From Alphaproteobacteria bacterium (GTDB lineage Bacteria > Pseudomonadota > Alphaproteobacteria > RF32 > CAG-239): a stretch of 56,932 nucleotides of DNA. The notes beneath the pieces are model-generated. The model saw nothing but the letters and a program-made list of their open reading frames with translations, was not told the origin of the DNA and did not search any database. The position numbers and the translations under genes were made by a program. Of the stretch, positions 1-56,932 are shown one piece after another. The DNA lies in assembly GCA_017935485.1 (NCBI GenBank), contig JAGBHO010000001.1, forward strand, positions 1 to 56,932, given 5' to 3'. How positions within the stretch are numbered: the first letter of the stretch is position 1; the number at the start of each line of letters is the position of its first letter.

Positions 1-13
1 AGGAAAAAGTTTT

Positions 14-781
14 TTATTTGATGTTCCAAATCTCCTGATAAACCTTTTCATACCCCCGATCATGCGCAGCGCCGTCAACCACAATCACCGGAGCGGTATC
101 TCCGACAAATTCCTTGATGAGTACCGGCGGCATAACCTTGTCTTCGCTTCCGGCATAATGAATTTGCGGAAAAGCGGCAAATTGCCGGCGGTAGCTTTCC
201 AGATTGAGAGATTCGGTCAGGGGCGGAAGATGATGATATTGCGTCCATGCCAAATGGTCTAAATTTCCGCTGATCGTCACAATTTTTTTGATATGAAGCC
301 CTGGTTTGGCTGCTGCTGCCAGTCCGGCAATCTGCGCGCCGCCCGAAAATCCGATAAGAATAACCTCACGTCCGCCGGCAATCTCGTTAACGGCCTGATA
401 TTCGGCATTGAGAACCTCCGGCGCAAAACGAGCCGTTGTCCAGTGCCGTTGTGAGCAAATGCCGCTTTTTATATATTGGCACGGCCGCGCCAGATAAACC
501 ACATTGGGAGATGAATCGCCAAAGGCCAGCTCTCTGACCAGCGTTCCGCGTGGTGTCGGATCCAGACTGGGCTGCCCGTGAGCGTTAAAAGCATGGCCGT
601 CGCCTTCAATATAAAACTTCACCGGCGCATCGGCATCAGTCAGTTTTTGCCAGCTTGCCAGCTCAAAATCGCGGGTTTGAACGATTCTGTAATGATAAGA
701 GTCGGGAATATTGACGGAACTGCAACCAATAAGCGGCAAAATAAGACAAGCCGGAGCAATAAACTTGTAAAAATTCAACAA
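14..781 (-). CDS. Putative lipoprotein alpha/beta hydrolase
   Basis: A 255-aa protein with a short basic N-terminus, a hydrophobic stretch and a lipobox ending LIGC (Cys about residue 20), so probably a lipidated envelope protein. The segment GFSGGAQ (about residues 144-150) fits the G-x-S-x-G nucleophile elbow of serine alpha/beta hydrolases. A late Asp (AGSEDKV) and a His in DGAAHDRGY are plausible acid and base residues. Substrate unknown; an esterase-like role is inference. The gene stands alone, divergent from the next one. Confident on lipoprotein and fold, not on function. Confidence 0.75.
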   Translation of the reverse strand: MLNFYKFIAPACLILPLIGCSSVNIPDSYHYRIVQTRDFELASWQKLTDADAPVKFYIEGDGHAFNAHGQPSLDPTPRGTLVRELAFGDSSPNVVYLARPCQYIKSGICSQRHWTTARFAPEVLNAEYQAVNEIAGGREVILIGFSGGAQIAGLAAAAKPGLHIKKIVTISGNLDHLAWTQYHHLPPLTESLNLESYRRQFAAFPQIHYAGSEDKVMPPVLIKEFVGDTAPVIVVDGAAHDRGYEKVYQEIWNIK

Positions 782-905
782 AAAATTTCCCCTTTGTTAC
801 AGTTATGTTAATTATGCCGCCAAAAGGCCGTGATTTCCTTGAGAAGATTTTATAATCATTATAGAATAAAAGTAAAGAGGGGATAAACTCATCCGGAGCA
901 AAACA

Positions 906-1751
906 ATGTCAGAAGAAGTTCAAAATATTTCAGCCGGAGGCTACAGCCTGGTTTTTCAGGGCGGCAGAAATATTCTGTTGTCCGGAGACGGCAGCAGTTA
1001 TGAACTGACATTGGCGGAAGTTCAGGCAATCAAAGACGTGCGGGCCGAAGACTTTGAAAATATCTCGGCAGCCTATAACCGGTCTTTGTCAGAGCTGAAA
1101 ACCCGTAAAGAAATTTTGAGCCTTGCGGTGTCCTCTTACAATTTCATTCAGCACAACGAAGCGGCGGTTAGAGAAGTTGATGCCGTCGTGCAAAACTTCG
1201 CCGCTTCGTTTTTCTCTTTTATCCGCCGCAATCCGAAAAAGGCCGGACATTATGTTTCTTCGCTTGAAGACATGATCTTTGCAGCCACAAGGGGAGAAGC
1301 CCTGAAAAAAGGCAATGCTTTCGGAGCGCTCGGCGGCTGGCAGAAATTTGTCAGATGTTTTAGAAAAAATGTTGACGAAGATAATATCAGAAAACAGGCC
1401 AAGATTTTCTGGCGTAACATTTCGCTCAATCAGGAACTCTACAGCGATTATATTTGCGGCGGCGGCGTGTCTTTTGAGGGCGTTGTTGCAGCTTCAGCCG
1501 CCAACTGCCGTCAGAAACAGGATGTTCTCCGGATGCAGAAAGAAAGCATGGAAACTGCCCGCAAACAAAAAGACGCGGCTCAGAAACAGGCCGGAATTTT
1601 GGCTTTGCAAAATCTTCTGGCCGGCCGTTTGTATACTGCTCAAAAAACTGTTGCTGCCGCACCTGCCGCTAATGTAATTGATTTTCCCCAAGCGGTGCGG
1701 GAAATCAAAAGGATTGTCAGAGTTGAAGATTTGGTCTTTATGAATGCCTGA
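906..1751 (+). CDS. Hypothetical protein, 281 aa
   Basis: I do not recognise this protein. It starts MSEEVQNISAGGYSLVF, has no signal peptide or clear membrane segment, and begins with a short Gly/Ser-rich, probably beta-structured part (residues 1-35). The remainder is mainly helical and charged, with an Ala/Gln/Lys-rich, potentially coiled-coil stretch around residues 200-245 (RMQKESMETARKQKDAAQ). An intrinsic terminator follows directly, so it is probably a single-gene unit. Base composition matches the neighbours. Likely cytoplasmic; no function proposed. Confidence 0.65.
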   Translation: MSEEVQNISAGGYSLVFQGGRNILLSGDGSSYELTLAEVQAIKDVRAEDFENISAAYNRSLSELKTRKEILSLAVSSYNFIQHNEAAVREVDAVVQNFAASFFSFIRRNPKKAGHYVSSLEDMIFAATRGEALKKGNAFGALGGWQKFVRCFRKNVDEDNIRKQAKIFWRNISLNQELYSDYICGGGVSFEGVVAASAANCRQKQDVLRMQKESMETARKQKDAAQKQAGILALQNLLAGRLYTAQKTVAAAPAANVIDFPQAVREIKRIVRVEDLVFMNA

Positions 1752-1771
1752 TGTCAAAAAAATATAACCGG

Positions 1772-1800
1772 CGGCCATTTGACACAAAGGCCGTTTTTTT
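1772..1800 (+). terminator. Intrinsic terminator after the 281-aa gene
   Basis: CGGCC (1772-1776) pairs with GGCCG (1789-1793), with further T/A pairs across one mismatch, and is followed by a run of T. It lies 20 bases after the stop codon. Confidence 0.65.
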
Positions 1801-1912
1801 ATGCTTTTCATCTTGAATTTTGGAAAAAAAGGTTGATTTTCTCTGTAATTCCGATATACCTTAATGTCAGTTAATTTCTCAAAACAATAATCAATAAAAG
1901 GTGATATTTAAA

Positions 1913-3385
1913 ATGAGCGATGAAGTAAGCATTCACAGACAGGGCCGCCTTAATAAGCTGAATGCCCTGTTGGAAATGGGCTATAATCCGTATCCGTACA
2001 AGTTTTCTCCCAATGCTTTTGCCAAAGATTTGCAGGAGAAATATAAAGATTTGGAAAACGGCGCCCATACCGAAGACCGCGTGACAATCGCCGGCCGTGC
2101 CATGGCTGTCCGCAACGACGGCATGTTTATTGACGTCAAAGACAAAACCGGCACCATTCAGGCCTTTTGCCACAAATGCAATCTGGATGAAGCTAATCTG
2201 AAACTGCTCAAATGTCTGGATATCGGAGATATGGTCGGCATTACCGGCTTTATCCGCCGCACCCCGCGCGGAGAGCTTTCCGTTGCCGCCGAAAAGTTTG
2301 ATATTATTGCCAAGGCGCTGGAACCTCTGCCGGAAAAATTCCACGGCATGACAGATGTTGAGGCGCGTTATCGCCAGCGTTATGTCGATATGGTGATTAA
2401 CGATGAGGCCAAAGAAGTGCTGATTACGCGCTGCAAAATCATTTCCGCCGTCCGTGAATTTTTCAGCAACAACGGATTTTTGGAAGTTGAAACCCCGACC
2501 CTGCACCCGATTATGGGCGGCGCTTCGGCCAAACCTTTTGTCACGCACTACAATGCTTTGGATAATGATTTTTATCTGCGCGTTGCGCCGGAACTTTATC
2601 TGAAAAAACTTATTGTCGGCGGCATGGACCGTGTCTTTGAAATCGGCAAAAACTTCCGCAATGAGGGAATTGATAAAAATCATAATCCGGAATTTACCGC
2701 TCTGGAAGCCTATATGGCCTATGCCGATTATCATGACGGCGCCGAGCTGGTTTCCGGTGTTGTCCGCCACGTTGCCAAAAAAGTTTTCGGCAAAGAAGAA
2801 TTTCAGGTCGGAGAACATACGATTGACGTATCCAAGCCTTTTGAAAAAATCTCAATGATTGATTTAATTAAACGCGAATGCGGAATTAACCTTTTGGATG
2901 CCCAGACGCTTGATGAGGCCAAAGCCATGGCCAAACAGGCGGGAGTGGATGCCGACGACTGCGATTGCTGGGGCAAGGTTGTTGTTGCCGTCTTTGATGA
3001 AAAAGTCGAGCATAAATTGATCCAGCCGATACACGTTATGGATATGCCGCGCGATGTTTCTCCTCTGGCTAAAACCCATCGTTCCGAACCGCGGCTGGTT
3101 GAGCACTTTGATACTTATATGGCAGGTATGGAAATCGGCTGCGCCTATTCCGAATTGTCAAATCCGCTGGAGCAGAGAGAACGTTTTGAGGCTCAGGTAA
3201 AAGCCCGTGAAAACGGCGATGATGAAGCCCAGATGATGGATGAAAGCTTCCTTGACGCTCTGGATCACGGCTTTGTCCCGACGACCGGACTGGGAATGGG
3301 GATGGACCGTCTGGCCAAGATAATGACCAACTCGGCCACATTGCGCGATGTCATTTTGTTCCCGACATTGCGACCCCGAAAATAA
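1913..3385 (+). CDS. lysS: Lysyl-tRNA synthetase, class II
   Basis: Charges tRNA-Lys in the cytoplasm. The 490-aa length is normal for bacterial class II LysRS. The N-terminal OB-fold anticodon-binding domain covers about residues 50-140. Class II motif 2 is visible as FRNEGIDKNHNPEFTALE (about residues 250-267) and motif 3 as TGLGMGMDRL near the C-terminus. I chose the ATG at 1913 because an AAGGTG ribosome site lies about 10 bases upstream; a GTG at 1901 is in frame but overlaps that site. Many alphaproteobacteria carry the unrelated class I LysRS, so class II is worth noting for taxonomy. A strong terminator follows. Confidence 0.97.
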   Translation: MSDEVSIHRQGRLNKLNALLEMGYNPYPYKFSPNAFAKDLQEKYKDLENGAHTEDRVTIAGRAMAVRNDGMFIDVKDKTGTIQAFCHKCNLDEANLKLLKCLDIGDMVGITGFIRRTPRGELSVAAEKFDIIAKALEPLPEKFHGMTDVEARYRQRYVDMVINDEAKEVLITRCKIISAVREFFSNNGFLEVETPTLHPIMGGASAKPFVTHYNALDNDFYLRVAPELYLKKLIVGGMDRVFEIGKNFRNEGIDKNHNPEFTALEAYMAYADYHDGAELVSGVVRHVAKKVFGKEEFQVGEHTIDVSKPFEKISMIDLIKRECGINLLDAQTLDEAKAMAKQAGVDADDCDCWGKVVVAVFDEKVEHKLIQPIHVMDMPRDVSPLAKTHRSEPRLVEHFDTYMAGMEIGCAYSELSNPLEQRERFEAQVKARENGDDEAQMMDESFLDALDHGFVPTTGLGMGMDRLAKIMTNSATLRDVILFPTLRPRK

Positions 3386-3396
3386 ATAAGATGCCC

Positions 3397-3428
3397 AAAA
3401 AATCCCGAATTCTTTCGGGATTTTTTTT
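3397..3428 (+). terminator. Intrinsic terminator after lysS
   Basis: TCCCGAA (3403-3409) and TTCGGGA (3414-3420) form a tight 7-bp hairpin with a 4-base loop, preceded by A6 and followed by T8. It could work in both directions. Confidence 0.9.
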
Positions 3429-3476
3429 GCTATTAAAAAGTTATGAAGATTTATATGTAAAACTTTAAGAAATTTG

Positions 3477-3511
3477 TTGCTTTCTTTTTATGAGCTATTT
3501 ATATTGTGCAA
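3477..3511 (+). promoter_or_regulatory. Predicted promoter with palindrome at the start site (LysR gene 1)
   Basis: TTGCTT (3477-3482), a 17-base spacer and TATATT (3500-3505) make a plausible sigma-70 promoter. The palindrome TTGTGCAA (3504-3511) overlaps the -10 end. A near-identical arrangement precedes the paralogous gene downstream, suggesting shared or mutual regulation. Prediction only. Confidence 0.45.
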
Positions 3512-3540
3512 TTGTAAATTGAATGGAAGAAAGTAGTGTA

Positions 3541-4434
3541 ATGATAAGTAAAAGAGAAATTCAAAAATTGGAGGGGGTTCTCTATCTTCATGCTTTGTCA
3601 AAGAGCAATTCCAAACGGGAAGTTGCAGATAAGCTGGGCATATCAGTTGATACCTTAAATAAATATATCTCCGATTTGGAAAGCGAGTTAAAAACTATTT
3701 TCTTTACCAGCAGCGGCCGCGGCACTACCGTTACGCCGGAAGGCGAACGTCTGCTGAAAATGTCGGAGCAAATCATCAAACTGGTAAAAAGCCTCAGTAT
3801 TTTTGAAGATATGGCTAATAATTGCAAGGGAACGGTCAGGTTGTCAATGCCGGATACCATTGCCTGCTATCTGGGGATGGCCAATATGGTTGATTTTTAT
3901 CGGCAATTTCCTGATATCAATGTTGAAACCCAAGTTCAAAACAAGCTTCCTGATATGCATAATCTGGAAGCCGATATTGCAATGTCTTTTGAGCCGCCAT
4001 GGGAGGAAGATCTGATTCTTGTTGCCGCCAAAGATGTGCCCTGTGCCCTTTATGCATCGGAAAGTTATATAGAAAAATACGGAATGCCGAAGGATTATGA
4101 TGATTTGGTGGAAAATCACCGGATATGCAACAAGGATGCCAGCGAATATTATATTCCCGGTTGGTGCGAGGTTTTGGAAGCCGCTCCGCATGTGGTTTGC
4201 CGGAACAATTCGGTTTTTTCCTTTCGGGCAGCCGTAGAAAACGGTATTGGTATCGGGGTTTGTTTTAAATATTTTGGCGAGAACGGTTTGGTAAAGATTG
4301 ATACGGTACGCAATTTTGATACGCATTTTAAAATATTTCTGATTGCGCATAAAGATACCAAAGATGTTCCGAGAATTCGTGCCATGTTGGAATATTTGAA
4401 AAATTTGTTCCAAAACATTCATGAAGATTATTAA
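3541..4434 (+). CDS. LysR-family-like transcriptional regulator (paralog 1)
   Basis: A 297-aa protein with an N-terminal winged-helix HTH (about residues 10-65: SNSKREVADKLGISVDTLNK) and a C-terminal effector-binding-like domain, the LysR organisation. The ATG at 3541 is preferred over 3523: it has GGAAG 11 bases upstream and its first residues align with the start of the next gene's product. The two proteins share the blocks SNSKREVAD, SVDT.NKYISD and HRICNK..SEYYIPGW, so they arose by duplication. Divergence in the effector domain suggests different ligands; targets are unknown. No neighbouring metabolic operon identifies the regulon. Confidence 0.8.
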   Translation: MISKREIQKLEGVLYLHALSKSNSKREVADKLGISVDTLNKYISDLESELKTIFFTSSGRGTTVTPEGERLLKMSEQIIKLVKSLSIFEDMANNCKGTVRLSMPDTIACYLGMANMVDFYRQFPDINVETQVQNKLPDMHNLEADIAMSFEPPWEEDLILVAAKDVPCALYASESYIEKYGMPKDYDDLVENHRICNKDASEYYIPGWCEVLEAAPHVVCRNNSVFSFRAAVENGIGIGVCFKYFGENGLVKIDTVRNFDTHFKIFLIAHKDTKDVPRIRAMLEYLKNLFQNIHEDY

Positions 4435-4667
4435 AAAACGAATCGGATTTTGCAAAATGTAATATAAAAAACAAGCATAATTTTTTATAAAAAACAGAAA
4501 ACATATAATATTTTATATACAAGTGTATTTTTTACATTCAAAACCACTCAAAGTTTAAAAAATTTGTTGATTTTAAAAATTTTTTACATTATGGTTAATT
4601 TGTCTATATTATTGTACAAATTTAAAGAATTTAATCATCATATTTAATCATTAACTGAGAGTGGAGA
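4435..4667. other. AT-rich intergenic region between the two LysR paralogs
   Basis: This 233-base stretch is very AT-rich and contains no supported gene. Its right end holds the predicted promoter and palindrome of the second paralog. No clear terminator follows the first paralog, so read-through is possible. Confidence 0.5.
4583..4619 (+). promoter_or_regulatory. Predicted promoter with palindrome at the start site (LysR gene 2)
   Basis: TTTACA (4583-4588), a 16-base spacer and TATATT (4605-4610) are followed by the palindrome TTGTACAA (4612-4619). The layout, a TATATT box followed at once by TTGTRCAA, matches that upstream of the first paralog. Prediction only. Confidence 0.45.
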
Positions 4668-5582
4668 ATGTTTAGCAAAAAAGAAATGGCTACTTTTAAT
4701 GCCTTGTACTATCTTTATGCAATTTCACAAAGCAATTCAAAAAGAGAAGTTGCTGATTTATTAGGCACTTCCGTTGACACTATCAATAAATACATATCAG
4801 ATATCGAAAGCGTTCTCAAAGTTACTCTTTTGAGCAGCAACGGCAGAGGGACGGCCCTCACGCCGGAGGGAATGTATTATGCCAAAATTGCGGAAAGCAT
4901 AGTTTTGGCATTGCGCAAAATGAGCAAAGCCGGAAATTATTTAAGCGTGGCTAACCGTCCTTTAAAAATTTCTATGCCTGATATGATCTCCTGCGACTTT
5001 GGAGAAAATAATATCAACACTTTTATCAAAGCCAATCCGGACGTTAATATAGTAACTGAAATAGAAAACCGTCCGGATGCCAAGGCCGATATTTGTCTTT
5101 CGTTATATCCGTTAAAAGACGGCAGTTGGGTAAAAATTGCGGAAAAGAATATTCCCTGCGGATTGTACGCTTCTGAAAACTACCTGAAAAATCATGGCAT
5201 GCCGAAAGACTATGATGATCTGATAAAAGGCCATCGCATTTGTAACAAAAATTCCAGTGAATACTATATTCCGGGTTGGGGAGAGGTTTTGAGGACTTCT
5301 CCCTTCATTGTATTACGGAATGATTCCATTTTTTCACACTATTCTGCAATCAAAAGCGGTGTCGGAATAGGGATATGTTCCCGTAATTACGGAGGGCGCC
5401 ACCTCGTCAGGATAAACACGGTTCCCAATTTTGATACCACTTACAAAATATACTTAAACGTCCGCAAAGATGTTTTGACAACCCCGCAGCTCAAAGCCTT
5501 TCTCGAATTTTCGAAAGGCTTTTTTAACGGCCAAAATCCGCTGCGGTATTCCGAACTGGTTAAAAAGAAAATATCGCGGTAA
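4668..5582 (+). CDS. LysR-family-like transcriptional regulator (paralog 2)
   Basis: A 304-aa paralog of the preceding regulator, with the HTH in residues 10-65 (SNSKREVADLLGTSVDTINK) and an effector-type C-terminal domain sharing KDYDDL, HRICNK and SEYYIPGW. GGAG sits just upstream of the ATG. Unlike paralog 1 it ends in a basic tail (ELVKKKISR). The pair in tandem, each with its own promoter-like element, suggests cross-regulation. Effector and targets unknown. Confidence 0.8.
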   Translation: MFSKKEMATFNALYYLYAISQSNSKREVADLLGTSVDTINKYISDIESVLKVTLLSSNGRGTALTPEGMYYAKIAESIVLALRKMSKAGNYLSVANRPLKISMPDMISCDFGENNINTFIKANPDVNIVTEIENRPDAKADICLSLYPLKDGSWVKIAEKNIPCGLYASENYLKNHGMPKDYDDLIKGHRICNKNSSEYYIPGWGEVLRTSPFIVLRNDSIFSHYSAIKSGVGIGICSRNYGGRHLVRINTVPNFDTTYKIYLNVRKDVLTTPQLKAFLEFSKGFFNGQNPLRYSELVKKKISR

Positions 5583-5684
5583 AGAGCAGAATGCAGTCCT
5601 TGTGGGTAATTATTTTTTTATTGGCAAAGAAAAGACTTTAAGGCACAATAAGGCATAAACCATGTTATCTGCGAGGAGAAAAAA

Positions 5685-6110
5685 ATGGAACTGGAGCTTT
5701 GGCAGTCTCTTTCAATAGCCGGACTGGTGTTGTTGATTGTAGAAATCCTGACACCGACCATGTTTTTTGTAAATCTGGCGCTGGCCTGCTTTGTAACGGC
5801 CGGCGTCTCTGTTTATTTTGACAGCCTGAATATTCTTGTGCCAGTCTGGGTTGTATCGTCGGCCGTGTTCTTGTGGCTTCTGAAGCCGCTGCAAAACCGC
5901 AATAAGGGCAGTGCCGGTACCGGAATGGACAAGTATATCGGTCAAAAAGCCCGTGTGATAGAAACAATAGATGATGACGGCGGCGTGATTTCGATTTTTG
6001 ATGAACGCTGGAATGCCCGTAGTGAAAACGGCGAAAAATTTGCCGTCGGAAGCAAAGTGTATATCACGCGCAATGAAAATTTAACCATGTTTGTAAGAAA
6101 GGAAAAGTAA
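5685..6110 (+). CDS. NfeD-family membrane protein
   Basis: A 141-aa protein with hydrophobic segments in the first ~75 residues (including a TP.MFFVNLALACF-type stretch) and a C-terminal soluble domain beginning near IGQKARVIETI, typical of the OB-fold of short NfeD proteins. It is followed after one base by a paraslipin gene, the conserved pairing of this family. NfeD proteins are thought to work with SPFH proteins in membrane organisation or quality control. AGGAG precedes the start. Confidence 0.88.
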   Translation: MELELWQSLSIAGLVLLIVEILTPTMFFVNLALACFVTAGVSVYFDSLNILVPVWVVSSAVFLWLLKPLQNRNKGSAGTGMDKYIGQKARVIETIDDDGGVISIFDERWNARSENGEKFAVGSKVYITRNENLTMFVRKEK

Positions 6111-6111
6111 A

Positions 6112-7104
6112 ATGTTATGGTGGGTATTGGTAGCGCTGGTTGTTATATATGTCCTGAAAGGCATAATCATCATCCAGCAGGCGGAGGCCGTTATCGTTGA
6201 ACGTCTCGGAAAATTTGAAAAAGAATTGTCTCCGGGATTGAATTTTATTTTCCCGATTCTGGAAGCGCCGCGGTCAATTGCTTGGAAAATAACCCAGAAA
6301 CTGCCGAACGGTGAGAGCTACTCTTACATTAAAGACCGGATAAAAATAGATTTGCGCGAGTCGGTATACGATTTTCCGCGTCAGAACGTTATTACAAAAG
6401 ACAACGTTACCATCAGCATCAACGCTTTGCTCTATTTCCAGATTGTAAATGCCAAAAGCGCGGTTTATGAAATTCAGAATCTGCCGGAAGCCATTGAAAA
6501 ACTGACTCAGACAACCCTGCGTAACCTTGTCGGTGCAATTGATCTGGACGAGACTTTGGTTTCTCGCGATAAAATCAACCATGAACTGCGGGCAATCTTG
6601 GACGAAGCCACCAATAAATGGGGTGTCAAAGTCAACCGCGTCGAGCTGCAAGACATTATCCCGCCGGCAGACATCCAGCAGGCTATGGAAAAACAGATGA
6701 AAGCCGAACGCGAACGCCGCGCTGCCATTTTGGAAGCCGAGGGTTTGAAAAAGTCTGCAATTTTGAAAGCCGAAGGTCAGAAAGAAGCCGAAATTAACCG
6801 TGCCGAAGGTGAAAAACAGTCAGCCATTCTGCGGGCGGAAGGAACTGCCGAGGCTCGGGTTAAGAACGCCAATGCCGAAGCCGAAGCTATTCGTGCCGTC
6901 AGCGAGGCCATTGCTGCCAAAGGCCAGCCGGATAAATATTTGATTGCCATGAAATATTTGGAAACGCTGAAATCCATTACCGAAGGCGAAAATAATAAGG
7001 TTGTTTATATGCCTTATGAGGCTACGGGCATTTTGAGCTCGATTGACGGGATTAAGCAAATGTTGGATAACGGCGGCGAAAAAGCGCCAAAAAAATCGGT
7101 ATAA
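6112..7104 (+). CDS. SPFH/stomatin-family paraslipin
   Basis: A 330-aa membrane-anchored SPFH protein. It has an N-terminal transmembrane segment (about residues 2-20), then the SPFH domain starting IIQQAEAVIVERLGKFE. A long Ala/Glu-rich coiled coil follows (about 195-265, repeated ILEAEG/ILKAEGQ/INRAEGE units), then a C-terminal oligomerisation region. It resembles E. coli QmcA and is co-transcribed with the NfeD gene. Probable role: large membrane-bound oligomers in membrane organisation. A terminator follows. Confidence 0.92.
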   Translation: MLWWVLVALVVIYVLKGIIIIQQAEAVIVERLGKFEKELSPGLNFIFPILEAPRSIAWKITQKLPNGESYSYIKDRIKIDLRESVYDFPRQNVITKDNVTISINALLYFQIVNAKSAVYEIQNLPEAIEKLTQTTLRNLVGAIDLDETLVSRDKINHELRAILDEATNKWGVKVNRVELQDIIPPADIQQAMEKQMKAERERRAAILEAEGLKKSAILKAEGQKEAEINRAEGEKQSAILRAEGTAEARVKNANAEAEAIRAVSEAIAAKGQPDKYLIAMKYLETLKSITEGENNKVVYMPYEATGILSSIDGIKQMLDNGGEKAPKKSV

Positions 7105-7108
7105 AATT

Positions 7109-7136
7109 AAGGCCTTCGTAAGAAGGCCTTTTTTAA
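7109..7136 (+). terminator. Intrinsic terminator after the paraslipin gene
   Basis: AAGGCCTTC (7109-7117) pairs perfectly with GAAGGCCTT (7122-7130) across a GTAA loop, followed by a T run. It separates this operon from the convergent gene. Confidence 0.88.
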
Positions 7137-7154
7137 TTTTCTTCCTGAACGTTG

Positions 7155-7664
7155 TTAGAAAATGCCTCTCTGATAAGTCGGAAGCTTGATTGTTTCAAAG
7201 TCAATGACTTCGCTGCCCATCACCAGCGGCGACATGCTGATATTGAGATTCTGCCGGTAAACCTGATTGTCAAAATCAAATTTCAGATAAGTGATCCCTT
7301 CATACCATGCGGTTTCGGTAACTTCGCTCAACTTGTCTGATTTTTTCAGCTTGTCTTTTTTCAATACCCCCGGAATACAGACGTAAGTATCGGTATAATT
7401 TTTCAGCGCAATCGGCTTGCAAGACATAAAATGCTTTTCCTGATCATAAACAATGGTAAAACGGCCGTCTTTGTTCTCTTCATCCGGATTGATTTTGATG
7501 ATGTTGATCCTTCCCGAAAAAATGTCCTGCCCGCTTTTTTGCTGAGCCGGATGCCATGCTCCGTATATGCTGTTGCGAGCCTGATAATAACAATAAATGC
7601 CGGTTGCCATGCCGATAACCATTACCGTAGCGGCGGCAGAGATAAACAAAGTAGATTTTTTCAT
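7155..7664 (-). CDS. Membrane-anchored hypothetical protein, 169 aa
   Basis: A single N-terminal hydrophobic segment (residues 5-27, LFISAAATVMVIGMATGIY) acts as signal anchor. The rest is a periplasmic-looking, beta-rich domain beginning near SIYGAWHPAQQ with two Cys (MSCKPIAL, YVCIPG) that could form a disulfide. I recognise no family; an opening of the form yGxW followed by strands occurs in small lipocalin-like domains, but this is weak. It lies downstream of the MATE gene on the same strand, 73 bases apart. Confidence 0.6.
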   Translation of the reverse strand: MKKSTLFISAAATVMVIGMATGIYCYYQARNSIYGAWHPAQQKSGQDIFSGRINIIKINPDEENKDGRFTIVYDQEKHFMSCKPIALKNYTDTYVCIPGVLKKDKLKKSDKLSEVTETAWYEGITYLKFDFDNQVYRQNLNISMSPLVMGSEVIDFETIKLPTYQRGIF

Positions 7665-7737
7665 AATTTTTTCCTGACGTTAATTTCCGATAAGTTGTAT
7701 CTTGCCAAATTCTGATATTATAATCAAGTTAATTTTT

Positions 7738-9162
7738 CTACTCGGCCGGCGTTGAACTGTGCAAAGGCGAAACCGAACCGCGGCCGGAAAGATGAAAACG
7801 GTTTTCCTGCCATTTGACGTGATTCTGCCGGTATTTATTTTTCAGCTTCCGGATGGTCAGCCAATATCCGGTATCAACAACCAAAGCCGCGCCGACCCAG
7901 GCAATCGGGCTGGCGTAACAAATGCCGATATAGCCGAGCTGTTTGGCCAGATAAATTGCCGCCAATGACCGCATAAGCAGTTCAACAATACTTGCCAGCA
8001 ACGGAATTTGGGCGCGCCCCATGCCTTGCAGAGCATTGCGGAAAATAAAAATCTGTCCCAGAAAAAAGTAAAATAAGGTGGAGATATTCAGATAATCTTT
8101 GGCTGTGTTAATAATGTTTCGGTTTTCTTCGTCAAGAAAAATCTGAATCATATTTTCACCGCCAAATCTGACAACCAAAGCAATAAAAACGCTGAAACCC
8201 AGAGAAATCAGAGAACAGACAAAAACGCCGCGCCGAATGCGGGAAACCATGCCTGCGCCAAAATTCTGTGCCGTATAAGTCGCAACGGCCAACCCCAGGG
8301 CAACCAGCGGCTGGGTTGCCAGCTGTTCAATCCTTAAAGCCGACGTAAAAGCCGCAATAACCTCCGGTCCGAAGGAATTGCAAACGCTTTGGATAATCAT
8401 CAGTCCCAAAGCAATAATGGAAAATTGTACGGACATCGGAACGGCAATGTTCAAATGCTTTTTAAAAGTTGCAAAATCAAATTTCCAGTCTTTGCGCGTC
8501 AAATGCAAAATCGGAAATTTTTTGCCGATATAAATAATGCACGCAACCACGGAAATCGAAATGGCGGTAATCGTTCCCAACGCCGATCCGACGACGCCCA
8601 GCTTGAAAACATATATAAAAAGCAGGTTGAGCAGAATGTTCAAAATCGAAGAAAAAATTAAAAAATACAAAGGCGTCCGGCTGTCTCCTAAAGCTCTCAT
8701 AAAAAAAGAAAGCAGATTGTATCCGACAATCAGAACCAGCCCGCCGCATAACACGCGGATAAAAAGAACCGCATCCGGTAAAATCTCTTGAGGAACGTTC
8801 ATAATCCGAAGAAGCTGCGTCATATAAAGCTGCATGATAATTGTCATCAGCAGACTCAGAACCATGCTGGCAACCAGACTGTGAACAACGGATTTCCTGA
8901 CGCCTGCTTCGTTTTTTGCGCCGAATTCCTGCGCCGTAATAACCGTCAGGCCGCCGGTAAAGCCAAGAGTAATCAGCAGCAGGACAAAATAAACCGGAGC
9001 CGACGCCCCGACTGCGGCCAGAGCATTTACCCCGATGAGCCGTCCGACAATGATAATGTCGGAAATGTTGTATAGCTGCTGAAAAACGTTCCCGATTAAC
9101 AGGGGAATGGCAAATTTTACAATAAGCTTTGTCGGATTGCCCGACGTCATGTCCTGAATCAT
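7738..9162 (-). CDS. MATE-family multidrug/toxin exporter
   Basis: A 474-aa polytopic membrane protein with about 12 hydrophobic helices and the typical MATE opening (TSGNPTKLIVKFAIPLLIGNVFQQLYN begins at residue 7; PLLIGN block visible). Expected to be a cation-coupled efflux protein for drugs or cationic compounds in the inner membrane. The ATG at 9162 has AGAGG 7 bases upstream; a TTG at 9168 is in frame but less likely. Substrate not predictable. Confidence 0.92.
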   Translation of the reverse strand: MIQDMTSGNPTKLIVKFAIPLLIGNVFQQLYNISDIIIVGRLIGVNALAAVGASAPVYFVLLLITLGFTGGLTVITAQEFGAKNEAGVRKSVVHSLVASMVLSLLMTIIMQLYMTQLLRIMNVPQEILPDAVLFIRVLCGGLVLIVGYNLLSFFMRALGDSRTPLYFLIFSSILNILLNLLFIYVFKLGVVGSALGTITAISISVVACIIYIGKKFPILHLTRKDWKFDFATFKKHLNIAVPMSVQFSIIALGLMIIQSVCNSFGPEVIAAFTSALRIEQLATQPLVALGLAVATYTAQNFGAGMVSRIRRGVFVCSLISLGFSVFIALVVRFGGENMIQIFLDEENRNIINTAKDYLNISTLFYFFLGQIFIFRNALQGMGRAQIPLLASIVELLMRSLAAIYLAKQLGYIGICYASPIAWVGAALVVDTGYWLTIRKLKNKYRQNHVKWQENRFHLSGRGSVSPLHSSTPAE

Positions 9163-9306
9163 GTCCAACCTCTTTTACAAACCAACAGAATGTATGATGC
9201 CGCTGCGAAAATGTAAAGCGCAAATAATAAAAATTTTGTAAATATGGTGGAAAAACATTAAATTATAATTATATAGCAATCAGAAAAATTAAAAAAGGAG
9301 AAAGTT

Positions 9307-9843
9307 ATGGTCGCTAAAGATATTGAAATTCGGAAAACTGCCGGCATCTGGCATTTGATTGCCGGTATGCTTATGGCGTTGCTCGGCGTGTTTATCTGGC
9401 TGAATCCGGCTGCTACGCTGCTGGCTTTGGCTCTTTATATCGGTATTGTTTTTATTGTGGTCGGAGCCGGATATTTTGCCGCCTCATTTTCTTTCCGCTC
9501 AGGGTGGTACCTGCTGGTTGGCATTTTGGATATTCTGGTCGGTATTGTCTTTGTCAGCAATTTGGGGGTAAGCGCAGCCAGCCTGCCGATAATCTTTGCA
9601 ATCTGGTGTCTGGCCGTCGGCGCAATTCAGGTCGCTTCGGCTTTTCAATTGCGTTCGGAAGGCTTTCCTTGGGGCTGGACTTTGGGCGTTGGTCTTTTGG
9701 GAATAGTGTTCGGTTTTCTGATCCTGGCTTATCCGGCCTTGGGCGCATTGACCATAACCGCTTTGATGGGCGCTTATGTTATGCTTTACGGCCTTGTCGA
9801 GATTGCTGAATATTTCTATACCAAAAGGGTAATAGTGCAATAA
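9307..9843 (+). CDS. HdeD-family (DUF308) membrane protein
   Basis: A 178-aa protein with six hydrophobic helices arranged as repeats, beginning GIWHLIAGMLMALLGVF and with a second WLAVGAIQVASAF-like block, as in HdeD. E. coli HdeD contributes to acid resistance at high cell density; the role here is inference. AAGGAG precedes the start. It stands alone and shares a bidirectional terminator with the convergent L,D-transpeptidase gene. Confidence 0.85.
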   Translation: MVAKDIEIRKTAGIWHLIAGMLMALLGVFIWLNPAATLLALALYIGIVFIVVGAGYFAASFSFRSGWYLLVGILDILVGIVFVSNLGVSAASLPIIFAIWCLAVGAIQVASAFQLRSEGFPWGWTLGVGLLGIVFGFLILAYPALGALTITALMGAYVMLYGLVEIAEYFYTKRVIVQ

Positions 9844-9854
9844 TCTGTCGTGCT

Positions 9855-9887
9855 TAAGAAAAAACGGCTCATTTGAGCCGTGTTTTT
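9855..9887. terminator. Bidirectional intrinsic terminator
   Basis: CGGCTCA (9865-9871) pairs with TGAGCCG (9874-9880) around two bases, flanked by A-rich and T-rich runs. It serves the HdeD-like gene and the convergent L,D-transpeptidase gene, whose stop codon lies inside the element. Confidence 0.8.
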
Positions 9888-10407
9888 ATGGTGTTATTTC
9901 AATTTCGGTGCCATTGGGAACCATACGCCAAATTTCTTCAATTTCCTTGTCGGAAACGGCAATGCAACCGGCCGTCCAGTCTTTTTTTAAAAGTTTTTCT
10001 GCCCGAAGTTTGGAAAGAGCATTGGGCAGCCCGTGAATCATAATGTCACCGCCGGGCGAGACGCCGCGTTTTGCCGCATTGGCCTTGTCTTCAGCGTTTG
10101 GATAAGAAACACGCAAAGACAGATGATATGCGCTTTTCGGGTTTCTTCCGTTGATTTTATATTTTCCCTCCGGCGTTTTGCCGTCGCCTTCCTGTGTTTT
10201 GTGTCCGACAGGGTTAGGACCGAGCCCGATGTGATAAGAACGCAATACTTCTCCGTTTTTCAGCAAATAAAGTTTTCGTTCGGATTTCTGCACCAAAATC
10301 TTATCAGCAGGTTCTTCCGGCAAAAACATACGCCCGATGGCCGGTGTCACCCAAAACGTTAATGCCGCCAACAACAAAAAAAAGACGTTAATCCTGCTCA
10401 TCCTCAT
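9886..10407 (-). CDS. L,D-transpeptidase (YkuD/YafK-like)
   Basis: A 173-aa exported protein with an N-terminal membrane segment (INVFFLLLAALTFWV) followed by a YkuD domain. The signature H and C are visible in MIHGLPN (about residue 125) and DWTAGCIAVSD (about 147-157), the catalytic-Cys motif. Such enzymes form or cleave peptidoglycan 3-3 crosslinks or attach proteins to it. The frame is open for 54 codons further upstream, but that part lies inside the CNNM gene and looks non-coding. The start at 10407 overlaps the last codons of the CNNM gene, implying translational coupling. Confidence 0.85.
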   Translation of the reverse strand: MRMSRINVFFLLLAALTFWVTPAIGRMFLPEEPADKILVQKSERKLYLLKNGEVLRSYHIGLGPNPVGHKTQEGDGKTPEGKYKINGRNPKSAYHLSLRVSYPNAEDKANAAKRGVSPGGDIMIHGLPNALSKLRAEKLLKKDWTAGCIAVSDKEIEEIWRMVPNGTEIEITP

Positions 10408-11728
10408 CTTTGTCTTCTCTGATTTTAAGCTGGGTTTTAACACGGGTAATCCGCATGTTTTCCACATCCAAAACCTCATAAACGCAGTATTCGTCTTCTG
10501 TAATGTCGCCGGCTTTGGGTTCTCTGCCGAGCAAGCCGAAAACATAGCCGCCGATAGTGCTTTCCTCATGCTCGCATTCCGGCAGTTTCATACATTCATA
10601 TGCGTCTTCAATCAAAACCAGACCGTCAAATTCGCAGGTTTTGTCATCAAGTTTTTTCACGGCTTCTTCTTTGGGAATGTCATGCTCATCCTGAATTTCG
10701 CCGACCAGTTCTTCCAAAATGTCTTCCATGGAGAGCATGCCGGCCGTTCCGCCGTATTCGTCGACAACGATGGCCAGATGGATACGTTTGGTCATCATTT
10801 CATGCAATATCTCGGAAATAGATTTGTTTTCCGGCACAAACAGAATGTCGCGGCAGATTTTTTCCTGAATATTCTTGTCGTTTCCTTCGTCATAATGCTC
10901 CAGCAGGTCGCGGATATGAACCATTCCGACAATATTGTCTTTGTCATGATTGCACAGCGGATAGCGGGTATGGCGGTTTTCTTTGACAAATTTAATCATC
11001 TCGTCAAAACTGCAGCCTTTGTAAAGGCACTTCATATCCTGCCGCGGAATCATAATCTCGTGGGCGTAAATCTCGGAAAAGTAAATGGCATTTTGAATAA
11101 TCTCGCCCTCGGTGTCATCAATAATACCGTCTTTTTGCGAGGCGTCAATAATCAGCTTAATCTCTTCTTCGGAGTGTGCCTCGTCCGTTTCGTTCGTGAC
11201 TTTCACACCCATCAGACGCAAAATCAGCGCCGTTACATGGTCAAAAACCCAAATAAACGGCGAAAAAATCATGTTAAAACGATAAAGGGTATTGGCAATG
11301 CGCAAGACATAGTTTTCGGTATGAATAATTGCCAGAGATTTCGGTACCAGCTCGCCGAGAACAACGTGCAAAAGCGTAATCAGCGAGAAAGCGATACCAA
11401 AGCTCAGAGAGTGCAGCAACACTTTGTTGTCGGCAAAAAAGCCGCCGGCCAGATCTTCAATCAGGCGGGAAACGGCCGGCTCTCCGATCCAGCCCAAACC
11501 GAGAGAGGCTAATGTAATGCCAAGTTGAATGGCACTGAGATAAGTGTTCAGGCGTTCCGTAATTTTTAAGGCGGTAACCGCGCGCTTGTCACCGGCATGA
11601 GCCAGTTCTTCAAGTTTTGTGCGGCGGATTTTAACAATGGCAAATTCGGAAACAACAAAGAAAGCATTGGCAAAAACCAGAAAGAACACCAATGCGATGT
11701 TAATAATATAAATATAAGCAGGACTCAT
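10388..11728 (-). CDS. CNNM/CBS-domain transporter (HlyC/CorC family)
   Basis: A 446-aa protein in the usual order: CNNM transmembrane domain (residues 1-180, with KIRRTKLEELA and QLGITLASLGLGW), a CBS pair (about 205-330, MIPRQDMKCLYKG and VDEYGGTAGMLSMEDILEELVG) and a C-terminal CorC_HlyC domain (about 345-430). The family is linked to Mg2+/Co2+ transport or resistance. Its 3' end overlaps the L,D-transpeptidase start by about 20 bases. Confidence 0.93.
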   Translation of the reverse strand: MSPAYIYIINIALVFFLVFANAFFVVSEFAIVKIRRTKLEELAHAGDKRAVTALKITERLNTYLSAIQLGITLASLGLGWIGEPAVSRLIEDLAGGFFADNKVLLHSLSFGIAFSLITLLHVVLGELVPKSLAIIHTENYVLRIANTLYRFNMIFSPFIWVFDHVTALILRLMGVKVTNETDEAHSEEEIKLIIDASQKDGIIDDTEGEIIQNAIYFSEIYAHEIMIPRQDMKCLYKGCSFDEMIKFVKENRHTRYPLCNHDKDNIVGMVHIRDLLEHYDEGNDKNIQEKICRDILFVPENKSISEILHEMMTKRIHLAIVVDEYGGTAGMLSMEDILEELVGEIQDEHDIPKEEAVKKLDDKTCEFDGLVLIEDAYECMKLPECEHEESTIGGYVFGLLGREPKAGDITEDEYCVYEVLDVENMRITRVKTQLKIREDKDEDEQD

Positions 11729-11826
11729 AGCTGTTTTATCTTATGACCTCAATACTATTAAAGAAAGCTGCATTTTATAGTGTATTCAACTTGTTGTCAA
11801 TGCCGCAGATGATAATGCCGATAAAA

Positions 11827-14214
11827 TCAGTCAACATCCGCGCCGATATCGCTGATCTGCCGTACAACTCTTTGCGGAAAAGGGATGTTGATATTGTTTT
11901 CTTTAAATTTTTCAATGATTTTTTCCCTGATTCGGTAAGAAATTCCGCCGCTTTTGAAAACGTCGTTGGTAAAACAGTTGAGCTGAAAATCCAAACTGCT
12001 GTCGCCAAGATCCGTAAACAACAGCGACGGTGCCGGGGTTTTCAAAACATCCGGATCATCGGCGGCAATTTGCAACAGCAGTTCTTTTACTTTTTTTAAA
12101 TCGCTGTCATAATCAACGCCGATTTTTATCTCTACTCTTGCCATCTTGCCGCCAAAAGTCTTGTTAACCAGACTTTTTGACAAGATTATGGAATTGGGGA
12201 TTAAAACATTTGACTTGTTCCAGGTTTCAACTTCCGTTGCCCGCATGTTAATCTGCTTCACAATGCCTTCATAGCCGTCGATAATGACCCAGTCGCCGAT
12301 TCTGATTGGCCGCTCAAACAAAATCGTAAAACCGGCTACCAGATTGCTGACGGTATTTTGCAGCCCCATACCGGCGCCGAACGAAAGCGCGCCGGCCATA
12401 ATGGCAATACTCTGAAAACTTCCGCCCATCACGGCCACGCTGACAATCAGAGAAAAAACAATGCCCAAAAAGCCCGTGGCCGAAATCAGGGAGTTTCTGG
12501 CGCCGGCGGACATGTCAATCTGGCTGAGCGTACCGGTGGCCATGCTTTCTTTGAGAGTGCGGAACAGCCACAAAGAAACAAAAAAAGTCAGAATGCCGAG
12601 CAGAATGGACGTTATGGAAATGTGCAGCCCACCGATGTTAAAACCTTTCAAAAAAGCTTGAACCTGACTGAGGAGAATATCTACCGAGGCACTCCAAACC
12701 CCCAGCAAGACCAAAAGAGTTGTCAGAGCCAAAACCGGAGTCAGCAGCAGCCCGAACCAAAAATTGACCTTAACGCGGGTACGCGATTGCAGGCGCAGGA
12801 TTTTTATTAAAAAGCGCCATTGCAAAAGCTGCCGGAAGAGGGCGCGCAGCAGTTTTTGCAGAATATAAGCCGCGGCAATGACCAGCACCGAGATAATAAA
12901 GCGGTTGATGACAAATTCCGAAAGCCGGATATAACCGAACAGCGAGGCGGCAAACGCGGCCAGCATAAAGAAAGAAATGGTCAGGCTGATTTTTGAAGAG
13001 GTGCTGAGACCGGAAGCGTCATCATCGGCAGACTCTGTCCCGTCCTCGGCTTTGGCCGCAGGGTCGTCACCGTTGTTGTATAAAAATTTATAAGAAATAA
13101 AAATTACAAAAAAAGCCTTGACCGCGTTGGCAAAAATTGTCAGCGAATACAAAATGTCCGTATCCGTATTAAGGTTGGCCGCCAGATTCTGAAAAAAACT
13201 GACCAGACAAACGGCCGCCGAAGTATATATCAGCGTAGAAGAAAGGGAAGACGCCGGATTGTCTTTGATTTCAAAAATGCGCCATTGCGGATAAGCCGGT
13301 ACCAGAGCCGTTTTGATAAAAGCAACCGCAATAAAAAAATATAAGAGATAAAGCGCCGCCGTGTCAGTCATAATTCCGAACGGCGTGCCTGCAAACAGCT
13401 TGTTGTTGTTTATCCAGAACATAAAAGACCCGATTAAGGCCGCCGGAATAATCCCGCGTGCCGTAAACATCCACGCTGCGGCTTTGACCTTTTGGCTGTA
13501 ATTGGGATTAAGGACGTCGTTGCTGTAGCCGTACCGTCCGCGGATAAAGCGGCGAATGTAGTTTGCCGTAAAATAGGCCGCCAGAATATAAACAAAGGCA
13601 TAAATCAGGTTTGAGTTGGCCGATTTCTTTTCTTCGTCATTCAATTTTTGATACCATCCGGACGGCGTTTTAGCCATATCCCATGTAAATACGGCAAAAT
13701 TGTATAAAGATAGGCTAAAGTCTTTGAGCTGAAAGATTGAGCTCTGTTTGGTCAAAAGCTTGTCAAGGAGCTTTTTGTTTCTGAGTTTTACAATCATGCC
13801 CTTGATGTCGCCGATTTTGTTCAGCGCCAGATTTCCCTGCGCAATTGCCGTCTTGTATTCGTCAGCCTGCTTGTTAAACTCGGACCGCTGGCCGGCAATC
13901 GCCTTGGGTTCGTTACCCTCTGACGGAGCAATGCCCAAAGCGTCAAGCTTTTTCTGAAGCTTGGCCAGATCGGCGTTGTTTTGCAAATTAGCCTGCGTAA
14001 TCCGGTTATAAAGTTCATCCAGTTCCGCCAGCATCGGAACCGTATCTTCCGGCGCGGTTTTGCTGCTGGTCAGCGTTTTTGTCATCTTGTCAAGCTGCTT
14101 GTCAACGGCCGTATAATTCGGCGGCGGCGTTGCAACGTCAGAGCCGGATGTTTGCGCCATAACGGAATTGATTGAAAAAACAAAAGATAAAACAAATAAA
14201 CAGATTTTAAACAT
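11827..14214 (-). CDS. Large MscS-family mechanosensitive channel (DUF3772-type)
   Basis: A 795-aa inner-membrane protein with a signal peptide (MFKICLFVLSFVFSINSVMAQ). A periplasmic helical domain (about 25-185) is followed by about nine hydrophobic helices (200-620). The MscS pore and beta domain come last (about 600-790: ALSFGAGMGLQNTVSNLVAGFTI and FERPIRIGDWVIIDGYEG). It resembles MscK/YbdG-like channels that release solutes on hypo-osmotic shock. A charged Asp/Glu loop near 390-410 is unusual but harmless. It stands alone. Confidence 0.92.
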   Translation of the reverse strand: MFKICLFVLSFVFSINSVMAQTSGSDVATPPPNYTAVDKQLDKMTKTLTSSKTAPEDTVPMLAELDELYNRITQANLQNNADLAKLQKKLDALGIAPSEGNEPKAIAGQRSEFNKQADEYKTAIAQGNLALNKIGDIKGMIVKLRNKKLLDKLLTKQSSIFQLKDFSLSLYNFAVFTWDMAKTPSGWYQKLNDEEKKSANSNLIYAFVYILAAYFTANYIRRFIRGRYGYSNDVLNPNYSQKVKAAAWMFTARGIIPAALIGSFMFWINNNKLFAGTPFGIMTDTAALYLLYFFIAVAFIKTALVPAYPQWRIFEIKDNPASSLSSTLIYTSAAVCLVSFFQNLAANLNTDTDILYSLTIFANAVKAFFVIFISYKFLYNNGDDPAAKAEDGTESADDDASGLSTSSKISLTISFFMLAAFAASLFGYIRLSEFVINRFIISVLVIAAAYILQKLLRALFRQLLQWRFLIKILRLQSRTRVKVNFWFGLLLTPVLALTTLLVLLGVWSASVDILLSQVQAFLKGFNIGGLHISITSILLGILTFFVSLWLFRTLKESMATGTLSQIDMSAGARNSLISATGFLGIVFSLIVSVAVMGGSFQSIAIMAGALSFGAGMGLQNTVSNLVAGFTILFERPIRIGDWVIIDGYEGIVKQINMRATEVETWNKSNVLIPNSIILSKSLVNKTFGGKMARVEIKIGVDYDSDLKKVKELLLQIAADDPDVLKTPAPSLLFTDLGDSSLDFQLNCFTNDVFKSGGISYRIREKIIEKFKENNINIPFPQRVVRQISDIGADVD

Positions 14215-14263
14215 AAAGCTTATACTCCCTCAGCAAGAGAATATAAGCGCGGCATCAGTCATA

Positions 14264-14956
14264 TCAAGAGCAGTTGTGACGAAAAATTTTTCTGAATTCT
14301 CTGTTGTTTGCTTGTGCCAGTTGAATTAATTTATTTTTCTGATTTTGTGCCGCATAAGGAATTTCAAAATGGTCATTTTTGTTTTCTAAAAACCATCTCG
14401 CAAAACCGTTGGCCGATAACGTTTGACCGGATTGTTGCTGTTCAAGATATTTCTTTTGTTGTAATGCTTTAAAATATTTTCGGAAAGGAGCATATTTTTT
14501 ATCTCTGCATTTAGCTCTGTTAATAGCTTCGTCTCTTTTCCGTATAGAATATAAAATATCTGCTGCACTTTTGTTATTTTCTTCCCATTCTTTTCTGTTG
14601 AAATATAAAACAAGGCTTGCCCAGTTGAGAATTTGTTTCTTAAAAAGTGCAGAATTCAAGTTTTGGCCTTGTTTATAAAAAATGAAATCTAAAAGGCGTA
14701 AATCTTTGTTTGAAAAAGAACAGGACGCTTCTTGCAACAATTCACCGTCAACATTTAAACTTTGTGCAATATTCAAAAGAGACAAGTTAAGAAAGTCTAA
14801 ACGGCTGTTTTCAAGTCGTTCAATCTCTTCCACAGACATATGAACTTTTTCGGCGAGCAATCGGGAAGAAAGACCGAAATATTGGCGAAAAATTTTTATC
14901 CTGTTTTCATCACTTGCAATAATTTGATTGATAAGATCCAAAGGAAGCTGTTCCAT
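14264..14956 (-). CDS. XRE-type HTH protein, 230 aa
   Basis: Residues 18-70 form a lambda-repressor-type helix-turn-helix (IFRQYFGLSSRLLAEKVHMSVEEIERLEN). The remaining ~150 residues are helical and rich in Asn, Lys and Gln, with no recognised domain. The ATG at 14956 sits behind an AGAAAG sequence; an upstream ATG at 14995 has no ribosome site. Probably a DNA-binding regulator. It is read towards the MscS gene and away from the Cys-rich genes, and its targets are unknown. Confidence 0.65.
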   Translation of the reverse strand: MEQLPLDLINQIIASDENRIKIFRQYFGLSSRLLAEKVHMSVEEIERLENSRLDFLNLSLLNIAQSLNVDGELLQEASCSFSNKDLRLLDFIFYKQGQNLNSALFKKQILNWASLVLYFNRKEWEENNKSAADILYSIRKRDEAINRAKCRDKKYAPFRKYFKALQQKKYLEQQQSGQTLSANGFARWFLENKNDHFEIPYAAQNQKNKLIQLAQANNREFRKIFRHNCS

Positions 14957-15063
14957 AAAAGTTTCTTTCTCAAAAACCAGTTGCCGACAAAACATACAAG
15001 ATATAGGAAAAAAATTTTATATTTGCAACAAGAGCCGATTTCAGCACTGATCGCAAATAATTT

Positions 15064-15741
15064 TTATCGGCATTTCCAGCCGTCCCATTTACCGTTACAC
15101 TGCCGGCATTCGTCTTCTTTCAGCTTTTGTTTGTCTTGCGGACATTTATAGCTGATGTAACCGTGTTTTTTGATATAACGCTTACCGTGGCAAAATTGTT
15201 CATTCAGCTCTTGTCCGAAACTCATGTCGACCGGCGTCTCTTCGTCACAAGGCCAACACATAAAGCGCCAATCCATTAACGGCCGGTCTTCAGGGCATTT
15301 GATAACGCTTTTCCTTTGGTGTAGCCAATCATAACGGATTGTCCGGTTAGGGCAGCGGTTCCGGCATTCTTCATCTTGCTCGCAATCATAAGAAATCCGC
15401 ACGGCCTCTGTCGTTTCACAGCATTTGCACTCCCCGAAAATCCCCTCAAAAGAAGGCCCATTACAATCTTTTTCAGAAACAATCGGATAAAAGATGTAGG
15501 GCGAAAATCCTTTTTCATTCAACTTGCAATAAACATACGGAGTATCAATAGAAACCACGCGGTTAGGACAATGCTTCAAACAATTTTCCGGCGTTCCGAC
15601 TTCCAATGTCTGAGGTGTATAACAGTCAAAGCACTCACCCTTAACCCAAAAAACGCAGTTGTCTTCTGCCCGAACATCAAAAACGCCGAAACTAAGAATT
15701 ATTCCGGCCAGTCCGAATATTTTATGTGTTACACACCCCAT
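15064..15741 (-). CDS. Secreted Cys-rich protein, paralog A
   Basis: A 225-aa protein with a signal peptide (cleavage probably after VRAE) and more than 20 Cys in the mature part. Motifs include CVFWVKGECFDCYT, NCLKHCPNRVVSID, CRNRCPNRTIRY and CRQCNGKWDGWKC. The duplicated x-HCPNRVV / RCPNRTI blocks suggest internal repeats and many disulfides, so it is probably periplasmic or extracellular. It is closely related to the next gene upstream on the strand. A GGAGAG site precedes the start. Family and function not recognised. Confidence 0.75.
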   Translation of the reverse strand: MGCVTHKIFGLAGIILSFGVFDVRAEDNCVFWVKGECFDCYTPQTLEVGTPENCLKHCPNRVVSIDTPYVYCKLNEKGFSPYIFYPIVSEKDCNGPSFEGIFGECKCCETTEAVRISYDCEQDEECRNRCPNRTIRYDWLHQRKSVIKCPEDRPLMDWRFMCWPCDEETPVDMSFGQELNEQFCHGKRYIKKHGYISYKCPQDKQKLKEDECRQCNGKWDGWKCR

Positions 15742-15824
15742 CTTTATCTCTCCCTATGACAATAAAAATACTATTAAACGCAATATTTCAAGTAATTACT
15801 GACCAAATGTAATAAGTAAAAAAT

Positions 15825-16508
15825 TTACTTGCATTTTCCGTTTTCCCATTTACCGTTACACTGTCGGCATTCGTTTTCTTTCAGCTTTTGTTTGTCTTGC
15901 GGACATTTATAGCTGATGTAACCGAGACCCCCGAGATAGCGCTTTCCTTGGCAGAATTGTTCATTCAAATGCTGTCCGAAACTCATGCGGATCGGTGTCT
16001 CTTCATCGCAAGACCAGCACATAAAACACCAATCCATCAACGGCCGGTTTTCCGGACATTTGATAACGCTGTATCTTGATGTTACTCCATTATAACGGAT
16101 TGTCCGGTTAGGGCAGCGGTTCCGGCATTTTTCATCTTGCTCACAGTTATAAGAAATCCGGACGGCAGCTGTTGTGTCACAAGGATAATATTCCCCCCGG
16201 TCATCTTCAAAATAATTTTCTTTCAGATAATTATCTTTCGGCACTTCTGCATTTTGATATTTATTCTTGGAATGATTATTTTTTATCCTTAAATTACAGC
16301 TGACGTATGCTTGATCAATAGAAACCACGCGGTTAGGGCAGTGCTTCAGACAATTCTCCGGTGTCCCGACTCCTAAAGTCTCTGTCGTATAACAGTCAAA
16401 GCACAAGCCCCTGACCCAAAAAACGCAATCATCTGCAGCCCGAGCTTCGACGATTTGGAGGCAAAGAAGACAACCAATTCCAATAAGTTTCCGTATCACA
16501 TAATCCAT
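15825..16508 (-). CDS. Secreted Cys-rich protein, paralog B
   Basis: A 227-aa paralog of the adjacent Cys-rich protein. It shares CVFWV.G.CFDCYT, CLKHCPNRVVSID, CRNRCPNRTIRY and the C-terminal CRQCNGKW, and differs most in the middle (about residues 70-110), where it is Asn/Lys/Tyr-rich. I chose the ATG at 16508, which has GGAGAG 6 bases upstream; the ATG at 16514 directly abuts that site. The first 80 bases overlap, in another frame, the 3' end of the lysozyme gene, so the two are translationally linked. Confidence 0.75.
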   Translation of the reverse strand: MDYVIRKLIGIGCLLCLQIVEARAADDCVFWVRGLCFDCYTTETLGVGTPENCLKHCPNRVVSIDQAYVSCNLRIKNNHSKNKYQNAEVPKDNYLKENYFEDDRGEYYPCDTTAAVRISYNCEQDEKCRNRCPNRTIRYNGVTSRYSVIKCPENRPLMDWCFMCWSCDEETPIRMSFGQHLNEQFCQGKRYLGGLGYISYKCPQDKQKLKENECRQCNGKWENGKCK

Positions 16509-17319
16509 GTTCATCTCTCCTCTCCATAATAGCATCTACATTCGCTTTGGGATAAAAGTTGCATATTGTATCAATATTACGTTCTATGCCGGAGCCGCAT
16601 CGCCAAGATTCATAAGCTGCTTGTTCCCAATCATTATTATGAATGGCTGTTCTCATATTTTTATATTTTGAAAACTCGCTTTGCCCCAAAGCATAGCTCA
16701 TATCCGTCAACGCTTTTTGTTGCCCTTCTGTATACTTCCTGAAATTCGGATATTGTTTTATTACAACATTGTAGGCATCTTTGTATTTTTCTCTCATTAT
16801 ACGATCATTTTCTTCCGGTGCAATACGAATATTAGATTTATCTTCATAATAAGAAGCCAAATAGTCAGGATGATGGCTTCTTTTCAATCTCGCATCTTCA
16901 TAAGCATATTCCTGCGGGGTGAGCAGCTTTCCCGTTTGGGCATGATAAGTTTTAACGCCCCTTGTCTGGTCGAGATTAATGCCGCAGCCGATAGTCGTAT
17001 TGGGTCTTTCCGCCGAGTCAAGATAAGCATAGGGCAACATTCCGCCCTCATTTTCACAGATATCCTCTTTGTCTCTGTTAAAATAATATAAATATTCTTC
17101 TTGTTCATTAGTAGGAATTGAACCTTTGTAATCTGAATTCTGGTAGGTATTATTCAGCCTGTTTTGCTGTTCTTGCAGTTTCTTTTTGCGTTCGGCGATT
17201 TTGGCGCTTCTTTGTGCCGGCGACAGTCCGATTTCCAACGATACGCCGCCATAGGCTTCTTCTTCCGGTACGCCGCCGTAAGCAGCATAACTGGGAACGG
17301 CTTGTGATCTGTATGTCAT
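16429..17319 (-). CDS. GH24-like lysozyme (phage-type muramidase)
   Basis: A 296-aa protein without a signal peptide. Residues 1-85 are low complexity (repeated AYGGV, then a Lys/Gln helix). From about residue 90 a T4-lysozyme-like domain follows: CENEGGMLPYAYLDS then NTTIGCGINLD, matching the E...D...T pattern of glycoside hydrolase 24 with the catalytic Glu in ENEGG. ALTDMSYALG and the RR near the C-terminus fit the family. The odd N-terminus and the overlapping Cys-rich gene suggest a repurposed phage lysozyme. AAGGAAAG precedes the ATG. Confidence 0.72.
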   Translation of the reverse strand: MTYRSQAVPSYAAYGGVPEEEAYGGVSLEIGLSPAQRSAKIAERKKKLQEQQNRLNNTYQNSDYKGSIPTNEQEEYLYYFNRDKEDICENEGGMLPYAYLDSAERPNTTIGCGINLDQTRGVKTYHAQTGKLLTPQEYAYEDARLKRSHHPDYLASYYEDKSNIRIAPEENDRIMREKYKDAYNVVIKQYPNFRKYTEGQQKALTDMSYALGQSEFSKYKNMRTAIHNNDWEQAAYESWRCGSGIERNIDTICNFYPKANVDAIMERRDEHGLCDTETYWNWLSSLPPNRRSSGCR

Positions 17320-17541
17320 TTTTCTTTCCTTTCTAAAAAATTAATAAAACTTGGCAAACAAAGAAAATATACGGAGAGAAAAAGAGAACATCAATCAGCC
17401 ATAGACGGCAAAAAAGAGCTTTTGCAGTCAAAAGCTTTTAGGGAGCTTCATGGCCGCGTTTTTGAAAACTCGCAAAAAAGACAGCCTGAAAACGATTTTC
17501 AGGCTGTCCGTAAGGAGGTCCAAATATGAGTTTTCTAAATG
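17320..17541. other. Intergenic region between lysozyme and autotransporter genes
   Basis: It holds the autotransporter terminator (17474-17508) and another inverted repeat, AGCTTTT/AAAAGCT, near 17416-17435. No coding sequence is supported. Confidence 0.5.
17474..17508 (-). terminator. Intrinsic terminator of the autotransporter gene
   Basis: A perfect 13-bp stem (17480-17492 with 17496-17508) around a CGA loop is followed on the minus strand by T6. It lies about 35 bases after the autotransporter stop codon. Confidence 0.9.
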
Positions 17542-20500
17542 CTAAAATTTATATTTAGCACTCAGAATTCCGGTATGATCATTGAAATCATCACGGAATT
17601 TGCCTTCGTAACCGGCAGAAACGTCCCATTTGTCGTTCAGTTCTGCGGTCAGTCCGGCGCCGGCTTCAATGCCAAAACGGTCAAGCTGCTCGCCGTTAAT
17701 CCGGTAAGAAGCGCTGCCGATATTGACAATCGCGTCGTTTTCGCCGTCCATCAGGTCATAAGTCATGGCCAGACGGGCTTCCGGACGCAGCTTCATGCCG
17801 TTTTCAAGCGTAAAGTCTTTGCTTGCTTTAACACCGGCAATACCGGTCAGGATGTCCTGATTTTCGCTGCTGATTCTCTGACCGGCAGAGTCTCTGTAGG
17901 AATCCTGCTTGATATGGGCATAACGCAAACCGGCTTCTGGCGTCAGTGTATAACCGCTGACATTAAAGTCATAACCGGTCATGGCCTGCAGGCCGTAGGT
18001 CTCAACATCATAGCTGCCTTTGATTTTGCCGACGGCAGTATGCTTGCTTTCGTCATAATCGGACATGCCGTAAGAAGCAATCGCGTTGACATACCAGTCA
18101 GACGGTTTGTACTCTCCGTAAAGCATAAAGGTATGAGAGTCAACATCCGTATCGCGGTGATGTCCGTCAACGCTGGTATCGCCGTAAGCATAAGCAACAC
18201 CGGCCTTGACATTTTCGGCTACTTCTTTGTGGAAACCCATGGCAACGCCGGTTGTTTCAACATCAAAGCCTTTGGCTTTTGACGTGTCGTCAAGTTCGCT
18301 CTTGTTAAACAGAGTGCGAACCCAGGCGGCCGCCTTGTCAAACATACCGTCGCCGGAAGATTTTCCCTGTGCGGCAGAAGCCACATGGCCGCCGCTCAGC
18401 TGAGAAGATACTGCGCCGTAAGCCTGATTCATAATACCGGTTTCAACGGTCTGAACAACCGGAGCGGCAGACGGAGCAACGTCTTCGGCCAATTGTGCAG
18501 CCGAAGCGGCATCGCCTTTTTGCATGCTGGTATTAATAAAGTCATGAACGGCTTTGCCTTGTCCGCTCAGGCCGTCAACCAGGGCAAATGCGCCGATTGT
18601 ACCGGCAGCGTTGGATGAAGCGCCTGCATTGACGGCATTGGCAACAACGCCGGCAGTGTCTTCTTTGACGGCGGTAATTTCACCGGTTTTACCGTCAACG
18701 GACAAGTCATAAATAAAGTTGTCGGCCAGCGTCAGCTTCTTGTCTTTTTCATGGGCTTCGTCAGTCAGAGCGTCGGAAATTTTACCAAGGTCAAGTTTGG
18801 CTTCTTTGCTCAGGTCGGCATCATCGCTGATAACAACCTGCAGGTTGGAGTTGCCGGCAACTTTCAAAGAAGAACCGTCACCGTTGATATTGCCGTTTAC
18901 AATACCGTCTTCGCCGTTGGCAATTGTCAAAGACAAAGTTGAACCTTCGTTCATGGTAACGTTGCTGTTATAAGAATTGGTGCCGACGTCAAGCGTACCA
19001 CCGTTGTTAACGTTTGTGTTGGTAATGGCATATCCGGTTCCTTTTTCAGCACCGTCAGCCAGTTTCAATGTACCGTCAACATTCATGTTGCTTGCTGTCA
19101 GCAAAGCAGGCTCTTCTTCAGCCTGATCAAGCGTAAAGGTATTGCCGGAAGCAATATTCATGTCTGTTACGGTTGCATTTCCGCCCAGCAATTCAGAAGC
19201 GGAAGTATCGGCTTTGATGTTCAGTTCATCCAAACTGTCGATTTGTTGGATATAAGCATCAGCAGAGGTAACATTGATAACGCCGCCTTTGGCCGCTTCT
19301 TCTTGATCCTCATCGCCATTAAACTTGACTGCGGCTACGGCATTTTTAACAATACCTTCAATCCGGCCGGCCAAATCGATTGTCGTATCGCTTAATGCAA
19401 AGTCGGAACCGTTAGTCGATTTCATCAAGCCGTCTTTGGCAACGTTAACATAGCTGTTAGTCAGTGTCATAGAATGCTTGTCGATCTCTTCGGTACCGTT
19501 TCCGGTTGCGCCTTGGATTAACATGCCGCCTGCACCGATGGTGATATCTGCGTCAGAGATATTGCTGTCGCCATAACCCAGAATATAAGCGTTATTACGC
19601 CATTGTTCATCTTTTTCGCCTTCACGGCCGGCTTCGGGATTATTACCGCTGATATTGATGGCAGTTCTGTTTTCTCCGCCGTCGATTTTCAAGGTAACGG
19701 CGTCGATGCTTGAACCGTTGGTCAAAGTAATATTTGGGGCATTGGTAATATTAACAGTGCCTTGGTCATTGGTTGTTGCAGCAACAATACGGGCATTGTT
19801 GTCAAGTTTGATATTGCCTTGAATATCAATTGTGCTCTTGCCTTCAGCCAAGGTCTTGTTTCCAAGATAACCGCCGTCAGATTCATAGCCGCCGTTCAGG
19901 GCAATATTTAAGCCTTCATCTCCAGCCAGTATATCTCCGTTGTTAATAAGTTTTGCAGCAGATTCGAGAGCTGTTTCAATGTTCAGGTTGCCATTGTTTA
20001 CAACAGTACCCTTGCCGTCAATCTTCAACGAAGTATCTGCAGTTCCTTTAATATAGTTGTTATCAGCAAAAGTAAGGGTTTTGCCATCAACGATTGTTAA
20101 AGACTTTTCTGTTGTATTGTTACGACTATCCTTACCTTTAAACAAGAAGATACCGGTACCGTCAGTCATGTCAACGTTACCAACGGTCAGGTCGCTGCCC
20201 AACACCAACTCGCCCTCATCAACGGGCTCACCCTCCGTGCCAGCCGGATTGTTATTAGGATAGACTTCGCCTTTTTTCATTTCCAAATCAATGCCGGAAA
20301 TGTCGGAACCCTCGGCCGTTTGCGTCAAATAACCTGTAACGGTCAGCTTTTTGCCGCCGTCTAATTTTGTTTTTTCCTGCAAGGTAACAAAGTTGCCCAT
20401 GGTAACGTCTTTTTCCAAAGTTGCGTCACCCATAAAAGAAATTCTGTTGTCTCCAGCCTCATGACCAAGGTCATCAGCAGAAATAACGGAACCGGCTTCA

Positions 20501-20589
20501 TACTCTTTATATGTATTGTCCGCCAAAGCATTAGACGCGGCAAATGCGGCTGCCACCAATGCTGTTGAAAATAAAAGTTTGTTTCTCAT
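17542..20589 (-). CDS. Autotransporter (type Va secretion) outer-membrane protein
   Basis: A 1015-aa protein. It has a Sec signal peptide (MRNKLLFSTALVAAAFAASNALA), a ~700-residue acidic Asn/Gly/Thr/Asp-rich passenger of probable beta-helix type, and a C-terminal autotransporter beta-barrel (about 745-1015). The barrel starts near KAAAWVRTLFNKS and ends with the aromatic motif ILSAKYKF. The passenger carries recurrent phrases such as VNNGNLNIET, INNGDIL and DGTLKL, typical of AidA/pertactin-like repeats. The ATG at 20589 is used because it begins a classical signal peptide; the frame is open further upstream into a structured leader. Probable adhesin or surface protein. Confidence 0.93.
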   Translation of the reverse strand: MRNKLLFSTALVAAAFAASNALADNTYKEYEAGSVISADDLGHEAGDNRISFMGDATLEKDVTMGNFVTLQEKTKLDGGKKLTVTGYLTQTAEGSDISGIDLEMKKGEVYPNNNPAGTEGEPVDEGELVLGSDLTVGNVDMTDGTGIFLFKGKDSRNNTTEKSLTIVDGKTLTFADNNYIKGTADTSLKIDGKGTVVNNGNLNIETALESAAKLINNGDILAGDEGLNIALNGGYESDGGYLGNKTLAEGKSTIDIQGNIKLDNNARIVAATTNDQGTVNITNAPNITLTNGSSIDAVTLKIDGGENRTAINISGNNPEAGREGEKDEQWRNNAYILGYGDSNISDADITIGAGGMLIQGATGNGTEEIDKHSMTLTNSYVNVAKDGLMKSTNGSDFALSDTTIDLAGRIEGIVKNAVAAVKFNGDEDQEEAAKGGVINVTSADAYIQQIDSLDELNIKADTSASELLGGNATVTDMNIASGNTFTLDQAEEEPALLTASNMNVDGTLKLADGAEKGTGYAITNTNVNNGGTLDVGTNSYNSNVTMNEGSTLSLTIANGEDGIVNGNINGDGSSLKVAGNSNLQVVISDDADLSKEAKLDLGKISDALTDEAHEKDKKLTLADNFIYDLSVDGKTGEITAVKEDTAGVVANAVNAGASSNAAGTIGAFALVDGLSGQGKAVHDFINTSMQKGDAASAAQLAEDVAPSAAPVVQTVETGIMNQAYGAVSSQLSGGHVASAAQGKSSGDGMFDKAAAWVRTLFNKSELDDTSKAKGFDVETTGVAMGFHKEVAENVKAGVAYAYGDTSVDGHHRDTDVDSHTFMLYGEYKPSDWYVNAIASYGMSDYDESKHTAVGKIKGSYDVETYGLQAMTGYDFNVSGYTLTPEAGLRYAHIKQDSYRDSAGQRISSENQDILTGIAGVKASKDFTLENGMKLRPEARLAMTYDLMDGENDAIVNIGSASYRINGEQLDRFGIEAGAGLTAELNDKWDVSAGYEGKFRDDFNDHTGILSAKYKF

Positions 20590-20920
20590 ATGATCTAACT
20601 TTCCTTTTTTGTAATGTATAAACAAAAAACCACCCTTTTTATAAAGGTGGCCGGAGAGTTCAACAATCATATAGACATAAATGATTCTCTTAGCCTTTAA
20701 AGTCGTTAAACTTCTGAACATACGCCAAAAGCTCCCCGACCATATCACTATGTATCGGGGATATATTCACTGCTATCTGAAAAAACAGATAACAATTTGA
20801 CGACGTTATATCCTTAACGCCGATGTCTATAAAAGCCGTTGAAAGCTCCGTACCACTTGGGTACTGAATACAAATCTCTTTGTATCTGGCAACATCTTAT
20901 ACAGATATTTGACAAGATGC
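20590..20920 (-). promoter_or_regulatory. Highly structured leader or small RNA upstream of the autotransporter
   Basis: Read on the minus strand, six or more hairpins follow one another. CATCTT/AAGATG is at 20893-20919 and ATACAAA/TTTGTAT at 20868-20885. GTACC/GGTAC is at 20850-20864, and CGGCGUUA/UAACGUCG at 20801-20822 with one G-U pair. TATCTG/CAGATA is at 20774-20791 with a U6 loop. CCCCGA/TCGGGG is at 20734-20760, enclosing CATA/TATG. The final hairpin at 20630-20650 is followed by T6. The G-U pair would be an A-C mismatch on the plus strand, so minus-strand transcription fits better. I know no RNA family of this shape. It could be a regulated leader with attenuator or a separate small RNA. 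Confidence 0.55.
20624..20650 (-). terminator. Terminator-like hairpin in front of the autotransporter start
   Basis: CCACC (20646-20650 on the minus strand) pairs with GGTGG (20630-20634), the stem being extended by T/A pairs beside a one-base bulge, and T6 follows. Its place about 35 bases before the start codon fits an attenuator or the end of a small RNA. Confidence 0.55.
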
Positions 20921-21058
20921 AATTAAAAAATATCAGAAAAATCAAAACTTCTGCTCAATGATAATAAAACTGTGATTTTCAAAGTGTGAATAATTGCTGA
21001 AAGATAAAAGAAAACCGGCAGGATTTCTGCCGGTTCGCAAATAAGCGGATTTCAAAAA
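20921..21058. other. Intergenic region beyond the structured leader
   Basis: AT-rich and without a gene. It probably contains the promoter of the structured RNA and the terminator of the flavodoxin operon (21013-21035). Confidence 0.4.
21013..21035 (-). terminator. Intrinsic terminator of the reductase-flavodoxin operon
   Basis: AACCGGCAG pairs with CTGCCGGTT (21013-21021 with 21027-21035) over a 5-base loop, with a T-rich tract following on the minus strand. Confidence 0.85.
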
Positions 21059-21640
21059 CTATCGGGCATAACCGAGGTCCTTAAGCCAGCCGGAAATCCC
21101 GAAAGTCCGGCTGCCGTATCCGACCCAGCCGTCAGCGTTGACCTTGCAGCCTTTGCATTGTGCCGTCATGTCTTTGACGGTGTTTTGAACCCCGCCGCCG
21201 CCATGCGTAATGAACGGAATAACCGTTTTTCCGGACAAGTCATAGGTCTCAAGAAAAGAGCTGACTTGCGGCGTAATTGTTCCCCACCAGTTCGGCGACC
21301 CGATAAATACCACGTCATATTGAGAAATGTCGGCAACCTTGGTCAGCAGTTTCGGACGGTAGTTGTCGGCAATTTCTTTTTTGGCCTGAACGGTCATCGG
21401 ACGGTATTCCTCGGGATAAGTCCCCTCCGCCTTAATTTCAAAAAGCTCGCCGCCGGTTTTTTCTTTAATTGCCTCGGCCACTTCTTTGGTGTTGCCGCTG
21501 TAAGAATAATAAGCAATCAGAATTTTCGGACTCTCCGTTGTCATGTTTTTCTTCTCCTGCGTTGCCTGAGCGCGCGCGGTATAGGCAACGGCCGTCAGAA
21601 CGGTTGCAACAACGGCGCCCAGTAAAATAAATTTAGTCAT
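21059..21640 (-). CDS. Flavodoxin with N-terminal export signal/anchor
   Basis: A 193-aa protein: residues 1-26 form a signal peptide or anchor (MTKFILLGAVVATVLTAVAY, then ARAQA), then a flavodoxin domain from residue 36 (ILIAYYSYSGNTKEVA, the FMN phosphate loop; IGSPNWWGT; THGGGG). It should carry FMN and move electrons, here apparently outside the cytoplasm. The ATG at 21640 has GAGGAG 8 bases upstream, at the stop of the preceding reductase gene. A second ATG at 21544 (residue 33), just after the signal, has its own AGGAG 9 bases upstream and could give a cytoplasmic form. Confidence 0.88.
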   Translation of the reverse strand: MTKFILLGAVVATVLTAVAYTARAQATQEKKNMTTESPKILIAYYSYSGNTKEVAEAIKEKTGGELFEIKAEGTYPEEYRPMTVQAKKEIADNYRPKLLTKVADISQYDVVFIGSPNWWGTITPQVSSFLETYDLSGKTVIPFITHGGGGVQNTVKDMTAQCKGCKVNADGWVGYGSRTFGISGWLKDLGYAR

Positions 21641-21651
21641 CTGTTTTCTCC

Positions 21652-22887
21652 TCAAGCTTCAAATGTTTTGGCCACTTCCTGCAGCCATTTGGTGATTTCG
21701 ATATGCTGCGGGCAATGTCTCTCGCACAATTTGCATTTAATGCAGTCCGAGGCTTTGCCGTGTGTCTTAATCAGATTGTTGTAATAAACCTGCTGCGCGG
21801 TAAAAGGCTTGTCAATTTCCTGCTTTTCCGCATTATACAAGGCAAAATAGCTCGGAATGGCAATTTTTTTCGGACACCACTCCGTGCAGTAGTTGCAGGC
21901 GGTACAGGGAATGGCAATTGAGGCATGCAGCGCTTTGACGGCCTCTTCGATAACCTTTTTCTCTTTGGCGTCAAGCGGTTTGAAGTTTTGCATATAAGAC
22001 GTGTTGTCTTCCAGCTGCGCCATGTCCGACATGCCGCTCAAAACCATCATCACGCCGTCCAAACTGGCCGCATAGCGCACCGCCCACGAAGCCGCTGACA
22101 TCTCAGGTTCCGCATCCTTAAATATTTTTTCAACCGCCGGCGGCAGCTTGGCCAGCGTTCCGCCTTTGACCGGCTCCATCACAATTACCGGCTTTTTGTA
22201 TTTCTGGGCGATTTCATAACATTTTCTGGCCTGAATGCTAGCATTGTCCCAGTCAATATAGTTAATCTGCAATTGAACAAATTCAACTTCCGGATTCTCT
22301 TTCAAAACTTCTTCCAAGAGCTCCGGCGTATCATGAAAAGAAAAACCGATATGCTTGATTTTTCCTTCTTTCTTTTTATCGGCAATAAATTTAAAACTGC
22401 CATATTTGCGGGCATTGCCGATTGTGTTGGCATTGACGTTGTGCACCAGATAATAGTCAAAATACTCCAGTCCGGTTTTTTCGAGCTGCTTGTTAAAAAT
22501 TTCTTCCTGATCGCTTTGTTTTTTCAAATACCCGACCGGCAGCTTGCTGGCAACGGTAAATTTGTTGCGCGGATGGCGTTTGACCAGAGATTCGCGCAGG
22601 GCAACCTCGCTCTCGTATCCCATATACATCCACGCCGTATCAAAATATGTAAAGCCGCGTTCCAGAAAAGTGTCGACCATTTTGTTCAAAACGGCATAAT
22701 CGATAGAGGTTTGGTTATTCGGGTCTTTGAGCGGCAGCCGCATAAAGCCGAACCCGAGCTTGTTGGACGGATTAACCGCGGCCCTGACTTCGTCCGAAAC
22801 GGCAATCTCTTCCGCCAGCGTAAGCTTGGGCAGTGCAGAAAGAGCAAAAAGCGCCAGAGAACTCATCAAAAATTCACGTCTGTTCAT
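21652..22887 (-). CDS. Tat-exported aldo/keto reductase with ferredoxin domain
   Basis: A 411-aa protein. [18 protein letters not shown] is a Tat-type signal (RR then hydrophobic). The aldo/keto reductase barrel follows (about 35-300: [21 protein letters not shown] with the catalytic Tyr; HNVNANT). A C-terminal [4Fe-4S] domain has [12 protein letters not shown] and [12 protein letters not shown]. The ATG at 22887 has GGAGG upstream; an open extension to 22956 overlaps the promoter. It is transcribed from a MerR-type promoter and heads an operon with flavodoxin, its likely electron partner. Substrate unknown. Confidence 0.92.
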
Positions 22888-22921
22888 CAAAATTTCCTCC
22901 GCAAAATTATCAGATATTCGT

Positions 22922-22952
22922 AGTATATTTTTTAGAGCATACTCTAAGTCAA
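22922..22952 (-). promoter_or_regulatory. MerR-type promoter A (reductase-flavodoxin operon)
   Basis: On the minus strand TTGACT (22952-22947), a 19-bp spacer and TATACT (22927-22922). The spacer contains the perfect inverted repeat TTAGAG-N4-CTCTAA (22932-22947). A long 19-bp spacer with a central palindrome is the classic MerR-family activator layout. Two more copies occur in this window. Confidence 0.8.
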
Positions 22953-23031
22953 GCACTTTTTTTATAAAAATTCAAAAATCTGTACTGGAAAAATTTTTGC
23001 CGTTGAATTAAAAAATAATCAGGAGAACATA

Positions 23032-23775
23032 ATGAAAAGGCGCGAATTTATATTAAATTCCGTATGGGCGGCCGGCGGCTTGGCACTGCTGAACGCCTGC
23101 AAAGAAAATCAACCGCTCTCAACCGTCAGCAAAGGAGAATACCCGATGAAAGTATTAATGATAAACGGCAGCTGCAATGAACACGGCTGCACTTACACCG
23201 CCTTGAATGAAGTTGCCGGAAGCCTGAATGCCGAAGGGATAGAAACCGAAATTGTCCAACTCGGAAAAAACGCTTATCGCGATTGTATCGGCTGCGGCGC
23301 CTGCCGGAAGAATATGAACAGTCGTTGTATCTTTAATGATGACATAATCAACGCTATTATTGAAAAAGCTGAACATTCGGACGGATTCGTTTTTGGGTCG
23401 CCGGTTTATTACGCTCATCCCAGCGGCCGCTTGCTTTCCGTGCTGAACCGCGCATTTTACGCCGGCGGCAACGCCTTTGCATTCAAGCCGGGAGCCGCTG
23501 TTGTTTCTGCCCGCCGCGCCGGAACTGCGGGCTCGATTGATGTGATTAATAAGTATTTTACAATCAATAAAATGCCGGTCGTTTCTTCCACCTATTGGAA
23601 TATGGTGCACGGCAATAAGCCGGAAGACGTCTTGCAGGATGAAGAAGGGCTGCAAACCATGCGCAATCTCGGCAAAAATATGGCCTGGCTGCTCAAAAGC
23701 ATGGAAGCGGCAAAGAAAAACGGCATAGCTTTGCCGGATAACGAAGCCGGAGCCAGAACCAACTTTATTCGCTAG
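23032..23775 (+). CDS. Tat-exported lipoprotein FMN reductase (iron-sulfur flavoprotein type)
   Basis: A 247-aa protein. MKRREF plus a hydrophobic stretch and LLNAC form a Tat signal with lipobox. From residue 39 an NADPH-dependent FMN-reductase/flavodoxin-like fold begins (MKVLMINGSCNEHGCTYT), with a Cys cluster DCIGCGACR...NSRC (about 83-98) as in iron-sulfur flavoproteins, and FGSPVYYAHPSG. It is divergent from the reductase-flavodoxin operon. An internal ATG at 23146 (residue 39), preceded by AAAGGAG at 8 bases, could give a cytoplasmic form. The 3' end overlaps convergent tatC by 11 bases. Confidence 0.87.
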   Translation: MKRREFILNSVWAAGGLALLNACKENQPLSTVSKGEYPMKVLMINGSCNEHGCTYTALNEVAGSLNAEGIETEIVQLGKNAYRDCIGCGACRKNMNSRCIFNDDIINAIIEKAEHSDGFVFGSPVYYAHPSGRLLSVLNRAFYAGGNAFAFKPGAAVVSARRAGTAGSIDVINKYFTINKMPVVSSTYWNMVHGNKPEDVLQDEEGLQTMRNLGKNMAWLLKSMEAAKKNGIALPDNEAGARTNFIR

Positions 23776-24490
23776 GCTTTTTTATCCGCCTTGCAAAATA
23801 TAATCCGCCTTCAAAAAGGCCGTAAGTCGGAAGCGTCAGCATCAGCTGGCTGACGATGTCCGGCGGCGTAAGAATGCCGGAAATAATCAATATGGCTACA
23901 AAAATATAACGGCGCTTGCTTTTAACCGCATCATAAGAGGCGATTCCCGAGCGGATGAGGGAATAAGTCACCAGCGGAAACTGAAACATAATGCCAAAGG
24001 CCACGGCCAGCCATAACGAAAGCCCGATAACGTTGGAAATGCCGAATACGGCTTTAATGTCTTCAGTCGCAAAGCTGACGCCGAACTTGATAATCATGGG
24101 CAGAATGAGAAAAGTGCAGAAAACCACGCCGATGCAAAACAAAAGGCTGGACGTCAGAACGACGGAACGGATAAAACGCCGCTCGTTGTCATAAAGCGCC
24201 GGCAGAACAAAATTCCAAATTTGTCTGGCAAGATACGGAAAACAAACTGCCAGATCCAAAACGACGGCCAGTTTGATTTGCAGAATAAAAACCTCGGCCG
24301 GAGAAAAAAAGTTCAATGTCACCGGCGCTTCGGCAATAATCGTCCTGATCAGCCAATCCAGAAAATACGGCGCAATCAGGAACATCGGCGGCAAAACAAG
24401 CGCCATGACCGTCAGACAACGGACAAGCATTGACCGCAGCGCTTCCAGATGCGCAATCAGATTCTCGTCTTTATCTTCCTGAGCAGCCAT
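23765..24490 (-). CDS. tatC: Sec-independent protein translocase TatC
   Basis: A 241-aa six-helix inner-membrane protein that recognises twin-arginine signals of folded proteins. The opening ENLIAHLEALRSMLVR matches the conserved TatC start (HLxELRxR), and the TM segments and the SGILTPPDIVSQ motif are visible. The start codon overlaps the tatA stop by one base. Two neighbouring genes encode Tat-signal enzymes, so the system and its substrates are clustered. Confidence 0.95.
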   Translation of the reverse strand: MAAQEDKDENLIAHLEALRSMLVRCLTVMALVLPPMFLIAPYFLDWLIRTIIAEAPVTLNFFSPAEVFILQIKLAVVLDLAVCFPYLARQIWNFVLPALYDNERRFIRSVVLTSSLLFCIGVVFCTFLILPMIIKFGVSFATEDIKAVFGISNVIGLSLWLAVAFGIMFQFPLVTYSLIRSGIASYDAVKSKRRYIFVAILIISGILTPPDIVSQLMLTLPTYGLFEGGLYFARRIKKPSE

Positions 24491-24699
24491 TATTTTTCAG
24501 ATTTTTTTTCTTCTTCCGCGGCGGCTTTTTCCACGCTGTCTTTCAGTTCCTTCGCCTCGTTCTGCAGGGCTTCTTTGGCCTTTTTATATTCATACTGGGC
24601 TTTGCCGAGGGCTTTGGCCAGCTCTGGAATGCGCTTCCCGCCGAATAAAACCAGCACCACAACCAGAATAAGTACAATTTCCGTAACGCCTAAAGACAT
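24490..24699 (-). CDS. tatA: Sec-independent protein translocase TatA
   Basis: A 69-aa protein with a single N-terminal helix ([15 protein letters not shown]), the [16 protein letters not shown] hinge and amphipathic helix, and a charged tail ([11 protein letters not shown]). It forms the Tat pore with TatC. The ATG at 24699 follows AAGGAG; the longer open frame upstream lies in the intergenic region and polyferredoxin 3' end. No separate TatB is seen here. Confidence 0.95.
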
Positions 24700-24718
24700 T
24701 TTCTTCTCCTTAAAAAAA

Positions 24719-26005
24719 TTATAAAACCTGCTGTTCCTGTACCGCAAAAATACTGATGGCCTGAACCGGACAAACGCTGTGGCAAACCCCGCAGCCGATA
24801 CAGCCGGATGAATCAATCAACGGTACTTCGCCGTCTTCTTTGCTGATAATGCCGCGCGGGCACTCCGCCACACATAAGCCGCACTGAATGCAAACGTCGG
24901 GATTAATGCTGGCAAGCCCGATACGCGTTTTTTGCTTTTCGGCCAGACTGATTCGCCGGATGGCGCCGGACGGACAGACCTCGGAACATTTGTGGCAGTC
25001 ATAATCGCAAAAACCGCTGGCGTAATCAATATGAACCGCGCCGAATTCATTGTCGGCCTTTTTCAAAATCTTCATCGGGCAGTTTTGCACACAGAGATTG
25101 CAGTTCAGGCATTTGTTTGCAAACTTCTCGGCATTGTCCGCTCCGGCCGGCAGAATCACGCGCCTGACCTTAGCCGCAATGCCTTTTCCGATTTCCATGC
25201 CGCCTTTGACCGCAGCGGCCAGAACGACAAAAGCCGCTCCGCCGATAAGAAGCCTGCGCCGCGCCGGAGAAAATTCCGCTTCTTTGCCATTTTTATGTCC
25301 GAACACTATTGCGCCCTTGGGACAGACCGCCGGACATTTCAGGCACTTGACGCAGGTCTCGTTGTCAACTTCGTGATTCTTATAATCAATGCTGGCTGTC
25401 GGGCAGTTGCGGGCACATAACCCGCAGGCAATGCAATTTTCTTCTTTGATGTAAATTTTGTTGTAAGAAAATTTGGATACCAGCCCCAAAACAGCGCCGA
25501 CCGGACAAATTTCGGCGCAAAACAGGCGGCCTTTAAACCAGACCAGCACGGCAACAATAAAAATTGCTCCGATACCGAGATAAGCGCCGCTTATGGCCGA
25601 ACCAAAAAGCGAATACGGGTCAATCAGCCGGATAAGATAAGCTGTTCCGCCGATAAGCGTACCGAAAACAATGACCGCAATAAAATATTTGTACGGTCGG
25701 GACTTTCTGTATTGCGGCAAATTCTTACGACGGAAAGCAAAGGACAAAAATTCCTGCAACAGGCCGAAGGGGCAGAGTGTTGAGCAGTAAATGCGCCCGA
25801 ACAGCAGCGTCAGCAGCAAAACGCCGACAAATAACAATGCCGCCGCCAGCGAAAAATCAATAATAACCCGCTGCGCCAGAGCGCTGACTTGCAAATCAAA
25901 AATTTTGACCGGATAAAAGATTCCGGCAAAAGCCAAAATCGCAAGAATGCCAATGACGGTAGCCGTCAGAATTCTGATATAACGGCAAATCTTATTTTTG
26001 TTCAT
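24719..26005 (-). CDS. Membrane polyferredoxin (NapH/CcoG-like, six 4Fe-4S motifs)
   Basis: A 428-aa protein. The N-terminal half has about five membrane helices with the paired C-x3-CP motifs CSTLCPFG and CAEICPVG of NapH-type proteins. Ferredoxin motifs follow: [24 protein letters not shown], an [11 protein letters not shown] hydrophobic linker, [33 protein letters not shown] and [12 protein letters not shown]. It probably moves electrons from quinol or cytoplasmic donors across the membrane. It is first in an operon with tatA and tatC, suggesting it feeds the exported redox enzymes next door (inference). Confidence 0.92.
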
Positions 26006-26072
26006 CTCATGCTCCGATACAGACTGTTCTTTTATAATTTAGCTGCAAATTTGCGGCAAGGCAAGAACAGAA

Positions 26073-26615
26073 TTATTTTATGCTCCTGCCCGCATCATAA
26101 GCCTGCTGCATGGCCGGACTGTTTTTTATGTCGCCGGCCTGCCATGCGCCGGTACCGTAAATCACGCCTTTTTCCCGTGCGCCGTCCAGACAGTCCTGCG
26201 TAAAGCCGCGGAAGCCTTCCAGTGTTTTTTCCATATTGGCATGGCTGTCGTCTGCTGCTGCCACAATAAAGTAAAAGTCTTTGTTGCTGATTTCGGTATA
26301 ACGCGGCACGGTGCGGTCAATTAACGTCTTCATCTGCCCGTTCATACTGTAAAAATAAACCGGCGTCGCCATGACAATAACGTCGGCTTCCACCATTTTG
26401 TTCAAAATTTCTTCCATATCGTCTTTTTGAATGCACTTATGCGTGCTGTTGCAAACGCCGCAGCCGCGGCAGAAGTTGATGTTTTTGCTGTTGATAAAGA
26501 TTTTTTCAACCATGTTTCCGGCCTCGGCGGCGCCTTTGGCAAACTGGTCGCACAGCGTGTCGGAATTGCCGCCTTTGCGGAAACTGGCAGATAAGATAAG
26601 TACTTTTTTAGTCAT
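26073..26615 (-). CDS. NAD(P)H-dependent FMN reductase, iron-sulfur flavoprotein type
   Basis: A 180-aa cytoplasmic protein with the start VLILSASFRKGGNSDTLC (FMN site), the Cys cluster FCRGCGVCNSTHKC (about 50-63) and MATPVYFYSMNGQMKTLIDR. It has no export signal, unlike the related gene at 23032. It is last in the cupin-CMD operon, five bases after the CMD gene. Likely a flavin or small-molecule reductase. Confidence 0.88.
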   Translation of the reverse strand: MTKKVLILSASFRKGGNSDTLCDQFAKGAAEAGNMVEKIFINSKNINFCRGCGVCNSTHKCIQKDDMEEILNKMVEADVIVMATPVYFYSMNGQMKTLIDRTVPRYTEISNKDFYFIVAAADDSHANMEKTLEGFRGFTQDCLDGAREKGVIYGTGAWQAGDIKNSPAMQQAYDAGRSIK

Positions 26616-26620
26616 GTCGT

Positions 26621-27409
26621 TTAGTCCTTTGATGCTTCGTTGATGATGTTAATGGCGTTAAGCGACCGCGGATAACCGATATACGGCAAAATTTGCGTAA
26701 CCGTATCCAGCAGTTTTTGCTTGTCATTGCCGACCTTGAGATTGGCCTGTGCATGAGCCTTGGCCTGCGGTTCCGCGCCGCCCATAGATACCAGAACGGT
26801 AAAGGTCAGCAGCTCTCGGGTCGGAATGTCCAGGCCGGTACGGGTGTAATAGTCGCCGAAACAGTTGGCCGATAAATAATCCTGAATATGTTTGAGCTCT
26901 TGCGGGGCATTTTGTCGCATGGTTTCAATATGGTCTTTTCCGAAAATGCCGCTTTGAACGGCAATGCCTTTGTCCAAACGGTTGTCCGGCGTTGTCGTGC
27001 TTTGACCGGCAAGCGGCAGAGAAAGGCCTTTGGCTGCCAATACCTCGTTTGTTGTGCCGATAAAGCCATAAACCTTGGCCATGCCGGCATAAGGAACCGC
27101 CTGATACACAACCTCTTTTGCTTCAACCGCAGAAACGCCGTTTTCCAGCGCCTGAGCCAGAATCAGTTTGTATTCGTTGACGGACTGTGTCGCGATATGC
27201 GCCGCCAAAACCGTCAGATAACGCGTTTTGACGTCAAGCTTGCCGTGCGGCAGTACGTCTTTGTTTATAAAATTGTCCCATAAAGCGTTCAGCTCGGGAT
27301 CTGTTTGCTTCAAATCGGTCATTTTTTTCTCCTTGCATTGCGGGTAAAGCAGAAAAGCGCCGGCAATCACGGCAACCGCCGCTGCTCCGGATATCACATA
27401 TTTATACAT
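26621..27409 (-). CDS. Carboxymuconolactone decarboxylase-family protein with N-terminal anchor
   Basis: A 262-aa protein with a hydrophobic anchor (residues 3-22, YVISGAAAVAVIAGAFLLYP) then a duplicated CMD fold (LTVLAAHIATQSVNEYK; LLTFTVLVSMGGAEPQAKAH). The AhpD-type CxxC is absent, so a peroxidase role is not supported. The start overlaps the cupin stop (TAATG). An internal ATG at 27322 (residue 30) has AAGGAG at 6 bases and would give a soluble protein. CMD-cupin-reductase pairs are common in redox clusters; the reaction is unknown. Confidence 0.87.
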   Translation of the reverse strand: MYKYVISGAAAVAVIAGAFLLYPQCKEKKMTDLKQTDPELNALWDNFINKDVLPHGKLDVKTRYLTVLAAHIATQSVNEYKLILAQALENGVSAVEAKEVVYQAVPYAGMAKVYGFIGTTNEVLAAKGLSLPLAGQSTTTPDNRLDKGIAVQSGIFGKDHIETMRQNAPQELKHIQDYLSANCFGDYYTRTGLDIPTRELLTFTVLVSMGGAEPQAKAHAQANLKVGNDKQKLLDTVTQILPYIGYPRSLNAINIINEASKD

Positions 27410-27900
27410 TATTTATATTCCTTGTCAGAAACCGGTTCCAGCCAGGTTGTCTGGTTATCGGGCAGGTTGGTTTCTACCGAGATATGCGTAAACCAGGAGT
27501 CCGGTGCGGCACCGTGCCAATGTTCAACGTTGAGCGGAATACGGACAACATCGCCTTTTTTCAGAATTTGTACTTCTTTTCCGCGTTCCTGATACCGGCC
27601 TTCGCCTGACAAAACCAGCAATATTTGCCCGCCGCTGTGCTTGTGCCAGTTGGTTCTGGCGCCGGGTTCAAATGTAACATTTGCCAGTGACGAATTCCAA
27701 ACCGCGTCATTGGCGCTCAGTCTGGTAAGATAAGTCTGTCCGGTAAAAAACTTGCCGTAAGGATTCGGCTCGCCTTGTTCAAAAACGGTGTCAATCGGTG
27801 CTTTTTTCATTTCTGCTGCCTCCGCAATTTGTAAATGGATGAAAGTGTTTAAGGTTAATAAAATTGTTCCGAAAGTGCGTATTCTCATTATCTGTTCCAT
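27409..27900 (-). CDS. Exported cupin-domain protein
   Basis: A 163-aa protein with a signal peptide (IRTFGTILLTLNTFIHLQIAEA) and a single cupin: motif 1 as TNWHKHSGGQILLVLSGEG and motif 2 near VRIPLNVEHWHGAAP, giving the His metal ligands. Starts at 27900 and 27888 are both possible; neither has a strong ribosome site. An internal ATG at 27810 (residue 31) right after the signal has GGAGG at 8 bases. First gene of an operon driven by MerR-type promoter B. Confidence 0.87.
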   Translation of the reverse strand: MEQIMRIRTFGTILLTLNTFIHLQIAEAAEMKKAPIDTVFEQGEPNPYGKFFTGQTYLTRLSANDAVWNSSLANVTFEPGARTNWHKHSGGQILLVLSGEGRYQERGKEVQILKKGDVVRIPLNVEHWHGAAPDSWFTHISVETNLPDNQTTWLEPVSDKEYK

Positions 27901-27931
27901 AAAAAAATCAGTTTTTTACGATTCTGTTGTT

Positions 27932-27962
27932 ATGATAATCTTTAGAGCTAACTCTAGGTCAA
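27932..27962 (-). promoter_or_regulatory. MerR-type promoter B (cupin operon, next to the merR-like gene)
   Basis: On the minus strand TTGACC (27962-27957), a 19-bp spacer and TATCAT (27937-27932). The spacer holds TAGAG-N4-CTCTA (27943-27956), almost the same as site A. It lies between the divergent cupin operon and the MerR-family gene, so it may serve both. Confidence 0.78.
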
Positions 27963-28017
27963 GTATTTTGTTGACATTTTCAAAAATTTTTTACACCATA
28001 AAAACATGGAGGTAAAA

Positions 28018-28476
28018 ATGGGATATTCAATCGGGCAGGTTGCCAAAAAAACAGGGCTGACAGCCCATACTTTGCGCTATTATGAAAAAGAAGGGCTTTT
28101 GCCTTTTGTCAGAAAGAACGGCTCGGGTCTGCGCGTGTTTTCCGACAGCGACCTTGGCTGGCTCACGCTGATAGAATGCCTGAAAGGAACAGGCATGCCG
28201 CTGAAAGGCATCAAGCAGTATATTGACTGGTATATGGCGGGAGATTCAACGCTGCCGCAGCGTTTGGAAATGTTCAAAGAGCAAAAATCCCGACTGCTTG
28301 AACAAATGGCGCAGTTGCAAAAGCATATGGAAAAAATTGATTATAAAATTGCTTATTACGAGGAAATCATAGCCCGCGGAGAGCAGGGCATTTGGGAACG
28401 CTGTCCGGAACTGAAAGCCGAACGCGACCGGATTTACGGCAAAATGGTTGAGGAAAAGGAACAAAAGTCAGCCTGA
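28018..28476 (+). CDS. MerR-family transcriptional regulator
   Basis: A 152-aa protein with the MerR winged-helix start (YSIGQVAKKTGLTAHTLRYYEKEGLL), a second wing (GLRVFSDSDLGWLTLI) and a long C-terminal coiled coil (about 85-130). It lacks the metal-binding Cys of MerR/CueR and resembles the aldehyde- or thiol-stress subgroup (AdhR/NmlR-like), which is inference. The ATG at 28018 has GGAGGT directly upstream. It most likely acts on the 19-bp-spacer promoters at 22.9, 27.9 and 33.9 kb. Confidence 0.9.
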   Translation: MGYSIGQVAKKTGLTAHTLRYYEKEGLLPFVRKNGSGLRVFSDSDLGWLTLIECLKGTGMPLKGIKQYIDWYMAGDSTLPQRLEMFKEQKSRLLEQMAQLQKHMEKIDYKIAYYEEIIARGEQGIWERCPELKAERDRIYGKMVEEKEQKSA

Positions 28477-28484
28477 CGCTTACA

Positions 28485-28512
28485 ACGCCGGAGAAATGCC
28501 GGCGTTTTTTTT
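28485..28512 (+). terminator. Intrinsic terminator after the merR-like gene
   Basis: ACGCCGG (28485-28491) pairs with CCGGCGT (28499-28505), followed by T8. Confidence 0.88.
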
Positions 28513-28625
28513 GCCGCTTGCGGAAACTGAGAATTTTCTAAGATTTTTCTTGCAAAAATATATTTCTGTAATAAAATTCGCACAATATTAAAATGAAGCA
28601 ATTTCAACAAAAAGAGATTAAAGCC

Positions 28626-30185
28626 ATGGCAGAAAAATTTTATATTACGACACCGATTTATTATCCTTCCGGTTCTCCTCATATCGGACACTGTTATACA
28701 ACGGTTGCCTGCGATACCGTCGCCCGCTACAAACGCGCCAAAGGCTTTGATGTCATGTTTTTGACCGGCACGGATGAACATGGCCAGAAGATTGAGGACA
28801 AAGCAACGGCCGCCGGACTTTCGCCGAAGGAATATACGGACAAAGTTGTTGCCGAGTTCCAAAAACTCTGGGCTTATATGAATGTGTCTTATGACCGTTT
28901 TGTCCGCACAACCGACGATTACCATATTCAAACCGTGCAGTATGTCTTTAAGCAGTTGTATGATAAAGGCTATATTTATAAAGGCGAATACAAAGGCAAA
29001 TATTGCAAGCCCTGCGAGAGCTTCTGGACCGATTCCCAGCTGGTTGACGGCAAGTGCCCGGATTGCGGCCGTGAGGTGGTTGATATGACGGAAGAAGCTT
29101 ATTTCTTCAAACTTTCCGCTTTTTCCGACAAACTGCGCGAACTGCTGGAAAGCGGCACTTTTCTTGAACCGTCCAGCCGCGTAAATGAAATGGTCAACAA
29201 CTTTATCAAACCGGGACTGGAAGATTTGTGCGTTTCCCGCACCAGCTTCAAATGGGGCGTGCCGGTTGATTTTGATGACAAACATGTGGTCTATGTCTGG
29301 ATTGATGCGCTGTCCAACTATATTTCCGCTCTCGGTTTTCATAATGACACCTATCAGGATTATGACAAGTTCTGGCCGGCGGATATTCATGTGATGGCCA
29401 AAGAAATCGTGCGCTTTCATGCCTTAATCTGGCCGGCGATTTTGATGGCGTTGGAAATCCCGCTGCCGAAAAAGATTTATGGACACGGCTGGATTACCTT
29501 TGGTGACAAGAAAATGAGCAAATCTCTGGGTAACGTGGTTGATCCTTTTGTTTTGGGCGACCGTTACGGCGTTGATGCTTTGCGTTATGAAATCCTGCGC
29601 GAAATGCCGTTCAGCAGCGATTGTACTTTTGTCAGCGAACTGTTTTTGCAGCGTGTTAATACGGATTTGGCCAATAATCTCGGCAATCTGGTCTCCCGCA
29701 CAGTTTCTATGATTCAAAAATACTTTGATGGACAACTTACGACAGAAAGACAAGCCGATGAACTGGATAAGGAGCTGGTTGCGCAGGCTGAAGAAACCCC
29801 GAAAAAAGTTGAGGAAAAAATTGACAATATGCATCTGAGCGATGCATTGGCCGAAATCTTTAACCTGATTTCCCGCGCCAATAAATATATTGACGAGACC
29901 ACGCCCTGGGCTTTGGCAAAAGACGAGAGCCAAAGAACCAGACTGGCAACGGTTTTATATAATCTGCTGGAAACGATCCGCATCAGTTCCGTACTGTTGC
30001 AGCCGTTTATGCCTGCCACAATGCCGGAAATTTGGAAGAGAATTGGTGCCGGTGATAAAGAAACCGCTTGGAATACGGTTTATGCGTTTGGCGCTTTGCC
30101 GCAAAATGCCAAAGTGACCGGCGGAGATCCTTTGTTCCCGCGCATAAACATTCAGCAGGAACTCGAATACATGGCCGCCATTTAG
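28626..30185 (+). CDS. metG: Methionyl-tRNA synthetase
   Basis: Charges tRNA-Met. A 519-aa class I synthetase with the HIGH motif as SPHIGH near residue 20, a zinc-knuckle pair CKPCESFW and GKCPDCGRE (about 127-150) and KMSKSLGN near 300. It is the short form, without the C-terminal tRNA-binding/dimerisation domain. The ATG at 28626 begins a typical MAEKFYITTPIYYPSG sequence; the in-frame ATG at 28593 has no ribosome site. Confidence 0.96.
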   Translation: MAEKFYITTPIYYPSGSPHIGHCYTTVACDTVARYKRAKGFDVMFLTGTDEHGQKIEDKATAAGLSPKEYTDKVVAEFQKLWAYMNVSYDRFVRTTDDYHIQTVQYVFKQLYDKGYIYKGEYKGKYCKPCESFWTDSQLVDGKCPDCGREVVDMTEEAYFFKLSAFSDKLRELLESGTFLEPSSRVNEMVNNFIKPGLEDLCVSRTSFKWGVPVDFDDKHVVYVWIDALSNYISALGFHNDTYQDYDKFWPADIHVMAKEIVRFHALIWPAILMALEIPLPKKIYGHGWITFGDKKMSKSLGNVVDPFVLGDRYGVDALRYEILREMPFSSDCTFVSELFLQRVNTDLANNLGNLVSRTVSMIQKYFDGQLTTERQADELDKELVAQAEETPKKVEEKIDNMHLSDALAEIFNLISRANKYIDETTPWALAKDESQRTRLATVLYNLLETIRISSVLLQPFMPATMPEIWKRIGAGDKETAWNTVYAFGALPQNAKVTGGDPLFPRINIQQELEYMAAI

Positions 30186-30232
30186 CTTTTTCTCCCCGAA
30201 CGATTTCGAGGAGAATGTTTCTGGAAGGTAAA

Positions 30233-30892
30233 ATGAATAACCGCCTGTTACGCCCGTTAACGCACAAACCTTATGTCAGCCGCAATCCCGTAACCGGATT
30301 GCCGGTGGCTTCCTGCCTTGAGGAATTTTATCCTTTGGCGGCAGGGAGCGTCCGTTTGCTGCACCGAACAACCGCCAATCATATTTCTTCTATTGTTGAA
30401 AACGGCCTGATATATAATTCTTCGGCATTAAAAGTCAAATCCGCTCATCCGGATTTGCGGTACAATAATGCCCGCTGTATTGTCCATGACGTAACGGAAG
30501 ATGAGTTTTGGCAAGTGCTGGCGGAAGATAAGTTCAAATGCGGCGCAACGGCAAATGCCGATATACTTGTTGTGTTGGATATGCCGGCAGAAGAGTTTTA
30601 TCAGTATCATCTCAATCCGCAAAAGGCTTATCAAAAATCGGCCGGCGCCGTAATGGGCGGCGTGATTTCCAACCGCTATCTGACCGGCGTTGTCAAAATG
30701 CCGAACAGGGGAAAAAATTCTCCGCAATATAGCGCGGAAGATCTTGCCGATATCCGAAAAATTGTAGCCTCCCGTCCGCCGTTAAGTATCGAACAGGAAA
30801 AAAACTGGCGCTGTCGTTTGCAAAAATATAATTTTCAAAATCAGGAAAAGGCCGAACCGTTTAAAATGCCCTGTCATGAACGGGAAATTTAA
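30233..30892 (+). CDS. Hypothetical protein, 219 aa, possible ADP-ribosyltransferase-like fold
   Basis: I do not recognise the family with confidence. The segment VRLLHRTTANHISSIVENGLI (starts about residue 38) recalls the H-R/G-T-x-x-x-x-x-x-I-x-x-x-G-L opening of ART/KptA-like folds, and a later Glu-rich VTEDEF and PAEEFYQY follow. No signal peptide. GGAAGGT precedes the ATG at 30233; upstream in-frame sequence lies inside metG. It overlaps the convergent repeat-protein gene by 4 bases. Confidence 0.65.
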   Translation: MNNRLLRPLTHKPYVSRNPVTGLPVASCLEEFYPLAAGSVRLLHRTTANHISSIVENGLIYNSSALKVKSAHPDLRYNNARCIVHDVTEDEFWQVLAEDKFKCGATANADILVVLDMPAEEFYQYHLNPQKAYQKSAGAVMGGVISNRYLTGVVKMPNRGKNSPQYSAEDLADIRKIVASRPPLSIEQEKNWRCRLQKYNFQNQEKAEPFKMPCHEREI

Positions 30893-31314
30893 AAGCCGCC
30901 GACGGAAGTCGGAACATAATTGCCGAAAGCGTCATAGCCGTAATTAATCTGCTCATTGCCGACGGAAGAGGGGACATAGTCGCCTTTGGCATTGTAGCCG
31001 TAATCAATTCTGTCGTTTCCGACAGCCGTCGGAACATAATTTCCTTTGGCGTTATAACCGTAATTAATTCTGTTATTGCCGATGGCCGTCGGTACATAAT
31101 CGCCTTTGGCATTGTAACCGTAATCGATTCTGTTGTTTCCTACCGCCGTCGGAACATAATCGCCGCGGGCGTTGTAACCGTATTCAATCCTTTCGCCGTC
31201 AACGGAAACCGGTACCCATTCGCCCCTGGCATTGTACCCGTACTGAATGTTTCCGGCGCGGACGGCGGTTGTGTTCAGGGCAAAAACAAGAATAAGGCAA
31301 CAAAAGCGAAGCAT
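30889..31314 (-). CDS. Secreted protein made of six 20-residue repeats
   Basis: A 141-aa protein: signal peptide (MLRFCCLILVFALNTTAVRA) followed only by six tandem units with consensus IDYGYNAKGDYVPTAVGNNR. Tyr-Gly, Asn-Ala-Lys-Gly and Val-Pro are nearly invariant. The first and last copies are the most diverged. The pattern resembles short beta-hairpin repeats (YD/RHS-like in spirit, not in sequence). GGAGGT lies 5 bases before the ATG. Probably periplasmic or surface; function unknown. Confidence 0.78.
   Translation of the reverse strand: MLRFCCLILVFALNTTAVRAGNIQYGYNARGEWVPVSVDGERIEYGYNARGDYVPTAVGNNRIDYGYNAKGDYVPTAIGNNRINYGYNAKGNYVPTAVGNDRIDYGYNAKGDYVPSSVGNEQINYGYDAFGNYVPTSVGGF
30901..31260 (-). 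repeat. Six tandem 60-bp coding repeats
   Basis: Six 60-bp units in perfect register (30901, 30961, 31021, 31081, 31141, 31201), all inside the repeat-protein gene. The central four are the most similar, often differing only at third codon positions and in GTCGGAACATAAT versus GTCGGTACATAAT. Confidence 0.9.
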
Positions 31315-31401
31315 GGCAAACCTCCACGAAACAACAATAACGATTATTATAAATTTCTCACATAATTTGTCAACCGGAGGTTTGAAAAAAGCGGATAAGA
31401 A

Positions 31402-31429
31402 AATTCCCTCCGCAAACGTCCGGAGGGAA
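31402..31429 (-). terminator. Intrinsic terminator after the LEA-like gene
   Basis: TTCCCTCCG (31404-31412) pairs with CGGAGGGAA (31421-31429), with a T-rich tract following on the minus strand. Confidence 0.8.
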
Positions 31430-31447
31430 CAGGGCCGGATGAAAACG

Positions 31448-32014
31448 TTATTGAATGGTATATTCTTCTTCCTCGTCAGTAATGACCACCGTATCATCAT
31501 CAGACTGCGCGGATTTTGCTTCTTTATCGCTGCTGACGGCTTCTTTGGTCGCTTTCCAGGCATCTGAAGATTTTTCGGAAATTGCATCGCCGGCCTTGGA
31601 GGCGCCGTCCTTTGTGGCTTCCCAGGCGTCACTGCTCACTTCTTTGGTTTTGTCCCAAGCTTTGGCCGAACCCTCTTTGGTTGCTTCCCAAACGTTATGT
31701 CCTGCTTCTTTGGTATTTTCCCAAGCCTTTCCCATATTATTTTCTGCCATTTTCAATTCTCCTTTTGTTGAATTAAAATTTGATTGTTTTTCCAAATTTT
31801 GACTTTTATCAGTATCTTGAGAGGTCTTATTCATAAGGTTGTCAGTCTTGTCTTTGACGTCCGAGGCCATGTTTCCCATTCCGGCTTTCACATCGTCAAC
31901 AACTTCTCCTGCCGATTTTGTGTCGTCAATATGCACGGAAAAAATGCTTTTTCCGACCAGAAAAAGAACGATAATGACAATAATAAGAATAATATATTTT
32001 ATTATGGTATTCAT
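31448..32014 (-). CDS. Membrane-anchored LEA/apolipoprotein-like helical protein
   Basis: A 188-aa protein with an N-terminal anchor (IIKYIILIIVIIVLFLVG), a short YtxH-like Asp/Lys stretch (GEVVDDVKAGMGNMASDV), then repeated 11-residue LEA-like motifs (AWENTKEAGHN, AWDKTKEVSSD, AWEATKDGASK, AWKATKEAVSS). The tail is very acidic. Such repeats form amphipathic helices linked to stress protection; this is inference. GAGGAG precedes the ATG at 32014. An internal ATG at 31750, with AAAGGAG 8 bases upstream, would yield only the LEA-like part. Confidence 0.75.
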   Translation of the reverse strand: MNTIIKYIILIIVIIVLFLVGKSIFSVHIDDTKSAGEVVDDVKAGMGNMASDVKDKTDNLMNKTSQDTDKSQNLEKQSNFNSTKGELKMAENNMGKAWENTKEAGHNVWEATKEGSAKAWDKTKEVSSDAWEATKDGASKAGDAISEKSSDAWKATKEAVSSDKEAKSAQSDDDTVVITDEEEEYTIQ

Positions 32015-32103
32015 TGAAGGTCTCCTCATTGTTATCACCTCAAGAACTTAATCTCGGATCATTGCCGTTTCAATTCACGAAAATGTAACAAATAGGCTAG
32101 AAA

Positions 32104-32126
32104 AAACCGCCGGTTATCGGCGGTTT
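32104..32126 (-). terminator. Intrinsic terminator of the DXS-like gene
   Basis: AAACCGCCG (32104-32112) pairs with CGGCGGTTT (32118-32126), with further T on the minus strand. It sits just after the stop codon. Confidence 0.87.
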
Positions 32127-32131
32127 CGGTA

Positions 32132-33883
32132 TTATCGTATTTTAAGAATGTCAGAAACGATCAGCTCCGGCGTCAGATGATAACGCTGATAAAGCTCCTC
32201 TGCCGGAACCCTGTCGGTAAATTCTTTGCGGGCGCCGAAATTCAAGACTTTCATAGCGTCGGCACCGTAAAAACGGGCAACTTTTTCGCCAAACCCGCCG
32301 TCAAGCTCTCCGCTTTCCAGCGTAACGACAATGTTGTGTTTTTTCTTGAGAGCGTTAAGCAGGTCTTCATCCAACCCGGTAAGATAACGCGGATTGATGA
32401 GAGTGGCGTTAATCCCGTTCTCTTTCAGCTTTTCCGCGGTTTTCATACCGAGAGGAAAGAAATTTCCGACCGCCATAATGGCAACGTCGCTGCCTTCATG
32501 CACCACAAGGCTTTTGTTCAGATTGTCATAGTCTTTTGCAGCTTCGCCGCCGGTGTAAAACACTTCGGTCGGAACCCGAATGACAACCGGATGCCGTGAT
32601 TGCTCTATCCCCCAATCCAGCATGGCAAGATATTCTTCTTTGCCGGTCGGCGCCAGATAAACAATATTGGGAATATTGGAAATCAGCGGAATATCAAAGC
32701 AGCCCAGATGAGTGGCGTCCATACCGGAGATTGCGCCGGAAAAGACCAGAATAACAGCCGGATTGTTGTTAAGGGCCAAATCTTGCGACAACTGGTCGTA
32801 AGTACGCTGAACAAAAGAACTCCAAACCATATAAACAGGTTTGCAGCCGCCTTTCGCCAAAGCGGAAGACATTGCCACGGCATGTTCTTCGGCAATGCCG
32901 ACATCAACATAATTTTGGCCGAGTATCTTTCTTCTGTCCGGTGTTAATCCGAAAGCTCCTGGAGTTCCTGCCGTCAGGACAACCACACTCTTGTCTTTTT
33001 GTACTTTATTGTTCAAAAAGTCAAAAGTAATGTCATTGTAGTTTTCGGCATTTCCCAAATCAAGCGTGATTTCGCCGGATTGAATGTCAAATGGCAGATT
33101 CCAATGCCACTTTTCTTTGTTTTCTTCGGCAAATTTATAACCCTTGCCTTTTTGCGTATGAATGTGAATAACAGTCGGGCGGTTTGTACTTTTGACTTCG
33201 GATAAAGTCTGAATCAGTTTTTCGGTTGAATTGCCGTCTTCCACATAATGATAATCAAAACCCAGAGCCTTGAACATATTGCATTCCGCCTGACCGTTGG
33301 TTTGGCGCAGAAGCCGCAGATTGGTGTACAACCCGCCGTGATTTTCGGCAATGGACATTTCATTGTCGTTTACAATGATAATAATGTTGCTGTTTAAGAC
33401 GGCGGCATTGCTGAAACCTTCCAAAGCTTCTCCGCCGCTGAGGGAACCGTCGCCGATAACGGCAATCACATTGTGTTTTTCGCCGCGCAAATCACGTGCT
33501 TTGGCCATGCCGCAGGCCAGACTGACCGAAGTCGACGTGTGACCGACGACAAAAAAGTCGTGTTCACTCTCCTGCGGATTGGTGTAACCGGAAATTTTTG
33601 TCATGCCGGCATCGTTCAAAAAGCCGTCTTTGCGTCCGGTTAACAGCTTGTGCGGATAACATTGGTGCGAAACGTCATAAATAATCTTGTCTTTTGGGGA
33701 ATCAAAAACATAATGCAAAGCAATCGCGGCTTCAACAATTCCGAGGTTCGGCCCGACATGGCCGCCGATTTTGCTGTCACGGTTTAAAATCGCAGACCTC
33801 ATTTCTTCTGCCAGAATGTCAAGCTGCGGCAGAGTAAGCTTTTTAACGTCTTCAGGGCCGTTTATGTTTTCCAGATAAGCCAT
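32132..33883 (-). CDS. dxs: 1-deoxy-D-xylulose-5-phosphate synthase-like thiamine enzyme
   Basis: A 583-aa transketolase-family protein in DXS order: the TPP-binding GDGSLSGGEALEG...NDNEMSI (about 143-175), a pyrimidine domain with VGIAEEHAVAMSSALA, and a C-terminal transketolase domain. The opening KKLTLPQLDILAEEMR and HVGPNLGIVEAAIALHYVFD match DXS. It is shorter than the ~620-aa housekeeping DXS of proteobacteria and may be a second, acquired copy. AAGGAG precedes the ATG. It is under MerR-type promoter C, unexpected for an isoprenoid gene, and no isoprenoid gene lies nearby. Confidence 0.82.
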   Translation of the reverse strand: MAYLENINGPEDVKKLTLPQLDILAEEMRSAILNRDSKIGGHVGPNLGIVEAAIALHYVFDSPKDKIIYDVSHQCYPHKLLTGRKDGFLNDAGMTKISGYTNPQESEHDFFVVGHTSTSVSLACGMAKARDLRGEKHNVIAVIGDGSLSGGEALEGFSNAAVLNSNIIIIVNDNEMSIAENHGGLYTNLRLLRQTNGQAECNMFKALGFDYHYVEDGNSTEKLIQTLSEVKSTNRPTVIHIHTQKGKGYKFAEENKEKWHWNLPFDIQSGEITLDLGNAENYNDITFDFLNNKVQKDKSVVVLTAGTPGAFGLTPDRRKILGQNYVDVGIAEEHAVAMSSALAKGGCKPVYMVWSSFVQRTYDQLSQDLALNNNPAVILVFSGAISGMDATHLGCFDIPLISNIPNIVYLAPTGKEEYLAMLDWGIEQSRHPVVIRVPTEVFYTGGEAAKDYDNLNKSLVVHEGSDVAIMAVGNFFPLGMKTAEKLKENGINATLINPRYLTGLDEDLLNALKKKHNIVVTLESGELDGGFGEKVARFYGADAMKVLNFGARKEFTDRVPAEELYQRYHLTPELIVSDILKIR

Positions 33884-33925
33884 TTTTTTCTCCTTATTGT
33901 CATATTAATACCGATTCTGGTTAAC

Positions 33926-33956
33926 AGCATATCCTTTAGAGTTAACTCCAAGTCAA
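33926..33956 (-). promoter_or_regulatory. MerR-type promoter C (DXS-like gene)
   Basis: On the minus strand TTGACT (33956-33951), a 19-bp spacer and TATGCT (33931-33926). The spacer contains the perfect palindrome GAGTTAACTC (33939-33948) within TTAGAG-N4-CTCCAA. Same layout and similar sequence as promoters A and B. Confidence 0.78.
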
Positions 33957-33996
33957 TAGAAAAAATAATTTAATAATAAAATTTTTGATTTGCCGC

Positions 33997-35631
33997 TTAG
34001 TCAGGCTGATGCCTGATTTTATATAAATCATAGAAATAAGTGCCTCTGCGGAAAGTTTTTAAATATTGCAGACGGGACGCCGCCTGTATGTCAATTGGCA
34101 GGGCAGGAGGAGGATTAAGCTTCATGGAACGTGTTGACGAACTGTTGGCAATAATTGCATAATCTTCCCGTGCCGGTTTAAGAGCGGCAATAAATTCTTC
34201 TTTTTGATCATAATCTGTAATTTTAACGGAATTGACATTTCTGAAATCATTGACCAGATTAATAATGCTGAAAATTTTCCAGCCGTTGAAAATGATTTTT
34301 TTTCCTTTCATATCTGCCAACAGTGCCGCATCTTGTTCGGTTGTTCTGAAAGCATAAGTGCTGCGGTGATAAAAATCGGTCAGGAATGTATTGCATAAAA
34401 TTAAAATCGTCAAAACATAAAGAGCTGTTCCGGCAGAAAGGCCGGCAGCCAGCAAAAATGACCGTACGGCGTATATTATAAGAATACATAACGCCGGGAT
34501 GACCGGCATAAAATATCTGTCGTCAAAATCTGCCATGTCCGGACTGATAAAAGCAATCAGCACAATATACGGAACGGTGTACAAACACAAACAGATGAGG
34601 AAAGCATTATTTGTTTGGGCGGAATTTTGCCGCAGCTTTACAAAAGAAACGGCAAGAATGAGGCCTATAACTACCCAAAAACCGGAAAAATTGCTGTTGA
34701 ACGGCAGGATTTTGGTTATAACCAGATTTGCGATTCTTGTTAAGGACGGTTCAAAATATAACAAGTAATATCCCCAGTCCTTATCGGCCGTTTCTTCTCC
34801 GCGGTAAGAATGCAGCAAAACTTCGGCGGCTGGAGAATAGAACCAAAAGAAAACGGTAACGCTTGCCAACATTAAAACAACATATAACACGGCCGGTCTG
34901 ATTTTTTTTCTTGTTAAAAGGATAATGCCGGTAAAGGCCGCAATAAAAAAGACGGCAATTAATAAATAATAATGAGTTAAATAGCACAGAAAAGACAGCA
35001 AGAAGATAAGTGCTGCCTGTCCGGCGCTCAAAAACCCGTTTTTTAAAAAACGGAAATGTTCATATATCAGCCAGGTCGTAAGCATAGCCTGCAGCATATA
35101 AGATCTGATAAAAACCGCCATATTCAGGGCGGCCAGAGAAAAACCGAAAAGTATTACGCAAAGATAACAAAGGTTTTTATCTTCAAAAACAAAGCGGGAT
35201 ATTTTATATAGAAAGAAAATTAAAAATATAAAAGCAACAAGATTAATCGGAAAGGCCGTCCATTTGCTGAAAGTCTCGGGAACAAAGGATGAAACTGTAT
35301 GCAGAATAAAGTAATAAAACGGAGGATGGACGCCGGCAGCCAGATTTGAAATAATAGGCTCATAGTCAAAACCGTGTCCGGATTTTACCGTCACGTAATC
35401 ATTAAAAAAAGCGGAGGTAAAGGTATGCCCGTACAGAAGATGATGCCGGTCTTCCTGAAAAGAGTCGATGCCGTCGGCCAGATAAGGACCCTGCCGGCTG
35501 TTGGCATGGGCAAATGAGAATATTTCATCTCCGTGAAAATCGGTCTTCTGATAAAAATAAAAGGTTATCAGACATAAGTTGACAAGAACGATAAAAATAA
35601 GTTTATAATCAATTTTGTGACGAAAGTTCAT
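33997..35631 (-). CDS. Membrane glycosyltransferase, GT-C fold (GT39/ArnT-like)
   Basis: A 544-aa protein with about 11 membrane helices and the acidic loop after helix 1 (DFHGDEIFSFAHA, the GT-C catalytic-type D-E motif). Related enzymes transfer sugars from polyprenyl-phosphate donors to lipid A, proteins or O-antigen on the periplasmic side. It is last in a four-gene operon with GtrA, a methyltransferase and a GtrB-like enzyme, so it is probably the specific GtrC-type transferase. It overlaps gtrA by 4 bases. Confidence 0.82.
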   Translation of the reverse strand: MNFRHKIDYKLIFIVLVNLCLITFYFYQKTDFHGDEIFSFAHANSRQGPYLADGIDSFQEDRHHLLYGHTFTSAFFNDYVTVKSGHGFDYEPIISNLAAGVHPPFYYFILHTVSSFVPETFSKWTAFPINLVAFIFLIFFLYKISRFVFEDKNLCYLCVILFGFSLAALNMAVFIRSYMLQAMLTTWLIYEHFRFLKNGFLSAGQAALIFLLSFLCYLTHYYLLIAVFFIAAFTGIILLTRKKIRPAVLYVVLMLASVTVFFWFYSPAAEVLLHSYRGEETADKDWGYYLLYFEPSLTRIANLVITKILPFNSNFSGFWVVIGLILAVSFVKLRQNSAQTNNAFLICLCLYTVPYIVLIAFISPDMADFDDRYFMPVIPALCILIIYAVRSFLLAAGLSAGTALYVLTILILCNTFLTDFYHRSTYAFRTTEQDAALLADMKGKKIIFNGWKIFSIINLVNDFRNVNSVKITDYDQKEEFIAALKPAREDYAIIANSSSTRSMKLNPPPALPIDIQAASRLQYLKTFRRGTYFYDLYKIRHQPD

Positions 35632-36050
35632 CTTTTCTTGCCTTTTTGGTTAAAAATAAAATTCTTTCCCAGATAATAATTTGCAAGAATAACAATCCCT
35701 AAAACAAAATATTTGGAATACAAATCCGACCACCCGAAAAATTCAACCAGCAGAATAACGGAAAAATAATCAAAAATTCCACTACCGCCGCGGCAGATAA
35801 AAAATTTCAGCATTTCGGAAACGGTTTCTTTGGAGGTAGGACAAAAACTGCGGTACACATAAAATTTATTAATAAAATAAGCATAGAATTTGGCTGAAAC
35901 AATGGCTGCCAGGTTAGCCCAGTAATAACGGATGCCGAACAGCAGCAAAATCGTATAAAGCGCCACGTTCAATATTGTGATGCTGAGACCGGCCAGAATA
36001 TAACGGCCGAATTCCGAATTCAGGATATGCAGTGCTTTTTTTAACATCAT
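35628..36050 (-). CDS. GtrA-family membrane protein
   Basis: A 140-aa protein with four membrane helices and the GtrA pattern (FGRYILAGLSITILNVALY; FINKFYVYRSF). GtrA proteins are proposed to flip polyprenyl-phosphate sugars or translocate donors. The ATG at 36050 overlaps the methyltransferase stop (ATGA); an open 8-codon extension is less likely. Works with the GtrB-like gene upstream in the operon. Confidence 0.88.
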   Translation of the reverse strand: MMLKKALHILNSEFGRYILAGLSITILNVALYTILLLFGIRYYWANLAAIVSAKFYAYFINKFYVYRSFCPTSKETVSEMLKFFICRGGSGIFDYFSVILLVEFFGWSDLYSKYFVLGIVILANYYLGKNFIFNQKGKKR

Positions 36051-36652
36051 TTTTCTATAAGGGCTATGGTCCATACAATACAGTCAAAAACGGTAACTTT
36101 TTTATCGGGAAAAATCCGCTTTATAAATTTTTCAAATCCGCGAAAAGTATAATGATTGATATGATCGGGCGGATTTCCGAAGCGCCGGATGTTTTTGCCC
36201 GAAAGCAGGTTGCCTAAGCAGAAATAAGGTTCTTTCGGAACAGAAACCAGAACATAACGACGGGCAATCCTGACAAGTTCTTTGAGGGCGGCTTCCGGCA
36301 GCTTCAGATGTTCCAGAACCTCGGTCGAACATACCAGCTCAAAAGAACCGTCTTCGGCGTCAATGTTATATATGTCTCCGGTTGAAAAACAAATCTTGTC
36401 CGACTGATGTTTTTGAGCATAGGCAATCGCCTGCGGACTGGCATCCATAGCATGAATTTTTGCGCTGCTGACATGTAAAGCCAGCAGATTTGAAATAAAA
36501 CCCTCTCCGCAGCCGGCGTCAAAAATTGTCGGTTGTTGCAGGTTAAGAGAATTTATAATGTCCAGCAGCTTGCGGTTAAAGTGTCTGAGCATAAGTTTTT
36601 TCAGCGGATTCGCCGTCGTATGCTTTTTCAAATTGCCGTTATTATAGGTCAT
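36047..36652 (-). CDS. Class I SAM-dependent methyltransferase
   Basis: A 201-aa Rossmann methyltransferase: SAM motif I as IFDAGCGEGFISNLLA (about 43-58), an acidic ribose-binding residue in AMDASPQAI, and LVCSTEVLEHL (motif II/III). The ATG at 36652 lies inside the end of the GT2 gene, whose GGAGAAGAAGG codons double as its ribosome site. Context suggests it methylates a surface sugar or its lipid carrier. Confidence 0.87.
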   Translation of the reverse strand: MTYNNGNLKKHTTANPLKKLMLRHFNRKLLDIINSLNLQQPTIFDAGCGEGFISNLLALHVSSAKIHAMDASPQAIAYAQKHQSDKICFSTGDIYNIDAEDGSFELVCSTEVLEHLKLPEAALKELVRIARRYVLVSVPKEPYFCLGNLLSGKNIRRFGNPPDHINHYTFRGFEKFIKRIFPDKKVTVFDCIVWTIALIEK

Positions 36653-37610
36653 GACCTTCTTCTCCGTTGATAATCTGCCGGATAAAAACGCTTTTGTCAG
36701 GTTTTGCCGCGTTGTCGACAACCAGATTGGCAATAAACCCGAGAGAAAAGGACTGAAAACCGATAAGAAGGAATAAAACGCCCAAAATCAACAGCGGCCG
36801 GTGTCCGATAGCCTGTCCGGAAAACCATAATGCCGATAAATAAGAACAGATAAGAAAACCGGCAGCAAATAAGGCTAATCCGATTTTCCCGAAAAAATAC
36901 ATGGGTCTGTCATAAAATTTGAGCAAAAAAACGGCAGATATCGCATCAAACATTCCGCGCAGATATCGTTCTGTACCGAATTTTGATTTTCCGGACAATC
37001 TTTTGTGATGCGTAACCGGAATCTCCCCGATTTTAAATCCGTTTCTCAATGCTAAAAGCGGAATATAACGATGAAATTCTCCGTAAACATAAAGAGATTC
37101 GACGACTTCCCGACGATAAGCCTTAAAACCGCAGTTAAAATCATGCAACGGAATACCGGAGATTTTTGCCGTAATAAAATTAAATATTTTTGACATTACC
37201 TTTTTTTCGAGCGGATCATGCCTGTTGATTTTCCAACCGGAAACAAGATCATATCCCTCGTCGATTTTGTTGATAAAGTTGACAATATCATCGGGATCAT
37301 CTTGCAAATCGGCATCAAGCGTAATGATAACGTCTCCTCTGGTGTATTGAAACCCTGTTTGTAAAGCGATTGATTTTCCGAAATTCTGACGGAGAGAGAT
37401 TAATTTTGTACGAGTGTCTTTTTTGACGATTGCTTTAATTTTTTCTTCGGTTGCATCGGTGGATCCGTCATTAACAAAACAAATTTCATATTGGGAAAAC
37501 AGGGATTTTTTCTGCAAAGTTGTCAGATTTTTTTTTAGCTTTTGATATAACGGAACAATATTGTTCTCCTCATTATATGCAGAAATAATTACAGATAAAT
37601 ACTTATGCAT
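36642..37610 (-). CDS. GtrB/ArnC-like polyprenyl-phosphate glycosyltransferase (GT2)
   Basis: A 322-aa protein: GT2 domain (VIISAYNEENNIVPLYQ; LDADLQDDPDD with the DxD and QDDP signature; GFKAYRREV) and two C-terminal membrane helices (about 230-295). It should make a polyprenyl-phosphate-linked sugar that GtrA and the GT-C enzyme use. The ATG at 37610 has GAGGTG about 7 bases upstream; a GTG at 37619 is also in frame. First gene of the operon. Confidence 0.92.
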   Translation of the reverse strand: MHKYLSVIISAYNEENNIVPLYQKLKKNLTTLQKKSLFSQYEICFVNDGSTDATEEKIKAIVKKDTRTKLISLRQNFGKSIALQTGFQYTRGDVIITLDADLQDDPDDIVNFINKIDEGYDLVSGWKINRHDPLEKKVMSKIFNFITAKISGIPLHDFNCGFKAYRREVVESLYVYGEFHRYIPLLALRNGFKIGEIPVTHHKRLSGKSKFGTERYLRGMFDAISAVFLLKFYDRPMYFFGKIGLALFAAGFLICSYLSALWFSGQAIGHRPLLILGVLFLLIGFQSFSLGFIANLVVDNAAKPDKSVFIRQIINGEEGHDL

Positions 37611-37619
37611 TCCAAACAC

Positions 37620-37796
37620 CTCGTCTTAACCGCCTGTTATTAAAGTTTATAATAATATTGAGGCGAATATAAGTTTTTTTTTCAATTTATCATCATAAAA
37701 ACGGAATAGAAACAAATACGAAACTGTAATAAGAATTGACAAATGGCCGAAAGAGGGATAATTCTTTTAAAGAAAATTTATTATTAATATGTCATT
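37620..37796. other. Intergenic region between the Gtr-like operon and the hydrolase
   Basis: AT-rich; it contains the divergent start regions and a good plus-strand promoter at 37736-37764. No gene seen. Confidence 0.5.
37736..37764 (+). promoter_or_regulatory. Sigma-70-type promoter of the hydrolase gene
   Basis: TTGACA (37736-37741), a 17-base spacer and TAATTC (37759-37764). Transcription would begin about 25 bases before the start codon, leaving a short leader with no Shine-Dalgarno sequence. Confidence 0.6.
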
Positions 37797-38534
37797 ATGG
37801 AAAATATACAATTTTTTGAAAAGTTTCATGAGTCTGAATTTATGGTAAATGTCAGAACGCCCCGTGTTTTAAAAACGGAAACAACAGTTGTTCTGATCCA
37901 TGGTTTTTGGTCTCTTCCGTTAGGCAGAAAGTATGATGCTCTGACGAACATATGTAAAAATTTGGGAGCCGGATGCGCCGCTTATGAATTAATCGGCCAT
38001 GGTTCTGATATTTCTCATTTGGATAATCTGGACATGAACATTTTGATTGAACAGTTGGAATATCTTATCAGCCGCAGATTCAACAATAATGTTGTCCTGA
38101 TAGGTTCCTGCGGAGGCGGACTGGTTGCTTTGCAGGCGGCCAAAAGGCATCCTGATGCGGTAAAGGGCATTATCACGCTGGCAACGGCGCTGGACTGGCG
38201 TTTTTTAACGCCTGAACAGTTGAACGCCGTAAATGAGAAAGGGTTTGTTTATGTCCGCTTCGGGCACCATATTGATGAATGTAAAATCACCAAAAGATTT
38301 TGCGATTCTTATGCCGAGGTTGAACATTGGGAGCCGATGGCGGTTTCTTTTCCCGTCCATATCATGCAAGGAAGCGCAGACAATGTTATGGATTGGCGAA
38401 AAGCAATAAAATTATTGGAGTTTGTGCAGGGAAAAGATGTTGTGCTGAAAGTCATTCAGGGCACGGGGCACCGCGTCGCCGATAAAAAAAGCTTCAGGGA
38501 AATCGCTTATTCGCTGCAATCTATGATCGGGTAA
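37797..38534 (+). CDS. Alpha/beta hydrolase with a Cys at the nucleophile position
   Basis: A 245-aa soluble hydrolase. The oxyanion-region motif IHGFW is near residue 34 and the elbow is VLIGSCGGGLVAL (about 99-111). In G-x-Nu-x-G reading the nucleophile is Cys (G-S-C-G-G), as in dienelactone hydrolases, rather than Ser. Asp in GSADNVMDW and His in GTGHRVADK complete a triad. No Shine-Dalgarno; leader ends TATGTCATT before the ATG. Substrate unknown. Confidence 0.8.
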   Translation: MENIQFFEKFHESEFMVNVRTPRVLKTETTVVLIHGFWSLPLGRKYDALTNICKNLGAGCAAYELIGHGSDISHLDNLDMNILIEQLEYLISRRFNNNVVLIGSCGGGLVALQAAKRHPDAVKGIITLATALDWRFLTPEQLNAVNEKGFVYVRFGHHIDECKITKRFCDSYAEVEHWEPMAVSFPVHIMQGSADNVMDWRKAIKLLEFVQGKDVVLKVIQGTGHRVADKKSFREIAYSLQSMIG

Positions 38535-38536
38535 TG

Positions 38537-38569
38537 AAAAACGCGTTATCAAAAAGATAACGCGTTTTT
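38537..38569. terminator. Bidirectional intrinsic terminator
   Basis: AAAAACGCGTTATC and GATAACGCGTTTTT pair fully around an A5 loop and are followed by more T. It separates the hydrolase gene from the convergent two-gene operon. Confidence 0.9.
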
Positions 38570-38574
38570 TTTGA

Positions 38575-38880
38575 TTATATAGCCAAAATCAAGCCGATGG
38601 CTACAACGACAACCAGTACAACTCCCAAAAAGAAGAGAATCAAAGTCTTGTCGTGTTTTTCTTCGCTTTCTGAGGATTGCCGGCAGATTAAAATCGGCAA
38701 ATCCGAATCCTGACCGTATAAACGCAAAGCCGTTGATACATTTTCTTTTTCTTCGTCAGTTTCCGGTTCTCTGATGACAATTCCGTTTCTGCGGTCTTTT
38801 GACAATTTGTTATCGACCGCTATAACCAGCTTGTATATGACATATAAAGCCAGTGAAATAATGATAATAATTGCTATCAT
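38575..38880 (-). CDS. Small two-helix membrane protein, 101 aa
   Basis: Hydrophobic helices at residues 2-21 (IAIIIIISLALYVIYKLVIA) and 80-100 (LILFFLGVVLVVVVAIGL) flank a charged cytoplasmic or periplasmic loop (KDRRNGIVIREPETDEEKEN). No family recognised. Its ATG overlaps the stop of the larger gene upstream (ATGA), so they form an operon. Confidence 0.6.
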   Translation of the reverse strand: MIAIIIIISLALYVIYKLVIAVDNKLSKDRRNGIVIREPETDEEKENVSTALRLYGQDSDLPILICRQSSESEEKHDKTLILFFLGVVLVVVVAIGLILAI

Positions 38881-39977
38881 AAGGCAACAAGATTTTTAAG
38901 TTTGCTAAAAAAACCGTTTTTTCCCGTTTTGGCAGCGGCTATTCTACATAGCTGATTTTTTGTCGGCATATCCGGATTGAGGTAAGAAAAATACCTCTCC
39001 CGCATAATAACGGACAATTCCTGCGGTGTAAGATCCCGAGCCCAGCTGCGGAAGACATCGGCAGAAAACATAAAGTTTCCGGAAGTCGGGCAGCCCAGAT
39101 AATCGCTGTAGTTGCTGAAGTTGTTAAAGTTTTCGGCAGAAACGACATTCAGTCCTAACGTCAGATTCAAAGGTTCACCATGTTTCAGGAAAGCTTTTTT
39201 CAGTTCCGCTGTACTTTTTCCGGCGCGAAGCAGAATGGTCTCAATCACCCTGTATGGCAGTCCGGTATATCCCACAAACAAACGGCAATGTGCACGATTT
39301 GCATCCTTCCGGTATACGGTAATACCTTGCTTACTCATCCATTGGTCGGCATACTCAACGCTTTTAGTGTCAATAGTCTGCACATAAGTCTTAAAAAACT
39401 TTTGCAGTCCTCCTAAAGATGAGAAGTATCGTTGGACACTGTAAAGTGCATCGCGAATCCAGTTACCGTTTGCCAGAGGCATGGCCAGAACATAGTTATC
39501 CATATCATTTTCATCAAAAACAAACCTGCCGTTATGTCTCAAATACGGATATTTCCGGTCAAGTTCTTTAATGTAGCTGTCATTAGGAAACATGGTCAGC
39601 ATTTTATCCATGTCTGCCCATATGGCACCGGAATATTTTTCTTTCTCGAGCCAGATAGCATTAAAACAATTCCTGTTCATGTAAATTCGAAACAAATACG
39701 GATCAGAATCTGCCGCAACGACTTCTCTTGTTCCGTCGGAGTAGTATTTTAATACCGTATCGCTTAGAATAACATCTTTAGACGGTTTTTGTTCATCGGT
39801 AAAATCCTGAATGGAATATTTCTGCGGATCAAAAACAAATTTTTCTTTGTCTTTAATTCCCCAAATCCTTTCGCAAAACATCAAATGTTTTTCAGTTGTT
39901 TGTTTTGTCAAATCAAGAGAATTGGAAGACAAAACAGCACTGAATGCATCGCTTTTGGTACTAACTGGTTGCGTCAT
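38877..39977 (-). CDS. Hypothetical protein, 366 aa
   Basis: No recognised domain, signal peptide or membrane helix. It begins MTQPVSTKSDAFSAVL and is rich in aromatic residues (many Tyr, Phe and Trp) with a basic C-terminus (KTGKNGFFSKLKNL). The ATG at 39977 is chosen because it follows the AT-rich leader motif ATTAAATTTTATCAT shared with neighbours; an open 32-codon extension lies in that leader. Probably cytoplasmic; co-transcribed with the 101-aa membrane protein. Confidence 0.62.
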   Translation of the reverse strand: MTQPVSTKSDAFSAVLSSNSLDLTKQTTEKHLMFCERIWGIKDKEKFVFDPQKYSIQDFTDEQKPSKDVILSDTVLKYYSDGTREVVAADSDPYLFRIYMNRNCFNAIWLEKEKYSGAIWADMDKMLTMFPNDSYIKELDRKYPYLRHNGRFVFDENDMDNYVLAMPLANGNWIRDALYSVQRYFSSLGGLQKFFKTYVQTIDTKSVEYADQWMSKQGITVYRKDANRAHCRLFVGYTGLPYRVIETILLRAGKSTAELKKAFLKHGEPLNLTLGLNVVSAENFNNFSNYSDYLGCPTSGNFMFSADVFRSWARDLTPQELSVIMRERYFSYLNPDMPTKNQLCRIAAAKTGKNGFFSKLKNLVAL

Positions 39978-40066
39978 AATATGATAAAATTTAATTATAC
40001 ATAAATAATATTTAACTGACGCTTTTATAACATGATAAATTTTTTTTGTCAATATTGTTTTTTGCC

Positions 40067-40095
40067 TTGACAAAATAGTAAAAGGAGGCTATTAC
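40067..40095 (+). promoter_or_regulatory. Sigma-70-type promoter of the coiled-coil membrane protein genes
   Basis: TTGACA (40067-40072), a 17-base spacer and TATTAC (40090-40095). The leader then runs about 45 bases through ATTATTATTAATATTAAATTTTTATCATT to the start without a Shine-Dalgarno site. Confidence 0.55.
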
Positions 40096-40141
40096 TCAGG
40101 TTGCAAAAATAAATTATTATTAATATTAAATTTTTATCATT

Positions 40142-40594
40142 ATGGAGACACAAGAGTTTTTATCCATGAACGGCGGTATCGCCATTGCAGTTGCTTTAGG
40201 CATTTTATTCATCTTGTTTGTATTATTTGCGGTTTATGCTTATCGCAAATGGCAACAGAATCAACTGGCACTGAAAGAAATTTCCGAGGGGGTTAACAAG
40301 CTGAGAGAAGGCTTGATTGATGCATCCGATGCACTCAAAGAAACCCGAAAGGAATTAGGTCAGGTACAAGATGAGGTTCGCCAGCAGGATGAAGATTGGA
40401 AAGAACACCAAAAAGGCATGTTGTGGGCCCGACATCAGGTATTTATCGAAAGTATGGTTAATCGCTTGTCCGAAATGCAGGAAGAAGTGAAGCTTGCCGA
40501 CAAAAGAGGAATTCTTGATGATAAGGAAACAGCCATTATGAGCAGCCAGTATAATTCTGCTCAGGCCATTGTAAAAAGTTTGTTAAACAATTAA
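40142..40594 (+). CDS. Membrane-anchored coiled-coil protein, 150 aa
   Basis: One membrane helix (about residues 13-35, IAIAVALGILFILFVLFAVYAY) then a long charged coiled coil (40-110: LREGLIDASDALKETRKELG, QVQDEVRQQDEDWKEHQ). Function unknown; the topology resembles LemA- or RmuC-like membrane-bound helical proteins only in outline. First gene of a pair. Confidence 0.62.
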   Translation: METQEFLSMNGGIAIAVALGILFILFVLFAVYAYRKWQQNQLALKEISEGVNKLREGLIDASDALKETRKELGQVQDEVRQQDEDWKEHQKGMLWARHQVFIESMVNRLSEMQEEVKLADKRGILDDKETAIMSSQYNSAQAIVKSLLNN

Positions 40595-40609
40595 AAATTT
40601 TTTTTGAAT

Positions 40610-41083
40610 ATGAAAAAAGAGTATTTAATTATCGGGTTGGTTATCTTTGTAGCCGCTCTGATTTTTGTTCCGTGGCTTATAAAGTTGTTGGTTCTGGTTA
40701 TCGTTGCAGCTGCCGCTGTCATTTATTTTGGCAAGGAAAAAACGCTGGAAACTTTGCAGGAGTTTTTCTCCACAGTTTTTAATATGGGAAAAGAGCATGT
40801 TGAAAAGGTTGCACCTAAAGGCACCGAACAAGAGCTCAAAATCCACGATGTGGAGGTGAACAAACTGGATGACGGAAGCTATTTGCTGAGTATTTTTACC
40901 GAAATCGGCAAAATAACTTTGGCTCCGCGCCGGTTTGATACGGTGCCGGAAGTTCTGCAAAAGGGAAAAACAGTCAAATACCGTATTATTAATACGGTAG
41001 AAAAATGCAAGCTTGTCAAAGAAAAAAGTATCTTGGCACAGGGTGCAGATGGCGAAGAACGCATTTTTCGCGTTATGGACTAA
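40610..41083 (+). CDS. Membrane protein with small C-terminal beta domain, 157 aa
   Basis: Two closely spaced hydrophobic segments (residues 6-40, LIIGLVIFVAALIFVPWLIKLLVLVIVAAA in two helices) and a soluble C-terminal part (about 75-157) with alternating strands (GSYLLSIFTEIGKITLAPRR). The ATG at 40610 is preceded by T8 and no Shine-Dalgarno; a TTG at 40604 is also in frame. Same operon as the coiled-coil gene. Not recognised. Confidence 0.6.
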   Translation: MKKEYLIIGLVIFVAALIFVPWLIKLLVLVIVAAAAVIYFGKEKTLETLQEFFSTVFNMGKEHVEKVAPKGTEQELKIHDVEVNKLDDGSYLLSIFTEIGKITLAPRRFDTVPEVLQKGKTVKYRIINTVEKCKLVKEKSILAQGADGEERIFRVMD

Positions 41084-41090
41084 TAAGTAA

Positions 41091-41124
41091 AAAACAGAGA
41101 TTGGATTTCCAATCTCTGTTTTTT
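41091..41124. terminator. Bidirectional intrinsic terminator
   Basis: ACAGAGATTGGA (41094-41105) pairs perfectly with TCCAATCTCTGT (41108-41119), flanked by A and T runs. It serves converging genes. Confidence 0.92.
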
Positions 41125-41129
41125 TGTTG

Positions 41130-41543
41130 CTAACTCAATAGCCGTTGTTCTTGTCCGGTCAGCCGCATTATGATTCTCAATACAAGATAACCGATACATA
41201 TTAAACCGAATATAAGTAAAATAAGAGCTGCCATAAAACCGTCAAAACTTAGTCCGTCTTTTAAGGTCTCAAACTTTTCCAGAGCAAAATCAAGTCCCAG
41301 ACCGGTCAAAACAATAACGGCCAGATACAAAACAAGAAAGAGTTTAATTCTTGCCTTGAACTTGAGATGTTCGTTTAACAGGCCGTAAGCGCGGGCATTT
41401 CTTTCCCATGTTTGCAAATTTTTGTCAGATTGTTCATCATCAGCCTCAAATTTTTTCTCGGCCTTTTTCAAAAGCTGCATTGCCGTAAAAATTCCTTTCC
41501 ACGCCAAAAGGCAGCATACGATAAAAATAATAAATGTGTTCAT
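41130..41543 (-). CDS. Membrane protein, 137 aa
   Basis: Three hydrophobic helices: residues 2-18 (FIIFIVCCLLAWKGIF), about 68-85 (LFLVLYLAVIVLTGLGL) and about 105-127 (ALILLIFGLICIGYLVL). A charged linker lies between the first two (AEKKFEADDEQSDKN). Unrecognised. Six bases after the AEK-repeat gene; probably one operon. No Shine-Dalgarno visible. Confidence 0.6.
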   Translation of the reverse strand: MNTFIIFIVCCLLAWKGIFTAMQLLKKAEKKFEADDEQSDKNLQTWERNARAYGLLNEHLKFKARIKLFLVLYLAVIVLTGLGLDFALEKFETLKDGLSFDGFMAALILLIFGLICIGYLVLRIIMRLTGQEQRLLS

Positions 41544-41549
41544 CTGAAT

Positions 41550-42140
41550 TTAGTTTTTTAAGTTCATTACCCAGAAGATAAATCCAGCCGTAGCAAACAT
41601 TAAGAAAACTACAATAGCCAAATGTATAGTTAAAAAAGAATTACAGGCATTTTTTCTGTCATATTCTATAATATTTACTTTAGTTTCTCTTAAAGCTTTT
41701 TCAGCCATAGCTTTTTCTTGAGCTTCTCTTGCAACTTTTTCAGCCATAACTTTTTTTATAGCTTCTCTTAAAGATTTTTCAGCTATAGCTTCTGCTCTGG
41801 CTCTTCTTGCGGCTTTTTCTTCAGCCAGAGCCCTTTCTTGAGCTTTCTCCACATGTTCAGCCGCCCAGACATCTTTGTTGTGCAGATAATAGGCGGAACC
41901 GAAACCGGTCAGAATAACAAAAGCAGATGCTAAAATTGTCAACATCCAGATTCGTGACCGCTGGCGGACATAATTTTCTTCCACGCGATAAGCATAGACA
42001 ATCCTGTCGGCATCCTGTCCCTGAATATTGGCGGATTTCAAATTAGCCTGATTGCGTCTGAGCTTTTTGAACTGATACGCGCTAAAGGCGATAATTCCTA
42101 AAACCAGAACCACACTCAAAATAATAATTAATTTTTCCAT
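41550..42140 (-). CDS. Membrane coiled-coil protein with AEK repeats, 196 aa
   Basis: Helix at residues 4-24, a second at about 65-86 (ILASAFVILTGFGSAYYL) and a third at about 172-193. Between the second and third is a long Ala/Glu/Lys/Arg helix made of four related units (AEEKAARRARAEAI, AEKSLREAIKKVM, AEKVAREAQEKAM, AEKALRET). This implies a coiled coil spanning the compartment between two membrane segments. Not recognised. Its leader shares ATTATTAAT and TAAATTT with other genes of this block. Confidence 0.62.
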   Translation of the reverse strand: MEKLIIILSVVLVLGIIAFSAYQFKKLRRNQANLKSANIQGQDADRIVYAYRVEENYVRQRSRIWMLTILASAFVILTGFGSAYYLHNKDVWAAEHVEKAQERALAEEKAARRARAEAIAEKSLREAIKKVMAEKVAREAQEKAMAEKALRETKVNIIEYDRKNACNSFLTIHLAIVVFLMFATAGFIFWVMNLKN

Positions 42141-42229
42141 ACTTATATAAATTTAGATTAATAATATATTTTAACCACTTTACCATAAACGTTTTTGGTT
42201 ATTTTGTCAAGAGGTGTGGCCGGAAATAA

Positions 42230-42256
42230 AAAAAGGAGGCGGGTTGCCTCCTTTTT
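42230..42256. terminator. Bidirectional intrinsic terminator
   Basis: AAAAAGGAGGC (42230-42240) pairs with GCCTCCTTTTT (42246-42256) over a 5-base loop; on the minus strand it follows the His-rich protein gene. Confidence 0.88.
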
Positions 42257-42265
42257 ATAACGGGA

Positions 42266-42973
42266 TTACAAACGGTATGTGGCTTCATTGCCGTAATCGT
42301 CATAAAAACGAATAAGAGCGCTTCCGCCGCCGGTCGTCACGTCAATACTCGTGTTTCCCACGCTGTAAGAAACCGCTTGTGAACGGTACAGGTTGAGGTA
42401 TGAAACGCTGCTGCCGTTCTGAACCTTCAATCTGTTGTTATATTTGGTTAAAATGATGCCTCCGATTTCAAGTCTTGTCGGAGCGTCAATTGTTCCCCAA
42501 ATATAATACCCGAGCAGGCTGTCAAAAAATCTGTTATGATACAGGCTGTGACAGATAAATCGGTTGTGATACCCGCCCCAGCGGTACCAATGCCAGCTGT
42601 CAAAAAGGCAATGGTGATGATAGTGCCTGAAACCGTGGTGATGATAAAATATCGGACGCCACGGGCGGTATGCGGGCGGACCATATCCGTAATGATGCCT
42701 CACTGGCGGACGGTGATATTGCGGTGTCCCGTAATGATGCCGTCGGCCTTCTGCCCGGTCCCTGCGCTGCGGCGTAAAATGATTCACTCTGTAGGTGTCA
42801 AATTGTGCCGAACGGCGGGGAGCGGCATAACCGGAGGATCGGTAGGATATGCTCCGATGGCGCGGTTGCTCGGATCTGCTGCTTTGTCTTCCGTTTCTTT
42901 CTCTTTGCGCGTAACCTTGAACTGCAAAGAACCCCATAACCAAAATAGTTATGATAAAAATTTTTCGTTTCAT
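42266..42973 (-). CDS. Secreted His/Tyr/Arg-rich protein, 235 aa
   Basis: Signal peptide MKRKIFIITILVMGFFAVQGYAQ, then a basic, disordered stretch (RERNGRQSSRSEQ) and a His-, Tyr- and Arg-rich segment (about 65-150, e.g. HHYGYGPPAYRPW and HHHGFRHYHHH). A small beta-rich C-terminal domain follows (about 160-235). The His clusters could bind metal. The Q at the signal cleavage site and lack of Shine-Dalgarno recall Bacteroidota secreted proteins, hinting at transfer (inference). Confidence 0.65.
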   Translation of the reverse strand: MKRKIFIITILVMGFFAVQGYAQRERNGRQSSRSEQPRHRSISYRSSGYAAPRRSAQFDTYRVNHFTPQRRDRAEGRRHHYGTPQYHRPPVRHHYGYGPPAYRPWRPIFYHHHGFRHYHHHCLFDSWHWYRWGGYHNRFICHSLYHNRFFDSLLGYYIWGTIDAPTRLEIGGIILTKYNNRLKVQNGSSVSYLNLYRSQAVSYSVGNTSIDVTTGGGSALIRFYDDYGNEATYRL

Positions 42974-43135
42974 AAATATATATTTTTAATAGATTATTCA
43001 AAAATAAAGTATCATGTTCCAAGTCTAAAGTCCAGTATTTTAGTTCTGTATTGTCTTGCAGTATTTTCATCATTGATGTTTTGCAGGGGATATGCTATCT
43101 TTCCGTCACATGACAATAGCGGGGAGGAATATGCA

Positions 43136-43954
43136 ATGAAGAGTGGCGGCGATTTTGTTCATCTGAGCAATAATTTGGCGGAGTGTAAAATTTCTCTTTG
43201 GGGCGGAAACCTCATGTCATATCGCCCCAAAACTGAAAAACACGATATTTTCTGGCTCGGCAGCCGCAATAAATTTGATAATGTTCAGGCAATTCGGGGC
43301 GGCATTCCTGTTTGCTGGCCGAGAGTCGCGGAAGAAAAATTAAACAATAATCTGCCCCGCCACGGTTTTGCCCGAATATCTCTCTGGAATTTGAGAAATG
43401 TGGTCGTTGACGAGGATAAAATAGAGGCGGAATTGTCTTTGGCGCCGTCTGCCTGCTTTAATGTCAATGCCGCTGCCACGCTTTTTATCAGGATAACGGA
43501 CAAACTGGAATATCGTCTGGAAACCGTGAATCACAGTGATGCCGAATTTGACTTTAGCGAGGCTCTGCACGCCTATTTTAATGTCAGCTCTGTTGAAAAT
43601 ATAACAATAAAAGGCCTTTCCGGTCACCGTTATAAAAATTCATTGGATGGAAATTTTTATACTTTGGATAATGATTTGAAAATTAAAGGTGAAGTTGATT
43701 CAATTTTTATCGGCCATGAAAATAGTGTGGAAATTGAAGATACGATGTATAATCGTGTCATCTCCGTAGAAAAATCCGGCTCGAATACGACAGTCGTCTG
43801 GAATCCTAATAAAGATTTGGCAGAAATGGAAAAAGGACAGTATAAAAATTTTGTATGCGTGGAACCGTCAAATCAGGGAAAATCTTATCTGCGCTTAAAA
43901 CCTCATGAAAAACATACAATATCAATGAAAGTACAAGTCAGAAAATTAACATAA
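43136..43954 (+). CDS. D-hexose-6-phosphate mutarotase (aldose 1-epimerase family)
   Basis: A 272-aa YeaD-like protein: FWLGSRNKFD...IRGGIPVCWPR, the catalytic His in SEALHAYFNVSSVE (about 145-158), and the C-terminal VVWNPNKDL...YKNFVCVEPSN with the catalytic Glu. It interconverts alpha and beta anomers of glucose-6-phosphate. The ATG at 43136 has GGGGAGG upstream; the frame is open for 200 more codons, but that part is antisense to the His-rich gene. Confidence 0.92.
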   Translation: MKSGGDFVHLSNNLAECKISLWGGNLMSYRPKTEKHDIFWLGSRNKFDNVQAIRGGIPVCWPRVAEEKLNNNLPRHGFARISLWNLRNVVVDEDKIEAELSLAPSACFNVNAAATLFIRITDKLEYRLETVNHSDAEFDFSEALHAYFNVSSVENITIKGLSGHRYKNSLDGNFYTLDNDLKIKGEVDSIFIGHENSVEIEDTMYNRVISVEKSGSNTTVVWNPNKDLAEMEKGQYKNFVCVEPSNQGKSYLRLKPHEKHTISMKVQVRKLT

Positions 43955-44014
43955 AATAAGTCAACCTTTGAACCTTAAGGGGAAGAGGTCAAAATAGCCT
44001 TTAATGTCATTACG

Positions 44015-44611
44015 TTACGGCATCCTTTCAATAAACCGTCGTAACGTACTTCTCTGAACGCCGAGGATTTTGGCAATTTGGGATTTTGAGATGCCTTTGG
44101 CGAGTAAATTCCGCACTTTTTTAGCATTTTTTGAGAGTTTCAGCTTTTTTGATTCTGCGGAAAAGGGACGACCGAGCTTTTTTCCTGAGGCTTTGAGATT
44201 GGCAAGAGATGATTTTGTACGTTGGGATATTAGGTTTCTCTCTATCTCCGCCGCCAAGCCAAAAGCAAATGCCAAGACTTTGGATTGTATATCGTTGCCG
44301 AGACGGTAGTTTTCTTTCAAAGTCCAGACCTGACAGTTTTTATTTAAACATGTCTCCAAAATCCGCATAACCTCAAGCAAAGATCTGCCTAAACGGGATA
44401 TTTCACAAGAAATAAGGATGTCATTTTCCTGCAAATTCTCTAATACTTCACCAAGTTTGCGGTTTTTCAGCGCTTTTCGGGAAGATATTTTTTCCTCAAC
44501 CCATTCATCAACCGTCAATTTGTGTTTTTTGGCATATTCCTCAATCTCAAAACGTTGGTGTTCAAGGGTTTGCTTAGCGGAACTTACTCTAATATAACCA
44601 ATAACAGCCAT
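44015..44611 (-). CDS. Serine recombinase (resolvase/invertase family)
   Basis: A 198-aa protein with the catalytic Ser in GYIRVSSAKQ (about residue 10), EISRLGRSLLE and a helix E region (LAAEIERNLISQRTKSSL), then a C-terminal Hin-type HTH (GISKSQIAKILGVQRSTLRRFI). It probably inverts or resolves DNA between short crossover sites. AGGAG precedes the start. It stands at the border between moderate-GC DNA and an AT-rich island, so it may be the island's recombinase. Confidence 0.93.
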   Translation of the reverse strand: MAVIGYIRVSSAKQTLEHQRFEIEEYAKKHKLTVDEWVEEKISSRKALKNRKLGEVLENLQENDILISCEISRLGRSLLEVMRILETCLNKNCQVWTLKENYRLGNDIQSKVLAFAFGLAAEIERNLISQRTKSSLANLKASGKKLGRPFSAESKKLKLSKNAKKVRNLLAKGISKSQIAKILGVQRSTLRRFIERMP

Positions 44612-44835
44612 TGTTTTCTCCTTAAAATTTCTTAAAAATACCGGTCATTTTATTAGAACGATAAAATCAACCAAATTTTACAACTTTCGCACTTTTTCTT
44701 TTTGTAAAAAAATTAAGCAAAAATAATAGGTTGTTTTCTTTTGCTCCGGGATACATCTGTCTTTTAGGCAGCCGGTCACAATCGTTGGTTTGTGTATAGT
44801 ATGATTGATATTCACTAATCATATTGGAGAGAATA
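44612..44835. other. AT-rich spacer between recombinase and lipoprotein genes
   Basis: Holds the divergent start regions. TGTATAGTATGAT near 44794-44806 is a possible -10 region for the lipoprotein operon. No gene supported. Confidence 0.4.
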
Positions 44836-45237
44836 ATGAAAAAAATATTAGTTATGTTTTTAACGGCAACATACTTGAGTGGTTGTGCATCTATTATTGC
44901 GGGAGACCACAAAACAGTTAATTTGACAACAAACAACGGAGAAAGTGTTAATGCAAGTGTGTTCTCTAAAAGTGGTGAACAGAAAGTACAACTCCCAGGA
45001 ACAGTAACTGTTCTTAGAGATAGTCAAGATTTAACAATTACTGTAAATGAAGATTCGTGCGTTAATTCCACAACATCTGTAACTTCTTCTAAGATCGAAC
45101 CTTGGTTTTGGGGAAATCTATTAACAGGAGGCATCTTTGGATCGACAACGGATTCAATGACTGGAGATATGTGGACATACGATGACAACATCACAGTGTA
45201 TGTTGATAAAAAAGCTTCTTGCTCAAAAGGTAAATAA
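44836..45237 (+). CDS. Small lipoprotein, paralog 1
   Basis: A 133-aa protein with a lipoprotein signal (MKKILVMFLTATYLSGC; lipidated Cys at residue 17) and a beta-rich mature domain ending in SCSKGK. It shares with the next gene CASI/CATM, LP.TV.L, IGSTTDA-like STTDSMTGDMWTYDDN and the terminal Cys, so the two are paralogs. GGAGAG precedes the ATG. Family not recognised; overlaps the next gene by one base. Confidence 0.75.
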   Translation: MKKILVMFLTATYLSGCASIIAGDHKTVNLTTNNGESVNASVFSKSGEQKVQLPGTVTVLRDSQDLTITVNEDSCVNSTTSVTSSKIEPWFWGNLLTGGIFGSTTDSMTGDMWTYDDNITVYVDKKASCSKGK

Positions 45238-45623
45238 TGAAAAAAATATTTTTAATATGCTTTATCTTTCTTTTATCTAGTTGTGCAACAATGTTTCATG
45301 GAGGGACACAATTGGTAAATGTTGTTCCGGCCAATGGAGAAAAAACAGATGTTGAACTAACCAATCAGGAAGGAACAAAACATTTAGTATTGCCTACAAC
45401 TGTTGCATTAAAAAAAGGAAAAGGAGATGTTACAATAAGGGTTAAAGAGACTAAGTGTCATAAATCTTCAGTTAGAAATTATCAAGAACGAATGGACTTA
45501 GTATTTTTGGCTAATTATTTTAACCTTTCAATCGGCTCAACTACAGATGCTGCTACTGGTGCTATGTGGCACTATGATAACAACATGGTTGTTCCTGTTT
45601 ATAAAAAAGATAAATGCAACTAA
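45237..45623 (+). CDS. Small lipoprotein, paralog 2
   Basis: A 128-aa lipoprotein (MKKIFLICFIFLLSSC) related to the preceding one, with STTDAATGAMWHYDNN matching its STTDSMTGDMWTYDDN. Outer- or inner-membrane attached. The stop overlaps the DUF4105 gene start by 10 bases, so all three are one operon. Perhaps partners or substrates of the DUF4105 protein (inference). Confidence 0.75.
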   Translation: MKKIFLICFIFLLSSCATMFHGGTQLVNVVPANGEKTDVELTNQEGTKHLVLPTTVALKKGKGDVTIRVKETKCHKSSVRNYQERMDLVFLANYFNLSIGSTTDAATGAMWHYDNNMVVPVYKKDKCN

Positions 45624-47203
45624 AAATACTTAAAACACTAATTTTAATTTGTTACTTTTGTATAGCAATAAAACAACAGGTTTTTGCAATTGATATATCA
45701 TATTCTTTATTGAGGCAAAGTAATACAACTTCAACAAAAGAGTGGTTAAATTTATTGCATTACCATAAGGGAGAAAGTGTTATTAATCCTGATAGCACTT
45801 TTTTCCTTGCTAAAGATGGTCATAAAAATCCAGAAGCCGAATTTGCAGCAACCATCCAAGCAATCTCAGATAAAGATAATAAAATCTATTGTGAATATCC
45901 GGCCCGCACAAATTTTATTATTTCATCAATGAAGTTAAATCCTAAAGATTTTGACTTTTCCCAATGTCCTAAATATCAAGAATTTTTACAAAAGGTTCCG
46001 ATGGATACGGTTGCTATTGTTTTTGCTGCAGAAAACAATCAAAGTCCATCATCTATTCTTGGCCATAGTTTCTTAAAAATCAGCGGTCAAAGCAAAACCG
46101 GATTGAAGGAACATTCTTTTAGTTATTTTGCAGCTTTTGATACCGCAAACAGCATCAAATTTTACATAGATGTAATGACATCCGGTATTGATGGTGCCTA
46201 TATCTTATCTCCATATAGAAGCAAAGCGGATGAATATGTGTTTAATGAAAAACGTTCCTTATGGGAGTTTGAATTAGATTTATCAGAACAAGACAAACAA
46301 CGCCTAAAAGATCATCTTTGGGAATTAAAAGGAAAAAATATTCATTATAAATTTGTTACACATAATTGTAATACAGCTCTCATCAGTATTTTGAAAGTCG
46401 CCAACCCATCATTTGAAACCCAAACCATAAAACCGTTTATTACCCCGGTTGAATATGTTCAAGATCTTTATAAACAAAAGAAAATTAAAGACATATCTAT
46501 CGAGCCGACAGTTTATGTTAAAAATAAAATTAATCAATATGGCGTTAAAAACATATTATCATCCAATAAATCAAGTCGCATAGATATTAGTTATGTGAAT
46601 AGTTCAGAATATGATAATATCCTATTTCAGCTAAGCCCCGTATATCAAGATATAAAAGATATTAATTCAGCATATTATGATGATATTGAAAGCAAAATTG
46701 GAGAGGTTACACTAGGGTATAATATTCAAAAGAAAAAGGTTGCAATTCAAAATATTAATATTTTGAAAATGCAATCTATTTTAGACTATTCTATCCAAAA
46801 TGATTTTTCTAAATATTTTAGGTTAGCTTTGGAAAACAGTTGGAATGACGTTAGTACTCACCTAAAACCGACTGTTGAATTTGGCTTAGGATATGGAAAG
46901 TCTTATCATAATGTAACAGCTTATTTTTTGCCAAAGATTGGTTACCGCTACAATCAGTATGGAAATTTTTATTTGACACCAGAGATTGGCCTCAATACGC
47001 AAATTACAGAAAATATCAAATTAATGACATCTTACGCTGAATACTTTGATAGTAAAGATGATAATAGAGGTTATGGCGCCCGCTATAGCTTTTATGTAGG
47101 ATACAAATTCACCGACAATAAAAATATTTATTTAAATTATAAACATTACACCCAAACGGATAATCAAAATTCAATAATATTCGGATTTTCTCAAAATTTT
47201 TAA
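45614..47203 (+). CDS. DUF4105-domain envelope protein
   Basis: A 529-aa protein with a signal peptide (ILICYFCIAIKQQVFA) and a papain-like DUF4105 domain. The conserved His is in SPSSILGHSFLKI (about residue 150) and the Cys in THNCNTALI (about 251). The C-terminal third (380-529) is beta-rich (LEFGLGYGKSYHNVTAYFLP-type strands alternating, final Phe), so possibly an outer-membrane barrel. In Bacteroides a DUF4105 protein, Lnb, N-acylates lipoproteins; co-location with two lipoproteins makes a similar link possible. Strongly AT-rich. Confidence 0.82.
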   Translation: MQLKILKTLILICYFCIAIKQQVFAIDISYSLLRQSNTTSTKEWLNLLHYHKGESVINPDSTFFLAKDGHKNPEAEFAATIQAISDKDNKIYCEYPARTNFIISSMKLNPKDFDFSQCPKYQEFLQKVPMDTVAIVFAAENNQSPSSILGHSFLKISGQSKTGLKEHSFSYFAAFDTANSIKFYIDVMTSGIDGAYILSPYRSKADEYVFNEKRSLWEFELDLSEQDKQRLKDHLWELKGKNIHYKFVTHNCNTALISILKVANPSFETQTIKPFITPVEYVQDLYKQKKIKDISIEPTVYVKNKINQYGVKNILSSNKSSRIDISYVNSSEYDNILFQLSPVYQDIKDINSAYYDDIESKIGEVTLGYNIQKKKVAIQNINILKMQSILDYSIQNDFSKYFRLALENSWNDVSTHLKPTVEFGLGYGKSYHNVTAYFLPKIGYRYNQYGNFYLTPEIGLNTQITENIKLMTSYAEYFDSKDDNRGYGARYSFYVGYKFTDNKNIYLNYKHYTQTDNQNSIIFGFSQNF

Positions 47204-47768
47204 TTTTTCTTACGCTCGACATTTTTCCCCAACAGTCATTAAGTTAAATCCTTGTTTTTGTTTTAACTTCCAATACGAAAGCAAAATGTCATCAAAAAGT
47301 AGAAAAAAAGGGGCTCGCGGATGTGATTTTTTCCGACATAATAAAAATAGTTAATGGATAAACAACTATTTATGAAAAGAAAATGTTACATACTGTTTAA
47401 GCAGAAAAAATTACAGAAAAAGGAAAGTCAAAATGAAACAATTGTCCTGGCTGTATCCAGCTTATTTTAGCAAAAATAAATCGTCATCAATGTCAAAAAC
47501 TTTTATTTTAAGCAAGTTTCAAATCGAATTTTGATAAAAAATAATCCCCAAAGGCTATGAAAGATTGTTTGTGATTAACATGTTGATTTATAAAGAAAAA
47601 CATCCAAAATGACGGTTCGTGAATTATAGCTGGAAGAAAGAACAATATTTTAAGCAAAATTTAATTATAAATTATGAGCTGTTTCTTAGGCACCGTGAAG
47701 AAATTCTCATTATGAAGGAATGTCTTGTGCTGATTAAGAACTTGACGGAAAATGAAATGACAATTTAG
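47204..47768. other. Gene-poor, degraded AT-rich region
   Basis: No convincing gene. A 34-codon open frame near 47434-47535 has a GGA-type site but no recognisable product. The stretch looks like decayed mobile or accessory DNA between the DUF4105 operon and the GT8 gene. Confidence 0.45.
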
Positions 47769-47886
47769 TTACTTCGCCACACTGCATTCATCTATTAAAA
47801 TTAGTTTTTTGTTTTCTTTCGCGATATCTTTCAGATGCTTTGTAAATCCGCTTTTAGAGAATATCCCGAAAAGTACCCCAAAAAGC
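47769..47886 (-). pseudogene. 3' fragment of a DUF234-type ATPase gene
   Basis: The minus strand encodes about 38 residues in one frame, LFGVLFGIFSKSGFT then KHLKDIAKENKKLILIDE, ending at a TAA at 47769. This resembles the C-terminal end of archaeal-type ATPases with a DUF234 nuclease-like tail. An in-frame stop lies just upstream and the rest is missing, so it is a remnant. Confidence 0.5.
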
Positions 47887-47922
47887 TATATATGAAATAA
47901 GAGCTATCATAGTACTGTTTAG

Positions 47923-48819
47923 CTATTTACATTTTTTTGCTATAAATTGAGGAAAAAATGGAGTTAGAGAAGCAATATTCCACCAATCTTGATAATATCT
48001 GGCAACACTTTCATTCCAAGGTTTGGCCCCAATATAATGGATTATTTGCGGCTTAGTATATACATCATTGAGTTGATGTTTTGTAATGATGTTTTCATTT
48101 TGCATAGCATACCATATTTCATCTGTATCGTAAAGCTTACCGTAATTGGCGGCCATGGCATTATAAATCGGGCTGATGTGAAGAATTCTACCTTGACAAG
48201 TATAATTAACAATATCTTGATCTGAAAAAGGAAATTCTTCTGTTATGAGAGGCAGCCACTTTTGATATATTTTGTCTTTTCTTATTTGATTAAGGTTCCA
48301 AAGAGAAACTCCTATATTAACGTAGTTACCCAATAAAGTCTCAAATTTATATTTTTTCCAACAAGAATATTTATTATAATGATAGTCAAACACTGATTTA
48401 ATATTTAAGTTATCTTTTACAGCCCCAATATAATAATCTTTTATATCCAGATGATATAGTTGAGATAAATCAGATTTAAATATGACATCAACATCGCTAT
48501 ATATAATCTTATCTATTTCTGGAAAAAAGCTGTGTAACATAAATCTGTAATAGGTTGCTGTAGAATTATAGCCCCAAACATAACCTTCTTTAAAAAGATC
48601 ACCGGCCTGCTTAAAAATAATTGTTGAATTTGTTGAATATTTGTGAACTAAATTTGCTAATTGAGTTTGAGAACAATCGTCAACATCATCAGACACAATA
48701 CAATAAATATGATAAGTATATTTATTTTGTGAAGAAATTAATAAACTTGTAATAGCAACACCGGCCTGCATCCATAAATTATGATCAAAGCAAAATGCAA
48801 TATTTATAGAATTATCCAT
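47923..48819 (-). CDS. Glycosyltransferase family 8 (LgtC-like)
   Basis: A 298-aa enzyme with the GT8 start (NIAFCFDHNLWMQAGVAITSLL), the DxD donor site in IIYSDVDVIF (about 105-112), NIGVSLWNL and the C-terminal HYIGAKPWN motif. It uses a nucleotide-sugar to extend a glycan or glycolipid. It is divergent from the operon starting at 48956 and equally AT-rich, so may belong to the same island. Confidence 0.9.
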   Translation of the reverse strand: MDNSINIAFCFDHNLWMQAGVAITSLLISSQNKYTYHIYCIVSDDVDDCSQTQLANLVHKYSTNSTIIFKQAGDLFKEGYVWGYNSTATYYRFMLHSFFPEIDKIIYSDVDVIFKSDLSQLYHLDIKDYYIGAVKDNLNIKSVFDYHYNKYSCWKKYKFETLLGNYVNIGVSLWNLNQIRKDKIYQKWLPLITEEFPFSDQDIVNYTCQGRILHISPIYNAMAANYGKLYDTDEIWYAMQNENIITKHQLNDVYTKPQIIHYIGAKPWNESVARYYQDWWNIASLTPFFPQFIAKKCK

Positions 48820-48955
48820 GAATATAATCCCTATTTTAACTAACGCAATAATATCATATAATGATTAAAACAAAGTAAAAATATTATCAACTTGACTTCG
48901 GGGTATAATATTATAAAGTATCCACATATATGAATAAATTGGTAGGAAAATATAA

Positions 48956-50179
48956 ATGACTATTTATATCAGCAAAAAAGACTTTAGAGAAGAAGAATAC
49001 GAATTTGTAGAAAGAAAAGGTAAGGGACATCCTGATACACTTTCCGATGCGTTGGCAGAAACATTCTCAGCAAAATATTCCAAATATACTAAAGACAAAT
49101 TTGGAGCTGTTTTGCATCACAATTTTGATAAAGTTGGTTTATTGGGCGGTGCGTCATATGTAAGATTTGGAGAGGGATATCTGACAAAGCCGATACGTGT
49201 TTTGCTCAATGGCCGAGCTTCAACAAAATTTGCAGATACAGTTATTCCGATAAAAGAGATGCTGATAGAATGGACGAAAGAATTTATGCATCAAGCCTTT
49301 CCGATGATTGATGTAGATAAAGATTTAGAGTTTCATTACAATTTAAGTAATCAAAGCAGTCCTGGAAAAACAGAGGAAGATAAAGCCCAAAAAGGTACCA
49401 GAAAATATTGGTTTGAACCCAGAGGTTTATTTGATTTACAAGAAACAAAAAAATTATTTTCTAATGATACATCAATGGGGGTAGGATATGCTCCATATAC
49501 AAAGCTTGAACAATTAGTTCTTGCAATAGAAGGAAAACTGAATAGTAAAGAATTTAAGCAAAAATATCCGTGGGTCGGATCAGATATCAAGATTATGGGG
49601 TTTAGGTTCAGAGATAGTTTTGACATTACAATGTGTATTCCGCAAATTTCGATTTATGTGGCTAATATTGATGAATATAAGCAAAATATGGAATTTGTCA
49701 GAGGAGTTATCTTCTCAATAGCTCAAGAAATGGGAATTGAAAAATTTGATTTACATACCAATACCCGTGATAATTATGAAAATTCTGAATTATATTTAAC
49801 AGTAACAGGGTCATCAATTGAAAGTGGTGACGAAGGTCTCGTCGGTAGAGGAAACCGTATAAATGGTATAATATCGCCGACAAGATTGATGAGCATGGAA
49901 GGTGCTTGCGGTAAAAATCCAGTATATCATATAGGTAAGATATATTATGTGGCAGCCAACGAAATTAGCAAAAAAATATATAATAAATTTAATATCAAAA
50001 ATGAAGTCGTATTGATAAGTCAAAGTGGTAGAGATTTATTAGACCCGTGGATTGTTTGTGTATCTGTTCCTGCTGATTTTAATAATATTGCAAGTATAGA
50101 GGATTATATTAAAGAAGAAATTTCCCGCATACCAGAATATACAAAACAATTAATAGAGCAACAGCTACAAGTGTTTTAG
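48956..50179 (+). CDS. Archaeal-type methionine adenosyltransferase
   Basis: A 407-aa protein. [18 protein letters not shown] (residues 18-35) and [19 protein letters not shown] (about 289-307) match the archaeal MAT family, which differs from bacterial MetK. It makes S-adenosylmethionine from methionine and ATP. In a bacterium it is unlikely to be the housekeeping enzyme; as first gene of the AT-rich operon it probably supplies SAM locally. Weak promoter elements (TTGACT at 48892) lie upstream. The AlaRS-like gene follows after 8 bases. Confidence 0.9.
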
Positions 50180-50187
50180 GACTACAA

Positions 50188-51231
50188 ATGGACAGTATTT
50201 TAAAAAGAACAAATCTAAAACATATAAAGGATAATGAGTTTAATTTAAATACTTTTTCATCAAAAAGTAATGGTGCTAAAGGAATGGATAAGATACATTC
50301 CTTTTTTGAACATGCGTTGTTAATATCTCCGGATAGTATAAAAAGACCCAAAGGTGATACGACTTTTTTTACAACGGCTGGAGTCCAACATTTGGAAACA
50401 ATGAAAAGAGAGGGAAAAGATATTGCAAATTGCTCATTTTCTGTCTACCAGCCGTGCATAAGAAGCCAATATATGCCTTATGTGCAAGAAGGAACCTCTA
50501 CATCATTTATCAATTTTTCATCTGTAGTTTTAGGTAACGATAGTGATACTTTTGTAGAATACACAAATTCCTTTATAAGAATGCTGCAGGCCAATGGCGT
50601 TAATTATGAGGATATTCGCTTTATTTTGGATGAAAATGTAGAATCAAAATGGTATGATAAAAAATTTTATAGTAATAATATTTCTTTATTGGTCAATGAT
50701 ATAGAAGTAGGGGAAAGTATTTTTGTCAGGGATTTCCCTTATAAAGATGGTAGCCAAACGACATTAATTGAAGTTGGTATAGGAATAGAACGGCTGAATT
50801 GGGCATTAGGTAATTCTATATATTATTTTCCGGATTTCACAAAAGTTTATAAAGAAAATGAGAATATAGAAAAAAATAAAGTCTGTTCTTTAATTGATTG
50901 TTTGCGTACAGCTACATTAATTGTAGGCTCCGGGGTTATACCGTCACCTAAGGATCATGGATATAGGGCTCGTAAGTTGATAAAAAAATTTAATGATGAA
51001 AATAATGATAAACTTAATAAAAATGAACTTATATCTATTGCTTATGATGAATGGGAAAAAAAGGGAGTAAAGCATTGTTTGCAAAAAGACATTGTCCAGC
51101 TAATTATAGATAGGGAGGTTGATCGTCTTAACCGAGTAAATCAGTTAAAAAATCGATGCAATCAAAATTATGATAATAAGGAAATAAAAGATCTGGTGGC
51201 ACAAATTTTGGCCAATCAAGGAGAAAGATAA
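50188..51231 (+). CDS. Stand-alone alanyl-tRNA synthetase-like catalytic domain
   Basis: A 347-aa class II synthetase paralog. Matches to AlaRS: FFTTAGVQHLE (about 60-70, motif 1 region, cf. FTNAGM), QPCIRSQ with the motif 2 Arg (about 88-94) and TSTSFINFSSVVLGN. Motif 3 is EVGIGIERLNWAL (about 195-207), and GSGVIPSPKDHGYRARKLIKK recalls AlaRS DGxxPSNxGRGYVLRRxxRR. It stops there: the editing and C-Ala domains are absent, so it is too short for housekeeping AlaS (~870 aa). Likely activates an amino acid for a small-molecule acceptor, as MshC and PoxA-type paralogs do (inference). Confidence 0.8.
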   Translation: MDSILKRTNLKHIKDNEFNLNTFSSKSNGAKGMDKIHSFFEHALLISPDSIKRPKGDTTFFTTAGVQHLETMKREGKDIANCSFSVYQPCIRSQYMPYVQEGTSTSFINFSSVVLGNDSDTFVEYTNSFIRMLQANGVNYEDIRFILDENVESKWYDKKFYSNNISLLVNDIEVGESIFVRDFPYKDGSQTTLIEVGIGIERLNWALGNSIYYFPDFTKVYKENENIEKNKVCSLIDCLRTATLIVGSGVIPSPKDHGYRARKLIKKFNDENNDKLNKNELISIAYDEWEKKGVKHCLQKDIVQLIIDREVDRLNRVNQLKNRCNQNYDNKEIKDLVAQILANQGER

Positions 51232-51232
51232 A

Positions 51233-51889
51233 ATGACATTATTTTTAGGTGGTGGCGGAGACATAGAAGACAGTGTTCGGATAGATAAAGAATTTTTCAA
51301 TTATATAGATGAGAAAAGTAAAATCCTTTATATTGCAACAGCTTGTGATTTTACAACTTATGAGAACTGTTTCAAGTGGTTTTATTCCTTAGTTACCAAA
51401 TATGTTTCTTTGTCTGAAGAAAATATAATAATGTTGTCAGATGAAGAAAAAATACCGGAGCTATCCGAATTTAAGGCTATTTATATTGGCGGCGGAAATA
51501 CATATAAGTTATTAAATTACATATGTAAGACAGGATTAAAAGATAAAATAGTAGAGTTTCTTGATAAAGGTGGATTAATCTTTGGCGGCAGTGCAGGAGC
51601 AATTATTTTTGGTACAACAATAGAAACTGTTGCTGAGGAAAGAGAAAATTATCCAGACAATTTATCTATTAGTTATGTAAAAAAATATGCAATTAGATGC
51701 CATTATCAAAAAGAAGAAGATAATCTATATCAAAATCTATCAAAGTCATTAAAACAAGATATATTAGCTATACCGGAAGATGGTGGAATAATCATAGATA
51801 AAGATGATATAAAAAAAATAATAGGAGATGTGATCTTGTTTTCGGCTAATCAAAAACACATTTTACGGTTAAACAATGCAGAAATTTAG
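51233..51889 (+). CDS. Peptidase S51-family protein (dipeptidase E/cyanophycinase-like)
   Basis: A 218-aa protein with the class-I-glutamine-amidotransferase-like fold and the S51 nucleophile elbow GGSAGAII (Ser about residue 121), preceded by YIGGGNTYKLL. Family members cleave Asp-X or beta-Asp peptide bonds. In this operon it may hydrolyse or trim an amino-acyl conjugate. GGAG precedes the start; the 3' end overlaps the PHP gene by 14 bases. Confidence 0.87.
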   Translation: MTLFLGGGGDIEDSVRIDKEFFNYIDEKSKILYIATACDFTTYENCFKWFYSLVTKYVSLSEENIIMLSDEEKIPELSEFKAIYIGGGNTYKLLNYICKTGLKDKIVEFLDKGGLIFGGSAGAIIFGTTIETVAEERENYPDNLSISYVKKYAIRCHYQKEEDNLYQNLSKSLKQDILAIPEDGGIIIDKDDIKKIIGDVILFSANQKHILRLNNAEI

Positions 51890-52663
51890 CATACATACGC
51901 ATACGGTAGGTTATGATGGAAAAAATACTGTTGCAGAAATGATACAGCATGCCATAAAACTAAAATGGGAAGCAATAGGCATATCAAATCATATAGAATT
52001 TCACGAAAATTTGCCATTGTTTCATTCTATGTTTTTTCAGATTATCACAAAGCAAAGGAACAATATAAGAGAACAATTAATGAAATAAAAGAACTGGCTG
52101 CAAAAGAAAATATACAAGTTTTAGCCGGATTTGAAGTTGATTTTTTTTAAGGAAAGAAATGGCGCCATGATTTTGAAGCTCTGCTCAAAGAAATAGAATG
52201 TGATTATCTGATAGGTTCCACGCATTGTTTATATAATGAAGATGAAAGTATAATTATGCATCTATATGATTATACCAGACCAAAAGTTCCGAATAAAGAA
52301 TTTATAGATAGTTATTGGATAAATATTAAAGAGGCTATAAAAAGCGGATATTTTGATATGATTGCTCATATTGATTTAATTAAGCGTTTTGGGTTAGATA
52401 AAGAAGATAAGATTGAAATAGCAGAATTGTTATCTAAATATAAAGTTTCAACGGAACTAAATACTGGGAATTATGACAAAAATAAGATGTTTTATCCGTC
52501 AGTTGAACTGTTAAAAATACTAAAGGATTATGATGTTCCTATAATGATTAGTGATGATGCTCATTCTATAGAAGCATTAGGACAAAATTTTAGTCATGCC
52601 GAGCAACTACTCACGCAGATGCAATATACAAAACGAATAACTGTTGAGGACTTGAAATTATAA
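51876..52663 (+). pseudogene. PHP-domain phosphatase (histidinol-phosphatase-like), frameshifted with a nonsense codon
   Basis: Frame 1 (51876-) reads MQKFSIHTHTVGYDGKNT with the metal-binding HTH motif and IGISNHIEF. The frame then breaks at a T6 run near 52030; adding one T would restore SDYHKAKEQYKR and GFEVDFF. A TAA at 52148-52150 then interrupts the same frame before KKWRHDFEALLKEIECDYLIGSTHCL, and the rest continues to 52663 (IAHIDLIKRFG, ELNTG, ISDDAHS). The repaired product would be ~262 aa with PHP metal sites. Either decayed, or the assembly has errors. The next gene starts on its stop codon. Confidence 0.8.
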
Positions 52664-53856
52664 TGAAGTTATTGTTTATTGCATTTGAAAATATGGAAAC
52701 AGGTTCTAGCCAACTAGAGAGGTTAGAGTATCAACTTACAACATTATCAAAAAATAATAAAATATCTATATTATGTTTAAATCAGAATGATAATACATAC
52801 GCCATTAAGCAAAAATATCATCAAGTTACTTTTTATTACCACAGGATAGAATATAATGGTTGGAACGTATTAAATACTGAAGAAATTATAAGATATGTGA
52901 AGAATATAGACGAACAAAATAATTTTGATTTGATTATTCAAATGATGGAAGTTTGGGATTTACTCCGAGAATTTTCTCTTAGTTTTTATAAAACACGAAA
53001 GTTTGTTGCTATAATTCATGCTATGCCTTTTTTAGGTACACCGATAAATCTAAAAAAAGATATTAATATTCATTGTAAAGAAAGATTAAAAAAATTAGAT
53101 AAAAAAAGTATGAAATATGAATATATTATAAATCACTATAAGGAAGTTTCTGAAGTTTTTGATAAAATGAAAGTAATTGCAGCTAATAATACAGTAGCAT
53201 ATTATCTTCAACATTACCTAAAAAATATTGAGTTTTGGACATTTGAAAGTTTTTATCCTAAAAAAGAAGAAATATCAAAAACAGAAACTAACTCATTTGA
53301 TTTTTTATATATGGCTCGTATAGAAGAAGGAAAGGGTTTAGAGTATTTAGAAGATATATTTTTACGTTTGTCACAAAAAGCAGAACGAAAACTAAAGATT
53401 GGTATTGCAGGACGTATTGATGATCATTATTCAAAAGAGAATATGGAAAAAATATTGGCATTACGCCTGAATAACATAGAAATAAGTTATTTAGGATGGG
53501 TAGATAAAGCTAAACAGCGAGAATTGTTCAGTTCTTCAAAGATTTTTTTATATCCGTCCATATATGATACATATTCTATAGTATTGAGAGATGCAATCAA
53601 TTTTGGAATGGTAGCAGTAACGTGGAAAGTGCCGTTTACATTGATTAATTATAGAGATTGTCCATCTGTAAAAATAATACCTTATAAAGATTCTATAAAA
53701 TTTGCAGAAATTGCAATGTGTTGTTTAGAAGATAAAGAAAGAATAGCCTTATCTGCAAAAGAATATATATGTCGTCAGCCTACAGAAGAGGATATTTGTA
53801 ATAAAGATATAGCAATATATGAAAGCATAGCAAAGAAAAATGTATATAATAAATAA
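52663..53856 (+). CDS. Glycosyltransferase family 4-like
   Basis: A 397-aa GT-B enzyme. The C-terminal donor domain has YMARIEEGKGLEYLED (about 222-237), GIAGRIDDHYS, ISYLGWVDKAKQRELFSSS and FLYPSIYDTYSIVLRDAINFG. The usual EX7E is altered to DTYSIVLRD. N-terminal acceptor domain starts MKLLFIAFENMETGSSQLERL. Likely joins a sugar to a small acceptor. The start overlaps the PHP stop (TAATG) and the end overlaps the PIG-L gene by 17 bases. Position next to a PIG-L deacetylase recalls MshA/MshB and BshA/BshB. Confidence 0.87.
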   Translation: MKLLFIAFENMETGSSQLERLEYQLTTLSKNNKISILCLNQNDNTYAIKQKYHQVTFYYHRIEYNGWNVLNTEEIIRYVKNIDEQNNFDLIIQMMEVWDLLREFSLSFYKTRKFVAIIHAMPFLGTPINLKKDINIHCKERLKKLDKKSMKYEYIINHYKEVSEVFDKMKVIAANNTVAYYLQHYLKNIEFWTFESFYPKKEEISKTETNSFDFLYMARIEEGKGLEYLEDIFLRLSQKAERKLKIGIAGRIDDHYSKENMEKILALRLNNIEISYLGWVDKAKQRELFSSSKIFLYPSIYDTYSIVLRDAINFGMVAVTWKVPFTLINYRDCPSVKIIPYKDSIKFAEIAMCCLEDKERIALSAKEYICRQPTEEDICNKDIAIYESIAKKNVYNK

Positions 53857-54595
53857 AGAAATAGAGAGTTTTTTTCCACAAGAATGTGCTGTGATCTTTA
53901 TGCATGCACATCCTGATGATGAAAGTTTTTTATCTTTTGGACTAATTTCGGAATTACATCGGAGAAATATAGATGTATATGTATATTATTGCGCAGCAAC
54001 AAATATAAAAGACAACAACCTTACTCAAAAACGGCAAGATGAAGCTAAAAGAGCCTTGGATGAATTACCGAATGAAAATATTATATTTTTAGATTTTTGT
54101 GATTCCTGTTATAAGAAGGAGAATGCGTTATCTCAAGCAAAACAGAGCGATATATTGAATAGTATATTCCAGAATCTTCGCAATATACAGAAGTCTGTTA
54201 TATTAGTTTCATACGATAAAAATGGCGGATATGGTCATATTGATCATTTAATAGTGCATGGGTTAGGGCGAGATATAAAAAATAGATGTAAAAAAGTAAA
54301 GCGGCTATACGAAATAACACTTGCTCGTGACATATTTAATAAATGGATAAAAAAGAATGCACATCAAGCTCAAAAGTATTTACCGCAAACTCAATATTGG
54401 AATAAAGAATATGGATTACCTACAGAAGAAATAGATTATGTATATATTCTTTCATTACAACAAGCTCTAGAAAAAAGAAAGAAATTATCTGTTCATTCGA
54501 GCCAAATATCATCAGATGAATTCCCCTTATGCTTAACAGAAGAAGATTTTTTATACTTGTTTGGAAAAGAGTATATAAAAGAAGTTATTAAATAA
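53840..54595 (+). CDS. PIG-L/LmbE-family deacetylase
   Basis: A 251-aa zinc hydrolase with HAHPDDESFLSFGLI (about 21-35; His and second Asp are metal ligands) and GYGHIDHLIVHG (about 130-141; metal His). Relatives deacetylate N-acetylglucosamine conjugates (MshB, BshB, PIG-L). Probably removes an acetyl from the product of the preceding glycosyltransferase, exposing an amine for amino-acid attachment (inference). Last gene of the operon. Confidence 0.92.
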   Translation: MYIINKEIESFFPQECAVIFMHAHPDDESFLSFGLISELHRRNIDVYVYYCAATNIKDNNLTQKRQDEAKRALDELPNENIIFLDFCDSCYKKENALSQAKQSDILNSIFQNLRNIQKSVILVSYDKNGGYGHIDHLIVHGLGRDIKNRCKKVKRLYEITLARDIFNKWIKKNAHQAQKYLPQTQYWNKEYGLPTEEIDYVYILSLQQALEKRKKLSVHSSQISSDEFPLCLTEEDFLYLFGKEYIKEVIK

Positions 54596-55079
54596 ATAAA
54601 ATTTTATGACGTTAATTTTGTTCAGTAAAAAATTAAACGCAATATTTTGTCTTTCAATTAAAACTGGCGTCCTAATCTTAATACTATCATTATAGACCGG
54701 GCATTTGCAATCTTTTTGTCTTTAGTCTGCAAAGAAATCCAAATTTGTTTTTTTACGATATAAGGGAATTAGTAGCATCTGATGGAAAGTTTTTTTGATC
54801 CCTCTAAACTGATATTTTTTCGTCATCGGGAATATCTACAATATAAAATATAAGTACAGATAACTCTACTGCTTACCTCTAGAGTAGAACGTGCAATCAA
54901 AATACCCTGACCAAGGTTTATGACCTTAGAAAAAATACGAGCAGGAATTAGCAGAAATGTACCTTATTATTAACGGCATGGATGACGATTTGCGGCAGAT
55001 GATGACGATAGAAAGAATTTGTTGATACTATTCATCTTTTATGGTAGGTGCTAATTTATAACCTATAATAGAGGATGCC
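54596..55079. other. Intergenic region with coding relics
   Basis: No intact gene. A fragment at 54930-55025 reads KKYEQELAEMYLIINGMDDD then LRQMMTIERIC before a stop. An earlier stretch near 54788-54850 reads FFDPSKLIFFRHREYLQYK. Both look like pieces of broken genes. Confidence 0.4.
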
Positions 55080-56666
55080 ATGACAGTTGTGAAGCCACAG
55101 GAAAACTATGATGATATTTTTACAGATGATAAGCTAAATATAAAATCATCTGTGGTCGATTTTGCTCATTTAATAGAGCAAGATGCTTATATTGAAGGTG
55201 GTGTTTCAAAGGTTTATTCAATAGCAGCTGAATTTGGCATTGGAAAAACATTTTTCTGCGAAAAACTAGAACAAGTTTTAAAGACGGATAATATAAAGGT
55301 TGCCAAATTGAATATTTAGGAGCTGGATTTTTATGATAATCCTCTTGTGCCGTTGTTGGCTAAATTAAATGAGCTTTATAAACGTAAGGGAAAAGCTCTG
55401 CCTGTAAGAATTATAAATTCTATGGGAGATTTGGCTAGTAAATCTCTTATAAGTTTGTGTGAGATAGGCGTTAGAAAAACTATAGGATCTGAAACGGTTG
55501 ATGTAATTAAAGACAAATTTTCTTCTGGATATCTATATGATGATTTTAAAATGTATGAATATTCTTTGAAGGAATTAAAACAAACTCTAATTAAATGGGC
55601 GAGGAAAAATAAGAAGCCTATTATAATTATTATTGATGAATTGGATAGGTGTCGGCCGGATTATGCCGTGAAAACTTTGGAAGTATTGAAGCATTTCTTC
55701 GATGTGTCAGGATTTGTGTTTGTTTTGGCATTAGATGAGAAGCAATTAGAAAGCTCTGTTAAATGCTTATTTGGTACAAATAATTTTGAAGGCTACAAAA
55801 GAAAATTTATTAATAATACATTTTTACTACCAGCTCCAGATAGAAAAGCATTTACTGAATTTTTATATGATAAATTTAATATGGCAGTTTTAATACAAAA
55901 AATTCAAAATGATAACAGAGAATTGGTGTTTAAAATAAGAATTGATAGCTATCGCGATGTGATAAATCAACAGTTTATGGGAATACAGAATCAAGAAGAC
56001 ATTGCTCAAAAAAGAGATTTTAATAGTTGGCAAACTTCAGAGCTTATTATTAAACGATATTTTTCAGCATATAGTAATTGGTTCCAATTTACATTGAGGC
56101 AAATGGAACAGGTTTTTGACAGATTGGTTATGTTTACAAAGGAAATAGCCGCGAGCAGTGAATTATTTTCACCAGACTTGGCTGTATTATTAGTCTGTTT
56201 GCATGAATTTGATATTAGCATTTATAATAAATTACGAAATTATAAAGGCAAAGTAATAAACGAAATTTCTTCTCAAATATCTAGGAACAAAGAAGATTTA
56301 GGAGATAGGGAGGTGGAGTTTGATCGAGGTTTTGTTCCTGCAGCACCTCAAGTTTTAGGATATTCTGTAGATCAAACACCTCCGAGTGTTGCCATAAAGG
56401 TTTTTATTGAAGATAATGTCGATAGATTTTTTAATATAGAGCCAGCTCCGGCACATTCGCTAAAATGGATTGCCGAATTCAATGGATGTGATACTGTTTG
56501 TAACGGCATATTAAATAATCAGAGAATAGCATTAATAATACATTCAAAGAGAGATGCTCAATGGGAAAATCCAAAACCAGATATAAATACTGTAGATACC
56601 TTTGATTTGGATAAATTTAAACAGTCATATTTTGCTAAAATGGATTTCATTTCTCATTTTGAATAA
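55080..56666 (+). pseudogene. KAP-family P-loop NTPase, interrupted by an amber codon
   Basis: The first 79 codons include the Walker A segment AAEFGIGKTFFCEKL. A TAG at 55317-55319 interrupts KLNI-stop-ELDFYDNPLVPLL, where many KAP proteins have a Trp or Tyr-like residue (TGG to TAG is one change). The same frame continues to 56666 with Walker B IIIIIDELDRCRPDYAVKTL and VFVLALDEKQL, typical of KAP NTPases, which occur in membrane-linked and defence systems. A re-start at 55347 is possible but would lack Walker A. GAGG precedes the start. Confidence 0.78.
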
Positions 56667-56679
56667 ACTTAAAATGTTT

Positions 56680-56932
56680 TTATAGTTCATTAAACCATTT
56701 TTCATTTATTTCGACTTGTTCAATAATTTTGACACCTAAATTGAATTCTTTTAATTTATTAGCTAGATCATGCCCATCAATTAGGTCGATGATTAAAGCA
56801 CCATCCCTTCGGGCTTCATCTTTGGCATCTTTAGAAAACACGCCAGTTGTAATAATTAAACCTTTGTCTGCCCGTCCCATTATAGCACCACGAAAATCTC
56901 TAATTACAGATGAAGGAACAGTTCCTTCATAT
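56680..56932 (-). CDS. Mrr-like restriction endonuclease, 3' part (cut by window edge)
   Basis: The minus-strand frame is open from the window edge to the stop at 56680 (84 codons). It reads FRGAIMGRADKGLIITTG then VFSKDAKDEARRDGALIIDL, matching the end of the Mrr catalytic domain (FRGA...GRADKGxxITTGxFS..A..EA). The ATG at 56880 is internal to the domain, so the true start is outside the window. It faces the KAP gene with 13 bases between, suggesting a defence locus. Confidence 0.82.
   Translation of the reverse strand, partial: YEGTVPSSVIRDFRGAIMGRADKGLIITTGVFSKDAKDEARRDGALIIDLIDGHDLANKLKEFNLGVKIIEQVEINEKWFNEL

Follow-up and report, generated by a model that had tools for sequence, protein, structure and literature searches.

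AcmF of ascamycin biosynthesis in Streptomyces is a truncated alanyl-tRNA synthetase (AlaRS)-like protein of 370 aa (PMC4257720), which has the aminoacylation and tRNA-recognition domains only (PMC12945691). It moves alanine from the Ala-tRNA made by AcmD to dealanylascamycin, and its product is cleaved by AcmE (PMC12945691). AcmF lacks the Asp-plus-Asn reading of G3:U70; its Glu232 is essential, and the N219Q and D232E changes are said to disrupt aminoacyl-AMP formation (PMC12945691). In E. coli AlaRS, the amino group of alanine is held by Asp235, and the Methylomonas enzyme relies on Arg68 and Phe89 (motif 2), Arg232 (motif 3), and Val204 (PMC12143591). AlaRS also carries a Tyr-Asp-Ser/Thr-His-Gly peptide (PMC6451123). 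MshC, a tRNA-independent aminoacyl-tRNA synthetase paralog (PMC2922099), couples an amino acid with an amino sugar and has MshA and MshB as partners. Free-standing AlaRS cores are already known from AcmF, plasmid gene clusters, and phages, and the protein described here, P0001, is not unique in this respect.

The window, i.e., the whole stretch of 56,932 nucleotides that was analyzed, encodes P0001 on the forward strand. Motifs were searched by running block profiles of free-standing AlaRS-like proteins on P0001, with 1000 shuffles as a control. The gene and its elements are listed below.

50188..51231, + strand: P0001, AlaRS-like core protein of 347 aa; aminoacylation domain at residues ~33-210 and helical AlaRS-type tRNA-recognition part at ~211-341.
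50350..50388, + strand: class II motif 1, residues 55-67, KGDTTFFTTAGVQ; best position in P0001, score reached by 0/1000 shuffles.
50449..50529, + strand: motif 2, residues 88-114, QPCIRSQYMPYVQEGTSTSFINFSSVV; R92 kept, the rest degraded; 3/1000 shuffles.
50650..50721, + strand: residues 155-178 with W155, the GPCGP equivalent (158-164), E173-x-x-E176 (E-x-x-N in AlaRS), and I178; 9/1000 shuffles.
50764..50796, + strand: motif 3, residues 193-203, LIEVGIGIERL; E195 in place of the alanine-binding Asp, R202 kept; 0/1000 shuffles.
50935..50988, + strand: AlaRS-type recognition helix, residues 250-267, VIPSPKDHGYRARKLIKK; PSN of AlaRS changed to PSP (P254); 0/1000 shuffles.

The P0001 gene is a genuine ORF. 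Its ortholog in another genus (locus L003 in genome G382) likewise encodes 347 aa with 92% identity, and the dN/dS value of 0.23 for this pair indicates purifying selection. The host has a single full AlaRS, located on a different contig. A sequencing artefact or a truncated AlaRS was ruled out by the equal-length ortholog, the purifying selection, and the host's own AlaRS. P0001 stops at residue 347 and lacks the editing and C-Ala domains, and no editing-domain match was found for it in Pfam or NCBIfam. Together with the class II motifs and the AlaRS-type helix, these data confirm the free-standing AlaRS-like core noted in the preliminary description. An AlaX trans-editing protein was ruled out by the absence of an editing domain.

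The profile searches placed P0001 near AlaRS, below the family cut-offs: the match to NCBIfam TIGR03683 (archaeal AlaRS) was 2.8e-7 with a score of 29.2 (cut-off 744.7), and that to Pfam PF01411 was 8.7e-5 with a score of 21.7 (gathering score 30.3). When a profile was built from P0001 plus its ortholog, it aligned with AlaRS catalytic fragments in hhalign over residues 19-269 with an E-value of 6.9e-13, compared with a best E-value of 0.008 among 60 column shuffles. The profile similarity was equal for full AlaRS and for the free-standing phage/Rhizobium family. P0001 shares the catalytic fold, the motif arginines, and the AlaRS-type recognition helix with AlaRS (PF01411, TIGR00344, and TIGR03683); it differs from them by the lack of the GPCGP segment and of the editing and C-Ala domains, by the replaced alanine-binding Asp, and by its scores under the family cut-offs.

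The structure of P0001 was predicted using AF2. An alignment of 12 sequences gave a pLDDT of 41, and one of 43 rows, with extra phage relatives, most of them split into N and C parts so that they aligned more readily, gave a mean pLDDT of 59.5. Residues ~230-320 were mostly above 80 pLDDT, while residues 1-66 and 81-121 were poor. All of the top 18 Foldseek matches of the model were AlaRS. In VIA, AlaRS chains were the closest, with Z of 11.7-13.6 over 249-277 residues (Z 13.6 with 258 residues), and the next fold, GlyRS, reached Z 9.1 over 138 residues; past residue 300, AlaRS were the only aligning chains among those listed. This moderate model thus suggests an AlaRS aminoacylation-domain fold. 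Since the AF2 input consisted entirely of AlaRS-like sequences, the model leans to this fold and is supporting evidence rather than independent proof. Taken from sequence and model, the results support P0001 as a diverged AlaRS aminoacylation domain followed by the beginning of the tRNA-recognition domain.

The active site of P0001 is partly preserved. By alignment, the places of Methylomonas Arg68, Phe89, Arg232, and Val204 are occupied by R92, I108 or F107, R202, and I178, respectively. Motif 2 begins with QPCIR (residues 88-92) and is degraded past the Arg: the adenine-stacking Phe is changed to I108 or F107, and the motif Glu to N109. E195 stands for the alanine-binding Asp (Asp235 in E. 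coli), and the E-x-x-N Asn is changed to E176. As regards the ATP- and amino-acid-binding residues, both arginines are kept, and the Asp and Asn are each replaced by Glu. The active-site residues, including E195 and E176, are identical in both orthologs. The replacement of GPCGP by RDFPYKDGS, proposed earlier, proved to be misplaced. An ungapped alignment pairs W155-YD-KKFYSNN-ISLLVNDIEVGES of P0001 with W-TD-GQIGGYC-TEFFKDDVEIGNI of the free-standing family, with weaker block support (9/1000 shuffles), which sets the GPCGP equivalent at about residues 158-164 (KKFYSNN); RDFPYKDGS (residues 181-189) forms, in the profile alignment, the hairpin loop preceding motif 3. In the recognition helix, P254 aligns with position 359 of the A. 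fulgidus chain, and the Asn of PSN is absent. The Tyr-Asp-Ser/Thr-His-Gly recognition peptide is absent from both orthologs. Judging by these residues, the elements that read G3:U70 are lost in P0001.

P0001 is the second gene of a six-gene operon transcribed in one direction, in which adjacent genes are only a few bases apart or overlap slightly, in the order S-adenosylmethionine (SAM) synthetase, P0001, S51 hydrolase, PHP, GT4, and PIG-L. The operon lies within a mobile block with the following features.

47926..54645, no strand assigned: mobile cassette block; 94.4% DNA identity to L003 in another genus, flanks differ.
47923..48819, - strand: GT8 glycosyltransferase, divergent, within the conserved block.
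48956..50179, + strand: archaeal-type S-adenosylmethionine synthetase (MetK), first gene of the operon; PF01941, 4.5e-111.
51233..51889, + strand: S51 (peptidase E-like) hydrolase with a GGSAGA nucleophile motif.
51876..52663, + strand: PHP-domain (histidinol-phosphatase-like) gene, with a frameshift and an in-frame stop here.
52663..53856, + strand: GT4 glycosyltransferase; PF00534, 8e-14.
53840..54595, + strand: PIG-L family deacetylase with AHPDDE and GHxDH zinc motifs.

The dN/dS values across the cassette genes ranged from 0.06 to 0.23. The cassette MetK is the second SAM synthetase of the host, which also has its own bacterial one. MshB proteins were the only solved relatives found for the PIG-L protein. 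The frameshift and in-frame stop of the PHP gene are present in L002/L004 as well as in the window, and the pathway may be incomplete in these copies; in L003, the gene is intact (266 aa). No carrier-protein gene was seen in the cassette. A tRNA or riboswitch partner was ruled out, as the window contains no tRNA gene and the region 43500-56932 gave no Rfam match. The gene set suggests a pathway in which an amino-sugar conjugate is built and an amino acid is then attached to it.

Compared with the published description of AcmF, P0001 is of similar length and is likewise limited to the aminoacylation and tRNA-recognition domains. Both proteins carry Glu instead of Asp in the alanine site (Glu232 in AcmF and E195 in both P0001 orthologs), both lack the Asp-plus-Asn pair for G3:U70, and both genes belong to a small-molecule cluster with an adjoining hydrolase gene. 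They differ in the Asn position, which is Gln219 in AcmF and E176 in P0001, in the absence of a partner AlaRS (AcmD-like) from the P0001 cassette, and in gene content, since the cassette includes GT4, PIG-L, PHP, and MetK with no sulfamate or nucleoside genes seen. Because the Asp-to-Glu and Asn-to-Gln changes of AcmF go with lost alanyl-adenylate formation, the donor of P0001 may be an aminoacyl-tRNA rather than an amino acid and ATP. The preliminary description had suggested an amino-acid-activating enzyme with a new acceptor; the new acceptor is supported by the fold, profile, and gene neighborhood, whereas activation is less well supported, R92 and R202 being kept but E195, E176, and motif 2 past the Arg being altered.

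Our tentative preference is that P0001 is an AlaRS-derived catalytic core acting as an AcmF-like aminoacyl transferase outside translation, in a mobile small-molecule/glycan cassette. An aminoacyl-tRNA, probably Ala-tRNA charged by the host AlaRS, would be bound by its end, with a small acceptor also seated in the old AlaRS pocket. E195 would hold the aminoacyl group, which would be passed to an amine, and an amide would be formed. We infer the acceptor from the neighboring genes only: GT4 would add an N-acetylhexosamine, PHP may provide a phosphatase step in making the amine, and the PIG-L deacetylase would unmask it. The S51 hydrolase would serve in immunity or turnover by cleaving the aminoacylated product. 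This reading is favored by the AlaRS homology in profile and model, by the features shared with AcmF, by E195 and E176 fixed in both orthologs, by the tight operon kept as a block across two genera, by the dN/dS of 0.23, and by the closeness of PIG-L to MshB. It is also favored by other free-standing AlaRS-like genes found in clusters with sugar, ATP-grasp, and peptidase genes on Exiguobacterium and Peribacillus plasmids. Against it stand the Glu rather than Gln in place of the Asn and the lack of a second, AcmD-like AlaRS in the cassette; in addition, R92, R202, and W155 are kept, which would be compatible with adenylation.

These plasmid clusters (L038, L039, and L040) contain two AlaRS-like genes, asparagine synthetase A (AsnA), ATP-grasp, methyltransferase, MFS transporter, and S66 (MccF-type) peptidase genes, a content that suggests an aminoacyl-nucleoside or an aminoacyl-sugar as the product. 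They resemble the P0001 cassette in the free-standing AlaRS-like core, the sugar/ligase genes, and a similar GIGIERL motif 3. However, the Peribacillus protein keeps the motif 3 Asp, a second AlaRS, AsnA, and the S66 peptidase are present, and no MetK or PIG-L is annotated.

The retained R92, R202, and W155 would suit an ATP-dependent, tRNA-free aminoacyl-amino-sugar ligase, with the job of MshC on a class II AlaRS scaffold. Such an enzyme would adenylate an amino acid, perhaps one other than alanine, and couple it to the amine that the PIG-L deacetylase exposes. The neighboring genes mirror MshA (GT4), the phosphatase (PHP), and MshB (PIG-L), MshC is an example of a tRNA-independent paralog for the same step, the altered pocket (E176, I178, and E195) could accommodate another amino acid, and the tRNA-reading elements are gone. 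Nevertheless, motif 2 is degraded past the Arg (I108 or F107, and N109), the Asp-to-Glu change accompanies lost activation in AcmF, and the helical tRNA-recognition part is kept, which would be superfluous for a tRNA-independent ligase. MshC itself is a class I, CysRS-derived enzyme, in contrast to the class II, AlaRS-derived motifs and fold of P0001. On the basis of the AcmF literature, such a ligase was ranked second, after the AcmF-like transferase, and is regarded as possible, if doubtful. It is unlikely that the cassette, spread as a mobile unit, encodes a new class of low-molecular-weight aminoacyl-amino-sugars, similar in build to mycothiol or bacillithiol, in animal-gut alphaproteobacteria; the enzyme attaching the amino acid would be a convergent counterpart of MshC, of class II and derived from AlaRS, and the compound would perhaps derive in part from S-adenosylmethionine.

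A minimal AlaRS that charges a tRNA would have its model in the free-standing cores of ~290 aa encoded by dozens of viral contigs, by a huge phage, and on Rhizobium plasmids ('alanine--tRNA ligase-related protein'; 93 Rhizobium records with a match). These proteins have the same domain content as P0001, an AlaRS core that lacks the editing and C-Ala domains and has a common deletion around the GPCGP segment, and P0001 is equally similar in profile to them and to full AlaRS. The Rhizobium and phage proteins keep the catalytic Asp and Asn and, for the most part, the recognition peptide. The phage family retains the Asp in 48/49 sequences (one had no motif match) and the Asn in 49/49, and usually has a (Y/F)DTHG-like recognition peptide (L017, L018, L027, L030, L034, L037, and other viral loci among L019-L107). 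In several contigs, the phage gene lies among tRNA genes, and most of the nearby tRNA-Ala read carry G3:U70. From the kept Asp and Asn, the usual peptide, and the nearby tRNA genes, the phage protein is probably a minimal working AlaRS. P0001, in contrast, has lost the Asp, Asn, PSN, and YDTHG-like peptide largely kept there, is encoded in a glycan-type operon in a window with no tRNA gene, and belongs to a host with a full AlaRS; it is highly improbable that it charges a tRNA in this way. A non-catalytic or regulatory paralog (cf. HisZ and Pol gamma B) or an aminoacyl-carrier-protein ligase would agree with the several changed catalytic positions, and class II paralogs in such roles exist (PMC9437257). 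This is judged unlikely, given that both orthologs retain the two motif arginines and the glycines of motif 3, with an acidic residue in the key position, and that no gene for a carrier protein was seen in the cassette.

The conserved 292-aa AlaRS-like protein P0002 (L008-L010), present on many Rhizobium plasmids, adjoins a RES/Xre toxin-antitoxin pair and shares 53.5% identity with a protein from a huge phage (LR745206).

If the AcmF-like reading is true, P0001 would extend AlaRS-based aminoacyl transferases beyond ascamycin biosynthesis to a setting with a sugar deacetylase, and Glu in place of the alanine-binding Asp in an AlaRS core would serve as a marker for hidden aminoacyl-conjugate pathways. 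By the motif table, proteins with Glu would then be sorted as likely transferases and phage proteins with Asp as likely minimal synthetases.

P0001 was present in 3/153 genomes of the order. The region 47224-55014 has 99.5% DNA identity to L002 in genome G003 of another species, and the host AlaRS of G000 shares only 79% protein identity with that of G003 and 73% with that of G382. The G+C content of the cassette is 28-34%, compared with ~44% across most of the window. Since the DNA is 99.5% identical while the host AlaRSs are 79% identical, the cassette appears to have been exchanged between species, and recent horizontal transfer is favored; a contaminant common to the assemblies is less likely. 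The mobility may be explained by a serine resolvase/invertase-like gene (44015-44611), which in the window lies on the left side of the cassette, and by a tyrosine-recombinase-like ORF on its right side in L002 (L002 10470-11069).

One scan of genome contigs with P0001 returned close relatives only, the other coverage being Pseudomonadota. In viral contigs, no relatives were found with P0001, MetK, or PIG-L as single queries, and plasmid searches with GT4 and S51 gave no matching cassette. The nearest MetK relatives (43-45% identity) were found on Streptomyces and Megaera (Rickettsiales) plasmids, in other clusters of small-molecule type; no AlaRS-like gene was listed in these neighborhoods. 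These MetK relatives (L012, L013, and L014) are accompanied by xylose-isomerase-like, Gfo/Idh, kinase-like, and NUDIX genes.

A defence system was ruled out for the cassette, as none of its genes matched in PADLOC; the sole match was a KAP-family NTPase outside the block. This gene (55347-56666), right of the cassette near the contig end, matched PDC-S20 best and QatA/PifA more weakly, and is a candidate defence gene.
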